From NCBI RefSeq assembly GCF_026625885.1, contig NZ_CP113068.1, forward strand, positions 186,001 through 250,000: a DNA stretch of 64,000 bases, written 5' to 3'. Source of the DNA: Roseateles sp. SL47. GTDB lineage: Bacteria > Pseudomonadota > Gammaproteobacteria > Burkholderiales > Burkholderiaceae_C. The translations under genes were made by a program, and so were the position numbers. Below the pieces are notes generated by a model. The model was not told the DNA's origin. It worked only from the letters and a program-made list of their open reading frames with translations, and made no database searches. Positions 1 through 64,000 of the stretch are shown here, piece after piece; position 1 is the stretch's first letter; each line of letters starts with the position of its first letter.

Positions 1-1
1 A

Positions 2-115
2 GGGGCCGCCTTCGCCTGGCTGGCGATGCGCTGGGTGCGGCACCTCAGCGGCAATCTGCCGGCCGTCACCGGCGCCAGTGGCGAACGGGTGCTGGGCAGC
101 TATACGCCGGCCTGA
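2..115 (+). CDS. anmK: Anhydro-N-acetylmuramic acid kinase, C-terminal end only
   Basis: Only the last 37 codons are in the window; the gene begins upstream. The tail contains FAWLAMRW and then [16 protein letters not shown], which resembles the conserved C-terminus of AnmK, the kinase that phosphorylates 1,6-anhydro-MurNAc for cell-wall recycling. Its position just before a convergent erpA and near rpsI-rplM is the usual Burkholderiales order and supports the call. The catalytic part is not visible, so the name rests on the tail and the gene order. Confidence 0.75.
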
Positions 116-134
116 ATCCCATCAGGTGCGGAGC

Positions 135-329
135 AGCGCGGAACGACGGCGCGGAACGGCGCGGAACGGCGCGGAGCAACGCGGCATGATGCGGAAGAGC
201 CTGGCAGATCCAGAAGGCACAGCTTCACCCGGCTGACCCAAGTTCGCCTGGGTCTACCAGGTTGCCCAGGCCCACCAGGTCTGCTAGGTCCGCCAAGTCT
301 GCCGGATCTGCCAAGTCTGCCCAGGTGGA
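135..329. repeat. Short tandem repeats in the anmK-erpA spacer
   Basis: Two repeat types lie side by side. About 135-185 holds roughly four copies of a 10-bp unit GCGCGGAACG. About 240-329 holds around ten degenerate 9-bp units of the type CARGTCTGC. No coding role is apparent. The nonamer part is one of several 9-bp tracts in this window, each with a different sequence. Confidence 0.7.
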
Positions 330-386
330 CAAGATAGCCCCTATAGCCTTGTTCGCGCAGACGGCCTTGGTGGCCCAGAAATGACA

Positions 387-414
387 AAACCGCCCGGAGG
401 CGGTTTCTCACTTC
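387..414 (-). terminator. Rho-independent terminator of erpA
   Basis: The arms AAACCGCC (387-394) and GGCGGTTT (399-406) pair perfectly around a CGGA loop. On the minus strand the stem is followed by TTTTGTCATTT. It sits about 30 bases after the erpA stop and may also stop anmK transcription from the other side. Confidence 0.8.
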
Positions 415-438
415 GGCGCAGGGCCGTGGGGGCGTCGG

Positions 439-819
439 TCAGACCGAGAAGCTGGAGCCGCAACCGCAGGTGGTCGTGGCATTGGGGTTCTTGATGACGA
501 ACTGGGCGCCCTGCAGGTCTTCCTTGTAGTCGATCTCAGCGCCCATCAGGTATTGCAGGCTCATGGCGTCGATCAGCAGCGTGACGTCGTTCTTCGTCAT
601 CTGCGTATCGTCGTCATTCACAGCCTCATCAAAGGTGAAGCCGTACTGGAAGCCGGAGCAGCCACCGCCCTGCACAAACACGCGCAGCTTCAGCTCGGGG
701 TTGCCCTCTTCCAGCACCAGCTCGCGCACCTTCTCAGCCGCAGAGTCGGTGAAGACCAGCGGCGCCGGCATGCCGTCGGTGGTGAGAGCGGCGGTGGATT
801 CGAGAACTGCAGTGCTCAT
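439..819 (-). CDS. erpA: Iron-sulfur cluster insertion protein ErpA
   Basis: This is a 126-residue A-type Fe-S carrier that hands clusters to apo-proteins in the cytoplasm. The three cluster-binding cysteines of the family are visible: Cys54 in GGGCSGFQ, and Cys118 and Cys120 in CGCG near the C-terminus. Residues 1-18 are a variable extension and the HesB/IscA fold fills the rest, giving the usual family length. It is a single gene convergent with anmK, with its own terminator at 387-414. Confusion with IscA is possible, but the position between anmK and rpsI is that of erpA in Burkholderiales. Confidence 0.95.
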
Positions 820-1064
820 GCTGGATCCTGGATGGATAAGTCCGGTGAATTGGAGGGATTATGACAAAGTGGGGCGCCAGGCGGGGTGCCACCTTGCTAA
901 AGCCCTGCTGGCAATGAGGCAGGCCGCACAGTTCGAAGCAGCTCCGAGGCACTTTCGCGAAGCACTTCTCCAGGCTGATGCGGAGGAGGTTCCTCAGCCC
1001 GACTCAAGCGGGCGCGCTGCCCCGCCCTGCCCATCAATCACATGGCGCCGCTTGGTTCCAACCA

Positions 1065-1165
1065 GGCCCAACGGACCCAACGGACCCAACGGACCCAAAG
1101 GGGCAAAAGGGGCAAAAGGGGCAAAAGGGACCAAAGGGGCCAAGGGGGCCAAGGGGGCACAAATG
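1065..1165. repeat. 9-bp tandem tract
   Basis: About eleven contiguous 9-bp units drift from GACCCAACG through GGGCAAAAG to GGGCCAAGG. Neighbouring units are nearly identical while the ends differ, as expected from slippage followed by divergence. No function is evident. Confidence 0.85.
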
Positions 1166-1175
1166 AAACCAAGCG

Positions 1176-1212
1176 CCCAAAAACAAAGGCCGCTGAAACA
1201 GCGGCCTTTGTT
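1176..1212 (-). terminator. Rho-independent terminator of rplM-rpsI
   Basis: A 14-bp perfect stem (1182-1195 with 1199-1212) closes on an AAA loop. On the minus strand it is followed by TTTTTGG. It lies about 85 bases beyond the rpsI stop codon. Confidence 0.88.
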
Positions 1213-1296
1213 GAAGTGGAACCTCCGCCAAACGTAGAGTCTGGCAGCGTCTGGCAGAGTCTCGCAGACGTTGCCAGAGGGTTCCAGGAAGTTCGA

Positions 1297-1689
1297 TCAG
1301 CGCTTGCTGAACTGCTTCCGACGACGAGCACCGTGCAGACCGACCTTCTTACGCTCGACTTCACGCGCATCACGCGTGACGAAGCCGGCGCGGCTCAGTT
1401 CGGGCTTCAGGGCTGCGTCATAGTCGATCAGCGCGCGGGTGATACCCAGACGCACTGCACCGGCTTGACCGGATTCGCCACCGCCGTGCACGTTGACCTT
1501 GATGTCGAAGGCCTCGCCGTTGTTCGTCAGCATCAGTGCTTGACGAGCAATCATGATCGAGGTCTGACGGCCAAAGTACTGCTCGATGGAGCGGCCGTTG
1601 ACGATGATTTGACCCGTGCCCTTCTTGATGAAGACGCGAGCCACCGACGACTTGCGACGGCCGGTACCGTAGTTCCAGTTTCCGATCAT
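1297..1689 (-). CDS. rpsI: Small ribosomal subunit protein S9
   Basis: This 130-residue protein is full-length S9. It shows the N-terminal [15 protein letters not shown] segment, the central [14 protein letters not shown] motif, and a basic C-terminus ending [10 protein letters not shown] that reaches the P-site tRNA. The start is placed on the ATG at 1689 because AGGAG sits five bases before it; an adjacent upstream GTG at 1692 would crowd that site. The gene follows rplM by 9 bases, the universal L13-S9 operon, and ends at the terminator at 1176-1212. Confidence 0.98.
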
Positions 1690-1698
1690 CACCGCTCC

Positions 1699-2127
1699 TT
1701 AGATTTCCAGCACTTGGGGCTGCTGGGCGGTGTGCGGATGCGTGTCGCCCGCATACACCTTCAGCTTCTTGATCATCGCGTAGCCCAGAGGACCCTTGGG
1801 CAGCATGCCCTTGACAGCCTTTTCCAGGGCACGGCCCGGGAACTTGGCTTGCATGTCCTTGAACTTCGTGGCGCGGATGCCGCCCGGGTAGCCGGTATGA
1901 CGGTAGTACACCTTGTCATTGGCCTTGTTGCCGGTCACGCGCAGCTTGTCTGCGTTGATGATGACGATGAAATCGCCGGTATCCACGTGAGGCGTGTAGA
2001 TGGCCTTGTGCTTGCCGCGCAAACGGAGTGCCACTTCGCTGGCAACACGTCCGAGCACCTTGTCGGTGGCGTCAATCACAAACCACTCGTGCTTCACTTC
2101 GGCCGGCTTGGCGCTGAAGGTCTTCAT
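1699..2127 (-). CDS. rplM: Large ribosomal subunit protein L13
   Basis: This 142-residue protein is a full-length L13. Visible family marks are [20 protein letters not shown] at the N-terminus, LGRVAS, the [16 protein letters not shown] segment, and the GMLPKGPLG motif at about 108-116. It opens the rplM-rpsI operon. L13 is an early assembly protein that binds 23S rRNA, and in Escherichia coli it represses its own operon; whether it does so here cannot be seen. Confidence 0.98.
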
Positions 2128-2566
2128 GAGAGTCTTTCAAAATCAGGCAAATCAGCAGTGCCGCGCCTACCCGCCTGCCCAAGCCCATCAGCGCTAAAAG
2201 ATCAGCGCTAAAAGCTCAGAACCCGGCTGCAAACGCGAGCCACCGCACGCTGGGCCAATGCCCCACCCTGTTCGGTGCCGCTTATTGACGTGAGCCCAAC
2301 CAGTCAAACCAACTGGTAGCGCCACGCGGTGCGACCTCTCACAAAAGTGCCCCACGGCTGCCATGAAACCGGGGAAAGCCCGCGAGTCTAGCAGAAGGCG
2401 GCCAAAAACCAAATGGCCCAGACCCCGTCGAAGCGCAGGCGATGAAGATTCCGCACACGACGACCTCGGAATCGTCACACTTGCGGCAACTCGCCCACAG
2501 TCGCCCAAGAATCCGCTTGGCGAAATCCGCACTTTGGCTACGATTCGGGTAATTACCTAGAAAGCC
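2128..2566. other. Divergent spacer between rplM and the GNAT gene
   Basis: This 439-base gap must hold the promoters of the ribosomal operon (minus) and the acetyltransferase gene (plus). A tandem duplication of CAGCGCTAAAAG lies at about 2189-2216. The stretch before 2567 is relatively A+T-rich and includes CGATTCGGGTAATTACC, a plausible promoter area, but no clear -35/-10 pair was assigned. No gene is seen. Confidence 0.5.
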
Positions 2567-3412
2567 ATGAACACCACCCCGCCTCCACCGCCTGGCCCCG
2601 CCGCTGATCCATCTGCGGAGGGTGCAGCCAAGGGCGTCGCCGTGGCGGGCGGTGTTGTGCCTGGCGTGTCCGCCAGCCCTGTCAAAGCGGGCAAGCCGCC
2701 TCGTCCCGCCCAAGCCTCCCGTGGTGCGGGTGCCACCCGCTGGAGCCTGCCGGCGCTGTGGCGCCGCTGGGCGGACTGGGTGCCCATCCGTGCCCTGGGT
2801 CGGCGTCACCGCCGACGCATTGCCCAGCATCTGCTGTCGCTGACTGAACGCGACCGTTATCTGCGCTTTGGTTACGCCGCGCGGGACGAACAGATCCAGA
2901 AGTATGTGGACGGGCTGAACTTCTCGCGCGACGAGGTGCTGGGCATCTTCAACCGCAAGCTGCAGCTGATCGCGGTCGCCCACCTGGCCTACGAACCCAC
3001 CCCGCAGATCAAAGGTCGGGCCGCCATGGCCGAATTCGGCGTGTCGGTGCTGAACACCGCGCGGGGCCGCGGCTTCGGAGGCCGCCTGTTCGAGCGCGCT
3101 GCGCTGCACGCCCGCAACCGGGGCATCGACACCCTCTTCATCCACGCCCTCAGCGAAAACGGCCCCATGCTGGCCATCGCCCGCAAAGCCGGGGCCAAGG
3201 TGGAACGTGACGGCAGCGAATCCGAAGCCTGGCTGCGCCTGCCGCCCGATTCCGTGTCCTCTCACGTGGACGAAGCCATCGAGCGCCACATGGCCGAGGT
3301 GGACTTCCAGCTCAAGCGTCATCTGCGCAACTTCGGCTCCTTCATCGACGGGGTGGCCGAAGTGAAGTCCAAGCTGAGCAACAAGGCGGCCGGCAAATCC
3401 GCCAAGCAGTAA
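2567..3412 (+). CDS. GNAT-family N-acetyltransferase
   Basis: This 281-residue protein has a Pro/Ala-rich, probably disordered first 60 residues, a basic segment at 65-85 and one GNAT domain at about 90-230. The acetyl-CoA loop is RGRGFGG (166-172), followed by a helix and the HALSENGPMLAIARKAGA segment where the fold ends. The substrate is unknown; candidates are a small amine or a protein lysine. The last 50 residues are charged and helical. It is a lone gene facing away from rplM. Confidence 0.8.
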   Translation: MNTTPPPPPGPAADPSAEGAAKGVAVAGGVVPGVSASPVKAGKPPRPAQASRGAGATRWSLPALWRRWADWVPIRALGRRHRRRIAQHLLSLTERDRYLRFGYAARDEQIQKYVDGLNFSRDEVLGIFNRKLQLIAVAHLAYEPTPQIKGRAAMAEFGVSVLNTARGRGFGGRLFERAALHARNRGIDTLFIHALSENGPMLAIARKAGAKVERDGSESEAWLRLPPDSVSSHVDEAIERHMAEVDFQLKRHLRNFGSFIDGVAEVKSKLSNKAAGKSAKQ

Positions 3413-3590
3413 GAACAGACCTCCCACACCGGTCCCGCCCCGTCCGGGCACGGGCCCACCCGATCCAGGGGGGGGCTGTGGACGCATCTTGTAACGACTT
3501 TCAGCTACATTCGCGCCGATCCGGGCACGACTCAGCGGTGCGTTCCGTCACAGCGACGGCGGCAGTGCCCACCAATTGCTCTCCAGGGAC

Positions 3591-4430
3591 ATGCACAACA
3601 CACTGCCGTGGGTGATTGCTGGGCTGTGCGGGCTGGCCGTGCTCAGCCTGCTGCTCGCCACGCTGCTGCGTCGCCCGCAGCGGCGCCGCAAGCCGCTGCC
3701 CACCGAATGGTCACTGACCGCCCGGCCGGTCTTCAGCGCGGATGAACGCCGTGTCTTCCGCCTCCTGCGCGAGGCGCTGCCTCATCACGTCCTGATGGCC
3801 AAGCTGCCGCTGGTGCGTTTCTGCCAGCCCACAGAAGCCAAGGATGTGCGCTACTGGTACGACCTGCTTGGGGGGATCAGCGTCAATTTCGCCATCTGCA
3901 GCCCGAATGGCCGGGTGCTGGCCGCTGTGGACCTGGACACCGAGCGCCCCGGCAGCGCCCGCAGCCTGCAGATCAAGCAGGAAGTGATGGCGGCCTGCCG
4001 CATTCGCTACCTGCGCACGTCGGTGAACAACATGCCGACGGTGTCGGAACTGCAACTGCTGGTGCCCTTCAGCAACCAGACCGCCCGCAGCCCGCAACCG
4101 CTGCAGCCGCGGAGCCTCTCCCGCGCGGCCGCGCCGTCGCCCGCCCCGGCCACGCCGCTGCGGCGGCCTGCGGCACGCAACACGCTGTGGAACGACTCCC
4201 CGGTGTTCAGTGATTCCTTCTTTGCACCCGACAGCCGCCTGGACGGTTTCAGTAGCCCGCCCGATGCAGGGCCGACGCTCAGCGGGGAACAACGCATGCG
4301 GGGTTATCGCCCACGCGGGACGTCCGGTGGGGACTCCTCACTGTCGCCGCTGGATTCCCAGTTCGGGGACGAGTCCGACAGCGACATTGCCGGCGTCGTG
4401 GTCGATGCGCCGCGCCATTTGCGGCGCTAA
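3591..4430 (+). CDS. Membrane-anchored DUF2726 protein
   Basis: This protein has about 279 residues. Residues about 5-27 form one transmembrane helix followed by a basic stop (RRPQRRRK), so it is anchored with its body most likely in the cytoplasm. Residues about 45-165 match the DUF2726 pattern (FSADERRVFRLLREALP, then a core with VDLDTERPG), a fold related to nuclease-like domains but of unknown activity. The rest is low-complexity Pro/Ser. A TTG at 3576 is a possible earlier start; the ATG at 3591 behind CCAGGGA is preferred. A terminator follows at 4456. Confidence 0.75.
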   Translation: MHNTLPWVIAGLCGLAVLSLLLATLLRRPQRRRKPLPTEWSLTARPVFSADERRVFRLLREALPHHVLMAKLPLVRFCQPTEAKDVRYWYDLLGGISVNFAICSPNGRVLAAVDLDTERPGSARSLQIKQEVMAACRIRYLRTSVNNMPTVSELQLLVPFSNQTARSPQPLQPRSLSRAAAPSPAPATPLRRPAARNTLWNDSPVFSDSFFAPDSRLDGFSSPPDAGPTLSGEQRMRGYRPRGTSGGDSSLSPLDSQFGDESDSDIAGVVVDAPRHLRR

Positions 4431-4455
4431 GCTAGCGGCTTCTGACTACCGGATC

Positions 4456-4483
4456 AACGGCGCGTGAGCGCCGTTTGTTTTTT
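4456..4483 (+). terminator. Terminator after the DUF2726 gene
   Basis: An 8-bp perfect stem (4456-4463 with 4468-4475) with a GTGA loop is followed by TGTTTTTT. It covers an in-frame GTG at 4464 and so argues that srkA begins at the ATG at 4485 rather than inside this hairpin. Confidence 0.88.
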
Positions 4484-4484
4484 G

Positions 4485-5504
4485 ATGCCCACAACCACGG
4501 CCGGTTTCGGTCACCTCACGCCCGAACGGATGCTGGATGCGCTGGAGCATGCCGGCCTGCGTCCCGACGGCCGGCTGCTGCAGCTCAACTCTTACGAAAA
4601 CCGCGTGCTTCAGGCCTATCTGGAAGATGGCAGTGCGGTGGTGGCCAAGTTCTACCGGGGCGGGCGCTGGAGCGATGCGCAGATCCTGGAGGAGCATCAG
4701 TTCGCCCGCGAGCTGGTGGAGGCTGAAGTCCCCGTGGTGGCACCGATGGTGCTGGAGGTCGACGGCCAGCCCACCACGCTGGCGCATGTGCTGGGAGACC
4801 GTTTTGCGGTCTCGCCTCGCCAGGGTGGGCGAGCGCCCGAACTGGAAGACCCCGAGGTGCTGCGGTGGATCGGCCGTTTCCTGGCCCGCTTGCATGAGGT
4901 CGGCCAGCGCCAGCCCTTTGCGCACCGCGTGTCCTGGAACAGCGCCCAACCGGCACGCGAAGCACGCGACTGGCTGCGCGACCACGACACCCTGGCACCC
5001 GACGTGGCCCCCCAATGGCACGACGCCGCCCAGCGTTGCATCGACGCCATCCAGGCGGCCTTCGACCAGCAGCCGCATCTGCGCAGCCTGCGCCTGCACG
5101 GCGACTGCCATCCCGGCAATCTGCTGTGGACGCCGGACCGAGGCCCGCATTTTGTGGACCTGGACGACGCCATGCAGGGCCCGGCGGTCCAGGACCTGTG
5201 GATGATGCTGTCCGGAGAACCCGATGCCGCCCGTCAGCAGCTGGATGCACTGCTGGACGGTTATGAAAGTGTTCGGGAGTTTGACTGGCGGGAGCTGCGC
5301 CTGATCGAGGCGCTGCGCACCCAACGCATGATCCATCACAGCGCCTGGCTGGCGCGGCGTTGGGAAGACCCGGCGTTTCCGATGGCCTTCCCGTGGTTCG
5401 GCACGCCCAATTACTGGAGCGACCAGGTCGTCAAGCTGCGAGATCAGCTGGACGCCATGCAGGCCGAGGCCAACAAGGCGTCGGGGCTCCCCGCCTGGGA
5501 CTGA
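4485..5504 (+). CDS. srkA: Stress response kinase A (YihE family)
   Basis: This 339-residue Ser/Thr protein kinase has an aminoglycoside-phosphotransferase-like fold. The ATP-binding lysine is in VVAKFYR (about 53-58), the catalytic loop is HGDCHPGN (205-212, Asp207), and the metal-binding segment is DLDD (225-228). In Escherichia coli SrkA counters MazF-linked death under stress. The start is the ATG at 4485 because the earlier GTG lies within a terminator. It is convergent with htpG, and a long hairpin separates the two. A homoserine-kinase-like relative is less likely given the strong YihE-type sequence. Confidence 0.9.
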   Translation: MPTTTAGFGHLTPERMLDALEHAGLRPDGRLLQLNSYENRVLQAYLEDGSAVVAKFYRGGRWSDAQILEEHQFARELVEAEVPVVAPMVLEVDGQPTTLAHVLGDRFAVSPRQGGRAPELEDPEVLRWIGRFLARLHEVGQRQPFAHRVSWNSAQPAREARDWLRDHDTLAPDVAPQWHDAAQRCIDAIQAAFDQQPHLRSLRLHGDCHPGNLLWTPDRGPHFVDLDDAMQGPAVQDLWMMLSGEPDAARQQLDALLDGYESVREFDWRELRLIEALRTQRMIHHSAWLARRWEDPAFPMAFPWFGTPNYWSDQVVKLRDQLDAMQAEANKASGLPAWD

Positions 5505-5533
5505 AGAAGCCCGGCAAGGCCCAGGGCTCGGGA

Positions 5534-5566
5534 CCCGACACCGGCAGTTGGGCTGCCGGTGCCGGG
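5534..5566. terminator. Hairpin between convergent srkA and htpG
   Basis: 14-bp arms (5534-5547 and 5553-5566) pair with a single mismatch around a 5-base loop, directly between the two stop codons. There is no U-tract on either side, so it may be a Rho-assisted or bidirectional end, or an RNA 3' protector. Confidence 0.55.
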
Positions 5567-5575
5567 CATCGCTCA

Positions 5576-7477
5576 TCAGGCCAGCAGCAGCGCGTTGACC
5601 CGCTTCACATAGGCCGACGGATCTTCCAGCGAGCCGCCTTCGGCCAGCAGCGCCTGATCAAACAGCACCAGGGCCAGATCCTTGAAGCGTTCGTCGGTGC
5701 CTTCCTGCTGGCTGATCTCCCCGAGCTTGCGCACCAGCGCATGTTCCGGGTTCACCTCCAGCGTTGGCTGAGACACCGGCGCTGTTTGCCCCGCCTGCTT
5801 CAGCATGCGAGCCAGGTGGCCGCTGATGTCGCCCTCTTCCACCACGATACAGGCCGGCGAATCGACCAGACGCGTGGTCACCCGCACATCCTTGGCCTTG
5901 CCGTCCAGCGCGGTCTTGAGCTTGTCCAGCATCGGCTTGAACGCTTCGGCGGCTTCTTCGGCCTTCTTCTTCTCTTCTTCGTCCTGCAGCTTGCCCAGGT
6001 CCACCGAGCCCTTGGCCACGGATTGAAGCGACTTGCCTTCGAACTCGTAGAGGTGGGAGAGCATCCACTCATCCACACGGTCCACCAGCAGCATCACCTC
6101 GATGCCCTTTTTGCGGAAGACTTCCAGCTGCGGGCTGTTCTTGGCGGCTGCCAGGCTGTCGCCGGTGATGTAGTAGATGACCTCCTGGCCTTCCTTCATG
6201 CGGCTCACGTAGTCCTGGAAGCTCACCCCTTCATCCGCATGGGTGGAGGCAAAGCGCAGCAGTTTGACCAGGCGCTCCTGGTTGGCGTGGTCTTCGCCCA
6301 CACCTTCCTTCAGCACCTGGCCGAAGTCCTTCCAGAAGCGGGCGTACTTGTCCTTGTCGGACACATCCTCGCTGTTGGCCAACACTTCCAGCATGGACAG
6401 CACCCGCTTGGTCGAACCTTCGCGGATGGCCTTCACATCGCGGCTTTCCTGCAGCAGCTCGCGGCTGACGTTCAGCGGCAGGTCGGCCGAGTCGATGACG
6501 CCCTTGACGAAGCGCAGGTACACCGGCATCAGCGCTTCGGCGTCGTCCATGATGAAGACACGCTTCACATAGAGCTTCACGCCACCGCGCTTGTCCCGGT
6601 TCCACAGATCGAACGGAGCCTTGGCAGGGATGTAGAGCAGCTGGGTGTATTCGCTGCGGCCCTCCACCCGGTTGTGGGTGAAGGCCAGCGGCGCTTCGGT
6701 GTCGTAGCTGATCTGCTTGTAGAAGCTGTCGTATTCGTCCTGGGTGATGTCGCTCTTGCTGCGGGTCCAGAGCGCCGACGCCTTGTTGACCGGCTCCCAC
6801 TCCTCCTTCAGCACCTGCTCGGCCTTGTCGGCATCCCACTCTTCCTTGCGCATCAGAATCGGCAGGGAGATGTGGTCGGAGTACTTGCTGATGACGGACT
6901 TCAGGCGCCAGGTCTTCAGGAACTCATCTTCGCCCTCGCGCAGATGCAGCACCACATCCGTGCCGCGGCCCGGCTTGGTGATGGTCTCGACCTCGAAATC
7001 TCCCGTGCCTTCGGAGGTCCAGCGCACCCCTTGCTCGGCCGGCAGACCGGCGCGGCGCGATTCCACCGTGATGCGGTCCGCCACGATGAAACCGGAATAG
7101 AAGCCCACACCGAACTGACCGATCAGGTTGGCATCCTTCTTCTGGTCGCCTTCCAGCCGCGCCATGAATTCACGGGTGCCGCTTTTGGCAATCGTGCCCA
7201 GATGCGCAATGGCTTCATCGGCGGAAAGGCCAATGCCGTTGTCGCTGATGGTGACGGTCCGAGCTTCCGGGTCAAACGACACCCGGATTTCGAGATTGGG
7301 TTGCTCCTCGAACAGGGTGTTGTTGTCCAGGGCCTCGAAACGCAGTTTGTCGCAGGCGTCGGAGGCGTTGCTCACCAGCTCCCGCAGGAAGATTTCCTTG
7401 TTGGAGTAGAGCGAATGGGTCACCAGATGCAGGATCTGCTTGACCTCGGCTTGGAAGGAATGGGTCTGTTTGTCCAT
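5576..7477 (-). CDS. htpG: Molecular chaperone HtpG (Hsp90)
   Basis: This 633-residue dimeric ATP-dependent chaperone works in the cytoplasm. The N-terminal Bergerat ATPase is complete: [16 protein letters not shown] (32-47, catalytic Glu33), DNGIGL (79-84), and the lid [11 protein letters not shown] (120-130). The middle domain has the conserved SRELLQESR client/ATPase segment, and the C-terminal dimerisation domain ends in NALLLA. No frameshift is seen and the length is typical. Several long open frames on the opposite strand of this gene are shadows of its codon pattern. Confidence 0.98.
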
Positions 7478-7726
7478 CTCTCGTCGAATTGCCGTCTAGG
7501 GATAGAGGATCGGGGATCCGGGAAGGGAGGCATTCTCCCCGCACGGCAGTGCCGCGCCCCGGTTGGGTCGGCAATTGGGGCGCGGATCGACGATTTCAAG
7601 AGCCGGGGCCCGGGTGGGGATGTCCCCACCATGGGGGGCTCGCCGGGGGGGCCGCTTCATGGGCACTTGCCACAGGTGCGCGGGGCCTCCTGGGGCATGT
7701 GCCGGGAGACCCCGCGGCTTCAGGCT

Positions 7727-8866
7727 TCAGCGTTGGCGGGCGGCAGCCACAGCCTGGCTGAGCACCTCCAGCACGTCCAGCGAATCGTCCCAGGCCAGGC
7801 AGGCATCGGTGATGCTCTTGCCATATTCCAATTGGGACGGGTCGTCCTTGCCGGGGCTGAACTTCTGCGCCCCGCCGTGCAGGTGGCTTTCCACCATCAC
7901 ACCGAAGATCTGGCGGCTGCCCTCGCGGATCTGGCCGGCGATGTCGCGGGCCACGTCCAGTTGACGCTCATGCTTCTTGCTACTGTTGGCATGCGAGCAG
8001 TCCACCATCAGGCGGGTGGGCAGCTTGGCGGCTTCGAGATCAGCACAGGCCACCGCGACGCTCTGGGCGTCGTAGTTGGGCGCCTTGCCGCCGCGCAGGA
8101 TCACATGGCAGTCCGGATTGCCGCCTGTTTCCACAATCGCCACCTGGCCGTTTTTGTGGACCGACAGGAAGTGGTGGGGGCGGGCGGCCGCCTGGATCGC
8201 ATCGGTCGCGATCTTGATGTTGCCGTCGGTGCCATTCTTGAAGCCGATCGGGGCGGATAGCCCCGAGGCCAGTTCCCGGTGGACCTGGCTTTCGGTGGTA
8301 CGGGCGCCGATGGCCCCCCACGAGATCAGGTCGCCGATGTATTGCGGCGAGATCACATCCAGGAATTCCGAGCCGGCCGGCATGCCCAGGCGGTTGATGT
8401 CCAGCAGCAACTGGCGGGCGATGCGCAGGCCCTCATCAATCCGGTAACTTTCATCCAGGTAGGGGTCATTGATCAGTCCCTTCCAGCCGACGGTGGTGCG
8501 GGGCTTTTCGAAGTAGACCCGCATCACGATTTCCAGCGTGTCGGCGTACTTGTCGCGCTGGCTCATCAGGCGGCGGGCGTATTCCAGCGCGGCCACCGGG
8601 TCGTGGATGGAGCAGGGGCCAATGATCACCAGCAGGCGGTCGTCCTGCCCGTCCATGATGCGCCGGATGCGCTGACGGGTGCCCACCACCAGTTGTTCCA
8701 TGGCCGTGCCACGGATGGGGAAGAAACGGATGAGGTGCTCAGGAGGCGGCAAGGGTGTGATGTCCAGAATGCGTTCGTCGTCGGTTTGGCTGGTCTTGTC
8801 CTGCGGCGAATACCAGCGCTCGGCCTCCTGGGAGCTGCCGTAAGGGTGATGGGACTTGGCATTCAT
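7727..8866 (-). CDS. aroG: 3-deoxy-7-phosphoheptulonate synthase, type I (AroG/AroF/AroH class)
   Basis: This 379-residue enzyme joins phosphoenolpyruvate and erythrose 4-phosphate, the first step of aromatic amino-acid synthesis. Key segments are IIGPCSIHDP (with metal-binding Cys85), KPRTTVGWKG (121-130), GARTTESQ, SVHKNG, CSHANSSKKH and VESHL. The length exceeds the E. coli isozymes (about 350) because of a polar 30-residue N-terminus. Which amino acid inhibits the enzyme cannot be read off. Transcription appears controlled by attenuation through a Phe-rich leader peptide 107 bases upstream. Confidence 0.96.
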   Translation of the reverse strand: MNAKSHHPYGSSQEAERWYSPQDKTSQTDDERILDITPLPPPEHLIRFFPIRGTAMEQLVVGTRQRIRRIMDGQDDRLLVIIGPCSIHDPVAALEYARRLMSQRDKYADTLEIVMRVYFEKPRTTVGWKGLINDPYLDESYRIDEGLRIARQLLLDINRLGMPAGSEFLDVISPQYIGDLISWGAIGARTTESQVHRELASGLSAPIGFKNGTDGNIKIATDAIQAAARPHHFLSVHKNGQVAIVETGGNPDCHVILRGGKAPNYDAQSVAVACADLEAAKLPTRLMVDCSHANSSKKHERQLDVARDIAGQIREGSRQIFGVMVESHLHGGAQKFSPGKDDPSQLEYGKSITDACLAWDDSLDVLEVLSQAVAAARQR

Positions 8867-8917
8867 GGGTCAGGTCTTCCTGTCTGTGTGAGGGGCCGCG
8901 CACAAGGTGTGGAGGCG

Positions 8918-8951
8918 AAAAAAAACCGCCGGGTGGTGGACCCGGCGGTTT
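8918..8951 (-). terminator. Attenuator terminator in the aroG leader
   Basis: A perfect 12-bp stem (8923-8934 with 8940-8951) with a 5-base loop is followed on the minus strand by an uninterrupted run of T. It lies between the leader-peptide stop (8973) and the aroG start (8866), so it would end transcription before aroG unless it is prevented from folding. Its first RNA arm can pair instead with 8992-9000 in the leader-peptide region. Confidence 0.9.
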
Positions 8952-9000
8952 CTTGAGGATTCTTGGCGCTGCTTATGCGTTCGCCTCTCCTCCGCCGGGG
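8952..9000 (-). promoter_or_regulatory. Candidate antiterminator region of the aroG attenuator
   Basis: The RNA from 9000-8992 reads CCCCGGCGG. It can form at least 8 G-C-rich pairs with CCGCCGGG in the 5' arm of the terminator, which would free the RNA polymerase. The same segment can fold locally with the preceding CCGC when the ribosome has passed. These alternatives are the mutually exclusive folds expected of ribosome-mediated attenuation; the folds are paper-paired and not computed. Confidence 0.7.
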
Positions 9001-9050
9001 CGGTGCGAGAACCAAAAGAAAGCAAAATAAAACTTGCTGACGAAACGCAT
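8973..9050 (-). CDS. Aromatic leader peptide of aroG (Phe-rich, 25 residues)
   Basis: This is a 25-codon frame starting with ATG at 9050 and ending in TAA at 8973. Residues 3-14 contain six Phe, one Tyr and one Trp, with the core FYFAFFWF at 7-14; the C-terminal part RPGGGEANA overlaps the antiterminator strand. Seven of eight residues in the core are aromatic, very unlike the surrounding sequence. Position, codon content, antiterminator and terminator together make it a regulatory peptide that would sense charged tRNA-Phe, possibly with Tyr and Trp. No good Shine-Dalgarno sequence precedes the ATG. Confidence 0.88.
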   Translation of the reverse strand: MRFVSKFYFAFFWFSHRPGGGEANA

Positions 9051-9057
9051 GGGCTTG

Positions 9058-9087
9058 ATATTGCCTGTGACCTTCATGAGCCGTCAA
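9058..9087 (-). promoter_or_regulatory. Candidate aroG promoter
   Basis: TTGACG (9087-9082) and CAATAT (9063-9058) are separated by 18 bases on the minus strand. If used, transcription would begin about 7-8 bases later, almost on the leader-peptide ATG at 9050. The -35 is good and the -10 is weak, so this is tentative. Confidence 0.4.
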
Positions 9088-9168
9088 GAGGGCCGATGAG
9101 CCTCGATGAGGGGCCGGTGTGACTGGCGCACCACGTCCACATCCCTCCCCTCGATGCCTTCCGGGCGC

Positions 9169-10632
9169 TCAGGCGGTGCCACCGACGGTCAGCCCGTCGA
9201 TGCGCAGCGTGGGCTGGCCCACCCCCACCGGGACGCTCTGGCCTTCCTTGCCACACACGCCCACACCGGTATCCAGCTTCATGTCGTTGCCGATCATGGA
9301 GACACGGTTCATGGCGTCCGGGCCGTTGCCGATGAGGGTGGCACCCTTCACCGGATACTGCAGCTTGCCCTTTTCCACCCACCAGGCTTCGCTGGCAGAG
9401 AAGACGAACTTGCCGGATGTGATATCCACCTGACCGCCACCGAAGTTGGTGGCGTAGAGCCCCTTGTCGATGCTGGCGATGATTTCTTCCGGAGACTTGT
9501 CGCCACCCAGCATGTAGGTGTTGGTCATGCGCGGCATCGGCAGATGGGCATAACTTTCGCGGCGTCCGTTGCCGGTGGGCGCGACCTTCATCAGGCGCGC
9601 ATTCATGGCGTCCTGGATGTAGCCTTTGAGGATGCCGTCTTCAATCAGCACATTGCGCTGAGAGGCGCAGCCCTCGTCGTCCACGTTCAGCGAGCCCCGG
9701 CGGTCGGGGATGGTGCCATCGTCCAGCACGGTCACGCCCTTGGCGGCCACGCGCTGGCCGATGCGGCCGGCGAAGGTGCTGGAGCCCTTGCGGTTGAAGT
9801 CGCCCTCCAGGCCGTGGCCCACGGCTTCGTGCAGCAGCACGCCCGGCCAGCCTGGGCCCAGCACCACGGTCATTTCGCCAGCGGGTGCGGGGCGGGATTC
9901 GAGATTGGTCAGGGCGGCGGAGACGGCCTGGTCCACATAGGACGCAATCATTTCGTCGGTGAAATAGGCCAGGCCAAAGCGGCCACCGCCGCCACCGGAG
10001 CCGACCTCACGCCGGCCATTGCTTTCAGCGATGACGGTCACGGACAGGCGCACCAGCGGGCGCACATCGGCAGCCAGGGTGCCGTCGGCACGGGCGATCA
10101 ACACCACTTCATGTTCAGCGGCCAGACCGGCCATCACCTGGGCGATGCGCGGGTCCTTGGCACGGGCCAGCCGTTCGGTGCGTTCCAGCAGGGCCACCTT
10201 TTCGGTGCTGTCCAGGCTGGCAATGGGGTCGGCGTCTCCATAGAGGGCGCGACTGGCCGCCACCACGGGCTCGCTGGGCACCTTCACGCGCCTGCTCTGA
10301 CCGGCGCTGGCGATGGCGCGGACGGTGCGGGCGGCGTCGAGCAATGCGGCTTCGGAGATGTCGTCGGAGTAGGCAAAGGCGGTTTTTTCGCCGGCCACGG
10401 CGCGGACCCCCACGCCCTGGTCGATGGAGAAGCTGCCGCTTTTGACAATGCCTTCTTCCAGGCTCCAGCCTTCAGCGCGGGTGGTCTGGAAATACAGATC
10501 CGCATCATCGACACGATGTTCGGTGATCAGGCGCAGCGCCTGGGACAACGAAGCGTCGGTCAGGCCGAAGGGTTCCAACAGCTGGGCACGGGCAGTGACC
10601 AGGCGGGCGAGAGTGGGTTCGCGCGAAATCAT
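9169..10632 (-). CDS. tldD: Metalloprotease TldD
   Basis: This 487-residue TldD subunit of the TldD/TldE zinc protease processes microcin-type peptides and acts on CcdA-like antitoxins in E. coli. The zinc motif HEAVGH is at 268-273 within the glycine-rich [17 protein letters not shown]; a second conserved block is [15 protein letters not shown]. The C-terminal barrel [17 protein letters not shown] is intact. The frame is open 165 bases further upstream, but the ATG at 10632 gives the family length and the usual [12 protein letters not shown] start. A tldE partner is not in this window. Confidence 0.95.
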
Positions 10633-10720
10633 GGGTTGATTGTAGGCAGGCGGGCGCCACGGCGCATCGCCCCTTTCGGCTGGAGGGTGGTCGGAACGTG
10701 ACCGGTTCCTGGCCCGGTGA

Positions 10721-11626
10721 TCACTCGTCCTGGCTGGCGTCTTCTTCGGATTTCCACGCCAATGCCTGCTGGTACAGCGCATTGCGAGGGGAACCACTCA
10801 GTTCGGCGGCCAGGCTGACGGCCTGTTTGAGGGGCAGTTCACGCATCAGCACCCGCAAATGGCGCAGCGTCTCGGCCGGAATGTCGCCTTCGCTGTTGTC
10901 CACCGGGGCCGCATGCAGCACCAGCACGAACTCCCCGCGCTCACGCTGGGGGTCGGCCGCCATCCAGGCGGGCAGATCGGCACAGCGGGCGGTATGCACC
11001 GTCTCGAACTGCTTGGTCAATTCACGGCAGACGGTGAGCAGTTGATCCGGCGCCAATTCGGCCAGCAGTTGCAACAGTTCGCGAATGCGATGGGGGGCCT
11101 CGAACAGCACCAGACTATGGGCCTGCCCTGTGAGGGTGGCGGCCATGGCACGGCGTTCTGCCGCCTTGGTGGGCAGAAAGCCGACGAATCGGAACCCTTG
11201 AGCGCGGGTGTCGCCGGCCACGCAAACGGCGGTGACGGTACTGCTGGCGCCGGGCAGGGGCAGCACGCGGATACCGGCCTCCCGGGCGGCGGCCACGAGC
11301 ACAGCGCCGGGGTCGGAGACGGCGGGGGTGCCGGCATCGCTCACATAGGCGATGCGTTCCCCCTGCCGCAGGCGGTTCACCAGCGCCTGCGCGGCTGATT
11401 GCTCGTTGTGCTGGTGCAGCGCCACCAGTGGCTTGTGCAGGCCCAGCCAGCGCAGCAGCTGGGCGCTGACGCGGGTGTCCTCGCAGGCCACGGCATCGAC
11501 CAGGGTTAGCACGTGGATGGCACGCAGGGTGATGTCGGACAAATTTCCGATCGGCGTCGCCACCAGGTAGAGCGTGCCACCGGGATACTGTTGCTGGCTG
11601 GCGGCGGCGGCGGCGGTGGTGGTCAT
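10721..11626 (-). CDS. rsmI: 16S rRNA (cytidine-1402 2'-O)-methyltransferase RsmI
   Basis: This 301-residue SAM-dependent tetrapyrrole-methylase-fold enzyme modifies C1402 in the ribosomal decoding centre. Family motifs are YLVATPIGN (20-28), [22 protein letters not shown] and the LLPLPGASS segment. The start is set at the ATG at 11626, leaving 43 bases to the divergent yraN; a longer open frame would overlap yraN and has no motif in the extra part. An Ala/Gln-rich 15-residue stretch precedes the fold. Confidence 0.95.
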
Positions 11627-11669
11627 CTGGCTCGCCAGAGATGCTGGGGCTGCCGAAGGAGACGACGGG

Positions 11670-12053
11670 ATGTTCAAGGGGCTCTCCACAAAGGCGCTGG
11701 GCGATGAAGCCGAGACCCGCGCGCTGGAATATCTTTGCCGCCAGGGTATGCGGCTTGAGGAGCGCAATTATCGAGTGGCGCGCGGGCCGACGGGCCGAGG
11801 TGGTGAGATCGACCTGATCCTGCGCGCACTGGATGGCACGCTTGTCTTTGTCGAGGTCCGCACCCGTGCGGGCGGGTCCCACGGTGGGGCGGCGGCCAGC
11901 GTCAGCCGCACCAAGCAGCGCCGCCTGATCTATGCTGCCACGCACTACCTCTCCCGCTTCTCCACCAGCCCGCCCTGCCGCTTCGATGTCGTCGCCATCG
12001 ACGGCGATCACATCGAATGGCTACCCGCCGCCTTCGACGCCACCTGCTGGTGA
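11670..12053 (+). CDS. UPF0102 (YraN) family nuclease-like protein
   Basis: This 127-residue protein has the YraN pattern: GDEAETRALEYL, then NYRVARGPTGRGGEIDLILR, and VFVEVRTR, which carries the D-ExK-like signature of a restriction-endonuclease fold (Asp in EIDLI, Glu and Arg in VEVR). The true substrate is unproven. It is divergent from rsmI and upstream of a DiaA-like gene, the order known from E. coli yraL-yraM-yraN-diaA-yraP, but without the lipoprotein LpoA gene. The ATG at 11670 is chosen as it starts the conserved region. Confidence 0.88.
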   Translation: MFKGLSTKALGDEAETRALEYLCRQGMRLEERNYRVARGPTGRGGEIDLILRALDGTLVFVEVRTRAGGSHGGAAASVSRTKQRRLIYAATHYLSRFSTSPPCRFDVVAIDGDHIEWLPAAFDATCW

Positions 12054-12123
12054 CCCTTCCACCAACCGCCCCCGTCCACAGCCCCCGCAGCAACACCCCA
12101 GCCCCTTGACCGCGGGCGCATTC

Positions 12124-12223
12124 CTTAGCGGCGGCCGGCCACCGCCGGGCCGCCCCAAGGTGGCCGGCATGCCCCCTTGGGGGGCGGACTGACCAAGCGC
12201 GTTCAGCGCGACTCAGGCCGGGG
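12124..12223. repeat. 100-bp dispersed repeat, copy 1
   Basis: This copy is nearly identical to segments at 29794-29893 and 29984-30083. It holds three possible stem-loops: GCGGCC.../...GGGCCGC, CCCCAAG.../...CTTGGGG, and CGCG-TTCAG-CGCG. It lies 70 bases after yraN and just before the DiaA-like gene. It resembles an extragenic palindromic element; no named family was recognised. Confidence 0.85.
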
Positions 12224-12241
12224 CCCCAGTATCATGTAGCC

Positions 12242-12811
12242 ATGTTGGAACAACGCATACAACAACAGTTCTTCGAGAGTGCCGACCTGCTTTATCAGGT
12301 CGCCGAAAATCTCTCCCGTCCGCTGGCCGTGGCGGCCCAGATGATGGTGGACGCGCTCACCGCCGGTGGCCGTGTCTGGTGTGCCGGCCTGGGCCTGTCC
12401 GCCGCCGATGCCTCTTACGCCGCCTCGCTGTTGGCCGGCCGCTTCGAGCAGGAGCGCCCCGGCCTCGCTGTCATCGCCCTGGACGCGCAAGCCCAGGGTT
12501 ATCCGGACCCCGCCTCCGCGCTCATGCGTCAGATCCAGACCCTGGGCCACCCGGGTGACCTGCTGCTGCTGTTTGAAAGCCAGGGCAGTGGTGCCGCTGG
12601 CGCCCTGCTGCAAGTGGCCCATGCCCAGGACATGAGTGTCATCGCCCTCAGCGGCACACAGGACGACGACTGGCGGTCGACGCTTCTGGATACAGACGTG
12701 CAGCTCCGCGTGCCTCACAGTCGCTTCGCGCGCGTGGGTGAGGCACACCGGTTGCTCTCTCACTGCCTGGCGGACGCCATTGATGTGCAGCTGCTGGGTG
12801 CGGCGGAGTAG
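12242..12811 (+). CDS. SIS-domain protein, DiaA/phosphoheptose isomerase family
   Basis: This 189-residue single SIS domain shows the N-terminal helix LEQRIQQQFFESADLLYQVAE, the sugar-phosphate loop at AGLGLSAADASYAA, and the second loop LLLLFESQGSGAAGALLQVA. The gene order after yraN and before a DolP-like gene matches DiaA, which binds DnaA and promotes timely replication initiation. GmhA (heptose synthesis) is the alternative; several GmhA active-site residues are not obvious here, so DiaA is favoured by context. Confidence 0.8.
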   Translation: MLEQRIQQQFFESADLLYQVAENLSRPLAVAAQMMVDALTAGGRVWCAGLGLSAADASYAASLLAGRFEQERPGLAVIALDAQAQGYPDPASALMRQIQTLGHPGDLLLLFESQGSGAAGALLQVAHAQDMSVIALSGTQDDDWRSTLLDTDVQLRVPHSRFARVGEAHRLLSHCLADAIDVQLLGAAE

Positions 12812-13009
12812 TGCCGCCCTCCCGGTCGGCGTAATCCGTCTTCCATGCTCGCGCGTTCTTGTGGCTGATGTGGCGGGCGTTTCCAGGACGCCCACCGTCA
12901 TCCGTCCGCAAGCACCCCAACGCTGACACCGTCTCGCCACAGCGGGCGCTGTCCGCCCTGACTGACGAGCTTGCGAGCCCTTTCCTGCTAATTTCCCCGA
13001 GGACCCCAC

Positions 13010-13630
13010 ATGATCACCAAAACCCGTGCCCTGATCCTGGCCGGTGCTGTTGCCGCCAGCCTGTTGCAGACCGCCTGCGTGCCTCTGGTGCTGGCCGGTG
13101 CTGCGGGCAGCGCCCTGGTCGTGACCGACCGCCGCACCTCCGGCACGCAACTGGAAGACCAGAGCATCGAGCTCAAGACCGCCAACCGCATCCGCGAGCA
13201 GCTGGGCGACCGTGTGCACATCAGCGTCAACAGCTACAACCGCCTGGTGCTGCTGACCGGCGAAACCCGCAATGACGAGGACCGCGCCGCCATCGAGAAC
13301 ATCGCCCGTGGCGTGGAGAACGTCAACACGGTGCTGAATGAAGTGGGTGTGGGCATGCTCAGCTCGCTGTCCAGCCGTGCCAATGACGTGGCCATCGCCA
13401 CCAAGGTCAAGGCCAGCCTGTTGGATGCCAAGGACCTGGTCTCCAATGCCTTCTATGTCGTGGTGGAGCGTGGCAACGTCTACATCATGGGCCGCGTGAC
13501 CGAACGCGAAGCCAGCCGCGCCACCGACATCGCCCGCGGTGTCAGTGGTGTGAAGAAGGTGGTCCGCGCGATGGAAATCATCAGCGAAGCCGAACTGGCC
13601 AATCTGCGCCCGTCGGCACCGAAGGAATAA
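13010..13630 (+). CDS. BON-domain lipoprotein (DolP/OsmY-like)
   Basis: This 206-residue protein has a lipoprotein signal; the lipobox LLQTAC puts the lipidated Cys at 23. Two BON domains follow, at about 46-115 (with NSYNRLVLLTGETRNDEDR) and about 125-195 (with NVYIMGRVTEREA), the pattern of DolP (YraP), an outer-membrane lipoprotein that binds anionic phospholipids at division sites. It lies after the DiaA-like gene, as in E. coli. It probably faces the periplasm from the outer membrane, as residue +2 after Cys is Val, not Asp. Confidence 0.88.
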   Translation: MITKTRALILAGAVAASLLQTACVPLVLAGAAGSALVVTDRRTSGTQLEDQSIELKTANRIREQLGDRVHISVNSYNRLVLLTGETRNDEDRAAIENIARGVENVNTVLNEVGVGMLSSLSSRANDVAIATKVKASLLDAKDLVSNAFYVVVERGNVYIMGRVTEREASRATDIARGVSGVKKVVRAMEIISEAELANLRPSAPKE

Positions 13631-13670
13631 GGCCCCACGCACGAGGCGCCTGCGGGCCCTCAATCGGTTT

Positions 13671-13706
13671 GAAGCGGCTGCCCGGAGCCATCCGGCCAGC
13701 CGCTTC
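13671..13706. terminator. Hairpin between convergent genes
   Basis: The arms GAAGCGGCTG (13671-13680) and CAGCCGCTTC (13697-13706) pair perfectly around a 16-base loop, between the stops of the BON lipoprotein and the dehydrogenase. No long U-tract is present; bidirectional use is likely. Confidence 0.55.
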
Positions 13707-13727
13707 GGCTTCAGGTCAGCCGCTGAA

Positions 13728-14630
13728 TCACTTCAGCCGCTTGATCAGGCTGGAGGTGTCCAGCCGTCCGCTGCCCATCTCCTGCACGTCGCCATAAAAC
13801 TGGTCGACCAGCGCTGTCAGGGGCAGCCGTGCGCCATTACGGCGGGCTTCATCCAGCACCAGGCCCAGATCCTTGCGCATCCAGTCGACCGCGAAGCCGA
13901 AGTCGAACTTGTCGGCCACCATGGTCTTGCCACGGTTGTCCATCTGCCAGCTCTGGGCGGCGCCCTTGCCGATCACGTCCAGCACCAGTTCCATCGGCAG
14001 GCCGCTGCGCTGACCAAAGGCGATGGCCTCCGACAGGCCTTGCACGATGCCTGCGATGCAGATCTGGTTGACCATCTTCGCCAGTTGCCCCGCGCCGGCT
14101 TCACCCACACGGGTCACGGCCTTGCCCATGTGCAGGGCCAGCGGCTGGATGGCGTCAAAAGGGGCAGCATCACCGCCGCACATGATGGTCAGCGCACCGT
14201 TGACGGCGCCGGCCTGTCCGCCGGAAACCGGCGCATCCACAAAATGCAGCCCGCGCGACTTCGCCTGCGCATGCAGCTCCCGCGCGACTTCGGCGGACGC
14301 CGTGGTGTGATCCACAAAAATGGCGCCGGGCTTCATGCCGGCAAATGCGCCCTCCTCGCCCAGGACCACCGATCGCAGGTCGGCATCATTGCCGACGCAG
14401 GCAAACACCACATCGGCCCCCTGGGCCGCTTCACGCGGTGTGGGCGCGGAGGTGCCGCCGAATTCGGCTACCCAGGCCTGGGCCTTGGCCGGAGAACGGT
14501 TATAGACCGTGACGTGCTGCCCGGCTGTCGCCAGATGGCCCGCCATGGGAAAACCCATCACGCCCAGCCCCAGAAAGGCCACACGTTGGGAAGGAGTGGA
14601 GGAATAGCTGCGCTGGCCGATGCTGCTCAT
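13728..14630 (-). CDS. NAD(P)-dependent beta-hydroxyacid dehydrogenase (3-hydroxyisobutyrate dehydrogenase family)
   Basis: This 300-residue enzyme has a Rossmann loop GLGVMG (21-26), the substrate-binding DAPVSGG (132-138) and the catalytic Lys185 in GQLAKMVNQ. The family oxidises short beta-hydroxyacids such as 3-hydroxyisobutyrate, tartronate semialdehyde or glyoxylate-type substrates. Neither neighbours nor sequence decide the substrate. The first 14 residues are polar and lie before the fold; a start closer to the fold is possible but no better ATG exists. Confidence 0.88.
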   Translation of the reverse strand: MSSIGQRSYSSTPSQRVAFLGLGVMGFPMAGHLATAGQHVTVYNRSPAKAQAWVAEFGGTSAPTPREAAQGADVVFACVGNDADLRSVVLGEEGAFAGMKPGAIFVDHTTASAEVARELHAQAKSRGLHFVDAPVSGGQAGAVNGALTIMCGGDAAPFDAIQPLALHMGKAVTRVGEAGAGQLAKMVNQICIAGIVQGLSEAIAFGQRSGLPMELVLDVIGKGAAQSWQMDNRGKTMVADKFDFGFAVDWMRKDLGLVLDEARRNGARLPLTALVDQFYGDVQEMGSGRLDTSSLIKRLK

Positions 14631-14749
14631 GGGCGGGGTCCGTCATGAAGAATGGAACCCCGATTGTGGCGCTTCGGCGGGCATCGAAGGGGTCACTGAG
14701 CGGCCGGATGGCCGCTTGGTGGTCGCTTGATGGCCGCTTGATGGCCCGA

Positions 14750-15886
14750 TCAGACGATCGACAGATGCTCCGTGCCCGACGACAGATCGCCGCTGCGGGC
14801 ACGCTCACTGTTGAGCTTGATCTGCAGACGCAGGTCGTTCACCGAGTCGGCGTTGCGCAGGGCGTCTTCGTAGGTGACGCGGCCCCATTCGTACAGGTCG
14901 AACAGCGCCTGGTCGAAGGTCTGCATGCCCAGCTCGCGCGAGCGCTTCATGATTTCCTTGATCTCACCCACTTCGCCCTTGAAGATCAGGTCGGAGATCA
15001 GCGGGGTGTTGAGCAGGATTTCCACCGCAGCCACCCGGCCCTTGCCCTCCTGGCGCGGCAGCAGGCGCTGCGACACGATGGACTTCAGGTTCAGGGACAA
15101 GTCCATCAGCAGTTGCGCCCGGCGCTCTTCAGGGAAGAAGTTGATGATCCGGTCCAGTGCCTGGTTGGCGCTGTTGGCGTGCAGCGTGGCCATGCACAAG
15201 TGGCCGGTTTCGGCGAAGGCCACGGCATGTTCCATGGTTTCGCGGTCCCGGATTTCGCCCATGAGGATGACGTCCGGCGCCTGACGCAGCGTGTTCTTGA
15301 GAGCCGATTCCCAGCCTTCGGTATCCAGCCCCACTTCGCGCTGGCTGACGATGCAGTTCTTGTGCGGGTGCACGAATTCCACCGGGTCTTCAATCGTGAT
15401 GATGTGGCCGTGGGTGGTTTCGTTGCGATGGTCGATCATCGCGGCCAGCGAGGTACTCTTGCCCGAGCCGGTGGCGCCCACCAGGATGACCAGACCGCGC
15501 TTGGTCTGCACCACTTCCTTGAGGATGGACGGCAGCTCCAGCGATTCGATGGTGGGCAGCGTCGCCGGGATGGTCCGCAGCACCAGCGCCACGCTGCCCT
15601 GCTGGATGTAGGCGTTCACCCGGAAGCGGCCAATGCCTTGCGGGGCGATGGCGAAGTTGCATTCCTTGGTGCGCTCGAAGTCGGCCGCCTGCTTGTCGTT
15701 CATGATGGAACGGGCCAGCTGCAAGGTGTGCTGTCCGGTGAGCGGCTGGGGAGACACCTTGGTCACCTTGCCGTCCACCTTGATGGCGGGCGGGAAGTCC
15801 GCCGTGAGGAACAGGTCTGAGCCCTTGCGCGACACCATCAGGCGCAGAAGGTCGTTGATGAACTTTGTAGCCTGGTCGCGTTCCAT
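14750..15886 (-). CDS. pilU: Type IV pilus retraction-associated ATPase PilU
   Basis: This 378-residue ATPase of the secretion superfamily has Walker A GATGSGKST (137-145), the Asp box TIEDPVEFVH, Walker B VILMGEIRD and the His box ETGHLCMATLHANSA. It lies 206 bases after pilT in the same direction, the usual pilTU arrangement. PilU assists PilT in depolymerising pili for twitching motility and DNA uptake. It is longer than PilT at the C-terminus (ending SGTEHLSIV), as PilU proteins are, and lacks the AIRNLIRE motif that marks PilT. Confidence 0.95.
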   Translation of the reverse strand: MERDQATKFINDLLRLMVSRKGSDLFLTADFPPAIKVDGKVTKVSPQPLTGQHTLQLARSIMNDKQAADFERTKECNFAIAPQGIGRFRVNAYIQQGSVALVLRTIPATLPTIESLELPSILKEVVQTKRGLVILVGATGSGKSTSLAAMIDHRNETTHGHIITIEDPVEFVHPHKNCIVSQREVGLDTEGWESALKNTLRQAPDVILMGEIRDRETMEHAVAFAETGHLCMATLHANSANQALDRIINFFPEERRAQLLMDLSLNLKSIVSQRLLPRQEGKGRVAAVEILLNTPLISDLIFKGEVGEIKEIMKRSRELGMQTFDQALFDLYEWGRVTYEDALRNADSVNDLRLQIKLNSERARSGDLSSGTEHLSIV

Positions 15887-16092
15887 AAAAGCGGTCCTGT
15901 CGGCCCCTGGCCGGAGCGAGATAAGTCAGTAAGGATAGGCGGCTGAGGCCGTCCGGTCTATCGAGGCGCTTACATTTTCCGCGCTCAGGTGCGCGAACTT
16001 CACGCCGCCCGGCTGCGGGTCGGTAACGAGGGGTACGAAGCGACAGTCTGCCCCCGGCGGGGACGTGCCTCTTTCGCCGGGCAGCGCAGCGA

Positions 16093-17136
16093 TCAGCCGG
16101 GGAAGTTCTCGGGGAACTTGGCCTTGGCGCGGGCCTCGGCCGGGGAGATGATGTTGCGACGCACCATCTCGGTCAGGTTCTGGTCCAGCGTCTGCATGCC
16201 CATGCTGTTGCCGGTCTGGATGGCGGAATACATCTGCGCCACCTTGTTTTCGCGGATCAGGTTGCGGATGGCCGAGGTGCCCAGCATGATCTCGTGCGCG
16301 GCCACCCGGCCGTTGCCGTCCTTGGTCTTGCACAGCGTCTGCGAGATCACGGCCACCAGCGATTCGGACAACATGGCGCGGACCATGTCCTTTTCCGCCG
16401 CCGGGAACACGTCCACGATCCGGTCGACCGTCTTGGCGGCCGAGGAGGTGTGCAGGGTGCCAAACACCAAGTGACCGGTTTCCGCGGCGGTCAGGGCCAG
16501 GCGGATGGTTTCCAGGTCCCGCATTTCACCCACCAGGATCGCGTCCGGGTCTTCACGCAGGGCCGAGCGCAGCGCGTTGGAGAAGCTCATGGTCTGCGGA
16601 CCCACTTCCCGCTGGTTGACCAGGCACTTCTTGGATTCATGCACGAATTCGATCGGATCCTCAATCGTGAGGATGTGGCCGTATTCGTTTTCGTTGAGGT
16701 GGTTGACCATGCCGGCCAGCGTCGTGCTCTTGCCGGAGCCCGTGGGGCCGGTCACCAGCACCATGCCGCGGGGCTTCAACGCCAGTTCCGCAAAGACCTT
16801 GGGCGCGTTGAGGTTCTCCAGCGTCAGGATCTTGGACGGAATGGTCCGGAACACCGCACCGGCACCCCGGTTCTGGTTGAAGGCATTGACGCGGAAGCGG
16901 GCCAGGCCCTGGATTTCAAAGGAGAAATCACATTCCAAGGTTTCTTCGTAGGCCTTGCGCTGCGCATCACTCATGATGTCGTAGACCATGTCGTGCACCT
17001 GGCGGTGCTCGAGCGGCTCGACATTGATGCGGCGCACATCTCCATGCACCCGGATCATGGGCGGCAGTCCGGCCGAGAGGTGGAGGTCAGAGGCCTTGTT
17101 CTTGACCGAGAATGCCAGCAGTTGAGTGATGTCCAT
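16093..17136 (-). CDS. pilT: Type IV pilus twitching motility ATPase PilT
   Basis: This 347-residue hexameric retraction motor has Walker A GPTGSGKST (130-138), the Asp box TIEDPIEFVHE, Walker B ILVGEMRD, the His box ETGHLVFGTLHTSSA and the PilT-specific AIRNLIRENK motif near the C-terminus. The start is the ATG at 17136, giving MDITQLLAFSVKNKASDLHL, the family N-terminus; open sequence upstream would overlap divergent yggS. It is cotranscribed with or close to pilU. Confidence 0.97.
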   Translation of the reverse strand: MDITQLLAFSVKNKASDLHLSAGLPPMIRVHGDVRRINVEPLEHRQVHDMVYDIMSDAQRKAYEETLECDFSFEIQGLARFRVNAFNQNRGAGAVFRTIPSKILTLENLNAPKVFAELALKPRGMVLVTGPTGSGKSTTLAGMVNHLNENEYGHILTIEDPIEFVHESKKCLVNQREVGPQTMSFSNALRSALREDPDAILVGEMRDLETIRLALTAAETGHLVFGTLHTSSAAKTVDRIVDVFPAAEKDMVRAMLSESLVAVISQTLCKTKDGNGRVAAHEIMLGTSAIRNLIRENKVAQMYSAIQTGNSMGMQTLDQNLTEMVRRNIISPAEARAKAKFPENFPG

Positions 17137-17161
17137 GGAATAAACAATAGCCTGGTCGATT

Positions 17162-17878
17162 ATGGCGACGATCTCCGAGAACATACAACAGCTGCGGGCT
17201 CGCATGGCGCTTGCTTGTGAGCAGGCGTCGCGACCTGTGCACAGCGTCACGCTGCTCGTGGTAACAAAAACTTTTCCGGCCGAAGATGTGCGAGCAGCCT
17301 TCGAAGCGGGCGAAACCCGCTTTGGGGAAAACTACGTGCAGGAAGGCGTGGACAAGATCGCTGCGCTGGCCGATCTGCGCTCGCAGGTGCAGTGGCACAT
17401 GATTGGCCCCTTGCAGAGCAACAAGACCCGGGTGGTGGCCGAACAGTTCGACTGGGTACACAGCGTGGACCGGTTGAAGATTGCGCAGCGTTTGTCCGAC
17501 CAACGGCCGGAACACCTGCCGCCGCTGCAGATCTGCCTGCAGGTCAACATCAGCGGCGAAGCCAGCAAGAGCGGTCTCACGCCCGCCGAGGTGCCCGACG
17601 TGGCACGCGCCGTGGTGGCCCTGCCCCGACTGCACCTGCGCGGGCTGATGGCCATTCCGGAACCGGCCCAGACCCTGGAGGAGCGACGGCAGCCGCACCG
17701 CGCGCTGGCGGGGCTGATGCAACAGCTGCAGGCCGAGGGTCTGGCGCTGGACACGCTGAGCATGGGCATGAGCGCGGATCTGGAAGCGGCCATCCAGGAA
17801 GGCTCAACGATGGTGCGTGTGGGCTCGGCGATCTTCGGCCAACGTCAACGGCCGGCTGCGGCCCTGCCTCAGGTCTGA
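17162..17878 (+). CDS. yggS: Pyridoxal-phosphate homeostasis protein (YggS/PLPBP)
   Basis: This 238-residue fold-type III PLP-binding protein buffers cellular vitamin B6. The PLP-binding Lys36 is in LLVVTKTFPA; GETRFGENYVQE and WHMIGPLQSNK follow, and LSMGMSADLEAAI with GSTMVRVGSAIFG closes the phosphate-binding site. It is divergent from pilT with 25 bases between the starts, a conserved pairing in many proteobacteria. A terminator follows at 17914. Confidence 0.95.
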   Translation: MATISENIQQLRARMALACEQASRPVHSVTLLVVTKTFPAEDVRAAFEAGETRFGENYVQEGVDKIAALADLRSQVQWHMIGPLQSNKTRVVAEQFDWVHSVDRLKIAQRLSDQRPEHLPPLQICLQVNISGEASKSGLTPAEVPDVARAVVALPRLHLRGLMAIPEPAQTLEERRQPHRALAGLMQQLQAEGLALDTLSMGMSADLEAAIQEGSTMVRVGSAIFGQRQRPAAALPQV

Positions 17879-18351
17879 CGCAGGCCCCCCCCTGCCGCAC
17901 CTTCACACCTTCACCGAGCGCCCCCATCAGCGCTCGGTTTCAACGCAGCAACAGCCGGCCCCCGGCATTCGCACCCCGCGATTCCCCCTGCTGAAACTGC
18001 CCTGTTCAGACCTGCCCCCATCCCGCCGCCGAAGCGGTAACTCGACGAAACTTCACCGTACAGCAGACGGCAAGAACTGACCCCAAAAGTCACGCAGTTC
18101 GCCCAGCTTGGTGACGTTTTTGCGACGCTCAGGTAACAACCCTATCAGGGTGAACCCGAGAGGCATGGACACCGATTTTTCAATCAGTTGCAAGTGGCGC
18201 GTCAGAATTCACGGCCCTCGAAAACCGGCATGACGCGATGCCATCAAGGCCACCGATGATTTCGCCGAAGCCCAAGCGCTAGGTGAATTGCATCAGTGGT
18301 CTCAGCGCGGTTTCACCAGACTCCAAGAACTTATTCCATGCGAGGGAATCA
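17879..18351. other. yggS-chemoreceptor spacer
   Basis: This 473-base gap contains the yggS terminator and then about 400 bases upstream of the chemoreceptor gene. The latter part is less G+C-rich and probably holds its promoter, but no convincing sigma-28 or sigma-70 site was assigned. No gene and no known riboswitch pattern was seen. Confidence 0.5.
17914..17940 (+). terminator. Terminator after yggS
   Basis: The arms CCGAGCG (17914-17920) and CGCTCGG (17931-17937) pair around a 10-base loop and are followed by TTT. The short U-run makes it moderate. Confidence 0.65.
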
Positions 18352-19896
18352 ATGTCGTTTCTGTCCCGCCTGCGGATCGGGCAACGCCTGACGCTGAGCT
18401 ATACCCTGCTCATTCTGTTGCTGATCGTGATTGGTGCCTACGGCGCCCACAACTCCAGCCGCCTGTCCCACGATCTGGACCAGACCGCCAACTCAAGCTT
18501 GGTGAACATCGCCGCAGCCAACGCGCTGGAAGGCAACGTGAATGTGATCGCCCGTGCGGCGCGCGACTTGCTGCTGCTGGACGAAGCCAGGCAGATCAAG
18601 AAGCAGAAGGCCGCCATCTCTGAGGCCTTGGCCGACAGCGAGAAGCAACTGGCCGACCTGGAAGGCAAGGTGGTCGACCCGAAGGACAAGGAACTGGTCA
18701 GCCGTGTGCATGACAACCAGGTCAAGTTCGCCGCCGCCGTATCGAAGTTCCTGAAGATCCAGCAGGACGGCAGCCCGGACGAAGCCCGCGAAAGCCTGAT
18801 CACCGACGTGCGTCCGGCGCAGCAGGCCTATCAGGAAAACATCAAGGGTCTGGTCGACCTGCAGTTCAGCAATGCCCGCTCGCTGGCCGAGTCCGGCGCC
18901 AAGCTGGCCAACCAGTCGATCCTGGTGACCGGTGCCCTGGTGGTGGTGGCCGTGCTGATCGGTGGTGTCGGCGGTCTGACGATTGCCCGCTCCATCGTCG
19001 TGCCGGCCCGCAAGGCCAAGGATGCCGCGCAGGCCATCAGCTCCGGCGACCTGTCGCAGAACATCGAGGTGCAAGGCACCGACGAACTGGCTCAGATGCT
19101 GCACGCCATGCGTGACATGCAGCAGGCGCTGTCCGGCGTGGTGGCCAGTGTGAGCGCGGCCGCGACTGAAGTGGCCCACAACTCCAACGAGATCGCCGGC
19201 AACAACGTCGATCTGTCGGACCGTACCGCCCGCTCCGCTGCCAGCCTGCAGAACACCGCCTCGTCGGTGGAGCAGATTGCCTCCAACCTGAACGGCGCCA
19301 GCGAGCTGACCCGCAAGGCGTCCACCATCGCCTCCAAGGCCCGCCAGTCCGCATCGGCCGGTGGCAATGTGGTGAGCCAGGTGGTGTCGACGATGGAAGA
19401 GATCAGCGCCAGCTCGCGCAAGATCGGCGACATCATCGGCGTGATCGATGGCATCGCCTTCCAGACCAACATCCTGGCCCTGAATGCCGCTGTGGAAGCC
19501 GCACGTGCCGGTGAGCACGGCAAGGGCTTTGCCGTGGTGGCGTCCGAAGTGCGTGCACTGGCTTCCCGCAGTGCCCAGGCCGCCAAGGAAATCAAGGTGC
19601 TGATCCAGGAATCGTCCGTCAAGGTCGAGAACGGCACGGCCCTGGTGAACAACGCCGGCGCCACCATCCGCTCGGTGGTGGACGAAGTGAACAACATGGG
19701 TCAGTTGATCGAGGAAATCTCGCACTCGGCCCAGGAACAGGCCGCCGGTGTGGGCGTGGTGAACAACGCCATGAACGAACTGGACCGCACCACGCAGCAG
19801 AACACAACGCTGGTGGAGGCCCTGTCCCGCTCGACCGACTCGCTGCGTGACAGCTCGACCCGCCTGGTGAATGCGGTCGGCTTCTTCCGGGCCTGA
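18352..19896 (+). CDS. Methyl-accepting chemotaxis protein
   Basis: This 514-residue chemoreceptor has transmembrane helix 1 at about 12-32, a periplasmic four-helix-bundle sensor (33-188), helix 2 at about 190-211, HAMP at about 212-264, and the signalling coiled coil with the tip [20 protein letters not shown] that docks CheA and CheW. The C-terminus ends VGFFRA without an NWETF-type tether for CheR/CheB, so it would rely on other receptors for efficient adaptation. The start is the ATG at 18352 behind GAGGGAATCA. The ligand is unknown. Confidence 0.95.
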
Positions 19897-19981
19897 TCGG
19901 ACGGGAGCAGCCCCACAACCATCCAGAACATCCGACACATCCTTCGGATCGACCAAGCTCCAAGACGTACGAGGTCCCCTG

Positions 19982-20323
19982 ATGAGCAATTCCCTGACCC
20001 CCAAGTCCCTGTCCCGCAGTTTGCTGGGCCTGGCTGCCGCCCTGCTGCTGGCCGCTGGCGCCCACGCCACACCCAAGATCATCAAGAAGGTGCCGCCGGA
20101 GTTCCCGGCTGAAGCGGCCCGTCAGTCGATCAGCTCCGGTTCTGTGCGCGCCAAGATGAACATCGATCCGGACGGCAAGGTGTCTGGCGTGGAAATCCTG
20201 GAAGCCGAACCGCGCAAGGTGTTCGACAAGGCCGTGACCCGCGCCCTGATGGACTGGCGCTTCGAGCCCAGCGGCGAAAAGCAGACCCACGAAGTGAAGC
20301 TGGTCTTCAAGAACGAAGACTGA
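19982..20323 (+). CDS. Small secreted TonB C-terminal-domain protein
   Basis: This 113-residue protein has a signal peptide (LLGLAAALLLAAGAHA, ending about residue 29) and then a bare TonB C-terminal domain: PPEFPAEAARQSISSGSVRAKM, VDPDG-type turn and WRFEPSGE. There is no N-terminal transmembrane SHLS-type anchor and no Pro-rich spacer, so it cannot work as an ordinary energy transducer by itself. It starts 85 bases after the chemoreceptor and may be cotranscribed with it. Its role is unknown; a periplasmic binding or adaptor role is a guess. Confidence 0.8.
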   Translation: MSNSLTPKSLSRSLLGLAAALLLAAGAHATPKIIKKVPPEFPAEAARQSISSGSVRAKMNIDPDGKVSGVEILEAEPRKVFDKAVTRALMDWRFEPSGEKQTHEVKLVFKNED

Positions 20324-20413
20324 GGTCGGAGCGGCCCGCATCGGTCAGATGCCGCAGCGCTTTGCGAACGGTGTGCCGGGCGGGACCATGCCGTGGTCTA
20401 CACTCGGCACGTC

Positions 20414-20944
20414 ATGCGCTCGCTGCCCGCCCTCACCTCGCGCCGGCTCTCATGGAGCCGCTGGCTGGTGCTCGCCCTGATGGGCTTGTGCCTGCCGCTG
20501 CAGGGCGTGCTGGCGGTGACGATGCAGATGAGCATGGCCGCCGAGACGGCGGGTCTGCGGGCCCCGACGGCCGCAGTGGCCGGGCTGCACGCCCACCCCT
20601 CTCCGCTCCCTCACACCTCTCACCCCCCTCACCCCGATCGTCATCCGGGCGCTCACAGTGGTCACGCCGCACACGGCGGTCACGCTGCTGACGCGACTGA
20701 CCCCGATCAGGCCGTTCAGGCCTTTCACACCGCTCACGCCAGCCACGCCTGCGGCGACCCCAGCGCCCAGCACCACGGCTGCAGCTTCTGCGCCCAATGC
20801 TGCATCGGCGTGGCCCTGCTCGCGACGCCATTCACAGTCGCCGCCACACTGCCGGCGGGCACACCGCCCACCACCGCCCTGGCGGCCCTGCTGGAGCGCC
20901 AGCCGCAGACGCCGGACCGGCCGCCCAAACACCTCCTCGCCTGA
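20414..20944 (+). CDS. His/Cys-rich protein at the head of a copper operon
   Basis: This protein has about 176 residues. A hydrophobic segment (WLVLALMGLCLPLQGVLAV) forms a signal or anchor. The middle (about 65-113) places His at every third position for long stretches, coded by 9-bp tandem units. Near the end comes a Cys cluster CGDPSAQHHGCSFCAQCCIG followed by a second hydrophobic stretch. Family unknown; layout resembles DUF2946/CopL-like small proteins found beside copper genes. Metal binding is inferred from residues and neighbours (TolC-like lipoprotein, multicopper oxidase, CusF). The ATG at 20414 is chosen; a GTG lies seven codons earlier. Confidence 0.7.
   Translation: MRSLPALTSRRLSWSRWLVLALMGLCLPLQGVLAVTMQMSMAAETAGLRAPTAAVAGLHAHPSPLPHTSHPPHPDRHPGAHSGHAAHGGHAADATDPDQAVQAFHTAHASHACGDPSAQHHGCSFCAQCCIGVALLATPFTVAATLPAGTPPTTALAALLERQPQTPDRPPKHLLA
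20600..20755 (+). repeat. 9-bp tandem tract inside the His-rich gene
   Basis: About fifteen degenerate nonamers such as CCTCACACC, CACGCCGCA and CACGCCAGC run in frame. Because the unit is three codons long, the CAC at the start of many units produces His at every third residue. This is the same kind of tract found elsewhere in spacers of the window, here as coding sequence. Confidence 0.7.
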
Positions 20945-21025
20945 GCACGGAAGCGCTACGCCCAGGTCGGGTCGTGGTCGCTTTGGTCGCACGCCCAACG
21001 GCGTGCCTTTGCCGACGAGGACGTC

Positions 21026-22474
21026 ATGTCTGTTCCCCATTCCCTGCCCCCTGTGTTGAAGGGGGTGTACACCCTGGCGGCAATCTCCGCCCTGGTGGGC
21101 TGCACCAGTCTGCAGCCGGACCAGGCCGTTGCGCCGGTCCAGGCGCTGAGCCAACAGCAGTGGCAGGCCGACCTGCCCTGGCAACGCACCCCACAGGCCC
21201 GCGATGCCGCCGCGCAGCGGACCCAGGCGCTGCTGGCGCAGCCGGTTGATGCCCAGGCCGCCGTGCAACTCGCGCTGCTGAACCATCGTGGCCTGCAGGC
21301 AACGCTTTACGGCCTCGGCATGGCCGACGCTGACCGGGTCCAGACCCTGCTGTGGCCCAACCCCGCGCTGAGCGTGGGTCGTCTGGTGCGCGGTGAAGAA
21401 ACCGAAATCGAGCGCGGGCTCTCGATCAATCTGGCCGCCTTGCTGGGCCGGGGGGCGCGTCAGGCCGCCGCAGCCCAGGTGCTGGAGCGACAGCAACTGG
21501 AGGCTGCCCAGCAGTTGCTGGGAGTGGCCGGCCAGGCCCGCCGCAGCTGGATCCAGGCGGTGGCCTCGCAGGCGCAATTGCGTCATGCCCAGACCGTGCT
21601 GGACTCGGCCGAAGCAGGCGCGGAATTGGCCTTGCGCATGCAGCGCGCCGGCAACATCAGCGCCCTGCGGCTGGCCCGCGAGCAGGCGGTGCAAGCCGAC
21701 ACCCGGCTGTGGGTGGACCAGATGCGGCTGCAGGCGGATCGCGACCGCGTCGCCCTGCTGCGCGCCCTTGGCCTGGACCTCGCCAGCGGCCCCGCGCTGC
21801 GCCTGCCAGACCAGCTCCCGGCACTGCCCGAGCAACGCCGCAGCACACCCGTCGTGGCGCAGCAGGCGCTCGACCAGCGGCTGGACATCCAGGCCGCCAC
21901 TCGCCAGACCCGGCAGTTGGCCGCCCAGCTCGGGCTGACCCGGCAGACCCGGCTGGTGAACGTGCTGCAGCTGGGTTATGAGAACAATCGCAGCAACACC
22001 GAGCCCCCCCAGCACGGCCCGAGCCTGAGCCTGGAACTGCCCCTGTTCGATTGGGGCCAGGCCCGCAGCGAACGGGCTCGCCAGTCCTATGAACAATCGC
22101 TGGAGCACACCGCTCAGGTGGCCCTGGAGGCTCAAGCCGAAGTGCAGGACGCGCAACTGCGGGCCGATCAAGCCTGGCGCACCGCCCGCCGCTACCACGA
22201 CGAAGTGCTGCCCCTGGCCCGCCAGATCTCCGACGAAACCCTGCTTCGCTACAACGGCATGCTGATCGGTGTGAACGACCTGTTGGCCGATGCACGGGAG
22301 CAGGCGCGGCTGATGGCTGCAAACCTGGCTGCGGAGCGCGACTACTGGCTGGCCGAAGCCGACCTGTCGCAGGCGCTGCTCAGCCCCTTGGAGGCCGGCG
22401 GCGCAGGTCGCATGCCGGCCGGCCCTGACAGCCCCGCCGTCGCAACGCCTCGCAGCAGCGCTGCTGCGCATTGA
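21026..22474 (+). CDS. TolC-family outer-membrane lipoprotein
   Basis: This 482-residue protein has a lipoprotein signal with lipobox ALVGC (Cys26) and two OEP repeats of long helices (about 75-250 and 275-445), the fold of TolC-type exit ducts. The heptad-like Gln/Ala-rich helices (RQAAAAQVLERQQLEAAQQ) are typical. It follows the His-rich gene by 81 bases and precedes a copper oxidase and a CusF-like gene, so it most likely serves copper or other metal efflux. No RND pump or membrane-fusion gene is adjacent. Confidence 0.88.
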   Translation: MSVPHSLPPVLKGVYTLAAISALVGCTSLQPDQAVAPVQALSQQQWQADLPWQRTPQARDAAAQRTQALLAQPVDAQAAVQLALLNHRGLQATLYGLGMADADRVQTLLWPNPALSVGRLVRGEETEIERGLSINLAALLGRGARQAAAAQVLERQQLEAAQQLLGVAGQARRSWIQAVASQAQLRHAQTVLDSAEAGAELALRMQRAGNISALRLAREQAVQADTRLWVDQMRLQADRDRVALLRALGLDLASGPALRLPDQLPALPEQRRSTPVVAQQALDQRLDIQAATRQTRQLAAQLGLTRQTRLVNVLQLGYENNRSNTEPPQHGPSLSLELPLFDWGQARSERARQSYEQSLEHTAQVALEAQAEVQDAQLRADQAWRTARRYHDEVLPLARQISDETLLRYNGMLIGVNDLLADAREQARLMAANLAAERDYWLAEADLSQALLSPLEAGGAGRMPAGPDSPAVATPRSSAAAH

Positions 22475-22557
22475 CCTCACACCCTGCATCACCACCTGCA
22501 TCACACCGGTGAAGGCCAGTGCCCATGCGCCTGGCGCCTCCGCCGCAAGGACCCCTC

Positions 22558-23967
22558 ATGATTTCAAGACGACATCTCTTCGCCGGCATGGCCGCCGTCA
22601 GTGCCTCCGGCGTGGCGCGGGCGGCGCTCGCAGCCCTGCCGGAGCCGGTCATCCGCACCACCGCCGACACGGCAGCGCCCCTGCTCCCGCCTGACGGACG
22701 CCCCTACCAGCCGGTGGTCACCCTCAACGGCTGGACCCTGCCCTGGCGCATGCGCAACGGCATCAAGGAGTTCCATCTGGTGGCCGAGCCGGTCGAGCGC
22801 GAGATCGCGCCCGACTGCACGGCCCGGCTGTGGGGCTACAACGGCCAGTCACCAGGCCCCACCATCGAGGTGGTGGAAGGGGACCGGGTGCGCATCTACG
22901 TCACCAACCGGCTGCCCGAGCACACCAGCGTGCACTGGCATGGTCAGCGGCTGCCCAACGGCATGGACGGTGTCTCCGGCCTCACCCAGCCGGCCATCAA
23001 ACCCGGCGAGACCTTTGTGTATGAGTTCGAGGCGCGCCGCCCCGGCACCTTCATGTATCACCCGCATGCCGATGAAATGACCCAGATGGCCATGGGCATG
23101 ATGGGCCTGTGGATCACACATCCGAAGGGACGGCACCCCCACATCGCCAAGGTGGACCGCGACTTCTGTTTCCTGCTGGCCAGCTACGACATCGACCCGG
23201 GCAGCTACACGCCCCGGATCATGACCATGACCGATTTCAACCTGTGGACCTGGAACAGCCGTGCCTTTCCCGGCATCGATCCGCTGCCGGTGCGCCAGGG
23301 GGACCGGGTACGCATCCGGGTGGGCAATCTCACCATGACCAACCATCCCATCCATGTGCATGGGCATGAGTTCCAGGTCACGGGCACCGATGGCGGGCCG
23401 GTGCCGCCTTCGGCGCGCTGGCCGGAGGTGACCACCGATGTGGCCGTGGGCCAGATGCGGCAGATCGAGTTCGTGGCGGATGAGCCCGGCGACTGGGCCA
23501 TTCACTGCCACAAGAGCCACCACACGATGAATGCAATGGGCCACAACGTCGACACGCTGATCGGTGTGGACCACCGCGGCCTGGCCAGCCGCATCAACCG
23601 CATCATTCCGGACTACATGACCATGGGTGACCGCGGCATGGCCGACATGGGCGCGATGTCCATGCCGCTGCCGGAGAACACCGCACCGATGATGACCGGT
23701 GCCGGGCCGTACGGGTCGTTGGAGATGGGCGGCATGTTCAGCGTGCTGAAGGTGCGCGCAGACCAGAAGCCCGGCAACTACAGCGACCCAGGCTGGTACC
23801 GCCCACCGTCGGGCACCGTGGCCCAGCGCGTAGCCGCTGCAGAAGCACCGCCGCCCCCCACTGCACCGCAGCCATCGGGGACCACGGCTCCCGCCACACC
23901 ACAACCGGCCTCCGCACCGCCGTTGCAGGTTCGCAAGCCTGGGGCGCACGAAGGTCATCAGCATTGA
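22558..23967 (+). CDS. Tat-exported multicopper oxidase (CopA/CueO class)
   Basis: This 469-residue periplasmic enzyme probably oxidises Cu(I) to the less toxic Cu(II). A Tat signal SRRHLFAG opens the protein. All four copper motifs are present: HWHG (126-129), HPH (168-170), HPIHVHGHEF (263-272) and HCHKSHH (316-322), supplying type 1 Cys317 and the trinuclear histidines. Met-rich patches occur at 173-183 and near 345-385 (MADMGAMSM), as in copper oxidases. The C-terminus is Pro/Ala-rich, ending HEGHQH. The ATG at 22558 behind AAGGACCCCTC is preferred over one 39 bases earlier. Confidence 0.92.
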   Translation: MISRRHLFAGMAAVSASGVARAALAALPEPVIRTTADTAAPLLPPDGRPYQPVVTLNGWTLPWRMRNGIKEFHLVAEPVEREIAPDCTARLWGYNGQSPGPTIEVVEGDRVRIYVTNRLPEHTSVHWHGQRLPNGMDGVSGLTQPAIKPGETFVYEFEARRPGTFMYHPHADEMTQMAMGMMGLWITHPKGRHPHIAKVDRDFCFLLASYDIDPGSYTPRIMTMTDFNLWTWNSRAFPGIDPLPVRQGDRVRIRVGNLTMTNHPIHVHGHEFQVTGTDGGPVPPSARWPEVTTDVAVGQMRQIEFVADEPGDWAIHCHKSHHTMNAMGHNVDTLIGVDHRGLASRINRIIPDYMTMGDRGMADMGAMSMPLPENTAPMMTGAGPYGSLEMGGMFSVLKVRADQKPGNYSDPGWYRPPSGTVAQRVAAAEAPPPPTAPQPSGTTAPATPQPASAPPLQVRKPGAHEGHQH

Positions 23968-24035
23968 TGGGGGGCATCGAGCGCCACCATGAATTGCAGC
24001 GTCTCGAACCGCCTGGCCAGGAACATCGCCCCACT

Positions 24036-24215
24036 GATCCACCCGATAGACCCGATCGATCCGATCAATCCGATCGACCCCATAGACCCGATAGACCCGA
24101 TAGTCCCGATCCCCTCGATCCGCCCCATTCGCCACATTCAGCCCATTCAGCCCATTCAGCCGATTCACCGAACTCACCGAATTCAGCGAATTCCACCCGT
24201 TCACCCGACCCACTC
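24036..24215. repeat. 9-bp tandem tract before the CusF-like gene
   Basis: Two families abut. About 24036-24120 has units like GATCGACCC and ATAGACCCG; about 24125-24215 has units like ATTCAGCCC and AATTCAGCG. Translated through, the first reads Pro-Ile-Asp repeats, but the good ribosome site and signal peptide lie after the tract, so it is taken as spacer. Confidence 0.85.
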
Positions 24216-24228
24216 AGCAAGGACATTC

Positions 24229-24726
24229 ATGACCTCGACCTCCAACTCCTCTCATCAACGCCCGATCGCAGCGGCCCTGCTGACGCTGGCCGCCGCTCTC
24301 GCCGGCATGGCCTCTGCATCCCCTGCCATGGCGCAGAGCCGCGCCGCCCCGGCGGCGGACAGCGCCGCCATGCCCCCTGCCACCGCTCCGGCCCAGACCT
24401 GGGTGGCCGGTGAAGTGCGCCGCGTGGATATCGCGCTGAACCGCCTGACCGTGCGCCATGCCGACATCCCTTACCTCGACATGGGGGCCATGACCATGGT
24501 GTTCCGCCTGCAACCGGGTGCGCTGAGCGCGGATCAGGTCAAGGCCCTCAAAGCGGGTGACCGGATCGAATTCCAGGCCGAGGCTCCGCTCGGGCAGCTC
24601 ACCATCACCGCGCTGCGTCGGGTGACGGGCAAGGCGGCGGGCGGGTCGGCATCGGCGGCCTCGTCTTCGACAGCTGCACCGACCACAGCGGCGTCAGCGC
24701 CCGCCTCCGAGCACCATCACCATTGA
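24229..24726 (+). CDS. CusF-like periplasmic copper-binding protein
   Basis: This 165-residue protein has a signal peptide (about 1-35, ending SPAMA), a CusF-type small barrel (about 55-125) and a low-complexity tail ending in four His. The metal site reads HADIPYLDMGAMTM: His77, Met88 and Met90 match the CusF ligands, but the stacking Trp of E. coli CusF is replaced by Met85. CusF passes Cu(I) or Ag(I) to a CusCBA pump. The start ATG at 24229 has AAGGA upstream and follows a nonamer tract; a longer open frame through the tract is unlikely. Confidence 0.88.
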   Translation: MTSTSNSSHQRPIAAALLTLAAALAGMASASPAMAQSRAAPAADSAAMPPATAPAQTWVAGEVRRVDIALNRLTVRHADIPYLDMGAMTMVFRLQPGALSADQVKALKAGDRIEFQAEAPLGQLTITALRRVTGKAAGGSASAASSSTAAPTTAASAPASEHHHH

Positions 24727-24765
24727 TCCTGGCCGGGCGATGCCGCGATCGCGGACAATCGCCCC

Positions 24766-25911
24766 ATGGCTATCCAATGGTTTCCCGGGCACATGCACAA
24801 GACCCGGGGCGCAATCCGTGAGCGCATGAAAAGCGGGATCGACGTGGTGGTGGAACTGCTGGACGCGCGTGTGCCCGCCAGCAGCGCCAATCCCCTGCTG
24901 GCGCAGCTCACCGCCGGCCGTGCCGCACTGAAGCTGCTCAACAAGCAGGACCTGGCAGACCCCGCCCGCACCGACGCCTGGCTGGCGCACTACCGTGCCC
25001 AGCCGGACACGCGCGCCATCGGCATCCACCAGGGCATGCCCGGCCTGGCCAAGGCGCTGGCGCAGGAATGCCGGGCGGCGGCGCCCAACCGGGGCGGCCT
25101 GAACAAGCCGCTGCGGGTGCTGGTGTGCGGCATTCCCAACGTGGGCAAGTCCACGCTGATCAACACGCTGGTGGGCAAGCGCATGGCCAAGACCGGGGAT
25201 GAGCCCGGCATCACCAAAACCGAACAGAAGATCGTGCTGGACAAGGACGTTTATCTGTTCGACACCCCCGGCATGCTCTGGCCGAAGATCGAGATTCCGC
25301 AGGCCGGCATCAACCTGGCCGCCAGCGGCGCCATCGGACGCAACGCGTTCGAAGAGGAGGTGGTGGCCCTGGACCTGCTGGCCTATCTGCGGCGCCACTA
25401 TCCGCAGTCCCTTCAGGCGCGTTATCAGGTCACGGTGCGGGAGGAACTGAGCGAAACCGAACTGCTGGAGGCCATCGGCAAGCGCCGAGGGGCGGTACTC
25501 GGGGGCGGCCGCATCAACATGCAAAAGGCCGCCGAGGTGCTGCTGTACGACCTGCGCCAAGGCCAGTTGGGCCGCATCACGCTGGAGACGCCGGACGAAT
25601 ACGCGGCCTGGGTCGCACAGGCCGACGCCGAACACGAAGCCCGACGGCTGGAGAAGGAAGCGCAGAAAGCGCTGGCCCAGCGTGGCACGCGGGATGCGGA
25701 ACGGCAGCGGCTGGCGATGGAGGCAAGCGAGGCGGAGGCGGATGAGCTTGACGGCGATGGCGATGGCGACGTGGACGTGGACGCGGCCGAGGACGAGCAC
25801 GAAATCGACAACGTTGCAGACGATGCCGCCCACGAGGAGGGGGACGCCAACAGCGGCCGCCATTCACCGTCCGACGATGTCACCCTTCCGGGGTCCCGGC
25901 GCCCCCGCTGA
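24766..25911 (+). CDS. Ribosome biogenesis GTPase YlqF/RbgA family
   Basis: This 381-residue protein is a circularly permuted GTPase with motif order G4 NKQD (59-62), G1 GIPNVGKST (122-130), then G3 DTPG (166-169). The N-terminal PGHM element of the family (IQWFPGHMHK) is intact. RbgA acts in late large-subunit assembly. Residues about 325-381 form an unusual acidic tail (DGDGDGDVDVD and following), coded by GATGGC/GACGTG hexamer-like repeats and absent from standard family members. Confidence 0.92.
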   Translation: MAIQWFPGHMHKTRGAIRERMKSGIDVVVELLDARVPASSANPLLAQLTAGRAALKLLNKQDLADPARTDAWLAHYRAQPDTRAIGIHQGMPGLAKALAQECRAAAPNRGGLNKPLRVLVCGIPNVGKSTLINTLVGKRMAKTGDEPGITKTEQKIVLDKDVYLFDTPGMLWPKIEIPQAGINLAASGAIGRNAFEEEVVALDLLAYLRRHYPQSLQARYQVTVREELSETELLEAIGKRRGAVLGGGRINMQKAAEVLLYDLRQGQLGRITLETPDEYAAWVAQADAEHEARRLEKEAQKALAQRGTRDAERQRLAMEASEAEADELDGDGDGDVDVDAAEDEHEIDNVADDAAHEEGDANSGRHSPSDDVTLPGSRRPR

Positions 25912-25954
25912 GCCCACCCAGGACCGCCAGGCGGTCCATGGGAGATGACCTGCG

Positions 25955-27667
25955 TCAGAGGTGGGTCCGTCCGATTTCCACCTGCGCCCGCTGCGCCCAG
26001 GCATCCTCGTCTGCGAGCGAGCGCGGGCCATTGCCAGTCGGGCGCTCCGCCTGAGATTCACCGGCCGCCGCATTGATGGGGTGCAACCACTGAATGCTGT
26101 CGGTCAACTCACTGGGAGCCAGTTCCGACCCTTCAATGGTGATGCTGCTGGCGGAGCTGTCCAAGGCATCGTCACGTTCCGCTGCGTTGCCCGCTCGGTT
26201 CAATGGGGCGCTGCGGATGAAATTCCAGACCTCGGTGTCCTCCTCACTCAAGGGGTAGAAGTCGTCGGAGTCGCTTTCGGCGTTCATTTGCCGGATCGCT
26301 TCCAGGGGAATCAGCGCGCTCCGCGTGTCTGGGGCTGTCTCAGGGCGGACATGGACCGCAGGCAGTGAATCCGCCCGCAGCGGCAGTGCCATCCCGGTGG
26401 GACGCTGCGAAGAGAAGGTCCGGTCGATCAGGTCCATCAAGGCTTTGGGATTGGTCTGCACCGCCTCCTGCTGGTCGATGAGCGCCGCACAGGCACGTCG
26501 CACATCGGCGTCCACAGCTGCTCGGGTCAACATGTTCAGCAGTTGCTGTCCCGCTCTCGACTCGATGCCCGCCTGACCCAGCGTCGTGGCAAAGCGCAAC
26601 AGGCGGGCGGACTCCGGTGTGCTCGCCGTGTGGCGAATGGCCATGCGGGTACCCAGGTAGTAGCCCTTCCATTGGCTGACCGCCTGGTCCAACAATGCGA
26701 GGCCATCGGGCCGGTCCTTGCGAGTGAATCGAAGACCGCCGGAACTCGGCGTGGTTTTCCAGTGCGCGCCCAGCGCCAGATCGGAGGTGGTGTCAGGCAG
26801 CAAGATCTGATGGAGATTGGGGAAGGTGTCGGCGGCGTGGCGGATGAGGGCCAGATCCTCTTCCGACAGAGGACTTCCCACTTCCGTCAGGTCCAGGGTT
26901 CGGAGATTGGCGCGTGCCGGATCGATCAGACTCTCCAGCGCAATGAGGTGGGTCAATCGCCATGTGCGCAGCGGCAGAGCGTTCAGCGAGTCTTCCAGAT
27001 GCATGAACTGGGCGGGTACTCCCTGCAAGGTCACATGGACCCGGGTACGCGCCGCCAGCAGCTGATGCAGCGTGTGTCCTGGTGGCAGTTGCGGAAGGCA
27101 CAGATCGCTGCCGATATGAAACTCGTGACGAAGGCCGGCGGACTGACTCAACAGCAGGCGACCGATCTCCGACCGTGAACCCAGGTCGGCTCTGGTGCCT
27201 AGGGTCATCCTCATCCAGTCGGCCAGTTCTCGCACGGGTCGAAGATCTTCTTCCGTTCGCGGGCCCCATTCATCCTGCTCCAGCTGCCCATAGGCCGACA
27301 TCACCACATCGAGCAGGGACGTGAGGAGGGACAGTTGCTCGGGCATCACGGTGGTGGCGCCGGTGGCAGGCTTTGCAAAGACCTCGACCTGTTGTTCAAG
27401 CAGGTGCTGTTGGTCCGGTGGCAGGATCTGAGGGTCCACCTCGGAGAGGACCGAGCCCAGCAGGGCTTGCTCACCGGCATTCAACACCACGAATTGTTGC
27501 CGGTTCTGATGCTCGTGAAGCCGCTGGGACAAGGCCGCAAGCGGCTGCCAGATGCCTTGGCTCGCCAGCGCCGAGGGCATGGAGCTGCGACCGCTGGGCG
27601 CTGTGGCCGCCGTGGCGTGGGCTGCGCAAGAGGCCTGCAAGGGAGAGGTGGAGAGGAGGGAATGCAT
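25955..27667 (-). CDS. Unrecognised leucine-rich protein, effector-like
   Basis: This 570-residue protein was not assigned to a family. The first 45 residues are Ser/Ala/Thr-rich without a classical signal peptide (MHSLLSTSPLQASCAAHATA...), as in many type III effectors. Residues about 200-300 have leucine-rich, repeat-like strands (RLTHLIALESLIDPARANLR, then TFPNLHQILLPD). The middle is helical, and the last 130 residues are acidic and disordered (ESDSDDFY). Base composition is visibly less G+C-rich than in neighbouring genes, suggesting transfer. A host-directed or interbacterial effector is a hypothesis; no secretion genes lie nearby. Confidence 0.6.
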   Translation of the reverse strand: MHSLLSTSPLQASCAAHATAATAPSGRSSMPSALASQGIWQPLAALSQRLHEHQNRQQFVVLNAGEQALLGSVLSEVDPQILPPDQQHLLEQQVEVFAKPATGATTVMPEQLSLLTSLLDVVMSAYGQLEQDEWGPRTEEDLRPVRELADWMRMTLGTRADLGSRSEIGRLLLSQSAGLRHEFHIGSDLCLPQLPPGHTLHQLLAARTRVHVTLQGVPAQFMHLEDSLNALPLRTWRLTHLIALESLIDPARANLRTLDLTEVGSPLSEEDLALIRHAADTFPNLHQILLPDTTSDLALGAHWKTTPSSGGLRFTRKDRPDGLALLDQAVSQWKGYYLGTRMAIRHTASTPESARLLRFATTLGQAGIESRAGQQLLNMLTRAAVDADVRRACAALIDQQEAVQTNPKALMDLIDRTFSSQRPTGMALPLRADSLPAVHVRPETAPDTRSALIPLEAIRQMNAESDSDDFYPLSEEDTEVWNFIRSAPLNRAGNAAERDDALDSSASSITIEGSELAPSELTDSIQWLHPINAAAGESQAERPTGNGPRSLADEDAWAQRAQVEIGRTHL

Positions 27668-27769
27668 GAGCGCGTCCAGGAGAAGCGGGTTGGAGCGCTT
27701 CTAGTGCGCCATTGGGGCCCACTTGTTCTGGCGCGCAGCAGCGGCCGGTGATGGCGCCGAAAGGGCGGA

Positions 27770-28141
27770 TCAGGCCTTGACGTTCAGCAGTTGCCCCACG
27801 CCACCCCGTTCCACGTGGTTCCAGAGCAGGGGCCCCAGATCCACCGAAATGCTGATGTCGTGCCCGCTCACCGGGGTATAGGTGCCGCGGGAGTAGGTGG
27901 GGGTGTTGACGGAGGACACGGGGGCCGCTGGCGCGGCCAGCGGATGGTCGCCGCTGGTCACGTCGGCCCACTGGCGGGCGGTGTAGTCCTGCTGAGGGGT
28001 GCTGCCGATGAAGGGCGACAGACGCAGCACCACGGAAGGTGTGGGGCCGTCCAGCATGGCCTGCTGTTGCTGGGCCTGGTACTGCCGCAAGGGGCTCACG
28101 TCGAACGGTGAAGTCCGCAAGGGCGTGGTGATGATCTCCAT
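27770..28141 (-). CDS. Unrecognised 123-residue protein
   Basis: This small protein of unknown family starts MEIITTPLRTSPFDVSPLR and includes a Gln-rich stretch (QYQAQQQQAM) and an ending HVERGGVGQLLNVKA. There are no cysteines, no signal peptide and no membrane segment. It lies 102 bases upstream of the leucine-rich gene on the same strand and shares its less G+C-rich composition, so the two may form one transferred unit, perhaps a protein with a small partner or chaperone. The ATG at 28141 is chosen over a TTG three codons earlier. Confidence 0.55.
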   Translation of the reverse strand: MEIITTPLRTSPFDVSPLRQYQAQQQQAMLDGPTPSVVLRLSPFIGSTPQQDYTARQWADVTSGDHPLAAPAAPVSSVNTPTYSRGTYTPVSGHDISISVDLGPLLWNHVERGGVGQLLNVKA

Positions 28142-28549
28142 CAGCGTCAATCCCGTCTGCGGCGGCGGTGGGGGCGCCTGCCGTCTCCCTCTTGATTTGG
28201 TGGTGAACCGATCCGGGTGTCCTGGCTACGCTGACGCTCAAGTGTCCCGGCCGAATGCCGATAACGCGAATTGTCCGGGGTCGGGTCTTGCGTCCGGGCT
28301 GCTGACGCGCACACCGCGCGCCAATCGCCCGACCGCCGTTGAAATGTCGCGGCGGCCGGATGTACGTGGGGGCGGTGCCTGGCGAATGTCCATCCCTGGG
28401 GAATCGATCGAATCGATTCCTTACTTGTCGGCCGCTCTTGAAATCGACCGACGGGCCACGCATGTGGTGACACGGCGCCTGGCCTGTGTGCTTCATTGCG
28501 AAGCGACGTCACTGCGCCGGCCGAAGGGCCGAGTCATGAGGCGGATGTC
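28142..28549. other. Divergent spacer with a palindrome
   Basis: This 408-base gap lies between the two divergent genes. It holds a palindrome at 28400-28420 (9-bp arms GGAATCGAT and ATCGATTCC around CGA). Nothing else was recognised; searches by eye for HrpL or HrpX/HrpB boxes gave no acceptable spacing. Confidence 0.5.
28400..28420. promoter_or_regulatory. Palindrome, candidate operator
   Basis: 9-bp perfect arms with a 3-base centre lie between a divergent gene pair, 130 bases before mtfA and about 260 bases before the small unknown gene. The form fits a dimeric regulator site; the regulator is unknown. Confidence 0.4.
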
Positions 28550-29368
28550 ATGGGGCTGATCCTGCTGGTGCTGGTGGCGGTGGGGCTGTGCGCCTGGTGG
28601 GCGAGCCAGCCGTGGCGGGTGGCATGGCGTCGTGCTCGGGTGCGAGCGCGGGCCTTCCCGGCGCCCTGGCGAACGATCCTGCGGCGCAACGTCCCGCAGG
28701 TGGCCCGCTTGCCGACCGACATGCAGCTACGCCTCAAGCGCCAGATGCAGGTGTTCCTGGCGGAAAAACAGTTCATTGGCTGCGCGGGCCAGACCATCAC
28801 CGACGAGGTTCGCGTAACGATCGCGGCATTGGCTTGTATGCCGTTGCTGGGGCGGTCGCGGGGTTACTACCCGCGCCTGCACAGTGTGCTGGTGTATCCC
28901 GGCCCGTTCATGGTGGACCGTGTGCGGCAGCAGGGGCCGCTGCAGATGCATCAGCGGCAGGTGCTGAGCGGCGAGAGTTGGGGGGAAGGTCAGGTGGTGC
29001 TGTCGTGGGAGCATGTGCAGCGTGAAGCGGCCGAGCCTGAAGGTGGCCACAGCGTGGTGGTGCATGAATTTGCGCACCAGTTGGACCAGGACAAGGGATA
29101 TGCCAATGGTGCGCCGCTGCTGGGGGACCGAGGGCGTCAGGCCCGTTGGGCGCGGGTCATGCAGGACAGCTTTGCGCTGCTGCGTGCTCGTCTGGACTCA
29201 GGCGAGCCGGACCCGCTGGGCGAATACGCCTCCACCGAACCTGCGGAGTTTTTTGCTGTGGCCAGCGAACGCTTCTTCTGCCAACCCGGTGCCCTTGCCC
29301 AATCTCACCCGGCCGTCTATGCCGAGCTCAGCCGCTTCTACGAAGTCGACCCGCTCGTCTGGACCTAA
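28550..29368 (+). CDS. mtfA: Zinc-dependent peptidase of the MtfA family
   Basis: This 272-residue protein begins with an N-terminal hydrophobic helix (MGLILLVLVAVGLCAWWA) and then a MtfA domain with zinc motif HEFAHQLD (His172, Glu173, His176) and the downstream ASTEPAEFFAVASERFF segment that supplies the third ligand. MtfA in E. coli binds the glucose regulator Mlc and has aminopeptidase activity; Mlc control in this group is not established. The ATG at 28550 behind GAGGCGGA is preferred; an ATG 54 bases earlier is possible. Confidence 0.9.
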   Translation: MGLILLVLVAVGLCAWWASQPWRVAWRRARVRARAFPAPWRTILRRNVPQVARLPTDMQLRLKRQMQVFLAEKQFIGCAGQTITDEVRVTIAALACMPLLGRSRGYYPRLHSVLVYPGPFMVDRVRQQGPLQMHQRQVLSGESWGEGQVVLSWEHVQREAAEPEGGHSVVVHEFAHQLDQDKGYANGAPLLGDRGRQARWARVMQDSFALLRARLDSGEPDPLGEYASTEPAEFFAVASERFFCQPGALAQSHPAVYAELSRFYEVDPLVWT

Positions 29369-29431
29369 CCCGGCCTCACCAAGCCCCTCCGCTGCGACTC
29401 AGTCCGGGGCCCTAAGGTTGGCAGGGCTCCT

Positions 29432-29791
29432 CCCTCCAGCGCAGGAGCACCCTCCACGCGGAAGCGGCATCCACGTAGGAGCGCCATCTACATGGGAGCA
29501 TCACTCACGCAGGAGCGTCATCTACGCAGGAGCGTCATCTACGCAGGAGCATCATCCACGTGGGAGGGTCATCTACGTGGGAGCGTCATCTACGTGGAAG
29601 CGTCATCCACGTGGGAGCTTCATCCATGTGGGAGCTTCATCCATGTGGGAGCTTCATCCACGTGGGAGCGTCATCCACGTGGGAGCGTCATCCACGTGGG
29701 AGCGTCATCCACGTGGGAGCGTCATCTACGTGGGAGCATCACCCGCGCAGGAGTGTCATCCATGTGGGAGCTTCATCCAGCGCGGGAGCGT
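29432..29791. repeat. 17-bp tandem repeat array, about 21 units
   Basis: Contiguous units share the consensus ATCYACGTGGGAGCGTC, with no spacers between them. The first two units are 18 bp and the ends are more diverged than the middle, where four consecutive units are identical. Each typical unit has the palindromic core CCACGTGG. Since 17 is not a multiple of three, all plus-strand frames stay open and would read a 17-residue repeat, but no start signal is evident and it is treated as non-coding. It directly abuts a 100-bp dispersed repeat. Confidence 0.92.
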
Positions 29792-29793
29792 TA

Positions 29794-29893
29794 CTTAGCG
29801 GCGGCCGGCCACCGCCGGGCCGCCCCAAGGTGGCCGGCATGCCCCCTTGGGGGGCGGACTGACCAAGCGCGTTCAGCGCGACTCAGGCCGGGG
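29794..29893. repeat. 100-bp dispersed repeat, copy 2
   Basis: Virtually identical to 12124-12223. It begins three bases after the 17-bp array ends. Confidence 0.88.
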
Positions 29894-29904
29894 GCCAACA
29901 TCAC

Positions 29905-29966
29905 TGCCGGCATGCCCCCTCGGGGGGCGGACTGACCAAGCGCGTTCAGCGCGACTCAGGCCGGGG
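29905..29966. repeat. 100-bp dispersed repeat, partial copy 3
   Basis: Contains only the right-hand 62 bases of the element (from TGCCGGCATGCCCC onward), with one base change in the second stem (CTCGGGG instead of CTTGGGG). A more decayed relic of the same right end may lie at about 29380-29413. Confidence 0.8.
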
Positions 29967-29983
29967 GCTTCAGCTTGCCGTCA

Positions 29984-30083
29984 CTTAGCGGCGGCCGGCC
30001 ACCGCCGGGCCGCCCCAAGGTGGCCGGCATGCCCCCTTGGGGGGCGGACTGACCAAGCGCGTTCAGCGCGACTCAGGCCGGGG
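29984..30083. repeat. 100-bp dispersed repeat, copy 4
   Basis: A full copy in the same orientation, ending three bases from the cheZ stop codon. Its stems could protect or end the cheZ transcript, since no other terminator is visible there. Confidence 0.88.
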
Positions 30084-30086
30084 GCT

Positions 30087-30635
30087 CTAGAACCCCATTT
30101 CGGCCAGCAACGCATCGACGTCATCCTGCTGGAGGGCCTTGTCGGGGGTCTGGACGCCGGCAAGCTGTTCTTCCGCCGCCGGCTCAGCCGCCTCGAACTG
30201 CGCCAGCAGCTCCTGCAGCGGCGCCTCGGCCGGGCGCAGCATGCCGAGCACCTTGTTGATCACCTGGCCGGACAGATCCTGGAAGTCCTGCGCCATCATG
30301 ATTTCGGTCTGCAGCCCCTTCACCCGCTCCGCGAACCCCGCCGCGCTGGCGGCATAGGCCGCGCACAGCCGCATCATCGCCCGCGCGCGTTCCACACTCA
30401 GGTCCTGCGACACCGCCAGCCGCTGCAAAGACTCGGACAGCTCACTGCCTTGTCGTCGCACCGCCTCCGCATCGTCCTGCGCAGCATCCACCAGCGTCAG
30501 CACCTTGCTGGCCGCTTGATCGGTCATGCGCTTGACGTAATCCAGACGCTCGCAGGCATCCGGCAATTCCTGCGACAGCTTGTGCAGCGCCTGATGAGCA
30601 CCCGCGACGGAAGGTAAAGCTTCGGATTGAGACAT
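30087..30635 (-). CDS. cheZ: Protein phosphatase CheZ
   Basis: This 182-residue protein dephosphorylates CheY-P to reset flagellar switching. The long helical hairpin carries MMAQDFQDLSGQVINKVLGM, with the catalytic Gln of the family (QDFQDLSGQ). The C-terminal CheY-binding peptide is DDVDALLAEMGF. Other chemotaxis operon genes are not adjacent; the nearest chemotaxis gene is the receptor at 18352. The ATG at 30635 is used in preference to a TTG four codons earlier. Confidence 0.93.
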   Translation of the reverse strand: MSQSEALPSVAGAHQALHKLSQELPDACERLDYVKRMTDQAASKVLTLVDAAQDDAEAVRRQGSELSESLQRLAVSQDLSVERARAMMRLCAAYAASAAGFAERVKGLQTEIMMAQDFQDLSGQVINKVLGMLRPAEAPLQELLAQFEAAEPAAEEQLAGVQTPDKALQQDDVDALLAEMGF

Positions 30636-30854
30636 GGTTCGCACCAAAAAATGCGGTTCTGGAGCGGCAAAATCTTAATTGTGCAAGCGGTGTAACCAAC
30701 GGCAAGCACCCCCGCCACTCGTGCATTTTTGGGGATCGACCCTGCATTTAAGTGATTGCCAAGCCCAGTCGCCTTGTAGGCTTAGCTCGTTCGTTCGACC
30801 CACCGCTGCGCCCCCGTCGCTGCCGCGACCGGTGTCAGATGTTTCGATCGCTAG

Positions 30855-31283
30855 ATGAACATGGCTTACACCCGCTCCTCTCCCAGCTACTCCCGCACAC
30901 CCCCTCGGGCTGCCCCTGCAGCGGGCACCGTCGAGGCGGTGAGCTTTGCTTCGGGCCAACGTTTCTCTCCGACCACGGTGGCGCCGCCATCGGCGATGCG
31001 CGATGTGATGGACATCGTGGGCGGCGTGGTGTTGCTGATGGGCTTGCTGATCGGCCTGGCCAGCCTGGCGCTGTTCACCCGGGACAGCATGGCCGTGGGC
31101 AAGGCCCTCTCGGAACAATCCACCACCCAGAGCAGCATGGTCTGCAAGGATGGGCGGATGGCGCACGGGGACGGCTCATTGCCGGACATCGTGTTTGAGG
31201 ACGGTGTGTTTGTCTGCACCGACTGGCGCACCCAGCAGGCCCTGGAGCTGGAAGCGGCGCAGAAGTACAACCGCCGCTACTGA
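30855..31283 (+). CDS. Unrecognised single-pass membrane protein
   Basis: This 142-residue protein has a Pro/Ser/Thr-rich N-terminus (1-48), one long hydrophobic segment at about 52-75 (DIVGGVVLLMGLLIGLASLALF), and a polar C-terminal part with two Cys (VCKDGRM and VFVCTDW) that could form a disulfide outside the membrane. The end is charged (EAAQKYNRRY). No family was recognised. It stands alone between cheZ and a convergent CBS gene. Confidence 0.65.
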   Translation: MNMAYTRSSPSYSRTPPRAAPAAGTVEAVSFASGQRFSPTTVAPPSAMRDVMDIVGGVVLLMGLLIGLASLALFTRDSMAVGKALSEQSTTQSSMVCKDGRMAHGDGSLPDIVFEDGVFVCTDWRTQQALELEAAQKYNRRY

Positions 31284-31308
31284 AGCGTCCGAAGCGCCTG
31301 AAGCGGCC

Positions 31309-32025
31309 TCAGGACCACAGATCCAGTGGCGGCTCGTGCGTCAAAGCGCGTAGCAGGTCGCTGCGGGACACAAACGCGAGTGCATGACCGGTGTCGTCCA
31401 CCACCGGCAGGCCGGGCAGGCCCAGGTCGAGCATCAACTGGGCCGCTTCCCGCACCGGCGTGTCCTCCGTCGCGGCCGGCACCGGGGTCCACATCACCTC
31501 ATCCACCGGTTGATCCAGGCGCAGTGTCACCTCCCCGGCCTGGCTCAGGTCGTCCGACAAACCGCGCAGCAGATCGGCCCGTGTGATCAAGCCGACCACC
31601 TCCCCCTGCGGCCCCAGCACCGGGGCCTGGCCGACACCGGCACGGGCCAGCACGCCCCAGGCGCGGCGCAGCGACAGCCCGACCCGCACACTCACCAAGC
31701 GCCGGCTCATCAGTTGCCGCACCAGGGACAGCGGCTGTCGGACCGTCGGACCGCCATAGGCCGCAAGCGCCTCATGGGCGGCATAGGTCTGGGAAGGATG
31801 CTTCGGGCCGGCAGGCGCCGCACCACCACCACCGGCACCACCACCGGCGCCCCGGCCGTTCCCCTGGCCCAGTTGCACTGCCACGGAAGACGGTTCGTCC
31901 GGCTCCTGCCGGGCAATCGGCGCCACCGCCCGCGTGCGCGCCACGGCCTGCACCGGGGCCAGGTCACGGACCTGCTCCAGCGGGCCGGTATAGATCTTTC
32001 CGGAGGTGCCGTAGACGGTGAACAT
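31309..32025 (-). CDS. CBS-domain-pair protein
   Basis: This 238-residue protein has a variable, Gly/Ala-rich first half (a GGGAGGGG-type linker near residue 80) and a pair of CBS domains at about 110-235: VGLITRADLLRGLSDD in the first and ALAFVSRSDLLRALTHE in the second, both with the ligand-binding S/TRxDLL pattern. CBS pairs usually bind adenine nucleotides. No enzymatic partner domain is present. The start is taken at the ATG at 32025 (MFTVYGTSGKIYTG). It lies 75 bases after the Lrp-type regulator on the same strand. Confidence 0.88.
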   Translation of the reverse strand: MFTVYGTSGKIYTGPLEQVRDLAPVQAVARTRAVAPIARQEPDEPSSVAVQLGQGNGRGAGGGAGGGGAAPAGPKHPSQTYAAHEALAAYGGPTVRQPLSLVRQLMSRRLVSVRVGLSLRRAWGVLARAGVGQAPVLGPQGEVVGLITRADLLRGLSDDLSQAGEVTLRLDQPVDEVMWTPVPAATEDTPVREAAQLMLDLGLPGLPVVDDTGHALAFVSRSDLLRALTHEPPLDLWS

Positions 32026-32100
32026 GCGGGCAGCATGACACAGGCCTTCAGGCCCGCCAATCCGCACACACGGCGGACTCACAGCGGAATCCCGGCAAAT

Positions 32101-32583
32101 TCACGGCACGGGCAGCGCGGTTTCGTACTTCACTTCACGCAGCACTACATTGCTGCGCACGCTGTGCACCCCGGCCACCTTGAAGATCTTGGTCTGCAGG
32201 AATTGATCGTAGGCCTTCATGTCCGGCGCCACGACCTTGATGACGTAATCCGCCTCACCGGTGATGGCCTGGCACTCCACGATCTCCGGGCTGGCGGCGA
32301 CCATCGCCTCAAAGGCTTCCACCGCCCCCTCGCTGTGGCGCACCAGGCTGACATTGGCCAGCACGCAGATCGACAGGCCCAGTTGCTCGCGATCCACCAA
32401 CACCACCTGGCGGCGGATGACACCCCGCTCTTCCAGTTCCCGCACACGGCGCCAGACCGGCGTGGCGGACAAGCCCACCCGCTCCGCCAGTTGCTGGGTG
32501 CTGAGGCTGGCGTCCTGCTGCAGCGCTTCCAGGATGAGGCGGGTGGCGCGATCGAAGGACGAATCCACAGTTTCTTTTGCCAT
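32101..32583 (-). CDS. Lrp/AsnC-family transcriptional regulator
   Basis: This 160-residue regulator has an N-terminal winged helix-turn-helix (LSTQQLAERVGLSATPVWRR, about 30-49) and a C-terminal RAM/AsnC ligand domain with the loop ITGEADYVIKV. It is divergent from the indolepyruvate ferredoxin oxidoreductase gene with about 130 bases between starts, the normal arrangement for an Lrp-type regulator sensing an aromatic or branched amino acid and controlling its neighbour. The ATG at 32583 begins the conserved region. Confidence 0.92.
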   Translation of the reverse strand: MAKETVDSSFDRATRLILEALQQDASLSTQQLAERVGLSATPVWRRVRELEERGVIRRQVVLVDREQLGLSICVLANVSLVRHSEGAVEAFEAMVAASPEIVECQAITGEADYVIKVVAPDMKAYDQFLQTKIFKVAGVHSVRSNVVLREVKYETALPVP

Positions 32584-32712
32584 TCCAGCCACTTTTGAGA
32601 ATTTTCTACTCAAGATCGTAGGGCTTGAGAGTGAAGCGAGCAAGTTTGACGCCCCGTGCTCATCAAAAATGCCCCTCTCCCCATCAGCGGGCCCTGGGCC
32701 CGGAGACAGGCC

Positions 32713-35700
32713 ATGCATTCACAAGACGTCCCGACGACGCAAGCCGGCACCCTTCCCAGCCCGCTGCCCCTTGCAGCGGACGACTCCTCCGACATCTCCT
32801 CCGACATCTCCTCCGGGGTTCCCACCGACGTTTCCGCCGCTGTGTCCCCCACCAGGACGGCCCCGGCGCTGCGTCCCTACAGACTCTCCGACAACCTCGC
32901 CGCCACCAGCGGGCAGGTCTTCCTGACCGGCACCCAGGCGCTGGTGCGTCTGCTGCTGATGCAAAAGCGGGTGGACGAACGCCAGGGTTGGAAGACGGCG
33001 GGATTTGTCTCGGGCTATCGCGGCAGCCCGCTGGGCATGGTCGACCAGCAGTTGTGGAAGGCGAAGACATTCCTCGACGACGCGCAGGTGAACTTCCTGC
33101 CCGCCATCAATGAAGACCTGGCCGCCACCGCCTGCCTGGGCGTGCAGCGCGTGGCGCTGGACCCCAAGCGCACCGTCGATGGCGTGTTTGCCATGTGGTA
33201 CGGCAAAGGGCCGGGGGTGGACCGCTCCGGGGACGCCCTCAAGCATGGCAATGTCTACGGCACATCGCCGCTGGGGGGGGTGCTGGTGGTGTGCGGCGAC
33301 GACCATGGCTGCGTGTCCTCCAGCACCCCGCATCAGAGCGATCTGGCCCTGCAAGCCTGGTCGATGCCGCTGGTGCATCCGGCCAACGTGGCGGAATACC
33401 TGGAGTTCGGCCTGTACGGCTGGGCGCTGTCGCGCTTCTCCGGCGCCTGGGTCGGCTTCAAGGCCATCTCGGAAGTGGTCGAGTCCGGCATGACGGTGGA
33501 TCTGGATGCCGTGCCGCTGGACTTCGAACTGCCCGTGCAGCACACACCGCCCACCTCGCTGCACATCCGCCCGGTGGACTTGCCCTCGCTGGAGCTCGAA
33601 TCCCGCCTGGCCCACAAGCTGGACGCCGTGCTGGCCTTTGCGCGGGTCAACGCCATCGACAAGCATGTGGTGGTGAGCCCGCGGGCCACGCTGGGCATCG
33701 TCACCATCGGCAAGGCGCACTACGACTTCATGGAAGTGCTGCGCCGCCTGGATCTGGACCCCAATGCCCTGGCGGCTGCCGGTGTGCGCGTCTACAAGGT
33801 GGGCCTGGTGTATCCGCTGGAGCCGACCCGCCTGCGCGAGTTCGCACACGGGCTGACCGACATGCTGGTGATCGAGGAAAAGGCCCCTGTGGTGGAGCGG
33901 CAGATCAAGGAACTGCTGTTCCACCTGCCGGACAGCCAGCGCCCGCGTGTCGTGGGCAAGACCGATGAACAGGGCCGCCCCGTGCTGAGCGCACTCGGAG
34001 AGCTGCGGCCCTCGCGCATCATGCCCACCTTGGCCGACTGGCTGGCCCGGCTGAACCCGGCGCTGGACCGCCGCCATCTGGTGGTGGATTTCCTCACCCC
34101 GTGCCTGCTGTCCAACAGCGCCGACGGCGTGCGTCGCCAGCCCTACTTCTGCTCGGGTTGCCCGCACAACACCTCCACCCAACTGCCGGAAGGCTCACGC
34201 GCACTGGCCGGCATTGGCTGCCACTTCATGGCCAGCTGGATGGAGCGCGGCACCTCCGGCCTCATCCAGATGGGCGCCGAAGGTGTGGACTGGGCCGCCC
34301 ATTCGCGTTTCACCACCGAGCGCCATGTATTCCAGAACCTGGGCGACGGCACGTATTACCACTCCGGGTATCTCGCCATCCGCCAGGCCATCGCTGCGCG
34401 TGCCAACATCACCTACAAGATCCTCTACAACGACGCCGTCGCCATGACCGGCGGGCAGCCGGTGGACGGACAGACCAGCGTGCCGCAGATTGCGCGGCAG
34501 GTGGAAGCGGAAGGCGTGAAGCGCCTGGTCGTGGTGTCCGACGACATCGGCAAGTACCAGGGGCATGAAGGGCTGTTCCCCGCCGGCACCACCTTCCACG
34601 ACCGCTCGCAGCTCGATCAGGTGCAGCGGGAACTGCGCGAGATCGAAGGCGTGACGGTGCTGATCTACGACCAGACCTGCGCCGCTGAAAAACGCCGTCG
34701 CCGCAAGAAGGGCGAATTCCCCGACCCGCCTCGCCGCATCTTCATCAATGAAGCCGTCTGCGAAGGCTGCGGCGACTGCGGCCAGGCCAGCAACTGCCTG
34801 TCAGTGGTGCCGGTGGAAACCGACTGGGGCCGCAAGCGCGCCATCGAGCAGACCAGCTGCAACAAGGACTTCAGCTGCGTCAACGGCTTCTGCCCGAGCT
34901 TTGTGTCGGTGCATGGGGCCAAGCTCAAGAAGCGCGCGGGCGGCGGCTTCGGTCCGGACGACCTCGCCCGTGAGATCCGCGCCCTGCCCGCCCCTGCCGC
35001 CTGGCAGTGGACCGGCCCGTTCGACATGCTGGTCACCGGCGTGGGCGGCACGGGCGTGGTCACCGTGGGGGCCCTGGTGACCATGGCCGCACACCTGGAA
35101 GGCAAGCAGGGCTCGGTGCTGGACTTCATGGGCTTTGCGCAGAAGGGCGGTGCGGTGCTGTCGTTTGTGCGGGTCGCGCCGACGCAGGACCTGCTCAACC
35201 AGGTCCGCATCGACACGCAGCAGGCGGACGTGCTGCTGGCCTGCGACATGGTGGTGGGTGCCAGTGCCGATGCGCTGGCCACCGTCAAAGCAGGCCGTAC
35301 CGTCATTGTGGCCAACACGCATGAGCTGCCCACGGCCGCCTTTGTCCGCCAACCGGATGCCTCGCTGCAGCCCGACGCGCTGCTGGCCAAGATGCAGCAT
35401 GCGGTGGGCGGCCACGCGGAGCTGATCAACAGCATTGATGCGCAGGACATTGCCCAGCGCCTGATGGGTGACACCATGCCCAGCAACATCATCATGCTGG
35501 GGGCCTGCTGGCAGCGTGGTCTGGTGCCGCTGAGCCTGGATGCCTTGATGCGGGCGATTGAACTCAACGGCGTGGCGGTGGAGAACAACAAGACCGCCTT
35601 TGCGCTGGGCCGTCTGGCCATTGCCGCGCCCGAGGCGCTGCAGCGCCTGGCCGGTAACTCGGCCACCCCGGTGCAGTTCTTCAACTTCGACCAGCTCGAT

Positions 35701-36405
35701 GGCGAGCAGGGCCTGATTGCCCGCCGCAAGGCTTTCCTGACGCTTTATCAGGACCGCGCTTATGCCGAGCGCTATGAACAGCTCGTGCAACGCGTCCGTG
35801 CGGCAGAAACCGCTCTGGGCGAGGCCGGCAAGGGCTTGCGCCTGACCCGCGCCGTCGCCCGCTATTACGCCAAGCTGCTGGCCATCAAGGACGAATACGA
35901 AGTAGCCCGGCTCTATACCGATGGCCGTTTCGAGCAGGCGCTGAAGGCGCAATTCGAGGACTGGGACCAGCTCAGCTTCCATCTCGCCCCGCCCCTGCTG
36001 GCACGGCCCGGTCCTGACGGGCGTGTACGCAAGCTCACCCTGGGCGGATGGACCTTCCAGGCGATGAAGGTGCTGGCCCGCTTCAAGAGGCTGCGCGGCT
36101 CGGTGCTGGATGTGTTCGGCAAGACGCAAGAGCGCCGCATGGAGCGCCAGCTGATCCAGGACTACGAAGCCCTGGTGGACGAACTGCTGCGCCATCTCAC
36201 CGCCGAGCGGCTGGATGTGGCGGTACGTCTGGCCCGGCTGCCGGAGGGCATCCGCGGTTATGGCCACGTGAAGCTGGCCCATGTGGTCACGGTGCGGGCC
36301 CAATGGAAGGATCTGCTGGATCGCTTTCACGGGCGGGCCGCCGCCGCGCCGGTCGCGGTGGTGCCGGTGCAGGCTGTGCGTGTCAAGGGTGTGGCCGAGT
36401 TGTGA
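32713..36405 (+). CDS. Indolepyruvate ferredoxin oxidoreductase, fused subunits
   Basis: This protein of about 1,230 residues is a natural fusion of both subunits of a 2-ketoacid:ferredoxin oxidoreductase for aryl pyruvates. Order: an IorA-like pyrimidine/transketolase region (about 60-400), the TPP-binding region with SGCPHNTS and GIGCHFMASW, an Fe-S segment (CEGCGDCGQASNC, then CNKDFSCVNGFCPSF) and the IorB-like gamma domain from GVGGTGVVTVG onward, followed by a helical C-terminal domain. It decarboxylates indolepyruvate or phenylpyruvate to the acyl-CoA, giving aryl-acetate catabolism. The first 60 residues are low-complexity. The start is the ATG at 32713, with GGAGACAGGCC before it. Confidence 0.93.
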   Translation: MHSQDVPTTQAGTLPSPLPLAADDSSDISSDISSGVPTDVSAAVSPTRTAPALRPYRLSDNLAATSGQVFLTGTQALVRLLLMQKRVDERQGWKTAGFVSGYRGSPLGMVDQQLWKAKTFLDDAQVNFLPAINEDLAATACLGVQRVALDPKRTVDGVFAMWYGKGPGVDRSGDALKHGNVYGTSPLGGVLVVCGDDHGCVSSSTPHQSDLALQAWSMPLVHPANVAEYLEFGLYGWALSRFSGAWVGFKAISEVVESGMTVDLDAVPLDFELPVQHTPPTSLHIRPVDLPSLELESRLAHKLDAVLAFARVNAIDKHVVVSPRATLGIVTIGKAHYDFMEVLRRLDLDPNALAAAGVRVYKVGLVYPLEPTRLREFAHGLTDMLVIEEKAPVVERQIKELLFHLPDSQRPRVVGKTDEQGRPVLSALGELRPSRIMPTLADWLARLNPALDRRHLVVDFLTPCLLSNSADGVRRQPYFCSGCPHNTSTQLPEGSRALAGIGCHFMASWMERGTSGLIQMGAEGVDWAAHSRFTTERHVFQNLGDGTYYHSGYLAIRQAIAARANITYKILYNDAVAMTGGQPVDGQTSVPQIARQVEAEGVKRLVVVSDDIGKYQGHEGLFPAGTTFHDRSQLDQVQRELREIEGVTVLIYDQTCAAEKRRRRKKGEFPDPPRRIFINEAVCEGCGDCGQASNCLSVVPVETDWGRKRAIEQTSCNKDFSCVNGFCPSFVSVHGAKLKKRAGGGFGPDDLAREIRALPAPAAWQWTGPFDMLVTGVGGTGVVTVGALVTMAAHLEGKQGSVLDFMGFAQKGGAVLSFVRVAPTQDLLNQVRIDTQQADVLLACDMVVGASADALATVKAGRTVIVANTHELPTAAFVRQPDASLQPDALLAKMQHAVGGHAELINSIDAQDIAQRLMGDTMPSNIIMLGACWQRGLVPLSLDALMRAIELNGVAVENNKTAFALGRLAIAAPEALQRLAGNSATPVQFFNFDQLDGEQGLIARRKAFLTLYQDRAYAERYEQLVQRVRAAETALGEAGKGLRLTRAVARYYAKLLAIKDEYEVARLYTDGRFEQALKAQFEDWDQLSFHLAPPLLARPGPDGRVRKLTLGGWTFQAMKVLARFKRLRGSVLDVFGKTQERRMERQLIQDYEALVDELLRHLTAERLDVAVRLARLPEGIRGYGHVKLAHVVTVRAQWKDLLDRFHGRAAAAPVAVVPVQAVRVKGVAEL

Positions 36406-36435
36406 ACGACGGGGGCCGTAGCTGCGCGAGTGGTC

Positions 36436-36475
36436 GCGTGGCGATGGCGATGGCGATGGCGATGGCGATGGCAGT
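36436..36475. repeat. Hexanucleotide microsatellite
   Basis: Six perfect tandem units of GATGGC lie in the 156-base spacer between the oxidoreductase and the DUF1800 gene. Perfect copies suggest recent slippage. Confidence 0.88.
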
Positions 36476-36561
36476 CAAGACGCTAAGAACCACCGGTCCC
36501 ACGTGAAATTTCGCAAAGGCCGTGGACAGGCGGCGGGTGGGCGCGGCATGCTGTGCCCATC

Positions 36562-38127
36562 ATGTCAAAGCTGACACTGTCCCGCCGCCGTTCGTTGCAG
36601 TGGCTCACCAGCCTGGCCGGCATGGCTGCGGCGGGCGTGCCGCCCGCGCTGTTGCTGTCGGGTTGCGTCACGCCACCTCCCACCGCTCCGATGGATGCGG
36701 CACAACGCCAGCGCGCTGCGGACCGCATCGGCTGGGGGGCGACCCAGGCGCAGTTGTCGGTGATCGAACGGGTGGGCTGGCCACGATATGTGGAGCACCA
36801 GCTCAAGGCGGATCCGGCTCTGCCGCTGCCCGCCCCCTATCAGGCCGCCATCACCGCGCTTCAGATCAGCCGCACCGACCCCATCACTCGCGTGCGTGAG
36901 GCCGAGGCGCTGCGCCGCAACGCCGACAAGGACCCTTCGGAGGCGAACCGCGTGGCGCTGCGGCAGTCCTATCAGGCGGCGCGTCAATCGGCCGTGCGGG
37001 AAGCGGGCGAGCGCCAGTTGATCCGGCAGTGGTATTCGGACCAGCAACTGCTGGAGCAGATGGCCTGGTTCTGGTTCAACCATTTCAATGTCCACCAGGC
37101 CAAGCGGGACGTGGCCCTGCTGCTGCCCGACTATGAAGACCGGGCGTTGCGTCCGCAGACGCTCGGTTCCTTCCGTCTCATGCTCGGTGCGGTGGCGCGG
37201 CATCCGGCCATGCTGCGCTATCTGGACAACGACCAGAATGCCGCCCGCGCCATCAACGAAAACTACGCGCGAGAACTGCTGGAGCTGCACACCATGGGAG
37301 TGGACGGCGGCTACACGCAGCGTGATGTGCAGGAATTGGCGCGGGTGCTCACCGGCTTTGGCGTGCGGCTGGAAGAAGACGCGCCGCGTGTGAATCCCAA
37401 GCAGGCGGCGCTGTATCAACGCGACGGCTTCTTCGAATTCCATCCGGCCCGCCATGACTTCGGCGACAAGCAGGTGCTGGGCCGCACCATTCGAGGCCGC
37501 GGCGCCGAGGAACTTGACGAGGTGCTGGACCTGCTGGTGGCCCAGCCGGCAACGGCGCGCCACATCAGCCGCAAGCTGGCCATCTTTTTCCTCAGCGACC
37601 AACCACCGCCCGCACTGGTGGACGAGATGGCCCGTACCTTCGAACGCAGCCGGGGCGATGTGAAGGCCACGCTACGGCCGCTGCTGCTGTCGCCCGCCTT
37701 CATCGCTCCGGGCACGCCGCCCAAGTTCAAAGACCCGCAGCACTATCTGCTCTCCGGACTACGCGCCGGTTTCGAGGGGCGTCCGATGGTGAACAGCCAG
37801 CCCCTGCAGAATTGGCTGAAGCGGCTGGGCCAGGGCCTCTACGACAAGCAGACGCCGGACGGCTATCCACTGACCGCCGAAGCCTGGAACAGCCCCGGCC
37901 AGATGACCACGCGCTTCGAGCTGGCGCGGCAGATGGGTGGCGGCGCGGCCGCCCTGTTCCGCCCGGAAGGCAGCAATGCCCCGGTGCCGCTGCCGGACCT
38001 GCAGCCGCTCAAGACCCGCACCGAAACCATGCTGGCGCCCGCCACACGGGACGCGCTGGCACAGGCGGGTTCGGCCCAGCAGTGGCTCAGCCTGTTTTTG
38101 TCGAGCCCGGATTTCATGTACCGCTGA
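36562..38127 (+). CDS. DUF1800 family secreted protein
   Basis: This 521-residue protein has a Tat-like signal (SRRRSLQWLTSLAG) ending in a possible lipobox (LLLSGC). The body matches DUF1800: MAWFWFNHFNVHQAK, NENYARELLELHTMGVDGGYTQRDV and a C-terminal SLFLSSPDFMYR. The enzymatic role of the family is not known. It is followed 17 bases later by a DUF1501 gene; the two families are nearly always paired, suggesting one exported complex. Confidence 0.9.
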   Translation: MSKLTLSRRRSLQWLTSLAGMAAAGVPPALLLSGCVTPPPTAPMDAAQRQRAADRIGWGATQAQLSVIERVGWPRYVEHQLKADPALPLPAPYQAAITALQISRTDPITRVREAEALRRNADKDPSEANRVALRQSYQAARQSAVREAGERQLIRQWYSDQQLLEQMAWFWFNHFNVHQAKRDVALLLPDYEDRALRPQTLGSFRLMLGAVARHPAMLRYLDNDQNAARAINENYARELLELHTMGVDGGYTQRDVQELARVLTGFGVRLEEDAPRVNPKQAALYQRDGFFEFHPARHDFGDKQVLGRTIRGRGAEELDEVLDLLVAQPATARHISRKLAIFFLSDQPPPALVDEMARTFERSRGDVKATLRPLLLSPAFIAPGTPPKFKDPQHYLLSGLRAGFEGRPMVNSQPLQNWLKRLGQGLYDKQTPDGYPLTAEAWNSPGQMTTRFELARQMGGGAAALFRPEGSNAPVPLPDLQPLKTRTETMLAPATRDALAQAGSAQQWLSLFLSSPDFMYR

Positions 38128-38144
38128 CCGCCAGGAGCCCTCCG

Positions 38145-39362
38145 ATGACCCTGATGCATCGCCGCCAACTGCTGCAGGCCGCTACCGCCGGTGCGCTGGG
38201 CCTGTCCGGTGCACGGCTGTTTGCCGCCGGCCAGGACCGTCCGCGCTTCCTGCTGGTCTTTCTGCGCGGCGGCTACGACGCCACGCATCTGCTGGTGCCC
38301 ATCTCCAGCAGCTTCTATTACGAGCAGCGCCCCCGCATTGCCATTGCCCGCCCGGGGGATGGCGCGGACACGGCGCTGCCGGTAAACACCGACTGGGGCC
38401 TGCATCCCGCCCTGCGCAAAAGCATTCATCCGCTGATGCTGGCGGGCCAGGCACGTTTCATCCCGTTCGCCGGGACCGACGACCTCACCCGCAGCCACTT
38501 CGAAACGCAGGACAGCATCGAGATGGGCCAGCCGCTCACCGGCTCGCGGGACTACAACTCCGGCTTCCTCAACCGGCTGGCCTCCGAGCTGGACGCTCAG
38601 CAGGCCCTGTCCTTCACCGACCAGTTGCCGATCGCCTTCCGGGGACCGGCGCGGATTGCCAATGCCGCCCTGCGCAACACCGCCAAACCGGCGGTGGACC
38701 CGCGCAGCCGGGACCTCATCAGCCGCATGTATCAAGGCCAGGCGCTGGCCGGCAATGTGGAGGAAGGGCTCACCCTGCGGGAAGAACTGGCGCGCGACCT
38801 CTCTCCCGAGCGGCTGAAGCAGGACATGGATGCCGCCGGCCGCAATGCCATCCCGGCCAAGGGCTTTGAACTGGAGGCGCGCCGCATTGCGGCCTTGATG
38901 CGAGGCCGGTTCAGCCTTGGTTTCATCGACGTGGGGGGGTGGGACACCCATGTCAATCAGGGCGGTGCCACCGGTGCGTTGGCGTCCCGGTTCGAGGAAC
39001 TCGGGCGCGGCCTGGCGGCCATTGCCGACGAGTTGGGCCCCCACCTGTGGCAGCAGACCACCGTGATGGTGATCAGTGAATTCGGACGTACCTTCCGGGA
39101 GAACGGCAACCGGGGCACTGACCATGGCCATGGCAGCGTCTACTGGCTGCTGGGCGGTGGCCTGGCGCGCCAGGGCGGGCCCGTGGTGGGTGAGCAGGTC
39201 GCCCTGACCGCCACCACCCTCTTCCAGAACCGCGACTATCCGGTACTCAACGACTACCGGGCGGTGCTCGGCGGCCTCTGGCAGCGGCAATTTGGTCTGT
39301 CCAATGCGGCACTGGCCCGCGTGTTCCCATCGGCCGCCCCGCGCGATCTGGCGCTGATCTGA
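38145..39362 (+). CDS. DUF1501 family secreted protein
   Basis: This 405-residue protein has an N-terminal HRRQLLQAATAGALGLSG segment (Tat-like signal). The alkaline-phosphatase-like core shows FLRGGYDATHLLVP, FAGTDDLTRSHFETQDSIE, VGGWDTHVNQGG and SEFGRTFRENGNRGTDHGHG, where Asp/His residues would bind metals. The product and substrate are unknown. The start ATG at 38145 follows CAGGAGCCCTCCG. It pairs with the upstream DUF1800 gene. Confidence 0.92.
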   Translation: MTLMHRRQLLQAATAGALGLSGARLFAAGQDRPRFLLVFLRGGYDATHLLVPISSSFYYEQRPRIAIARPGDGADTALPVNTDWGLHPALRKSIHPLMLAGQARFIPFAGTDDLTRSHFETQDSIEMGQPLTGSRDYNSGFLNRLASELDAQQALSFTDQLPIAFRGPARIANAALRNTAKPAVDPRSRDLISRMYQGQALAGNVEEGLTLREELARDLSPERLKQDMDAAGRNAIPAKGFELEARRIAALMRGRFSLGFIDVGGWDTHVNQGGATGALASRFEELGRGLAAIADELGPHLWQQTTVMVISEFGRTFRENGNRGTDHGHGSVYWLLGGGLARQGGPVVGEQVALTATTLFQNRDYPVLNDYRAVLGGLWQRQFGLSNAALARVFPSAAPRDLALI

Positions 39363-39474
39363 GCGTCCTCGCCCGCTGGCGGCTGCTTCCCTGGAACTCC
39401 CGGGCACCGCTCCGTTTGCCTGTCAGCGTGCCCGCAGCCCGCCAGGGCCTCCCTTGATAAAAGCCAAAAGCCGC

Positions 39475-39504
39475 TTGCAGATGCGAGCAATTCTCATCTA
39501 GTAT
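39475..39504 (+). promoter_or_regulatory. Promoter with a candidate Fur box in its spacer
   Basis: TTGCAG (39475-39480) and TAGTAT (39499-39504) are 18 bases apart. The spacer together with the last G, 39480-39498, is an imperfect palindrome GATGCGAGCAATTCTCATC, resembling the 19-bp Fur consensus (about 10 of 19 positions by eye) with good outer symmetry GATG/CATC. Binding of Fur here would block RNA polymerase. It lies 147 bases before the small gene that precedes fumC. Confidence 0.6.
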
Positions 39505-39644
39505 GCTCATCACCCCACCGGGTCGGCGGGCGCGTCAACTGCCCTGAAGCAGCACAACGCCCTCCGACCGGTGGTCTTCCCAGCCAGCGCTCCGCCAGCC
39601 TTGCCCGCCGGAACCATCCGGGTCTGTCTTTGCCAGGAGTCGCC

Positions 39645-40081
39645 ATGCCGTCGATGATCCCCACCCCGACAACACCCCTCTTCCATTCGGGAGGGTTTCC
39701 GGCCGGTCCACGGGCGGATGACGGCACCTGCACGGCGGCGGACCATCCCGGCGTCGAGTGCCTGCGCTGGATGGGGCTGAAGATTGCCTGCGGCCTGACG
39801 CCCGACGACCCCGCACTGCTGCGGCAGCATCAGCTGGCCACGGAGCAATTGATCGGTGCCGGCGTGCTGACGCCTGCCCCCGCTCAGGAGCAGGCCTTGC
39901 GGCTGCTGTACGGCGCGGCCCACAACCCCTTGCTACCCTGGCACTGGCGTTGGGCCTGCCTTGACCAGCTCCAGCGGCCCCTGGCCGCCCTGGTGGCCTT
40001 GGCCCGCACCGATGAGGCCCTGGCAGCGCGTGTACAGCGCTTCCAGTGGTGCCTGAGCCACAGTCCGTTGAAGGAATCCTG

Positions 40082-40082
<1 letters not shown>
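39645..40082 (+). CDS. Small protein upstream of fumC (FagA-like by position)
   Basis: This 145-residue protein has no signal peptide. It is helical and Leu/Ala-rich, with Trp-rich stretches (LRWMGLKIACG; PWHWRWACLDQLQRPLAALVAL). The start ATG at 39645 has CAGGAG upstream, and its stop overlaps the fumC start (TGATG), so the two are translationally coupled. In Pseudomonas aeruginosa the Fur-regulated fagA gene sits at this place before fumC; position, size and the probable Fur box support a FagA-like role, but sequence homology was not verified. Confidence 0.7.
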
Positions 40083-41456
<1,374 letters not shown>

Positions 41457-41470
<14 letters not shown>

Positions 41471-42554
41471 CAGCGCCACCGCCGCTCCGTCCGGGGGGAG
41501 TCCGGAGGTGACGGCAGTCCGGCCCGTACGGCCTGCGCGGTGGCCGTCGGCGCCAGCGGCGCGGTCAGGACCGGATGAGCCGAATGCGCTGGATGGCCTG
41601 GCCGCACCGGGCCGCCTGAACCGGCTCAGCGGGCAGAGCCGGTGGCTCATGGCTGGCGGTCCGAACGCGCTGAACGTGCGCCGACTGTTCGGAGCCATCA
41701 TTTTGCTGGGCGGGGCGTGGCTGCTGTTTCACCAGGGCTGGCGGGCGCTGTCACCGGGCGGTGGTGGCAGTTCGGTCATCGGCATGGCGCTCCAGGCGGG
41801 TCTGCTGGCGGCTGCGGCCACCGCACTGGGCACCTTGCCGGCGCTTGGCACGCGCAGCCTCAGCGACCGCGCGCAGGATGGCCTGATGGGTTTTGGCGCC
41901 GGTGTGATGCTGGCCGCCTGTGCCTTCTCTTTGATCCTGCCGGGTCTGGCGGCGGCACGTGAGGCCGTGCTGCCCAGCGGTGGCGGGCCTACCGCCGCAG
42001 CGCTGATGGTGGCCCTGGCCGTGTTGGCGGGCGCCTGGGCGCTGATGGCCCTGGACCGATGGTTGCCTCATGAGCACTTCATCAAGGGGCGCGAAGGGAT
42101 GGATACGCAGCGGCTGCGCCGTACCACGCTGTTCGTGATTGCCGTGACGCTGCACAACCTGCCCGAAGGGCTGGCCATGGGCGTGGCCTTTGCGGCCAAT
42201 GATGCCGTGGCCGCCGCCGGGCTGAGCCTGGCCATTGCCATCCAGGATCTGCCGGAGGGATTTGTCATTGCCGTCGCGTTGATGAGCGTGGGATATGCAC
42301 GTGCAAAGGCGCTGGCTCTGGGCGCGGCCTCCGGACTGATCGAGCCGGTGGGCGCGGTGCTGGGGGCCTGGGTGGTGTCGGAATGGCCGCTACTGCTCCC
42401 GTGGGCCCTGGGCTTTGCGGCAGGGGCGATGCTGTTTGTGATCAGCCACGAGATCATTCCCGAGTCGCATCGCAAGGGCCATGAACGCTGGGCCACCCAG
42501 GGGCTGATGCTCGGCTTCGCCATGATGATGGTGCTGGACACCGCGCTCGGCTGA
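41457..42554 (+). CDS. ZIP-family metal transporter
   Basis: This 365-residue inner-membrane protein has a disordered Pro/Ala-rich N-terminus (1-72) and then about eight transmembrane helices. The metal-binding helices carry LHNLPEGLAMG and IQDLPEGFVIA, and later ISHEIIPESHRKGHE, the standard ZIP ligands (second motif has Asp in place of Asn/Glu). ZIP proteins import Zn(II), Fe(II) or Mn(II). Overlap with fumC puts it in the iron-responsive operon, favouring iron or manganese uptake; in Pseudomonas a ZIP gene also lies in the fumC-sodA cluster. Confidence 0.88.
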
Positions 42555-42760
42555 ACGCGTTCGACAGGCGGGAATCCGCTGCGCTCAGCGGCGGTGAGAC
42601 AAGCAGGCCGGCCGGCGCGCATGGGCCCATCGGATGAATCACTCGCCCTCCGCGCGCATCACTTCACAGCTCCTTCGCTGTTGTGGCGGTGGCCGCCGCG
42701 CACAAGCGCCTGCCGGGCTTCACCATCAAGGCTCGCACCACAGATGCAGGTCGAGCCGCG

Positions 42761-43702
42761 ATGAAGATGTTCTCCACGCCAGTCCGGGGCACCGCGCACC
42801 CATCCGCCTTGGGGCGATGGCCGCTGTGTGCGCAGCGCCTATCGAGCCTGTTGAGCCCCTTGAAGGTTCTCAACGTTCTCAACGTTCCTAACGCTCCGAA
42901 CGTACCGAATGCTCCGACCGTATCGAGCGTCTGGCGCGCATCCAGGACATCCATCGCGCCACAAGCGCTGTGCCGGTCCGGTGGCGCCCCCTTCCGCATT
43001 CTCCAGGCCGCGTCTGGTGTGTGCCTGGCGGCAGCGGCCCTGATGATGACCCTGTCGCAGCCGGTGACAGCCGCCGGACTGAGCCCGTTGGAGCAGCGAT
43101 GGGTGAACGGCATGGGCCCTGTCATTCACCAGGCTCGCCAGAGCGGCCTGCCCCTGGACATTGCCGTGCGTGCCGAAGAGACGCCGGACGCCTCCCCGCT
43201 GGCGCTGGGGTTTGTGAATGGTCGCTGCAAGCTGGTGCTGAGCCTGCGGGGCAATCCGGAAGGTGAAGCCACGCTGGCGCGTATCCCAGAGGGGCTGGAG
43301 AAACCCGCACTGGAGCTGATGGCGGCGCATGAACTGGGCCATTGCCGCCGTTATCTGGATGGGGCCTGGTTCGGTCTGCCGGCCGGCTTCAGCGCCAGTG
43401 GAATTCCTGAAGGGCTGAGCCCCGAACTGCAGGAAGCCTATCGTTCGATGAAGTCCACCCGCCGTGAAGAGGGCTACGGGGATTTGGTGGCACTGGCCTG
43501 GACCCGCCAGCAGCATGCGGAGTTGTATGCGCCGCTGCACGCATGGCTGATGTCCGAACGCAGCCGCGACCACATCCCTGGCGACCATCACGACACGCTG
43601 GCCTGGTTGCGACTGGCCAGCAACCCGTCCGCCTTGGGCTCCGGCTCGATCTTTGAGGCCGCACGGCCGTTATGGGAGCAAGCCCTGCAGTCGGAGCACT
43701 GA
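42761..43702 (+). CDS. Secreted zinc-protease-like protein with HELGH motif
   Basis: About 313 residues if started at the ATG at 42761; the start is uncertain. The real protein may begin later, because the first 75 residues include a nonamer-coded stretch (VLNVPNAPNVPNAP) and a good signal peptide (LQAASGVCLAAAALMMTLSQPVTA) appears only after it. The mature part has MAAHELGHCRR, a zinc-protease motif, a second Glu in RREEGYGDLVALAW that could be the third ligand, and no other known domain. Family unknown; periplasmic peptidase is inferred. Confidence 0.6.
   Translation: MKMFSTPVRGTAHPSALGRWPLCAQRLSSLLSPLKVLNVLNVPNAPNVPNAPTVSSVWRASRTSIAPQALCRSGGAPFRILQAASGVCLAAAALMMTLSQPVTAAGLSPLEQRWVNGMGPVIHQARQSGLPLDIAVRAEETPDASPLALGFVNGRCKLVLSLRGNPEGEATLARIPEGLEKPALELMAAHELGHCRRYLDGAWFGLPAGFSASGIPEGLSPELQEAYRSMKSTRREEGYGDLVALAWTRQQHAELYAPLHAWLMSERSRDHIPGDHHDTLAWLRLASNPSALGSGSIFEAARPLWEQALQSEH
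42850..42935. repeat. 9-bp tandem tract
   Basis: About nine degenerate units of the type AACGTTCTC to AACGCTCCG and ACCGAATGC. It lies either in the 5' part of the protease gene or in its leader, depending on the true start. Confidence 0.8.
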
Positions 43703-43738
43703 ACGGCTCAGGTCCCCTTGGGGCGCGTGATGGCCCCA

Positions 43739-45151
43739 TCAGGTCCGTGCTCCCTTCGGACGCAGGATGTCCGCCCCAGCATTGCGCGCCAGGCGCCGGA
43801 ACTGCAAGAGCGCCAGCGCATTCAAGGCCGCCACCACCAGGAAGGCGGCCGAGAAGTCACTCACCGCCAGTTGCTCCCGTCCGCCCAGATGGGCCATCAC
43901 GGCCAGCACCAGCGCACCCACCGCCACACCCATGGCACCCGCCACCTGGCTGGAAATGGCGGCCAGGGTGGAGCTCGCGCCCAACTGATGCTGAGGCAAT
44001 TCCGACACTGCCAGCGTGTTGATGGCCGTCATCGACATGGAGCGAGAGGCACCGCTCACGATCAGCAGGCCGATCAACAGCGCCCAGGGCGTCTGCGCAT
44101 CAACCAGCGCAAACGCCGCAATGCTCAATGCGCTGATCAGCCCGGCGCCGATCATCACGCGGCGAAATCCAAAGCGATGCAGGATGGGCGTGGTGACTGT
44201 CTTCATGCCCAGATTGGCCGCAAAGTAGGGAAGCAGCATGGCCCCGGCACTGACGGCGTCCTTGCCCATGCCCAGCTGGAACAGCAAGGGCAGCAGAAAG
44301 GGTGTGGATTGGATGGCGGTGGACGCCAGGGTGCCACCGGTGGTGGCGATGGCAAAGCTGTGTTGCTCAAACGGCGAGAGGCTCACCACCGGATGCTTCG
44401 CCCGGCTCAGATGGCGCACCGTCCAGACCAGCACCGCCAGACCGGCCAGCCCACAAGCCCACGGTGCCAGCCGCCCCTGTGCCGCGCCGACGTCGTGTGA
44501 CACCCATTCAACGCCACCGATGAACAGCGTCAGACCGCCGGCAGCCCCGATGAAGCCGATCAGGTCGAAGGGGCGTGGCGTGCCGGGCGTATCACGCGGC
44601 ACCCAGCGCGAGAGCAGCAGCATGCCGATCAAGCCGATGGGCACGTTCAACAGGAAGTTCCAACGCCAGGACGCATAGGTGCTCAGCAGCCCGCCCAGCG
44701 GCGGGCCCAGCACCGGGCCGAAGAGCGCGGGCCAGACCAGCAGCGCCTGGATGCCAACGATGTCCTGCTTGCCTGCACCACGCAGTGCCATGGTCCGCCC
44801 GAGGGGCAGCAACAGGCCACCCCCGATGCCTTGCACCACCCGGGCCAGCACCAGTTGAGCCGGCGTCTGCGCCAGGCCGCACAACAAGGAGGCGAGCGTG
44901 AACACACCAACGCCGATCAAGAACATCTTGCGCAGCCCGTGCCGCTCGCCCAGCCAACTGGACAAGGGCAACACCGCCGAAGCGGCCAGCAGATAAGCGG
45001 TGACCACGGCACTGAGCGCCAGCGGCGGCACCCCCTGCGAGGCAGCAATGGCCGGCAACGAGGTGTTGAGGATGGAGCCATCCAGCACCAGCATGAACAT
45101 CACTGCCGCGATGGCAAGCGTCATCCGGCGGCTTTGGGGAGCAAGAGACAT
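43739..45151 (-). CDS. MFS drug efflux protein, DHA2 (14-helix) family
   Basis: This 470-residue inner-membrane antiporter has about 14 hydrophobic segments. Motif A is WLGERHGLRKMFLIG after helix 2; motif C-like GPVLGPPLGG is in helix 5. Relatives of the EmrB/QacA type export lipophilic drugs with proton exchange. No membrane-fusion (EmrA) gene or regulator is adjacent, so it appears to act alone. It is convergent with the HELGH protein. Confidence 0.92.
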   Translation of the reverse strand: MSLAPQSRRMTLAIAAVMFMLVLDGSILNTSLPAIAASQGVPPLALSAVVTAYLLAASAVLPLSSWLGERHGLRKMFLIGVGVFTLASLLCGLAQTPAQLVLARVVQGIGGGLLLPLGRTMALRGAGKQDIVGIQALLVWPALFGPVLGPPLGGLLSTYASWRWNFLLNVPIGLIGMLLLSRWVPRDTPGTPRPFDLIGFIGAAGGLTLFIGGVEWVSHDVGAAQGRLAPWACGLAGLAVLVWTVRHLSRAKHPVVSLSPFEQHSFAIATTGGTLASTAIQSTPFLLPLLFQLGMGKDAVSAGAMLLPYFAANLGMKTVTTPILHRFGFRRVMIGAGLISALSIAAFALVDAQTPWALLIGLLIVSGASRSMSMTAINTLAVSELPQHQLGASSTLAAISSQVAGAMGVAVGALVLAVMAHLGGREQLAVSDFSAAFLVVAALNALALLQFRRLARNAGADILRPKGART

Positions 45152-45397
45152 TTGGGGGGGGTGTTGGCCGCGGCGGCGTGCAGGGAACGACCCCGCCGGC
45201 CACGTGATCGGGTCTTGTCGGAAAGACGGTCAGCTTAGGCGCGACCGTTGACAAGGTCAATCAATTGAGCCGTCTGAGGGGCTGTTCATCGCCCAGGTTT
45301 CCGCTGCGCCTTGGCCTCACTCAGCGGCCGCTGAGAGCGGCTACTGAGAGCTGCCGCTGAGAGCTGCCGCAGTCGGCGGCAGAGGCAGCGGAGGAGC

Positions 45398-45997
45398 TCA
45401 AGGGCCAGAGGTCGGGGCCGGACCTTGCTTGCCAGAGGCCACGGCATGCGCAGGGTTCTCGCGCAGGATGTTGCAGAACAGGGCGCCTTGCTCGATGGCA
45501 TCGTCGAGTGCCACGTGGGTATGGGGCAAGCGGTCGAACCAGTGTCTGGGCATGCGGCGTTTGGTGGTGTCGCGGAAGGGGGTGCCCAGCACCGCCATGG
45601 CGTAACTCTTGATGTCCAGCGCGGAGAAGCTGAACGGGCTCTGGCCCGTGAAGCGGATGAGATACCAGTAGACAAACAGGAAGTCGAAACCTGCGGGATA
45701 TCCGACAAACACGGGCTTGCCGGGCAAGGTGGCGATCCAGTCCACATAGCGCCGCATGGCCGCTTCGGGTGCTTCCAGGTCGGTTCGGCAGGCCGCCCAA
45801 GCCTCGGGCTGCGTGGCCCACCAGGCGGCCGTCTGCGGATGAGCGGTGGCGCCAGGCAGGGTTTCCAGATTCGCCGCGAAGGTCCCGATCAGTTGCTTGT
45901 CGGCGGTGTACGCCGCTGTGCCGAAGCTGAGCATCGAATGCGGGCCCGGAATCGGCCCATCGGTTTCAACGTCGGTGCTGAGGTAGATCTCGTTCAT
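45398..45997 (-). CDS. DnaQ-like 3'-5' exonuclease family protein
   Basis: This 199-residue protein has the DEDD exonuclease pattern: [12 protein letters not shown] (Asp and Glu of motif I), a second segment [17 protein letters not shown] (motif II Asp) and [11 protein letters not shown] (motif III, DEDDh). It resembles small proofreading-like or RNase T-like exonucleases. The substrate, DNA or RNA, is open. It stands alone beside the MFS gene. The last 15 residues are low-complexity. Confidence 0.85.
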
Positions 45998-46224
45998 GAC
46001 CTGGATTGTGCGCGGAGGTCGCCGCGCCCGCAGCCTTGTCTTGACACCTCACTGTTGTCACCTGAACTACGCCCCCCCCTGCTTCGGGCTTCCCGCCTAT
46101 TCGCGCAAGCACGCTGACGCCGCGCGGGATGGCTCCCCCGCCCGTGCCGACCCGTGGCATAGACGCGCTGCGAATCCACCTAGGCGGCCTGGGCAGCCCC
46201 CCAGGTCCGGGCTTCAGCCGATCG

Positions 46225-47544
46225 TCAGTCGGCGGCCTTGCGCAGCCGGAATTCGGCCGCCTGCGCGTGCGCCTGCAAACCTTCACCGTACGCCAGCGTC
46301 GCCGCGATCGGCCCGAGCACCTGCGCGCCCGCTTCGCTCACCTCGATCAGGCTGGACCGCTTCTGGAAGTCATACACGCCCAGCGGGGAGGAAAAGCGCG
46401 CCGTGCCGGAGGTCGGCAGCACATGGTTGGGCCCGGCGCAATAGTCCCCCAGCGATTCGCTGGTGAAGGCGCCGAGGAAGATCGCGCCGGCATGGCGCAG
46501 CAAGGGCTCCCAGCGATGGGGATCGCTGCTGGAGACTTCCAGATGCTCCGGCGCAATGCGGTTGCTGATCTCGCAGGCCTCTTCCATCGACCGGGTATGG
46601 ATCAGGGCCCCGCGTCCTTCCAGCGAAGCGCGGATCACCGCCTGGCGCGGCATGCCCGGCAGCAGGCGTTCGATGGCTTCCCGCACACGACCGATGTAGT
46701 CCAGGTCCGGGCACAGCAGGATGCTCTGCGCCAGTTCGTCATGTTCGGCCTGGCTGAACAGGTCCATGGCCACCCAGTCCGGCGGTGTGGTGCCATCGGC
46801 CAGCACCAGGATTTCGCTGGGGCCGGCGATCATGTCGATGCCGACCTGACCAAACACATGCTTCTTGGCGCTGGCCACGTAGGCGTTGCCCGGGCCGGTG
46901 ATCTTGTCCACCCGCGGGATGGTGGCCGTGCCATAGGCCAATGCAGCCACCGCCTGCGCGCCGCCCACGGTAAACGCGCGATGCACACCCGCCACATAAG
47001 CGGCGGCCAGCACCAGCGGGTTTTTCTCGCCGCGCGGCGTGGGCACCACCATGATGATTTCCGGCACGCCAGCCACCTGCGCCGGAATGGCATTCATGAG
47101 CACGCTGGAGGGATAAGCCGCCTTGCCGCCCGGCACATAGATGCCGACACGGTCCAGCGGCGTGACCTTCTGGCCCAGCAGCGTGCCGTCTTCATCGCGG
47201 TAGCTCCAGCTTTCACCACAAGCCTTCTTCTGGCGCTCGTGATAGTGGCGCACCCGCTCGGCGGCCTGCGTCAGCGCTTGGGCCTGCGCCGGCGGCAGGC
47301 CTTCAAACGCGGCCTTGAGTTCGTCGCGGGTCAGTTCCAGCTGCCCGACCGAAGCCGCCTGCAGATGATCGAACCTGGCGGTGTAGTCCAGCACGGCCGC
47401 ATCCCCGTGTTGACGCACCGCTGCCAGGATGTCGGCCACGCGGGACTCGATCTCCGCATCGGTCTCGGCGGACCAATGCAGCACCTGGCGGAAGGCCGCC
47501 TCGAAGTCAGCATCGGAGGTGTGCAGGGTACGAAGGTTCAGCAT
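46225..47544 (-). CDS. hisD: Histidinol dehydrogenase
   Basis: This 439-residue zinc enzyme performs the last two oxidations to histidine. Key segments: [59 protein letters not shown], and [14 protein letters not shown] with the catalytic Glu-His pair; GPNHVLPT follows. It lies 23 bases after hisG. The rest of the histidine operon (hisC, hisB and so on) does not follow; an exonuclease gene comes next. Confidence 0.97.
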
Positions 47545-47567
47545 GGGGAACTCCAGGATTCCAGAAC

Positions 47568-48236
47568 TCAGGCGTGGCGGCCGGCGGTAGCAGGTGCGGG
47601 CGCGGCCACCGCAGCAGCAATCGCGTCGATCATGGGTTTCAGGATTTCACGCTTGAGCTTGAGCGCGGCCTGGTTCACCACCAGGCGGGACGAGATGTCC
47701 ATGATGCGTTCCACCTCCACCAGCCGGTTGGCTTTGAGCGTGCTGCCGGTGGAGACCAGGTCGACGATGGCATCGGCCAGGCCGGTCAACGGCGCCAGCT
47801 CCATGGAGCCATACAGCTTGATGAGGTCGACGTGTACGCCCTTGTCGGCAAAGTGCTGCCGGGCAATGCTGGTGTATTTCGTGGCCACCCGCAGGCGGGA
47901 CCCCTGCTGCACCACACCGGCATAGTCGAAATCGTCGCGCACGGCCACGCTCATGCGGCAGCGGGCGATCTGAAGATCCAGCGGCTGGTAGAGGCCCACG
48001 CCGCCGTGCTCGATCAGCACGTCGCGTCCCGCCACGCCGATGTCCGCGCCGCCATATTGCACATAGGTGGGCACATCGGTGGCCCGCACCAGCACCACAC
48101 GGACCTTGGGCTGGTTGGTGGGCAGGATGAGCTTGCGGGAACTCTCCGGATCTTCCAGCACCTGGATGCCGGCACTGGCCAGCAGCGGCAGGGTCTCTTC
48201 GAAGATGCGGCCCTTGGAAAGTGCCAGGGTGATCAT
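47568..48236 (-). CDS. hisG: ATP phosphoribosyltransferase, short form
   Basis: This 222-residue enzyme performs the first committed step of histidine synthesis. Motifs: [47 protein letters not shown]. It lacks the C-terminal regulatory ACT-like domain, so it is the short form that needs HisZ as its regulatory partner; hisZ is not in this window. No His-rich leader peptide was found upstream. It precedes hisD. Confidence 0.96.
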
Positions 48237-48330
48237 GCGGTGTCCTCGTTGAACGTTGGGTTCAGCGGGACGGCAGCGGGATCACCGGACGGCGCCACAC
48301 CGCCACCCGCTGTTCAGAGCTGGGTGGCTG

Positions 48331-48597
48331 TCAGGAATGGTGATGCAGGACGGTGCCCTGCTGGGCCCATTCAGCGGGAGTGAGGGTCTTCATGGACAGC
48401 GCGTGGATCTGTTCACGCATGCGGTCGCCCAGGGCCTGGTAGACCCGCTGATGGCGGCGCACCCGGCTGAGGCCCTCGAATTCGGCCGAAACGATGGTGG
48501 CAAAGAAATGCCGCCCATCACCTTCCACCTGCAGTTCGGTGCAGGGAAGGCCCTGGGCGATGTAGCTTTGCACTTCGGAGGGGGTCGGGTCAGCCAT
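48331..48597 (-). CDS. BolA/IbaG-family protein
   Basis: This 88-residue protein has the BolA fold: EVQSYIAQGLPCTELQVEGDG, then RRHQRVYQALG with the conserved His, and IHALSMKTLTPAEW. The BolA family binds monothiol glutaredoxins and Fe-S clusters; IbaG is the acid-resistance paralogue usually placed before murA. Here murA is not next to it, and hisG follows directly. The ATG at 48597 is chosen over a GTG two codons earlier. Confidence 0.92.
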   Translation of the reverse strand: MADPTPSEVQSYIAQGLPCTELQVEGDGRHFFATIVSAEFEGLSRVRRHQRVYQALGDRMREQIHALSMKTLTPAEWAQQGTVLHHHS

Positions 48598-48613
48598 GGC
48601 CACGAGTTTACCC

Positions 48614-49399
48614 TCAGCCGCGAATCTTGTAGCCGCGGCGCAGCAGCTCCAGCGCGGTGCCGGCCACCACGCAGAAGCTCAGGCCCACCACGGCCAGGCT
48701 GGTCCAGGGGGAGACATCACTCACGCCGAAGAAGCCGTGACGGAAGCCGTCGATCATGTAGAAGAACGGATTCAGATGGCTCACGCCCTGCCAGAACGGC
48801 GGCAGTGAATGCACCGAATAGAACACGCCGGAGAGGAAGGTCATCGGCATGATGATGAAGTTCTGGAAGGCCGCCATCTGGTCGAACTTCTCCGCCCACA
48901 GGCCGGCGATCAAGCCCAGCGACCCCAGCATGCCGGCGCCCAGCACCGCAAACACCAGGATCCACAGCGGCTGGGCCAGGCCCGGCGGCGCAAACCAGCA
49001 GGTGACCAGGAAGACGCCCATCCCCACCATCAGGCCACGCACCACCGAGGCCCCCGCATAGGCCAGGTACCAGGCCCAATGGGACAGCGGTGTCACCAGC
49101 AGGAACACCAGATTGCCGGTGATCTTGCTCTGGATGAGCGACGACGAGCTGTTGGCGAAGGCGTTCTGCAGCACGCTCATCATCACCAGGCCGGGGATCA
49201 GGAAGCTGGTGTAGCCCACCGTCCCATACACCTTCACATGGTCTTCCAGCACATGGCCGAAGATCAGCAGGTACAGCACAGCGGTGAGCACCGGGGCCCC
49301 GACAGTTTGAAAGCCCACCTTCCAGAAGCGCAGCACTTCCTTGTAGAACAGGGTGCGGGCGCCCGCCAGGCGCATACCGCTGAAGATGCCGCCGCTCAT
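48614..49399 (-). CDS. ABC-2 type transporter permease (YadH/NodJ-like)
   Basis: This 261-residue inner-membrane protein has about six transmembrane helices (for example APVLTAVLYLLIFG, GLVMMSVLQNAFA, LGLIAGLW) and the ABC-2 signature MPMTFLSGVFYSV with LPPFWQ. It overlaps the ATPase gene by 4 bases (ATGA), so the two are translationally coupled. The cargo is unknown; YadGH-type pairs lie near bolA/murA genes in many proteobacteria. Confidence 0.93.
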   Translation of the reverse strand: MSGGIFSGMRLAGARTLFYKEVLRFWKVGFQTVGAPVLTAVLYLLIFGHVLEDHVKVYGTVGYTSFLIPGLVMMSVLQNAFANSSSSLIQSKITGNLVFLLVTPLSHWAWYLAYAGASVVRGLMVGMGVFLVTCWFAPPGLAQPLWILVFAVLGAGMLGSLGLIAGLWAEKFDQMAAFQNFIIMPMTFLSGVFYSVHSLPPFWQGVSHLNPFFYMIDGFRHGFFGVSDVSPWTSLAVVGLSFCVVAGTALELLRRGYKIRG

Positions 49400-50352
49400 G
49401 CGTGCGCTCCTTGCATGATTTCGAGGAAGACGTCTTCCAGGTCCGCCCGGCCGATCTCCAGATCTTCCACCGGGCAGGCGGCTTCCCGCAGCGTGGCCAG
49501 AATGTGCTCCACCTCGGCCGCGTCATGGGCCTTGATCTGCACGATCCGGCCAGTGATGCGGGACTGGTCCCGCAGCGACACCGGCAGCGCCGCATCCGTC
49601 TTGAACTGCAGCATGGTCGAGGCCCGGCCAGCCAGCAGCTCCGACGTACGGTCCAGCGCCACGATACGGCCGTGCTTCAGCATGGCGATGCGGTGGCACA
49701 GGGCTTCCGCTTCTTCCAGATAGTGGGTGGTCAGCAGGACGGTGTGCCCTTCGCGGTTCAGGCGGGCGATGAACTGCCACAGCGTCTGGCGCAGTTCCAC
49801 ATCCACCCCGGCCGTGGGCTCGTCCAGCACGATGACGGGCGGGCGATGCACCAGCGCTTGCGCCACCAGCACCCGGCGCTTCATGCCGCCGGAGAGTTGC
49901 CGCATGTTGGAGTGGGCCTTGTCCGCCAGACCGAGGTTGAGCAGCAGCTCGTCGATCCAGTCATCGTTGTTGCGCACACCGAAGTAGCCACTCTGGATGC
50001 GCAGGGTTTCGCGGACGCTGAAGAACGGGTCGAACACCAGCTCCTGCGGCACGATGCCCAGGCGCTTGCGGGCGTCGGCGTAGTCGTTCACCACATCATG
50101 ACCGAGCACCGACACCGAGCCGCCACTGGCGCGCGACAGGCCGGCCAGGATGCTGATCAGGCTGGTCTTGCCAGCACCGTTCGGGCCCAGCAGGCCGAAG
50201 AACTCACCGGGCTGGATGTCAAAGCTGACCTCATCCAGCGCCTTGACCTGGCCGGAGCGGTAGGTCTTGCTGACCGAGTGAAAGCGGAGGGCGGGCGGAC
50301 CGCCGGCCGGCGGCGACAGCGGCGCCGGCGTGGGAGGGGAGCTAACGGGCAT
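49396..50352 (-). CDS. ABC transporter ATP-binding protein (YadG/NodI-like)
   Basis: This 318-residue ATPase has Walker A GPNGAGKTS, the Q-loop IVPQELVFD, signature RQLSGGMKRR, Walker B PPVIVLDEPTAGVD and the H-loop TTHYLEEAE. A Pro-rich 20-residue N-terminus precedes the domain. A longer open frame upstream adds nothing conserved, so the ATG at 50352 is used. It pairs with the permease at 48614 and is divergent from a TetR regulator. Confidence 0.95.
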   Translation of the reverse strand: MPVSSPPTPAPLSPPAGGPPALRFHSVSKTYRSGQVKALDEVSFDIQPGEFFGLLGPNGAGKTSLISILAGLSRASGGSVSVLGHDVVNDYADARKRLGIVPQELVFDPFFSVRETLRIQSGYFGVRNNDDWIDELLLNLGLADKAHSNMRQLSGGMKRRVLVAQALVHRPPVIVLDEPTAGVDVELRQTLWQFIARLNREGHTVLLTTHYLEEAEALCHRIAMLKHGRIVALDRTSELLAGRASTMLQFKTDAALPVSLRDQSRITGRIVQIKAHDAAEVEHILATLREAACPVEDLEIGRADLEDVFLEIMQGAHA

Positions 50353-50491
50353 GGGCCGGGATTGTAGGGAGCCCCTCGGGAACTCGCTGATTTGGGGAAT
50401 TGGCCCACGATTGCCCCTCGAAGAAGGGCCCAGTGCAAGCATGGAGGGGTCCGCTTGATGACAGAATCGCCGCAAATTAGTATCAGACCCC

Positions 50492-51223
50492 ATGGCCACC
50501 AAGAAGCCGCGCCGCACCGCCGAACGCATCCTCGAAGTCACGCTCGACCTGTTCAACCGCTTTGGGGAACCGAATGTGTCGACCACGCTGATCTCGGCGG
50601 AACTCGGCATTTCGCCGGGCAACCTGTACTACCACTACCCGGCCAAGGACGAGCTCATCAACGCCCTGTTCGGCCGTTATGAGAAGTCCCTCTCGGAGCT
50701 GCTCACGGCCACCGAGAATGTGCGCAATGTGGAAGACGCCTGGCTGTTCTTCCACATGCTGTTCGAACTGATCTGGCAGCACCGCTTTCTCTACCGGGAC
50801 CTCAACGACCTGCTGTCCAAGAACCGCAAGCTGGAAACCCACTTCCAGAATGTGCTGAACCAGAAGAATCAGGCCATGGTCAGCATCCTGACCGGGCTGC
50901 AGCAGGGCGGCGCCCTGAGCATGCAGGTGCGTGAAGCCGTGCCCACCGCCAATGCAATGGTGGTGCTGCTGAGCTACTGGCTCAGTTATGAATATGTGCG
51001 AGACCCGCGCAACGCGCTGGAACCCGAACGGGCCGGCGAAGCCTTGATGCGCGGCGCTTTCCACGTGCTGGGCCTGCTGCTTCCCTATCTGGAACCGGCT
51101 TCCCGGGAGCATCTGTTCCAACTCGTCGGCCAATATCAATCGACACCGGCCCCGGTCCTGGGGCGCACGCCGCACGGAGGCCCGGGGCCGGCCAACGGCG
51201 GCAGCGCCGGGACCTCAGCCTGA
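50492..51223 (+). CDS. TetR-family transcriptional regulator
   Basis: This 243-residue regulator has an N-terminal helix-turn-helix at about 10-55 (RILEVTLDLFNRFGEPNVSTTLISAELGISPGNLYYHY). The ligand domain follows at 60-205 and the tail is Pro/Gly-rich. It is divergent from the ABC exporter genes with 139 bases between starts, so it may control them; its target and ligand are unknown. Confidence 0.93.
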   Translation: MATKKPRRTAERILEVTLDLFNRFGEPNVSTTLISAELGISPGNLYYHYPAKDELINALFGRYEKSLSELLTATENVRNVEDAWLFFHMLFELIWQHRFLYRDLNDLLSKNRKLETHFQNVLNQKNQAMVSILTGLQQGGALSMQVREAVPTANAMVVLLSYWLSYEYVRDPRNALEPERAGEALMRGAFHVLGLLLPYLEPASREHLFQLVGQYQSTPAPVLGRTPHGGPGPANGGSAGTSA

Positions 51224-51318
51224 GTCGGCAGCACGGGTCTGGTCTCTAGCAGCAAGACCGCCCCAACTCCTCGGCAGAAACCCTGAAAGCGGGCCGATCC
51301 GGACCCCCTGGGTGATGG

Positions 51319-51346
51319 TTGGCGCCGTAAAAAGCAAGCCTATAAG
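51319..51346 (+). promoter_or_regulatory. Promoter of the small secreted protein gene
   Basis: TTGGCG (51319-51324) and TATAAG (51341-51346) are 16 bases apart, 39 bases before the start codon. The A-rich spacer fits a sigma-70 promoter. Confidence 0.55.
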
Positions 51347-51384
51347 CTAGGGGGTCTTGTCACCGAATCATGGAGTGCAATTCA

Positions 51385-51720
51385 ATGAAGCGCCTGCTGA
51401 GCACCGCCGCCGTTCTGTCCCTGGCCCTGGCCTCGATGGCCCAGGCGGCCACCGCCGAATCTTCCGAAGCCCAGGCCCTGCGCGCTGAATGCGCGGCCAA
51501 GAATGAGGTGAAGTTCGACGCACCGGCCGGCGACAACGAATACCGCTTTGTCTACAGCAAGGGCCAATATCGCGGCGAAGCCAAGGACGGCACCGCCATC
51601 GACTGCAGCGCCAAGCAATACACCCAGTTCCTGGCCAGTGCCGATCCGGTGCGGGTGATGGAGGCCTATCCGACAGCCGCCGGCCGCGCCAAGGTAGGCG
51701 CCAAGGCTGCCAGCAAATAA
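51385..51720 (+). CDS. Small secreted protein of unknown function
   Basis: This 111-residue protein has a signal peptide (MKRLLSTAAVLSLALASMAQA, cleavage after AQA). The mature part of about 90 residues has two Cys (RAECAAKN and AIDCSAK), likely one disulfide, and aromatic strands (NEYRFVYSKGQYRGE). Family unknown. The ATG at 51385 is taken rather than one 15 bases earlier, because the signal peptide begins there. Confidence 0.75.
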   Translation: MKRLLSTAAVLSLALASMAQAATAESSEAQALRAECAAKNEVKFDAPAGDNEYRFVYSKGQYRGEAKDGTAIDCSAKQYTQFLASADPVRVMEAYPTAAGRAKVGAKAASK

Positions 51721-51760
51721 GTCGGGTTCTCCGGGTCCGCACGACGCCGCCTGCGGGCTC

Positions 51761-52594
51761 TTACCCCTCCCGAAAGAACTTCAGCGGCGCCAGGTCCGGA
51801 AAGACCGTGGGGCGTTTCCCCTGGGCGGCCGCAAAGGCTTCCATCAGGTTGGCGTTCTGCCAGATGGCCGCCTGCAACCAGCCCATCTGCTGCAGGCTGT
51901 CCTTGACGCTGTGATCGCGGGCGTAATGCAGCGCCTGCTTGCTGCCCCACACCGCCACCGGCGGCTTTTGCGCGATGTCCCGGGCGCACTGCAACGCGGC
52001 CTGCACGCAGGCCTCCTGCGTGCCCAGCACCTCGTTGACCAGGCCGACCGCCAGCGCTCGCGAAGCCGGCATCCGGCGTCCGGTATAGGCCAGCTCCTTC
52101 ACCACACCCAGCGGCATCAGCTTGGGCAGACGCTGCAGCGTGCCGAGATCGGCGGTCATGCCGATATTGATCTCCTGGATGCAGAAGAAGGCATCTTCAC
52201 TGGCAAAGCGAAGATCACAGGCTGCCACCATGTCCACCGCACCACCGATGCATCCCCCGTGAATCGCTGTCACGGTCGGCACCCGCAGGTCGTCCAGCCG
52301 GTTGAAGGCGTGCTGCATGTCGGCCAGTAGATCCACCACGGCGGCGCGGCCTTCGGCACTGCGGTCATCCAGCGTCACGGCGCCGCTTTTGAAGACATCC
52401 AGCGACATGCCCGCACTGAAATGTCGCCCGGTGGACGAGATCACCAGCGCCCGCACCGAGCTGCTGCGGTGCAGCCCGTCCAGCAGGCTTTCCAGTTCCC
52501 GCCACATCTGCGGCGACATCGTGTTCATCTCCGCCGGACGGTTGAGCACCAGGTGGGCCACGCCCGCGTCTTCGGTGAGGCTGAAGCATTCCAT
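51761..52594 (-). CDS. Enoyl-CoA hydratase/isomerase family protein
   Basis: This 277-residue crotonase-fold protein has the oxyanion-hole segments GRHFSAGMSLD and HGGCIGGAVDMVAACDLRFA, and two acidic residues in ASEDAFFCIQEINIGMTADLG that fit the catalytic Asp/Glu of isomerases (delta3,5-delta2,4-dienoyl-CoA isomerase type). The exact reaction is not certain. The open frame extends far upstream, but the ATG at 52594 starts the fold. Confidence 0.9.
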   Translation of the reverse strand: MECFSLTEDAGVAHLVLNRPAEMNTMSPQMWRELESLLDGLHRSSSVRALVISSTGRHFSAGMSLDVFKSGAVTLDDRSAEGRAAVVDLLADMQHAFNRLDDLRVPTVTAIHGGCIGGAVDMVAACDLRFASEDAFFCIQEINIGMTADLGTLQRLPKLMPLGVVKELAYTGRRMPASRALAVGLVNEVLGTQEACVQAALQCARDIAQKPPVAVWGSKQALHYARDHSVKDSLQQMGWLQAAIWQNANLMEAFAAAQGKRPTVFPDLAPLKFFREG

Positions 52595-52744
52595 GCAGGT
52601 CTCCGTGATCAGCCATGATCGGCATTGATGGGGGAATGCTAGCGGCTGCCTCCTTGCGCACGCGTCCGGTTGGTGACGCCGCAAGGGCACAATCAGGGCA
52701 TCAACGGCATCAACGGCAAACGGCATCCAGCGCGGCAGCCCCAA

Positions 52745-52820
52745 CACTGCCACACCCACCCTGCCACACCCGTCTCTGCCACACCCACCCCTGCCACACC
52801 CGCTTCCGCCACCCCCGCCC
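52745..52820. repeat. 15-bp tandem repeat
   Basis: Five degenerate units of TGCCACACCCACCCC stand directly before the DUF695/RraB gene. They are in the non-coding leader if the ATG at 52862 is used. Confidence 0.8.
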
Positions 52821-52861
52821 CTGCCCTCGCCGCCTCCCTCCCCCTGCCAAACGAGCCTCCA

Positions 52862-53605
52862 ATGACCGACCACTGGGACTTCTATTTCCTGCACATCGAT
52901 GAGCACCCCGCGTCGATCTATGTGGATCTCGGCATGGAGTCGCAGGCGCCGCTGGCCGCCCTGCCGCACCTGGCGCTGTTGCGCCTGCCGATGCTCCGGC
53001 CGCGGGGCGACGGGCTGTCCAGCCGGGAAGAGTTCAACACCCTGTCGGCCATTGAGGACGCCCTCACGGCGCAAGTGCAGGGAGACGATGCAGGGTATGT
53101 TGGCCGCAATACCTGCGAGGGCCACCGCGACTTCTTTTTCTATGTGGCCGACCCCGCCGCCTGGGCCAAGCGGGTAGACCACGTCATGGCGCAGTACCCC
53201 GACTATCAGGGCCGCACCAGCACGCGGGAAGAGGCCGACTGGTCCACCTATTTCAATGTCCTGCTGCCCGGCCCCGCCAACCGGCAGAGCATGGAGAACC
53301 GGCAGGTCTGCGAGCGGCTGGAGGAACTGGGCGACCCCTTGACCGCTGCCCGCCAGTTGGACCATTGGAGCTATTTCCCCGACGAAGCCTCCGCCAGAGC
53401 CTTCATCGAAGAAGCGCAAAGCCTGGGCTTCTCCCTGACCGAGGGCCCGCTCCAGGCGGAAGACGGTGGCGCGTTCAGCGTCCAGTTGGCCCGTACCGAC
53501 ATCCCGTCTTTCCAAGGCATCGACGCCGTCACCCTGCCGCTGTTCGAAGCCTCGTTGCGCCACGGTGGCGATTACGACGGCTGGGCCTGCCACGTCGAGA
53601 AATAA
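52862..53605 (+). CDS. DUF695 and RraB-like two-domain protein
   Basis: This 247-residue protein has an N-terminal DUF695 domain (MTDHWDFYFLHIDEHPASIY; PAAWAKRVDHVMAQYPDYQG) and a C-terminal RraB-like domain (LGDPLTAARQLDHWSYFPDE; ARAFIEEAQSLGF; SLRHGGDYDGWACHV). RraB-type proteins inhibit RNase E in E. coli; whether this fusion does is not known. The start is placed after the 15-bp repeat tract, where the conserved region begins. Confidence 0.85.
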   Translation: MTDHWDFYFLHIDEHPASIYVDLGMESQAPLAALPHLALLRLPMLRPRGDGLSSREEFNTLSAIEDALTAQVQGDDAGYVGRNTCEGHRDFFFYVADPAAWAKRVDHVMAQYPDYQGRTSTREEADWSTYFNVLLPGPANRQSMENRQVCERLEELGDPLTAARQLDHWSYFPDEASARAFIEEAQSLGFSLTEGPLQAEDGGAFSVQLARTDIPSFQGIDAVTLPLFEASLRHGGDYDGWACHVEK

Positions 53606-53647
53606 AAAGACCCGCACTGCTGGCCTTGCGGACAGCGGGTGCGGGTC
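53602..53647 (-). terminator. Terminator of the alpha/beta hydrolase gene
   Basis: 9-bp perfect arms (53609-53617 with 53639-53647) around a G+C-rich loop are followed on the minus strand by TTTTTAT. It reaches the stop codon of the convergent DUF695 gene. Confidence 0.82.
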
Positions 53648-53739
53648 AAACACGGAGTCAGCGAGACTCTTTCACTGCCCCGGCCAAAGCCGGGTTGCAG
53701 GCGCCCGCCGCGAGGGGAAGCGGGACGCGCGTGCGGGGA

Positions 53740-54735
53740 TCAGGCCTTGAAGAAGGCCAGCAGGTCCGGATTGATCACTTCCGGGTGGGTCGAGCACATG
53801 CCGTGCGACAGGCCCGGATAGACCTTCAGCGTGGAACCCTTGACCAGCTTGGCCGACAGCAGCGCCGAGTTGGCGATCGGGACGATCTGGTCGTCTTCAC
53901 CGTGCAGGATCAGCGTGGGCACGTCGATCTTCTTCAGGTCTTCGGTGAAGTCGGTTTCCGAGAAGGCCTTGACGCCTTCATAGTGCGCCTGGATGGAGCC
54001 GGCCATGCCCTGCAGCCACCAGTGTTCGCGGATGCCTTCGGACACCTTGGCGTTCGGACGGTTATAGCCGTAGAACGGAATGGTCAGGTCCTTGTAGAAC
54101 TGCGAACGGTTGCCCGCCACGCCGGCACGGATGCCGTCAAACACATCCATCGGCAGGCCGCCGGGATAAGCGGCCGTCTTCAGCATGATCGGCGGCACGG
54201 CGCCGATCAGCACGGCCTTGGCCACACGCTTGCTGCCATGACGGCCGATGTAGCGCGCCACTTCACCACCGCCGGTGGAATGGCCCACGTGGAGGGCGCG
54301 CTTCAGGTCCAGGTGTGCGGTCACTGCGGCCAGATCGTCGGCATAGTGATCCATGTCGTGGCCGGTGGCCACCTGGCTGGAACGGCCATGACCACGGCGG
54401 TCATGGGCAATGACGCGGTACCCCTTCTGGAGGAAATACAGCATTTGCGTATCCCAGTCGTCCGAGCTCAGGGGCCAGCCGTGGGAAAAGACCACGGGTT
54501 GGGCCGACTTGTCGCCCCAGTCCTTGTAGAAGATCTGGACGCCGTCCTTGGTGGTGACGAAACTGCTGCTCATGGATTGTTCTCCTTGCGGGTGATGGGA
54601 GTGGGACTGAGGGCTGTTGGGCGTGGCGGCAAGTGCTGCGCCCGGCAGTGCCAGGGACGCCGCCAGGCCTGCGCCACTCAACAAAAGGTCACGACGCGAA
54701 AGGTCCGCGGCGCTCAACGGGGGAGGTGTGGACAC
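53740..54735 (-). CDS. Alpha/beta hydrolase (non-haem chloroperoxidase family) with Tat signal
   Basis: This 331-residue protein starts at a GTG at 54735, 6 bases after a perfect AAGGAG. The N-terminus has a Tat signal ([20 protein letters not shown]). The core has the nucleophile elbow GHSTGG, oxyanion HGWP, acid in HGEDDQIVP and the final His in LSHGMCS, typical of cofactor-free haloperoxidase/esterases. A second ATG at 54570, also preceded by AAGGAG, would give a 276-residue cytoplasmic form beginning [11 protein letters not shown]. The substrate is unknown. Confidence 0.85.
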
Positions 54736-54996
54736 CTGAAGACTCCTTGGAGTTGCCTGAAGATTCGGGGTTACCGCCGAACTGCTGGTAGGCAGTGCAA
54801 CGATTATTCGAAGACCGGCGTGAAAGCGCTTCCCGCGCTCGCCAGTCGAGGCTCTACTCCTTCCGGGCCATGCGGCCCTGCCCCCTTCTGCGCCCCTTCT
54901 GCGCCCGCTCTGCGCCGGTGCTGGGCCGGTTCTGCGCCCGCCCTCCACCCGTGCTCCGCCCGTGTTCCGCCCGTGTTCCGCCCTTGACGCAGGCCT

Positions 54997-56487
54997 TCAG
55001 CCGCCAGCTTCCCACGGGAGCATCAGCGCCAGCGTCAGCAGTTGCTGAAACTCCGGCTCGAACGCATCGATGATGGCCTGCGGGTCAGGGCACAGGCCGG
55101 CATCGGTGAGCAGCCCGAACTGCACCTGCCCGGCATAGGTCAGCAGGCTCACGCCCACGCCGACATCACCGGACTGCGGCACCCAGAACATCACCCGCTC
55201 CACCGTGGCGCCGCAGAACTGCAACGGCCGGTCCGGCCCCGGCACATTGGTCATCACTGCCGTCGCCTTGCGCTGGAAGTCATTCAGCAGCACCTGCTGC
55301 TCCGGTTTCAGCAGGCCCGCAGCAGCCATCAGACCAAAGGCCAACACCGGCTGAAGGCTGGATTTGAGGTCTCTCATCCGACTGTGCACGGCATACAGCC
55401 GTTGCACCGGATTGCTGATGCCGATCGGCAGCACCAAGGGCACCACACCGAAGCGATTGCCCAGTTGCCAGGCCTCCTCCATCGGCCGCAGATTCACCGG
55501 CACCATGGCGCGGATCTCCTGGCCACGAGGATCGTCGCCGTGGGCACGCAGGTAGGCACCGATGGCACCGGCCACACAACTCATCAGCAGGTCATTGACC
55601 GACACGCCCAGGGATTTGCTCACGGCCTGGACCGCATCCAGCGGCAGGCCCGGACTCCAGGCCACTCGCTTGGACACCCCGGGGCGGCCCTTGAGCCGGG
55701 TGGGGGAGTCGTCTTCCACACAAGCCAGAGCGGCCATGTCGCTGGCCACCTGGGCACTGAGGAAGTCCGCCGCATCGACGGGGGTCGCGCCCTTGGCCGA
55801 CGGGCGCAACTGTCCAGCGCGCTGCTGGAGGGCCCGCACGGTCCAGTCGTTGATCGGTTTGAGGAAGGCATCGGTCCAACCGTCGGCTGGGGATGAGACT
55901 GTGCCCGCAGTCGCCGTTGTGGTCGCCGCTGCAGCCGCAGATGCAGGTGCCGCCGCTCCGCGACCCGAGCGAGGCCCGCCATCGGTGATGGACAGGATCA
56001 CCGCAATCAACGCCAACCCGTCCGCAATGCAGTGGTGCACCCGCACGATCAGCGCGCTGCCACCGTCATAGGCTTCCACCAGATGCATCTGCCAGAGCGG
56101 ATGGTCCGGGTCCAGCGGCTCGGCCGCCAACGCGGCCACGCGCGCTTTCAAGGCCGATTCCAGGCCCTGAGTGCGCTTGCGGGGCAGTGTCTCCGCCACC
56201 ACCTGCTGCGCCAGATCCAAGGTGTCGTCCTCCACCCAGAGCGGCCCATCGGGGCTTTCCACCACCCGCTGGCGGAACCGGTCATGGCGCAGCAACCGCT
56301 CACGCACCCGTTCCCGCAACTGCGCCAGGGTGATCGACGGACGCAGCAGCCACAGGCTGAGAATGACCATCCGGCTGGAGGGCGATTCCAGCCGAAGCCA
56401 GGCAGCATCCATGGCGGCCATGCGTTCACCCTTCAGCGATGGCAGGCGCGGCGGCGCAGGGGCCACGGTGTCCCGGCGTTTCTTCAT
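54997..56487 (-). CDS. Wax-ester synthase/diacylglycerol acyltransferase-type enzyme
   Basis: This 496-residue acyltransferase has the catalytic HHCIADG (151-157, HHxxxDG) and the second WS/DGAT segment MVPVNLRP with GNRFGVV, plus C-terminal MTNVPGPDRPLQF. Such enzymes join fatty alcohols or diacylglycerol to acyl-CoA for neutral-lipid storage. The start is set at the ATG at 56487; an ATG at 56421 behind AAGGG is nearly as good. A Ser/Ala/Thr linker occurs near residue 195. It is divergent from an acyl-CoA-binding protein gene 108 bases away. Confidence 0.9.
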   Translation of the reverse strand: MKKRRDTVAPAPPRLPSLKGERMAAMDAAWLRLESPSSRMVILSLWLLRPSITLAQLRERVRERLLRHDRFRQRVVESPDGPLWVEDDTLDLAQQVVAETLPRKRTQGLESALKARVAALAAEPLDPDHPLWQMHLVEAYDGGSALIVRVHHCIADGLALIAVILSITDGGPRSGRGAAAPASAAAAATTTATAGTVSSPADGWTDAFLKPINDWTVRALQQRAGQLRPSAKGATPVDAADFLSAQVASDMAALACVEDDSPTRLKGRPGVSKRVAWSPGLPLDAVQAVSKSLGVSVNDLLMSCVAGAIGAYLRAHGDDPRGQEIRAMVPVNLRPMEEAWQLGNRFGVVPLVLPIGISNPVQRLYAVHSRMRDLKSSLQPVLAFGLMAAAGLLKPEQQVLLNDFQRKATAVMTNVPGPDRPLQFCGATVERVMFWVPQSGDVGVGVSLLTYAGQVQFGLLTDAGLCPDPQAIIDAFEPEFQQLLTLALMLPWEAGG

Positions 56488-56595
56488 GAAGTAGAGAGCA
56501 CGCCCCAGGCGGGGAAGCGCGGCAGGATGGTTAACATTGAGCGCAACCACCCCATTGTCATCAATGGGGCGACGGTCCACATTCTGGGAGACACC

Positions 56596-56847
56596 ATGAG
56601 CCTCAAGGAACAATTCGACGCCGCCGTTGCGGATTCCAAGCAACTGCCGGAACGCCCGGACAACATGACGCTGCTGAAGCTGTATGCGCTGTTCAAGCAA
56701 GCCAGCAGCGGCGATGTGGACGGTGAACGCCCCGGCTTCACCGACATGGTCAACCGCGCCAAGTACGACGCATGGAAGGGTCTGGAAGGCACCAGCCAGG
56801 AAGACGCCATGCAGCAGTACATCGACCTGGTCGAAAGCCTGAAGTAA
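56596..56847 (+). CDS. Acyl-CoA-binding protein
   Basis: This 83-residue four-helix ACBP fold has the usual signature LKLYALFKQASSGDVDGERPG with FTDMVNRAKYDAWKGLEG. It binds long-chain acyl-CoA and buffers the pool in the cytoplasm. It is divergent from a WS/DGAT-type acyltransferase and 8 bases ahead of a PHA-system gene, which fits acyl-CoA supply to storage. GGGAG lies just before the ATG. Confidence 0.96.
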   Translation: MSLKEQFDAAVADSKQLPERPDNMTLLKLYALFKQASSGDVDGERPGFTDMVNRAKYDAWKGLEGTSQEDAMQQYIDLVESLK

Positions 56848-56855
56848 GGTCTCCC

Positions 56856-57212
56856 ATGGCCGACATTCACGTCCATCGCGCCCATGCCTTCGGGCTCACG
56901 CGCGCCCGCGCCATTGCCTTGTCTTGGGCCGAAGAGCTGGAGGAGCGCTACCGGATGGACTGCACCATCCATGAAGGCGACGACAGCGACACCGTCACCT
57001 TCGTGCGCGACGGCGTGAACGGCAGCCTGGAGGTGCGGGCCGACAGCTTCGAGCTCCAGGCCAAGCTCGGCTTCCTGCTCAGCGCCTTCCGCCAGCAGAT
57101 TGAAGCCGAGGTCGGCCGCGTGTTGGACGCCCTGCTGGCCAAGGAGGCCGGCACGGCGGGCAAGACACGCGTCAAGACAACCAGCAAGCCCACGAAGCCG
57201 CGCAAGCGCTGA
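56856..57212 (+). CDS. Polyhydroxyalkanoic acid system family protein
   Basis: This 118-residue protein matches the small PHA granule-associated regulatory family: MADIHVHRAHAFGLTRAR, then a short domain with VRDGVNGSLEVRADSFELQAKLGFLLS, and a Lys/Thr-rich C-terminus (KTRVKTTSKPTKPRKR) that could bind DNA or granule surface. It is 8 bases after the ACBP gene and likely cotranscribed. Its exact role is not established. Confidence 0.82.
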   Translation: MADIHVHRAHAFGLTRARAIALSWAEELEERYRMDCTIHEGDDSDTVTFVRDGVNGSLEVRADSFELQAKLGFLLSAFRQQIEAEVGRVLDALLAKEAGTAGKTRVKTTSKPTKPRKR

Positions 57213-57214
57213 GC

Positions 57215-58324
57215 TCATCCGCCCGCCGCGAGCTGGGCCCGCCGTTCATCCTTGGGCAGCTTCGCCAGGCGTTTGACCTCGGCATAGAAACGGTCCCAGT
57301 CCCGGCCCTGGCGCTCGAAAAGACGGATGAAGTCCGGCACCAGGTCGGTATAGCTGCCTTGGATGGCCAGTGCCGGAGTGTTGAGTGTCGAGAACCAGCG
57401 GTCGAAGCGGTCGTCACCCTTCCACTGATCGCGCTTGAGCACTTCGTACTGCTGGCGCAGCTGGGCAAAAACCTCGGCCTTGCCGGCCCGCTTTTCGTCA
57501 TCACTGACGGTGCTCTGGAAGAGTTCCCGCAGCCGGTCGCGGCTGTTGCGCAGCAGCGCCTGCATCTGGTCCTGCCGCTGGCGTGAGTTCTCGTCCGAGG
57601 CCAGCGCCTCGGGCCGTTGCGCCAGCCACCGCGCCACGCCGATCTGCTCAACGGCCGTTGCGAAGCTTTCGTTGAAAGTAGTGTCGTCGTCCGCATAGGC
57701 CACCTGATGGGCCAGTTCGTGGAAGACCATCCGGGCCAGCTGACCTTCGGGATAGTGGATGAACGTGTTGAGCAGCGGATCACCGCCCATCCAGTTGCTC
57801 CAGCCCAGCGAGGAATAGGCAGGCACCCCATACACATACGGTTCCAGGCCTTCGCTCTTGAGCTGCGAGGCCAGCGCCAGCGCGTCCTCCCGCTTGAAAT
57901 AGCCCCGGTAGCCGGCACACCCCATGATCGGATAACACCAGGTCTTGAGCTGCAGGCTCAGGGGCGGTGTGGCCACCACATTCCAGACGGCCGAGCTCCG
58001 GTGCAGGTCGGCGTACTGGCGATAGCTGCGGTTGTCCGGCAGATGCAGCTCGGTGGTGGCGAAGTCGCGCAGATGCTTGGAAAGCTCCAGTTGCTGGCGC
58101 AGCGTCGGGTCCAGGTCCGGTTGGGCCAGCCAGTCGTCCACCGGCTTGGCGGCCCGCACCAGCGACAGGTGGCCGGACAGCGACTGACCGTAATAGCCCC
58201 ACTGCGCGCAGCCGCCCAGCGCACCGACCAACAACAGGGGGAGCAGGCGCAGTGGGCGCGTCAGGCGCGTCAGGTGCGTCAGGCGCGTCAGGCGCATCAG
58301 GCCCAGCAGAGGCCTCTGGCGCAT
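57215..58324 (-). CDS. Predicted aminopeptidase (lipoprotein, DUF2265 family)
   Basis: This 369-residue protein has a zinc motif MVFHELAHQ followed by FNESFATAVEQ (third ligand Glu), the pattern of the predicted aminopeptidase family. The N-terminus is a lipoprotein signal with lipobox LGGC; its n-region MRLTRLTHLTRLTRPLRLL is coded by a 9-bp tandem repeat. The start could be the ATG at 58324 or 58297; a longer open frame upstream is unlikely. The active site faces the periplasm. Function in the cell is unproven. Confidence 0.85.
   Translation of the reverse strand: MRQRPLLGLMRLTRLTHLTRLTRPLRLLPLLLVGALGGCAQWGYYGQSLSGHLSLVRAAKPVDDWLAQPDLDPTLRQQLELSKHLRDFATTELHLPDNRSYRQYADLHRSSAVWNVVATPPLSLQLKTWCYPIMGCAGYRGYFKREDALALASQLKSEGLEPYVYGVPAYSSLGWSNWMGGDPLLNTFIHYPEGQLARMVFHELAHQVAYADDDTTFNESFATAVEQIGVARWLAQRPEALASDENSRQRQDQMQALLRNSRDRLRELFQSTVSDDEKRAGKAEVFAQLRQQYEVLKRDQWKGDDRFDRWFSTLNTPALAIQGSYTDLVPDFIRLFERQGRDWDRFYAEVKRLAKLPKDERRAQLAAGG
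58252..58300 (-). repeat. 9-bp tandem tract within a signal sequence
   Basis: About five copies of a nonamer GCGTCAGGC (minus strand: GCCTGACGC) encode Arg-Leu-Thr repeats at the start of the lipoprotein aminopeptidase, giving a long basic n-region. Confidence 0.8.
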
Positions 58325-58530
58325 CCACCAGGCGCGTCTGCGATGGTGGCACTGCACCGTGGTGGAGCCCCCCCAAACAACGACCCGGGCAGCCGCACCA
58401 GACGCAACAGCAGACACGACAGCACACGCGACCAGAGACGCAACAGCAGTTAGCCCAGCAGATACCGCAGCAACTAGCGCAGCAAATACCGCAGCGGATA
58501 CCGCCGTGCAGGCAACAGCAGCGCGGGCCA

Positions 58531-60621
58531 TCACGCCGCACTCACCTCTACGAGGCAATCGTAGAAGCACGGAGCCCGCCCCAGGTCGGTCAGTTGCTGA
58601 TGCGTCACCTCATTCACATTGCGCCCGTCCAGGCCCAGCTTGCGCCACCAAATACCCAGACCATGCACCACCCCGGGCCGCGCGCGCGGCGAAATCGCCA
58701 GCCGGCAGCGGTAGCTGCCCCGGTCATTCAATACCCGCACCGTCTGCCCGTCGGCCAGTCCGCGGGCCTGTGCATCGGCCTCGTGCATTTCCAGCAACTG
58801 TTCCCCTTCGATATCGCGCAGGCTGGTGACATTCACAAAGCTGCTGTTGAGGAAGTTGCGGGCCGGCGGCGAGATCATCGCCAGCGGATAACGGGCCGCC
58901 AGCGCGGGCGCACTGCGCCGGCTTTCATAGTTGGGCACATAGTCGGCGCCCACGGCATTGGCCTTGCCGTTGGCCGTGGGGAAACCGCCGTTGGCAAACG
59001 GGGCTTCCGGCAGCGGCAGCGGGAACCAGCCGCGCTCCCGCAGTCGGTCCACCTCCACCACCGGACCAAACGCCTGCCGCAGCAGCGTTTCGTCGTCTTC
59101 CTGCAGGGCCGGTTCGTCCAGGCCCATGGCCGCTGCCAGGTCCCGGAAGATCTGGGTGTTGGACCGGGCCTCGCCCAGCGGCGCCACCGCCTGCTCGTTG
59201 ATCAGCACATCGGTATGCCCATAGCTGGTGTGAATGTCCAGATGCTCCAGCTGGGTGGTGGCCGGCAGCACATAGTCCGCCAGGTCAGCCGTGTCGGTCA
59301 TGAAGTGCTCCAGCACCACCGTCAGCAGGTCCGGCCGCTGGAAGCCCGCCACCACCTTTGGGGATTCAGGCGCCACCGCCACCGGGTTGCTGTTGTAGAC
59401 GATCAGCGCCTCGATGCGCGGGCCAAACGTCGGCGAGGCCGGACGCAACAGGTCGTCCCCGATGGTGCTCATGTTGATGGTGCGGCTGGGCCGGCCGGCC
59501 CGGAGGTCCGCCCGCTCCAGCGCCGGATTGCGCACCGGGGCAAACCAGCCGGAACTCGACAGCAGCAGCCCGCCGGCACGATGCCGCCAGGCGCCGGCGA
59601 GACAGGGCAGCAGGGCAATCAGCCGCACGGCATTGCCACCGCCACGCACCCGCTGCATGCCGTAGTTCAGCCGGATGGCGGCCGGTGCGGTGGTGCCGTA
59701 CTCCCGGGCCAGTGCGCGCACCACATCGGCCGTGAGGCCACATTCCTCGGCCGTACGCTCCGGCGTCCAGGCCAGCGCGCGTTCCCGCAGTTCGTCCCAC
59801 CCCTCCACATGGCGGGCGATGTAGTCATGGTCCAGCCAGTCATGGGCCACCAGCTCGTGGATGAGGCCCAGGGCCAGGGCACCGTCGGTGCCGGGCAGCA
59901 GGGCCACATGCTGATGACACTTGTCGGCAGTTTCGGTCTTGCGTGGATCGATGCAGATCAGCCGGGCGCCCTGGCGCTTGGCCTGATTGGCAAAGGTCCA
60001 GAAATGCAGGTTGGAGGCGATGGAGTTGCTGCCCCAGATCAGGATCAGCTTCGATTCGGCATAAAACGGCAGGTGCATGCCCACCTTGTGCCCATAGGTG
60101 GCCGCCAGCCCGGCACCACCGGCCGAGGCACAGATGGTGCGGTCCAGGCAGGAAGCCCCCAGCCGGTGAAAGAAGCGGGCCGCCATCCCCTCCCCCTGCA
60201 GCACGCCCATGGTGCCGGCATAGCTGTAGGGCAGGATGGCCTGCGGGTCCCGGTCCGCGATCGCCTTCAGACGTCCACCGATTTCCGACAGCGCCTGTTG
60301 CCAGGTGATTCGCTCGAAACGAGGCGTATCGTGCTTGGCGCTCACCCGCTTCAGAGGGTGTAGCACCCGGTCGGGATGGTAGGTACGCTCCGGATAACGT
60401 GACACCTTGGTACACAAGGCGCCGTGGGTGCTGGGATGGTCCGGCTGGCCTTGCACCTTGACCACCCGGCCGTTGTCCACCGTCACCCGCAGGGCACACG
60501 TGTCCGGGCAGTCGTGGGGGCAGGCACCTTTGACGATGCGCTGCGCTGATGGGGAGGCTGGCAATACGGCCTCAGGCTGTGGCGTAAGGTTCACGGAAGA
60601 TCCAGAGAGGACGACACTCAT
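58531..60621 (-). CDS. Molybdopterin-containing oxidoreductase
   Basis: This 696-residue member of the DMSO-reductase superfamily has an N-terminal [4Fe-4S] motif CPHDCPDTC with a fourth Cys in ALCTKVSRY, and the molybdopterin domains with GSNSIASNLHF, DPRKTETAD and YNSNPVAVAPES. The C-terminal dinucleotide-binding domain has DGQTVRVLNDRG. There is no Tat signal, so it acts in the cytoplasm. The substrate is unknown; assimilatory or formate-type roles are possible. It is divergent from the binding-protein gene. Confidence 0.9.
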   Translation of the reverse strand: MSVVLSGSSVNLTPQPEAVLPASPSAQRIVKGACPHDCPDTCALRVTVDNGRVVKVQGQPDHPSTHGALCTKVSRYPERTYHPDRVLHPLKRVSAKHDTPRFERITWQQALSEIGGRLKAIADRDPQAILPYSYAGTMGVLQGEGMAARFFHRLGASCLDRTICASAGGAGLAATYGHKVGMHLPFYAESKLILIWGSNSIASNLHFWTFANQAKRQGARLICIDPRKTETADKCHQHVALLPGTDGALALGLIHELVAHDWLDHDYIARHVEGWDELRERALAWTPERTAEECGLTADVVRALAREYGTTAPAAIRLNYGMQRVRGGGNAVRLIALLPCLAGAWRHRAGGLLLSSSGWFAPVRNPALERADLRAGRPSRTINMSTIGDDLLRPASPTFGPRIEALIVYNSNPVAVAPESPKVVAGFQRPDLLTVVLEHFMTDTADLADYVLPATTQLEHLDIHTSYGHTDVLINEQAVAPLGEARSNTQIFRDLAAAMGLDEPALQEDDETLLRQAFGPVVEVDRLRERGWFPLPLPEAPFANGGFPTANGKANAVGADYVPNYESRRSAPALAARYPLAMISPPARNFLNSSFVNVTSLRDIEGEQLLEMHEADAQARGLADGQTVRVLNDRGSYRCRLAISPRARPGVVHGLGIWWRKLGLDGRNVNEVTHQQLTDLGRAPCFYDCLVEVSAA

Positions 60622-60821
60622 GCGCCAACTATTGCACAGCCGCCAAGCGCTTTCGTTTTCTTACCGAACGAGCCCTTCACAAGCAGCTAAGCTCGTGCAA
60701 ATTAAGGCCTTTTTTGTCAGTCTGTTTTCCGGACAATCGCGTCAACAATACAAGTTGGCCTGTCGCCCGGTCTGTTGTCCCGCCTGACAGGTCCGCTACA
60801 GCCATCTCCGGGGAGTCCCTC

Positions 60822-61958
60822 TTGCATCGTCGTCAAGTCCTTGCCTCCATCAGCGCCCTGGGTGCGCTGGCCACTGTTCCCTTCAGCGCGCCTGTGGCGG
60901 CTCAGGATCGTCGCCGTCTGGTCCTCGGCCAGTCGGCCCCGATGAGCGGCCCGTCGGCCCAGTTGGGTCTGCAGATGCAGGCAGGCGCCCGGCTGTTCTT
61001 TGACGCCCAGAATGCGGCCGGTGGCATCAACGGCACCACCATCGAGCTGCGCTCGCTGGACGACGGCTATGAGCCGGATCGTGCCAAGGCCAACACCGAA
61101 AAGCTGATTGCCGATGACGTGTTTGCGTTGTTCGGCTATGTGGGTACACCCACCTCGCTGGCGGCGCTGCCGCTGGTCAATCAGGCCAAGGTCCCTTTCT
61201 TTGCCCCGCTGACGGGTGCGGAATCCCTGCGGGAGCCGTTCAGTCCGTGGGTGTTCCACATTCGCGCGTCGTACTACGACGAAACCGCGCTGATCGTGAA
61301 GCAACTGACCCATCTGGGCCTGATGCGCATCTCGGTCTTCCATCAGAACGACGCCTACGGCAAGGCCGGCCTGGACGGTGTGGTCCGGGCGATGAAGCCG
61401 CTGTCCATCCAGCCGCAGGCGATTTCCACGGTGGAACGCAACAGTGTGGACGTGGCCAAGGCGGTGAAGGAGCTGGTGCAGACCGGGTCCCCGCCGGAAG
61501 CGATCGTGATGGTGGGCGCGTACAAGGCCTGCGCAGCGTTCATTCGTGCGGCGCGCAAGGCCGGGTATGGCGGCGTGTTCTACAACGTGTCGTTTGTGGG
61601 CACGCAGGCCCTGCTGGATGAATTGGGCCCGGAAGCCATGGGCGTGGTGGTGAGCCAGGTGATGCCGTATCCCTTCGGGAATGGCATCGGCGTGGTGGGT
61701 GAGTACCAGGCAGCGGCCACCAAGGCCGGGCAGAAGTTCAACTACACCGCGATGGAAGGTTACATCGCGGCCAAGGTGATCAGTGAAGCCATCCGGCGCA
61801 TGGCGCGCCCGACCCGTGAGGGGCTGGTGGCGGCGCTGGAAGGCATGACCAGCTACAACGCGGGCGGGTTCAACGTGGGGTTCCGGCCCAACAAGCATGT
61901 GGGCTCCGGGTTCGTCGAGCTCTCGATGTTGACGAGTGACGGGCGGGTGAGGAGGTGA
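60822..61958 (+). CDS. ABC transporter substrate-binding protein, Leu/Ile/Val-type
   Basis: This 378-residue periplasmic protein starts at a TTG at 60822, 6 bases after GGGGAG. The signal peptide is Tat-like (HRRQVLASISALGALA) and ends near PVAAQ. The mature protein has the LivK-type Peripla_BP_6 fold: LGQSAPMSGPSAQLG, GYVGTPTSLAALPL, FHQNDAYGKAGLDG and FYNVSFVGTQALLDELG. Ligands of relatives include branched amino acids, amides and aromatic acids. No permease or ATPase gene is adjacent. Confidence 0.88.
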   Translation: MHRRQVLASISALGALATVPFSAPVAAQDRRRLVLGQSAPMSGPSAQLGLQMQAGARLFFDAQNAAGGINGTTIELRSLDDGYEPDRAKANTEKLIADDVFALFGYVGTPTSLAALPLVNQAKVPFFAPLTGAESLREPFSPWVFHIRASYYDETALIVKQLTHLGLMRISVFHQNDAYGKAGLDGVVRAMKPLSIQPQAISTVERNSVDVAKAVKELVQTGSPPEAIVMVGAYKACAAFIRAARKAGYGGVFYNVSFVGTQALLDELGPEAMGVVVSQVMPYPFGNGIGVVGEYQAAATKAGQKFNYTAMEGYIAAKVISEAIRRMARPTREGLVAALEGMTSYNAGGFNVGFRPNKHVGSGFVELSMLTSDGRVRR

Positions 61959-61964
61959 GCCCCC

Positions 61965-61986
61965 GGTTCCGCGGGTACGCGGAACC
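61965..61986 (+). terminator. Hairpin after the binding-protein gene
   Basis: Perfect 8-bp arms GGTTCCGC (61965-61972) and GCGGAACC (61979-61986) with a 6-base loop lie 7 bases after the stop codon. There is no U-run; further G+C-rich inverted repeats follow to about 62030. The rest of the 289-base gap to 62248 holds nothing recognised. Confidence 0.45.
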
Positions 61987-62247
61987 ACCCCCCGAGGGGG
62001 TGACCCTCGCTCGGGGCGAATGCCCCGAACTCGGGTCGATGCGGCCGGCTTGGGGCGGCCCGGCGCCAGCGCAAGTCGGTCAAGGCACGGACTGCGTGTG
62101 ACAGGCTGGCGGGCGGGCGGGCGATTTCCTGCGCTTGGGGCGAGGCGGGCCGCTTGGGCGGCTTGGGCGGCTCGGGCATTGGGGCGGCGGTACACTGGGT
62201 TGATGGCGCGTCTTTGGGGGCGCAGCCTGTGATTTGGGAGCCCGTCC

Positions 62248-63441
62248 ATGAAGCTGATCGAACCTATCCTGGCCGACGCCCCGGCCATCGCCGCATTGCG
62301 ACGTGACTTGCATGCGCATCCGGAACTCTGCTTCCATGAGGACCGTACGTCCGACCTGATCGCCAAAACACTCACCGATTGGGGAATCCCCGTGCACCGG
62401 GGACTCGGCAAAACCGGCGTCGTCGGCATCCTGAAAGGGCGCGCTGGGCCTCGAACCCTCGGGCTGCGCGCCGATATCGACGCCCTGCCCATCACCGAAC
62501 ACAACACCTTCCCCCACGCGAGCAAACACCCCGGCAAAATGCACGCTTGTGGCCACGACGGCCACACCGCCATGCTGATGGCCGCCGCTAAACACCTGGC
62601 CCAGCATCGCGACTTCGAAGGCACCGTGTATCTGGTCTTCCAGCCCGCCGAAGAAGGCGGCGGCGGCGCCCGGGAAATGATCAAGGACGGCCTGTTCGAT
62701 AAGTTCCCAATGGACGCCATGTTCGGCGTACACAACTGGCCCGGCATGGCCGCCGGCCAGTTCGCACTAAAGACCGGCCCAGTGTTCGCCTCGTCCAACG
62801 AGTTCAAGATCACCATCAAGGGCAAGGGCGCCCACGGCGCCATGCCCCATCTGGGCAACGACCCCGTGATCGTGGCCACCCACCTCGTCCAGGCCTTCCA
62901 GACCATCATCACCCGCAACAAGCGCCCCATCGACGCCGGCGTGATCTCGGTCACCATGATCCACGCCGGCGAGGCCACCAACGTCATCCCGGAAAGCTGC
63001 GAGATGCAGGGCACCGTGCGCACCTTCACGCTCGAAACCCTCGACCTGATCGAGCAGCGCATGCGCACCATCACCGAAGCCACCGGACAGGCCTTCGAGG
63101 TGAGCTGCGATTTCCACTTCCATCGCAATTACCCCCCCACCATCAACCATCCCGCCGAAACCGAATTCGCTCGGCAGGTGGTGGTCGACATGGTCGGCAC
63201 CACCAATGTGCAGGAGTTCGAGCCAACCATGGGCGCGGAAGACTTCAGCTACTACCTGCAGAAGGTCCCCGGCTGCTACTTCCTGATCGGCAACGGCGAC
63301 GGCAGCCATCGCGAGGGCGGCCACGGCCTCGGCCCCTGCATGCTGCACAACCCCAGCTACGACTTCAACGACGATCTGATCCCTCTGGGCGGGTCAATGT
63401 GGGTCCGCCTCGTGGACGCCTGGTTCAAGCAAGCCCAATGA
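62248..63441 (+). CDS. M20-family amidohydrolase (hippurate hydrolase-like)
   Basis: This 397-residue metallopeptidase of the M20D group has metal ligands in KMHACGHDGHTAML (Cys and His), EPAEEGGGGA-type FQPAEEGGGG (catalytic Glu and ligand), HNWPGM and the final HNPSYDFNDD. The dimerisation domain lies at about 185-295. These enzymes hydrolyse N-acyl amino acids such as hippurate or indole-acetyl amino acids; the substrate here is open. It overlaps the DUF1415 gene by 4 bases. Confidence 0.93.
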   Translation: MKLIEPILADAPAIAALRRDLHAHPELCFHEDRTSDLIAKTLTDWGIPVHRGLGKTGVVGILKGRAGPRTLGLRADIDALPITEHNTFPHASKHPGKMHACGHDGHTAMLMAAAKHLAQHRDFEGTVYLVFQPAEEGGGGAREMIKDGLFDKFPMDAMFGVHNWPGMAAGQFALKTGPVFASSNEFKITIKGKGAHGAMPHLGNDPVIVATHLVQAFQTIITRNKRPIDAGVISVTMIHAGEATNVIPESCEMQGTVRTFTLETLDLIEQRMRTITEATGQAFEVSCDFHFHRNYPPTINHPAETEFARQVVVDMVGTTNVQEFEPTMGAEDFSYYLQKVPGCYFLIGNGDGSHREGGHGLGPCMLHNPSYDFNDDLIPLGGSMWVRLVDAWFKQAQ

Positions 63442-64000
63442 CCGACGCCCAGGTATCCACCGTCCGCAACGACACCCATCGCTGGGTGCAGCGCGCCGTG
63501 ATCGGCCTGAACCTCTGCCCGTTCGCCAAGAGCGTGGAAGTGAATCAGCGCCTGCGCATCGTGGTGAGCACCGCAGACACCCCCGAAGCCCTGCTGCAGG
63601 ACCTGGCCCGCGAGCTGCTGGCCCTGCGCCGCGCCGACCCGGAACAGATCGAGACCACCCTGCTGGTGCACCCCCGGGTGTTGAACGACTTCCTCGACTT
63701 CAATGACTTCCTCGGCGCTGCCGATGCCCTGGTGGAAGACCTTGAACTCGACGGTCTGCTGCAGGTGGCCAGCTTCCATCCGGACTACCAGTTCGAAGGT
63801 ACCGAACCGGATGATGTGGACAACTACAGCAACCGGTCGCCCTACCCCACACTGCACCTGTTGCGCGAGGAAAGCATCGAGAAGGCCATGGACAGCATGC
63901 CGGACACGGACGCCATCTACGAAGCCAACATCGACACCCTGCGTCGCATCGGCCTGAAAGGCTGGGCCGCGCTGGATGTCGGCCCCCACGCCGTCGACCT
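63438..64000 (+). CDS. DUF1415 family protein (cut by window end)
   Basis: 187 codons are visible, open to the window edge. The frame starts at ATG 63438, overlapping the M20 stop (ATGA). Family marks: WVQRAVIGLNLCPFAKSVE near the N-terminus, VHPRVLNDFLDFNDFLG and FHPDYQFEGTEPDDVDNYSN. The function is unknown. The C-terminal few residues are missing. Confidence 0.85.
   Translation, partial: MTDAQVSTVRNDTHRWVQRAVIGLNLCPFAKSVEVNQRLRIVVSTADTPEALLQDLARELLALRRADPEQIETTLLVHPRVLNDFLDFNDFLGAADALVEDLELDGLLQVASFHPDYQFEGTEPDDVDNYSNRSPYPTLHLLREESIEKAMDSMPDTDAIYEANIDTLRRIGLKGWAALDVGPHAVD

Follow-up and report, generated by a model that had tools for sequence, protein, structure and literature searches.

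Comparative analysis predicts a leaderless, ribosome-mediated attenuator of the DAHP synthase gene aroG in Roseateles and related Burkholderiales

In Escherichia coli, the trp operon and pheA are preceded by the leader-peptide attenuators trpL and pheL, and the genes for 3-deoxy-7-phosphoheptulonate (DAHP) synthase are under TyrR/TrpR control. The enterobacterial leaders ilvL and thrL are multivalent attenuators. The aroG locus analyzed here resembles trpL and pheL in having a short frame of control codons and, in the same order, protector, antiterminator, and terminator helices. It differs from them in its target, a DAHP synthase (the first common enzyme), in its three-aromatic block, and in the lack of a clear Shine-Dalgarno sequence. 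As with ilvL and thrL, one leader peptide covers several end products of a branched pathway; unlike in those leaders, the pathway is that of the aromatic amino acids, and Phe, Tyr, and Trp, products of three branches, stand next to each other in a block of four codons.

In Sinorhizobium meliloti, the trpL transcript (rnTrpL/peTrpL) begins directly with the start codon of its leader frame, and a role in trans is reported for peTrpL (PMC7298713). Our locus shares with it the 5' end at the leader ATG and the attenuation of a gene for aromatic amino acid synthesis, both predicted here, whereas in S. meliloti the sensed amino acid is Trp alone and the gene, bacterial class, and sequence are different (PMC7298713). 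For beta-proteobacteria, a Burkholderia cenocepacia study describes leaderless genes, with transcripts that run from the start codon and a TA-rich promoter motif replacing the Shine-Dalgarno sequence (PMC4603805). That study, unlike ours, deals with annotated genes, and the terms "leader peptide" and "aroG" are absent from its main text (PMC4603805). The type of mechanism proposed below is classical (trpL/pheL), and a leaderless attenuator is already known from S. meliloti trpL (PMC7298713).

On the minus strand of the 64,000-nucleotide stretch of Roseateles sp. SL47 DNA that we analyzed (the window), tldD, which ends near 9169, is followed by the leader frame (9050-8973), a hairpin with a T run (8951-8918), aroG (8866-7727), and htpG. 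An earlier reading of the letters alone (here the sequence-only reading) had placed aroG behind a leader and a terminator, and the gene at this position indeed encodes a class I DAHP synthase, scoring 532 bits against TIGR00034, for which the cut-off is 173. Among the matches listed, the closest named relative was Pelomonas sp. CA6, with an AroG 89% identical. The SL47 genome (6.39 Mb, a single contig) encodes a second class I DAHP synthase, 58% identical to AroG, and no leader was found upstream of this second gene. The features of the locus are the following:

9082..9087, minus strand: -35 element TTGACG, 18 nt before the -10 element; the same in 16/16 genus genomes
9058..9063, minus strand: weak -10 element CAATAT, ending 7 nt before the ATG; the family has TACATT within TGCTACATT
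8973..9050, minus strand: frame of the leader peptide MRFVSKFYFAFFWFSHRPGGGEANA, without a clear Shine-Dalgarno sequence and predicted to be leaderless (translation, family comparison)
9009..9020, minus strand: control codons F11-F12-W13-F14 (TTC TTT TGG TTC), from conservation and the stall footprint model
9007..9011, minus strand: 5' strand of the protector helix, UUCUC (codons F14-S15), from pairing across 80 sequences
8992..8999, minus strand: antiterminator strand CCCGGCGG inside the leader frame (own sequence and family pairing)
8985..8989, minus strand: 3' strand of the protector helix, GAGAG, from pairing across 80 sequences and the leader fold
8940..8951, minus strand: 5' arm of the terminator, AAACCGCCGGGT, also the partner of the antiterminator strand (own sequence and family)
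8918..8934, minus strand: 3' arm of the terminator, ACCCGGCGGTTT, entering the T run at 8925-8918 (own sequence and family)
7727..8866, minus strand: aroG, class I DAHP synthase (TIGR00034 match)

Re-reading of the minus strand returned every detail that had been given for the leader, namely, an ATG...TAA frame of 25 codons encoding MRFVSKFYFAFFWFSHRPGGGEANA, with FYFAFFWF at residues 7 to 14 and six Phe, one Tyr, and one Trp among residues 3 to 14. We compared this frame with its counterparts in the family Burkholderiaceae_C, where AroG was found in 149 of 150 genomes; the region upstream of the best match was taken in 143 of these, SL47 included, and six genomes with weaker best matches were left out. 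A short frame with clustered codons for the end products was present in 140 of the 143 regions (139 ATG starts and one GTG start, 18 to 29 codons), and 128 of these 140 leaders contain all three aromatic amino acids. Two of the three misses (L141 and L143) are contig ends, and in the third (L142) the leader stands before a tandem DAHP synthase copy (L328) instead. The genome concerned (G140) carries two tandem DAHP synthase genes, with a leader only before the first.

When the 140 leaders were anchored on the Trp codon, Tyr was found at W-2 in 111, Phe at W-1 in 138, Trp itself in 129, Phe at W+1 in 125, and Ser at W+2 in 119. The block adjoining the protector helix reads exactly Tyr-Phe-Trp-Phe (YFWF) in 90/140 leaders and FFWF in 12/140; that of SL47 is Phe-Phe-Trp-Phe, with Phe at the W-2 position. 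A second conserved cluster of aromatic codons lies at W-6 to W-4 (66 to 89% aromatic; n = 140), where Phe and Tyr interchange, and the residues past the Ser are variable. Phe is encoded by TTT in 385 of 626 cases (61%) in the family leaders, compared with 13 of 67 (19%) in six coding sequences of the window. A longer in-frame version of the SL47 frame (34 codons) would begin at an ATG at 9077. Since this ATG sits inside the predicted promoter, and since only 21/140 family leaders (SL47 included) have an in-frame ATG in the 60 nt ahead of their start codon, with none in 119/140, we rejected 9077 as the main start and took 9050 as the shared one.

The region in front of 9050 has the appearance of a promoter. 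TTGACG with an 18-nt spacer was found in 16/16 genus genomes (15 by script and L324 by eye), where it precedes a weaker -10 element, and the -10 element of SL47 itself matches 5/9 letters of TGCTACATT. The latter, an extended -10 that contains TACATT, occurs in its exact form in 76/140 family leaders. At least 7/9 of its letters precede the start codon in 127/140 leaders compared with 0/140 control positions, with a small bias arising from the use of the -10 score in choosing among alternative start codons. In 95 of the 112 leaders that match 8 or 9 letters, the -10 element is separated from the start codon by 7 or 8 nt. A good -35 element (5 or 6 of 6) was seen before only 19/140 leaders, versus 1/140 control positions, and the base preceding the start codon is C in 107/140. 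The mean anti-Shine-Dalgarno energy was -0.71 kcal/mol for the leaders, -1.61 for shuffled letters, and -1.79 for the aroG starts (chosen by a simple rule); values of -4.5 kcal/mol or lower were reached by 2/140 leaders versus 33/140 aroG starts. The position of the extended -10 about 7 nt before the AUG, found in those 127 leaders and in weaker form in SL47, together with the lack of a clear Shine-Dalgarno sequence strongly suggests that the leader mRNA is leaderless in this family; transcription is predicted to begin at 9050 or an adjacent base. When 8800-9300 was scanned for promoters and terminators with a generic tool, no match was returned, probably because of the degenerate -10 and the A/U pairs with which the hairpin enters the T tract.

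Between the leader frame and aroG lies the terminator, a 12-bp hairpin (AAACCGCCGGGT-CCACC-ACCCGGCGGTTT) continued by further T, the run of eight T spanning 8925-8918, just as the sequence-only reading had described it at 8951-8918. A script found the family form of this terminator (AAACCGCCGG...CCGGCGGTTT) in 139/140 leaders, two of which (L085 and L130) were mis-picks; the hairpin of L100 is visible but clipped by the boundary of the analyzed region, and 137 terminators were carried into the later counts. In an alignment of 80 of these 137 leaders (A1), the terminator was 95.9% paired, and its covariation was not above that of shuffles in these 80 sequences. The antiterminator is formed by the same 5' arm paired with a strand in the 3' codons of the leader, so that it and the terminator are mutually exclusive. 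Its leader strand, CCCCGGCGG, was found where it had been placed, at 9000-8992 on the minus strand within the end of the frame, and the pairing is conserved in relatives: the mean pairing score was 19.9, compared with 13.2 in shuffled regions, and exceeded the mean of 20 shuffles of each genome's own region in 136/137 cases. Conservation of the aromatic codons (140/143) and of the antiterminator pairing (136/137), the comparison proposed in the sequence-only reading, was thus seen for both.

Own arms paired better than arms swapped in from other genomes in only 98/137 cases (means of 19.9 versus 18.7), a small gain because most arms are alike. Matched changes could nevertheless be followed individually. 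The arm CCGTCGG occurs in ten genomes, eight of which carry a matching CCGACG(G) in the leader and two of which keep CCGGCGG; with CCGACG(G), the peptide usually has DG instead of GG, and the terminator then holds a G-U pair. Further matched changes are CCGCTGGG with CCCAGCGG (L144) and TCGCCGG with CCGGCGA (L138), and L129 has one as well. The antiterminator strand ends in three different reading frames (100, 31, and 4 of 135), so it is the RNA rather than the peptide that is kept there.

The third helix, the protector UUCUC:GAGAG, overlaps the control codons. In the 80 sequences, 95.3% of its cells are paired, with double-sided changes in 3/5 pairs, and leader nucleotides 37 to 67 folded alone gave -10.9 kcal/mol. 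The antiterminator was 87.1% paired in the same alignment, in which several rows are off by one column. Taken jointly, the protector and the antiterminator scored above each of 500 shuffles on four of the five measures used, and above 496 of them on the remaining one. When the 3' partners were shifted by +2 or +3 columns, more double-change cells resulted (14 and 21, versus 9 at the true register), with only about half of the cells pairing; despite these slide counts, the covariation score peaks at the true register. Neither this protector helix nor the predicted leaderless start was part of the sequence-only account.

We modeled stalling with the terminator arm not yet made and with a ribosome assumed to cover 17 nt ahead of the first base of the A-site codon and 13 nt beyond it. 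The mean probability that the antiterminator strand is paired locally was 0.52 without a ribosome (n = 136) and fell to 0.07 and 0.03 with the A site at the Trp or the next Phe codon, respectively (n = 136). A stall one codon before Trp opened the strand partially (0.31), the Tyr codon at W-2 of YFWF leaders was weakly effective (0.44), and stalls at least three codons before Trp left it at 0.51 to 0.54. In this model, the effective codons are predicted to be F12-W13-F14 and partly F11, not Phe codons in general. The statement of the sequence-only reading that stalling at Phe codons frees aroG is accordingly narrowed by the footprint model, which retains the last of these codons and drops the first ones. 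Because stalls at Trp and the next Phe free the antiterminator strand, the best-conserved codons are largely those effective in the model, and this match is the main support for a predicted sensing of Phe and Trp in SL47. Stalls at W-6 to W-4 did not open the protector helix in the footprint model, though these codons are conserved. At the decision point, nearly all states favored the antiterminator in equilibrium folding: with only the 5' arm of the terminator made, it won with no ribosome present (P = 0.94), whereas for the full-length RNA its probability was 0.0 in every state tried. We therefore rejected equilibrium folding as proof of switching, as it does not discriminate between states, and the model needs co-transcriptional timing of protector formation. 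Such timing is likewise assumed for classical attenuators.

From the frame, the three helices, their conservation, and the gene order, all of which are observed, we infer the start site, the stalling, the order of folding, and the physiological response as follows. RNA polymerase would begin with the A of the leader AUG or a neighboring base, and ribosomes would have to load on a 5'-terminal AUG, as the promoter position and the absence of a clear Shine-Dalgarno sequence suggest. With charged tRNA-Phe and tRNA-Trp (and tRNA-Tyr in most relatives) plentiful, the ribosome would clear the FFWF/YFWF block, the protector would fold and sequester the antiterminator strand, and the terminator would form, so that aroG is not made. 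A ribosome waiting at the last aromatic codons would cover the 5' strand of the protector; the free antiterminator strand CCCGGCGG would then pair with CCGCCGGG, and transcription would enter aroG. Shortage of any one of the sensed amino acids could trigger readthrough, making the leader an OR-type sensor of the common pathway. Comparative evidence (frame, helices, and conservation) supports the ribosome-mediated attenuation proposed in the sequence-only reading, and we consider it very probable that such an attenuator, with a leaderless leader and readthrough upon stalling at the last aromatic codons, controls aroG. A wider version, a leaderless OR-gate, is improbable: loading of 70S ribosomes on a 5'-terminal AUG would make the switch respond to how well the cell can initiate leaderless translation as well as to charged aromatic tRNAs, and the terminated RNA, about 133 nt long, would itself be a mini-mRNA and a small RNA that acts elsewhere, as reported for S. 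meliloti rnTrpL/peTrpL (PMC7298713).

The same attenuator could also be transcribed from further upstream, for example, by readthrough from tldD, which lies directly upstream on the same strand, with an ordinary 5'-UTR, possibly the 9077 ATG, and no part for leaderless translation. The weak -10 of SL47 and the 21 leaders, its own among them, with an in-frame upstream ATG are compatible with such a start, as are promoter-like elements seen by eye in relatives: in Burkholderia, Caballeronia, and Paraburkholderia, TTATAAA ends about 36 to 38 nt ahead of the leader ATG, and in Rugamonas and Janthinobacterium, TTATAGT ends about 25 to 27 nt ahead of it. The leaderless layout thus does not seem universal, and versions with a 5'-UTR seem to exist in these two groups. 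Within the family, however, the near-fixed distance of the extended -10 from the ATG in 127/140 genomes, the TTGACG of the genus, the lack of a clear Shine-Dalgarno sequence, and the 119/140 leaders without an upstream in-frame ATG make an upstream start unlikely for SL47.

A TnaC-like arrest, in which the ribosome is halted not by uncharged tRNA but by a nascent peptide that has bound a free aromatic amino acid, would account for an aromatic-rich peptide with a very well kept FWFS. We regard it as very improbable, as Phe and Tyr swap at W-6 to W-4, the residues after the Ser vary, RNA pairing, found in different reading frames, accounts for the conservation of the C-terminal part, and a biosynthetic gene would need the opposite logic, since the free amino acid would have to stall the ribosome and yet cause termination. 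That the hairpin is simply the terminator of tldD, beside a chance frame and without regulation, is barely conceivable. A terminator is expected after tldD, and the T run is strong, but a best short frame with at least six aromatics in nine residues was present in 132/140 real upstream regions compared with 1/1,400 of their dinucleotide shuffles, and the peptide block, the antiterminator, and the protector are all conserved. The leader is also found where the end of tldD was not recognized within 250 nt (65/140 leader loci), and it precedes aroG in 27/27 loci inspected across the order. A chance frame was thus rejected on the basis of the shuffles and the conservation, and the leaderless attenuator of aroG remains the preferred reading.

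We followed its distribution with a covariance model (R1) built from 80 relatives, SL47 included. In the SL47 genome, R1 gave one strong match, the aroG leader (E = 2e-26); the next (E = 0.03) covered only the terminator part, and no second copy of the leader was detected by this model. Among seven regions upstream of other DAHP synthase paralogues, six had no leader, and the seventh belongs to the tandem gene of G140. All 16 genus genomes, including SL47, matched R1 over its full length. In the order, full-length matches with E < 1e-6 occurred in 60/250 genomes, 53 of them within 13 other families, as tallied by hand with a model tuned to Burkholderiaceae_C. At E ≤ 0.01, the tally was 125/250, many of them to the terminator part only, and half of the genomes were without a match. 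The 27 order-level loci inspected (L155-L181), 23 of which are outside the family, all carry AroG with the leader upstream. Among 369 genomes drawn at the level of the class, four from outside the order had full-length hits below 2e-6 adjoining an AroG 61 to 64% identical, and at these four gammaproteobacterial loci, elements resembling TTATCAAT again adjoin the start codon. A fifth full-length hit (L273; E = 7e-5) had no AroG.

Of 80 named loci, a leader is present at 63; the script found none at 15 (one, L202, is a contig end), and at 2 (L228 and L252) the frame was judged spurious. Loci with the leader include those of Roseateles, Polaromonas, Variovorax, Acidovorax, Paraburkholderia, Massilia, and Xanthomonas bonasiae. 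No leader was found by script at the loci from Polynucleobacter (three), Methylotenera (two), Thauera, Azoarcus, Thioalkalivibrio, and Chitinimonas, at two Cupriavidus loci (a third, L257, has one), or in two MAGs labeled Planctomycetota and Verrucomicrobiia; no terminator of the same type was seen at the 14 of these 15 loci that were inspected for one. In L205, L207, and L208 (Polynucleobacter) and in L242, AroG is 77 to 80% identical and no leader was found. In L205 and L242, the two of these that were inspected, aroG directly follows tldD and has TAAAAT near its start codon, which would fit loss of the attenuator and a leaderless aroG.

No model in Rfam, NCBIfam, or Pfam matched the leader element. 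Searches of Rfam with the window and 14 related loci gave 0 matches at the gathering score, with 8 sub-threshold hits far below their gathering scores, and we rejected a known Rfam element, such as the Phe or Trp leaders, on this basis. The Burkholderia sRNA ncS54, a weak hit (E = 0.46), was likewise rejected, having no match in 14 aroG loci at the gathering score or in 6 at E ≤ 0.5. Among the papers listed by searches of the open-access literature, no title or abstract dealt with attenuation at a DAHP synthase gene in this group of bacteria. The leader is real and, as far as these searches go, its target gene, three-aromatic block, leaderless layout in the family, and wide distribution are new; an earlier notice outside open-access main texts is possible. 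The table of 82 short 5'-UTRs in PMC5688073 may well contain the Burkholderia version. The element is easily recognized and could join genome annotation. It would be a natural attenuator that senses three amino acids in four adjacent codons and on which ribosomes load without a Shine-Dalgarno sequence.

Neither TrpR (TIGR01321) nor the TyrR-type HTH (TIGR04381) had a match in the SL47 genome, and an E. coli control was positive for both. This fits a genome that uses attenuation instead, and the leader provides a testable explanation for the control of entry into the shikimate pathway in SL47 and in many Burkholderiales. Upstream of trpE in the same genome (L278; C1:629775-631160), we observed a 26-codon frame, MFITRKHIKGSNDRGAWPWR..., and TGCTACACT lies 8 to 10 nt before its ATG, slightly altered in L298 and L305 among the relatives L291-L307. 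No T-run terminator was seen in the six trpE upstream regions inspected. With its Trp codons, the frame resembles another leader that is leaderless or nearly so and may act by another route. In the wider version judged improbable above, this second promoter, laid out like that of aroG and followed by a conserved GAWPWR frame, would mean that leaderless leader peptides are a general design among these bacteria. The frame upstream of trpE was present in 15/16 genus genomes (none by script in L304), and GAWPWR was also found upstream of trpE in L295, in L306, and, without a -10 match, in L290.
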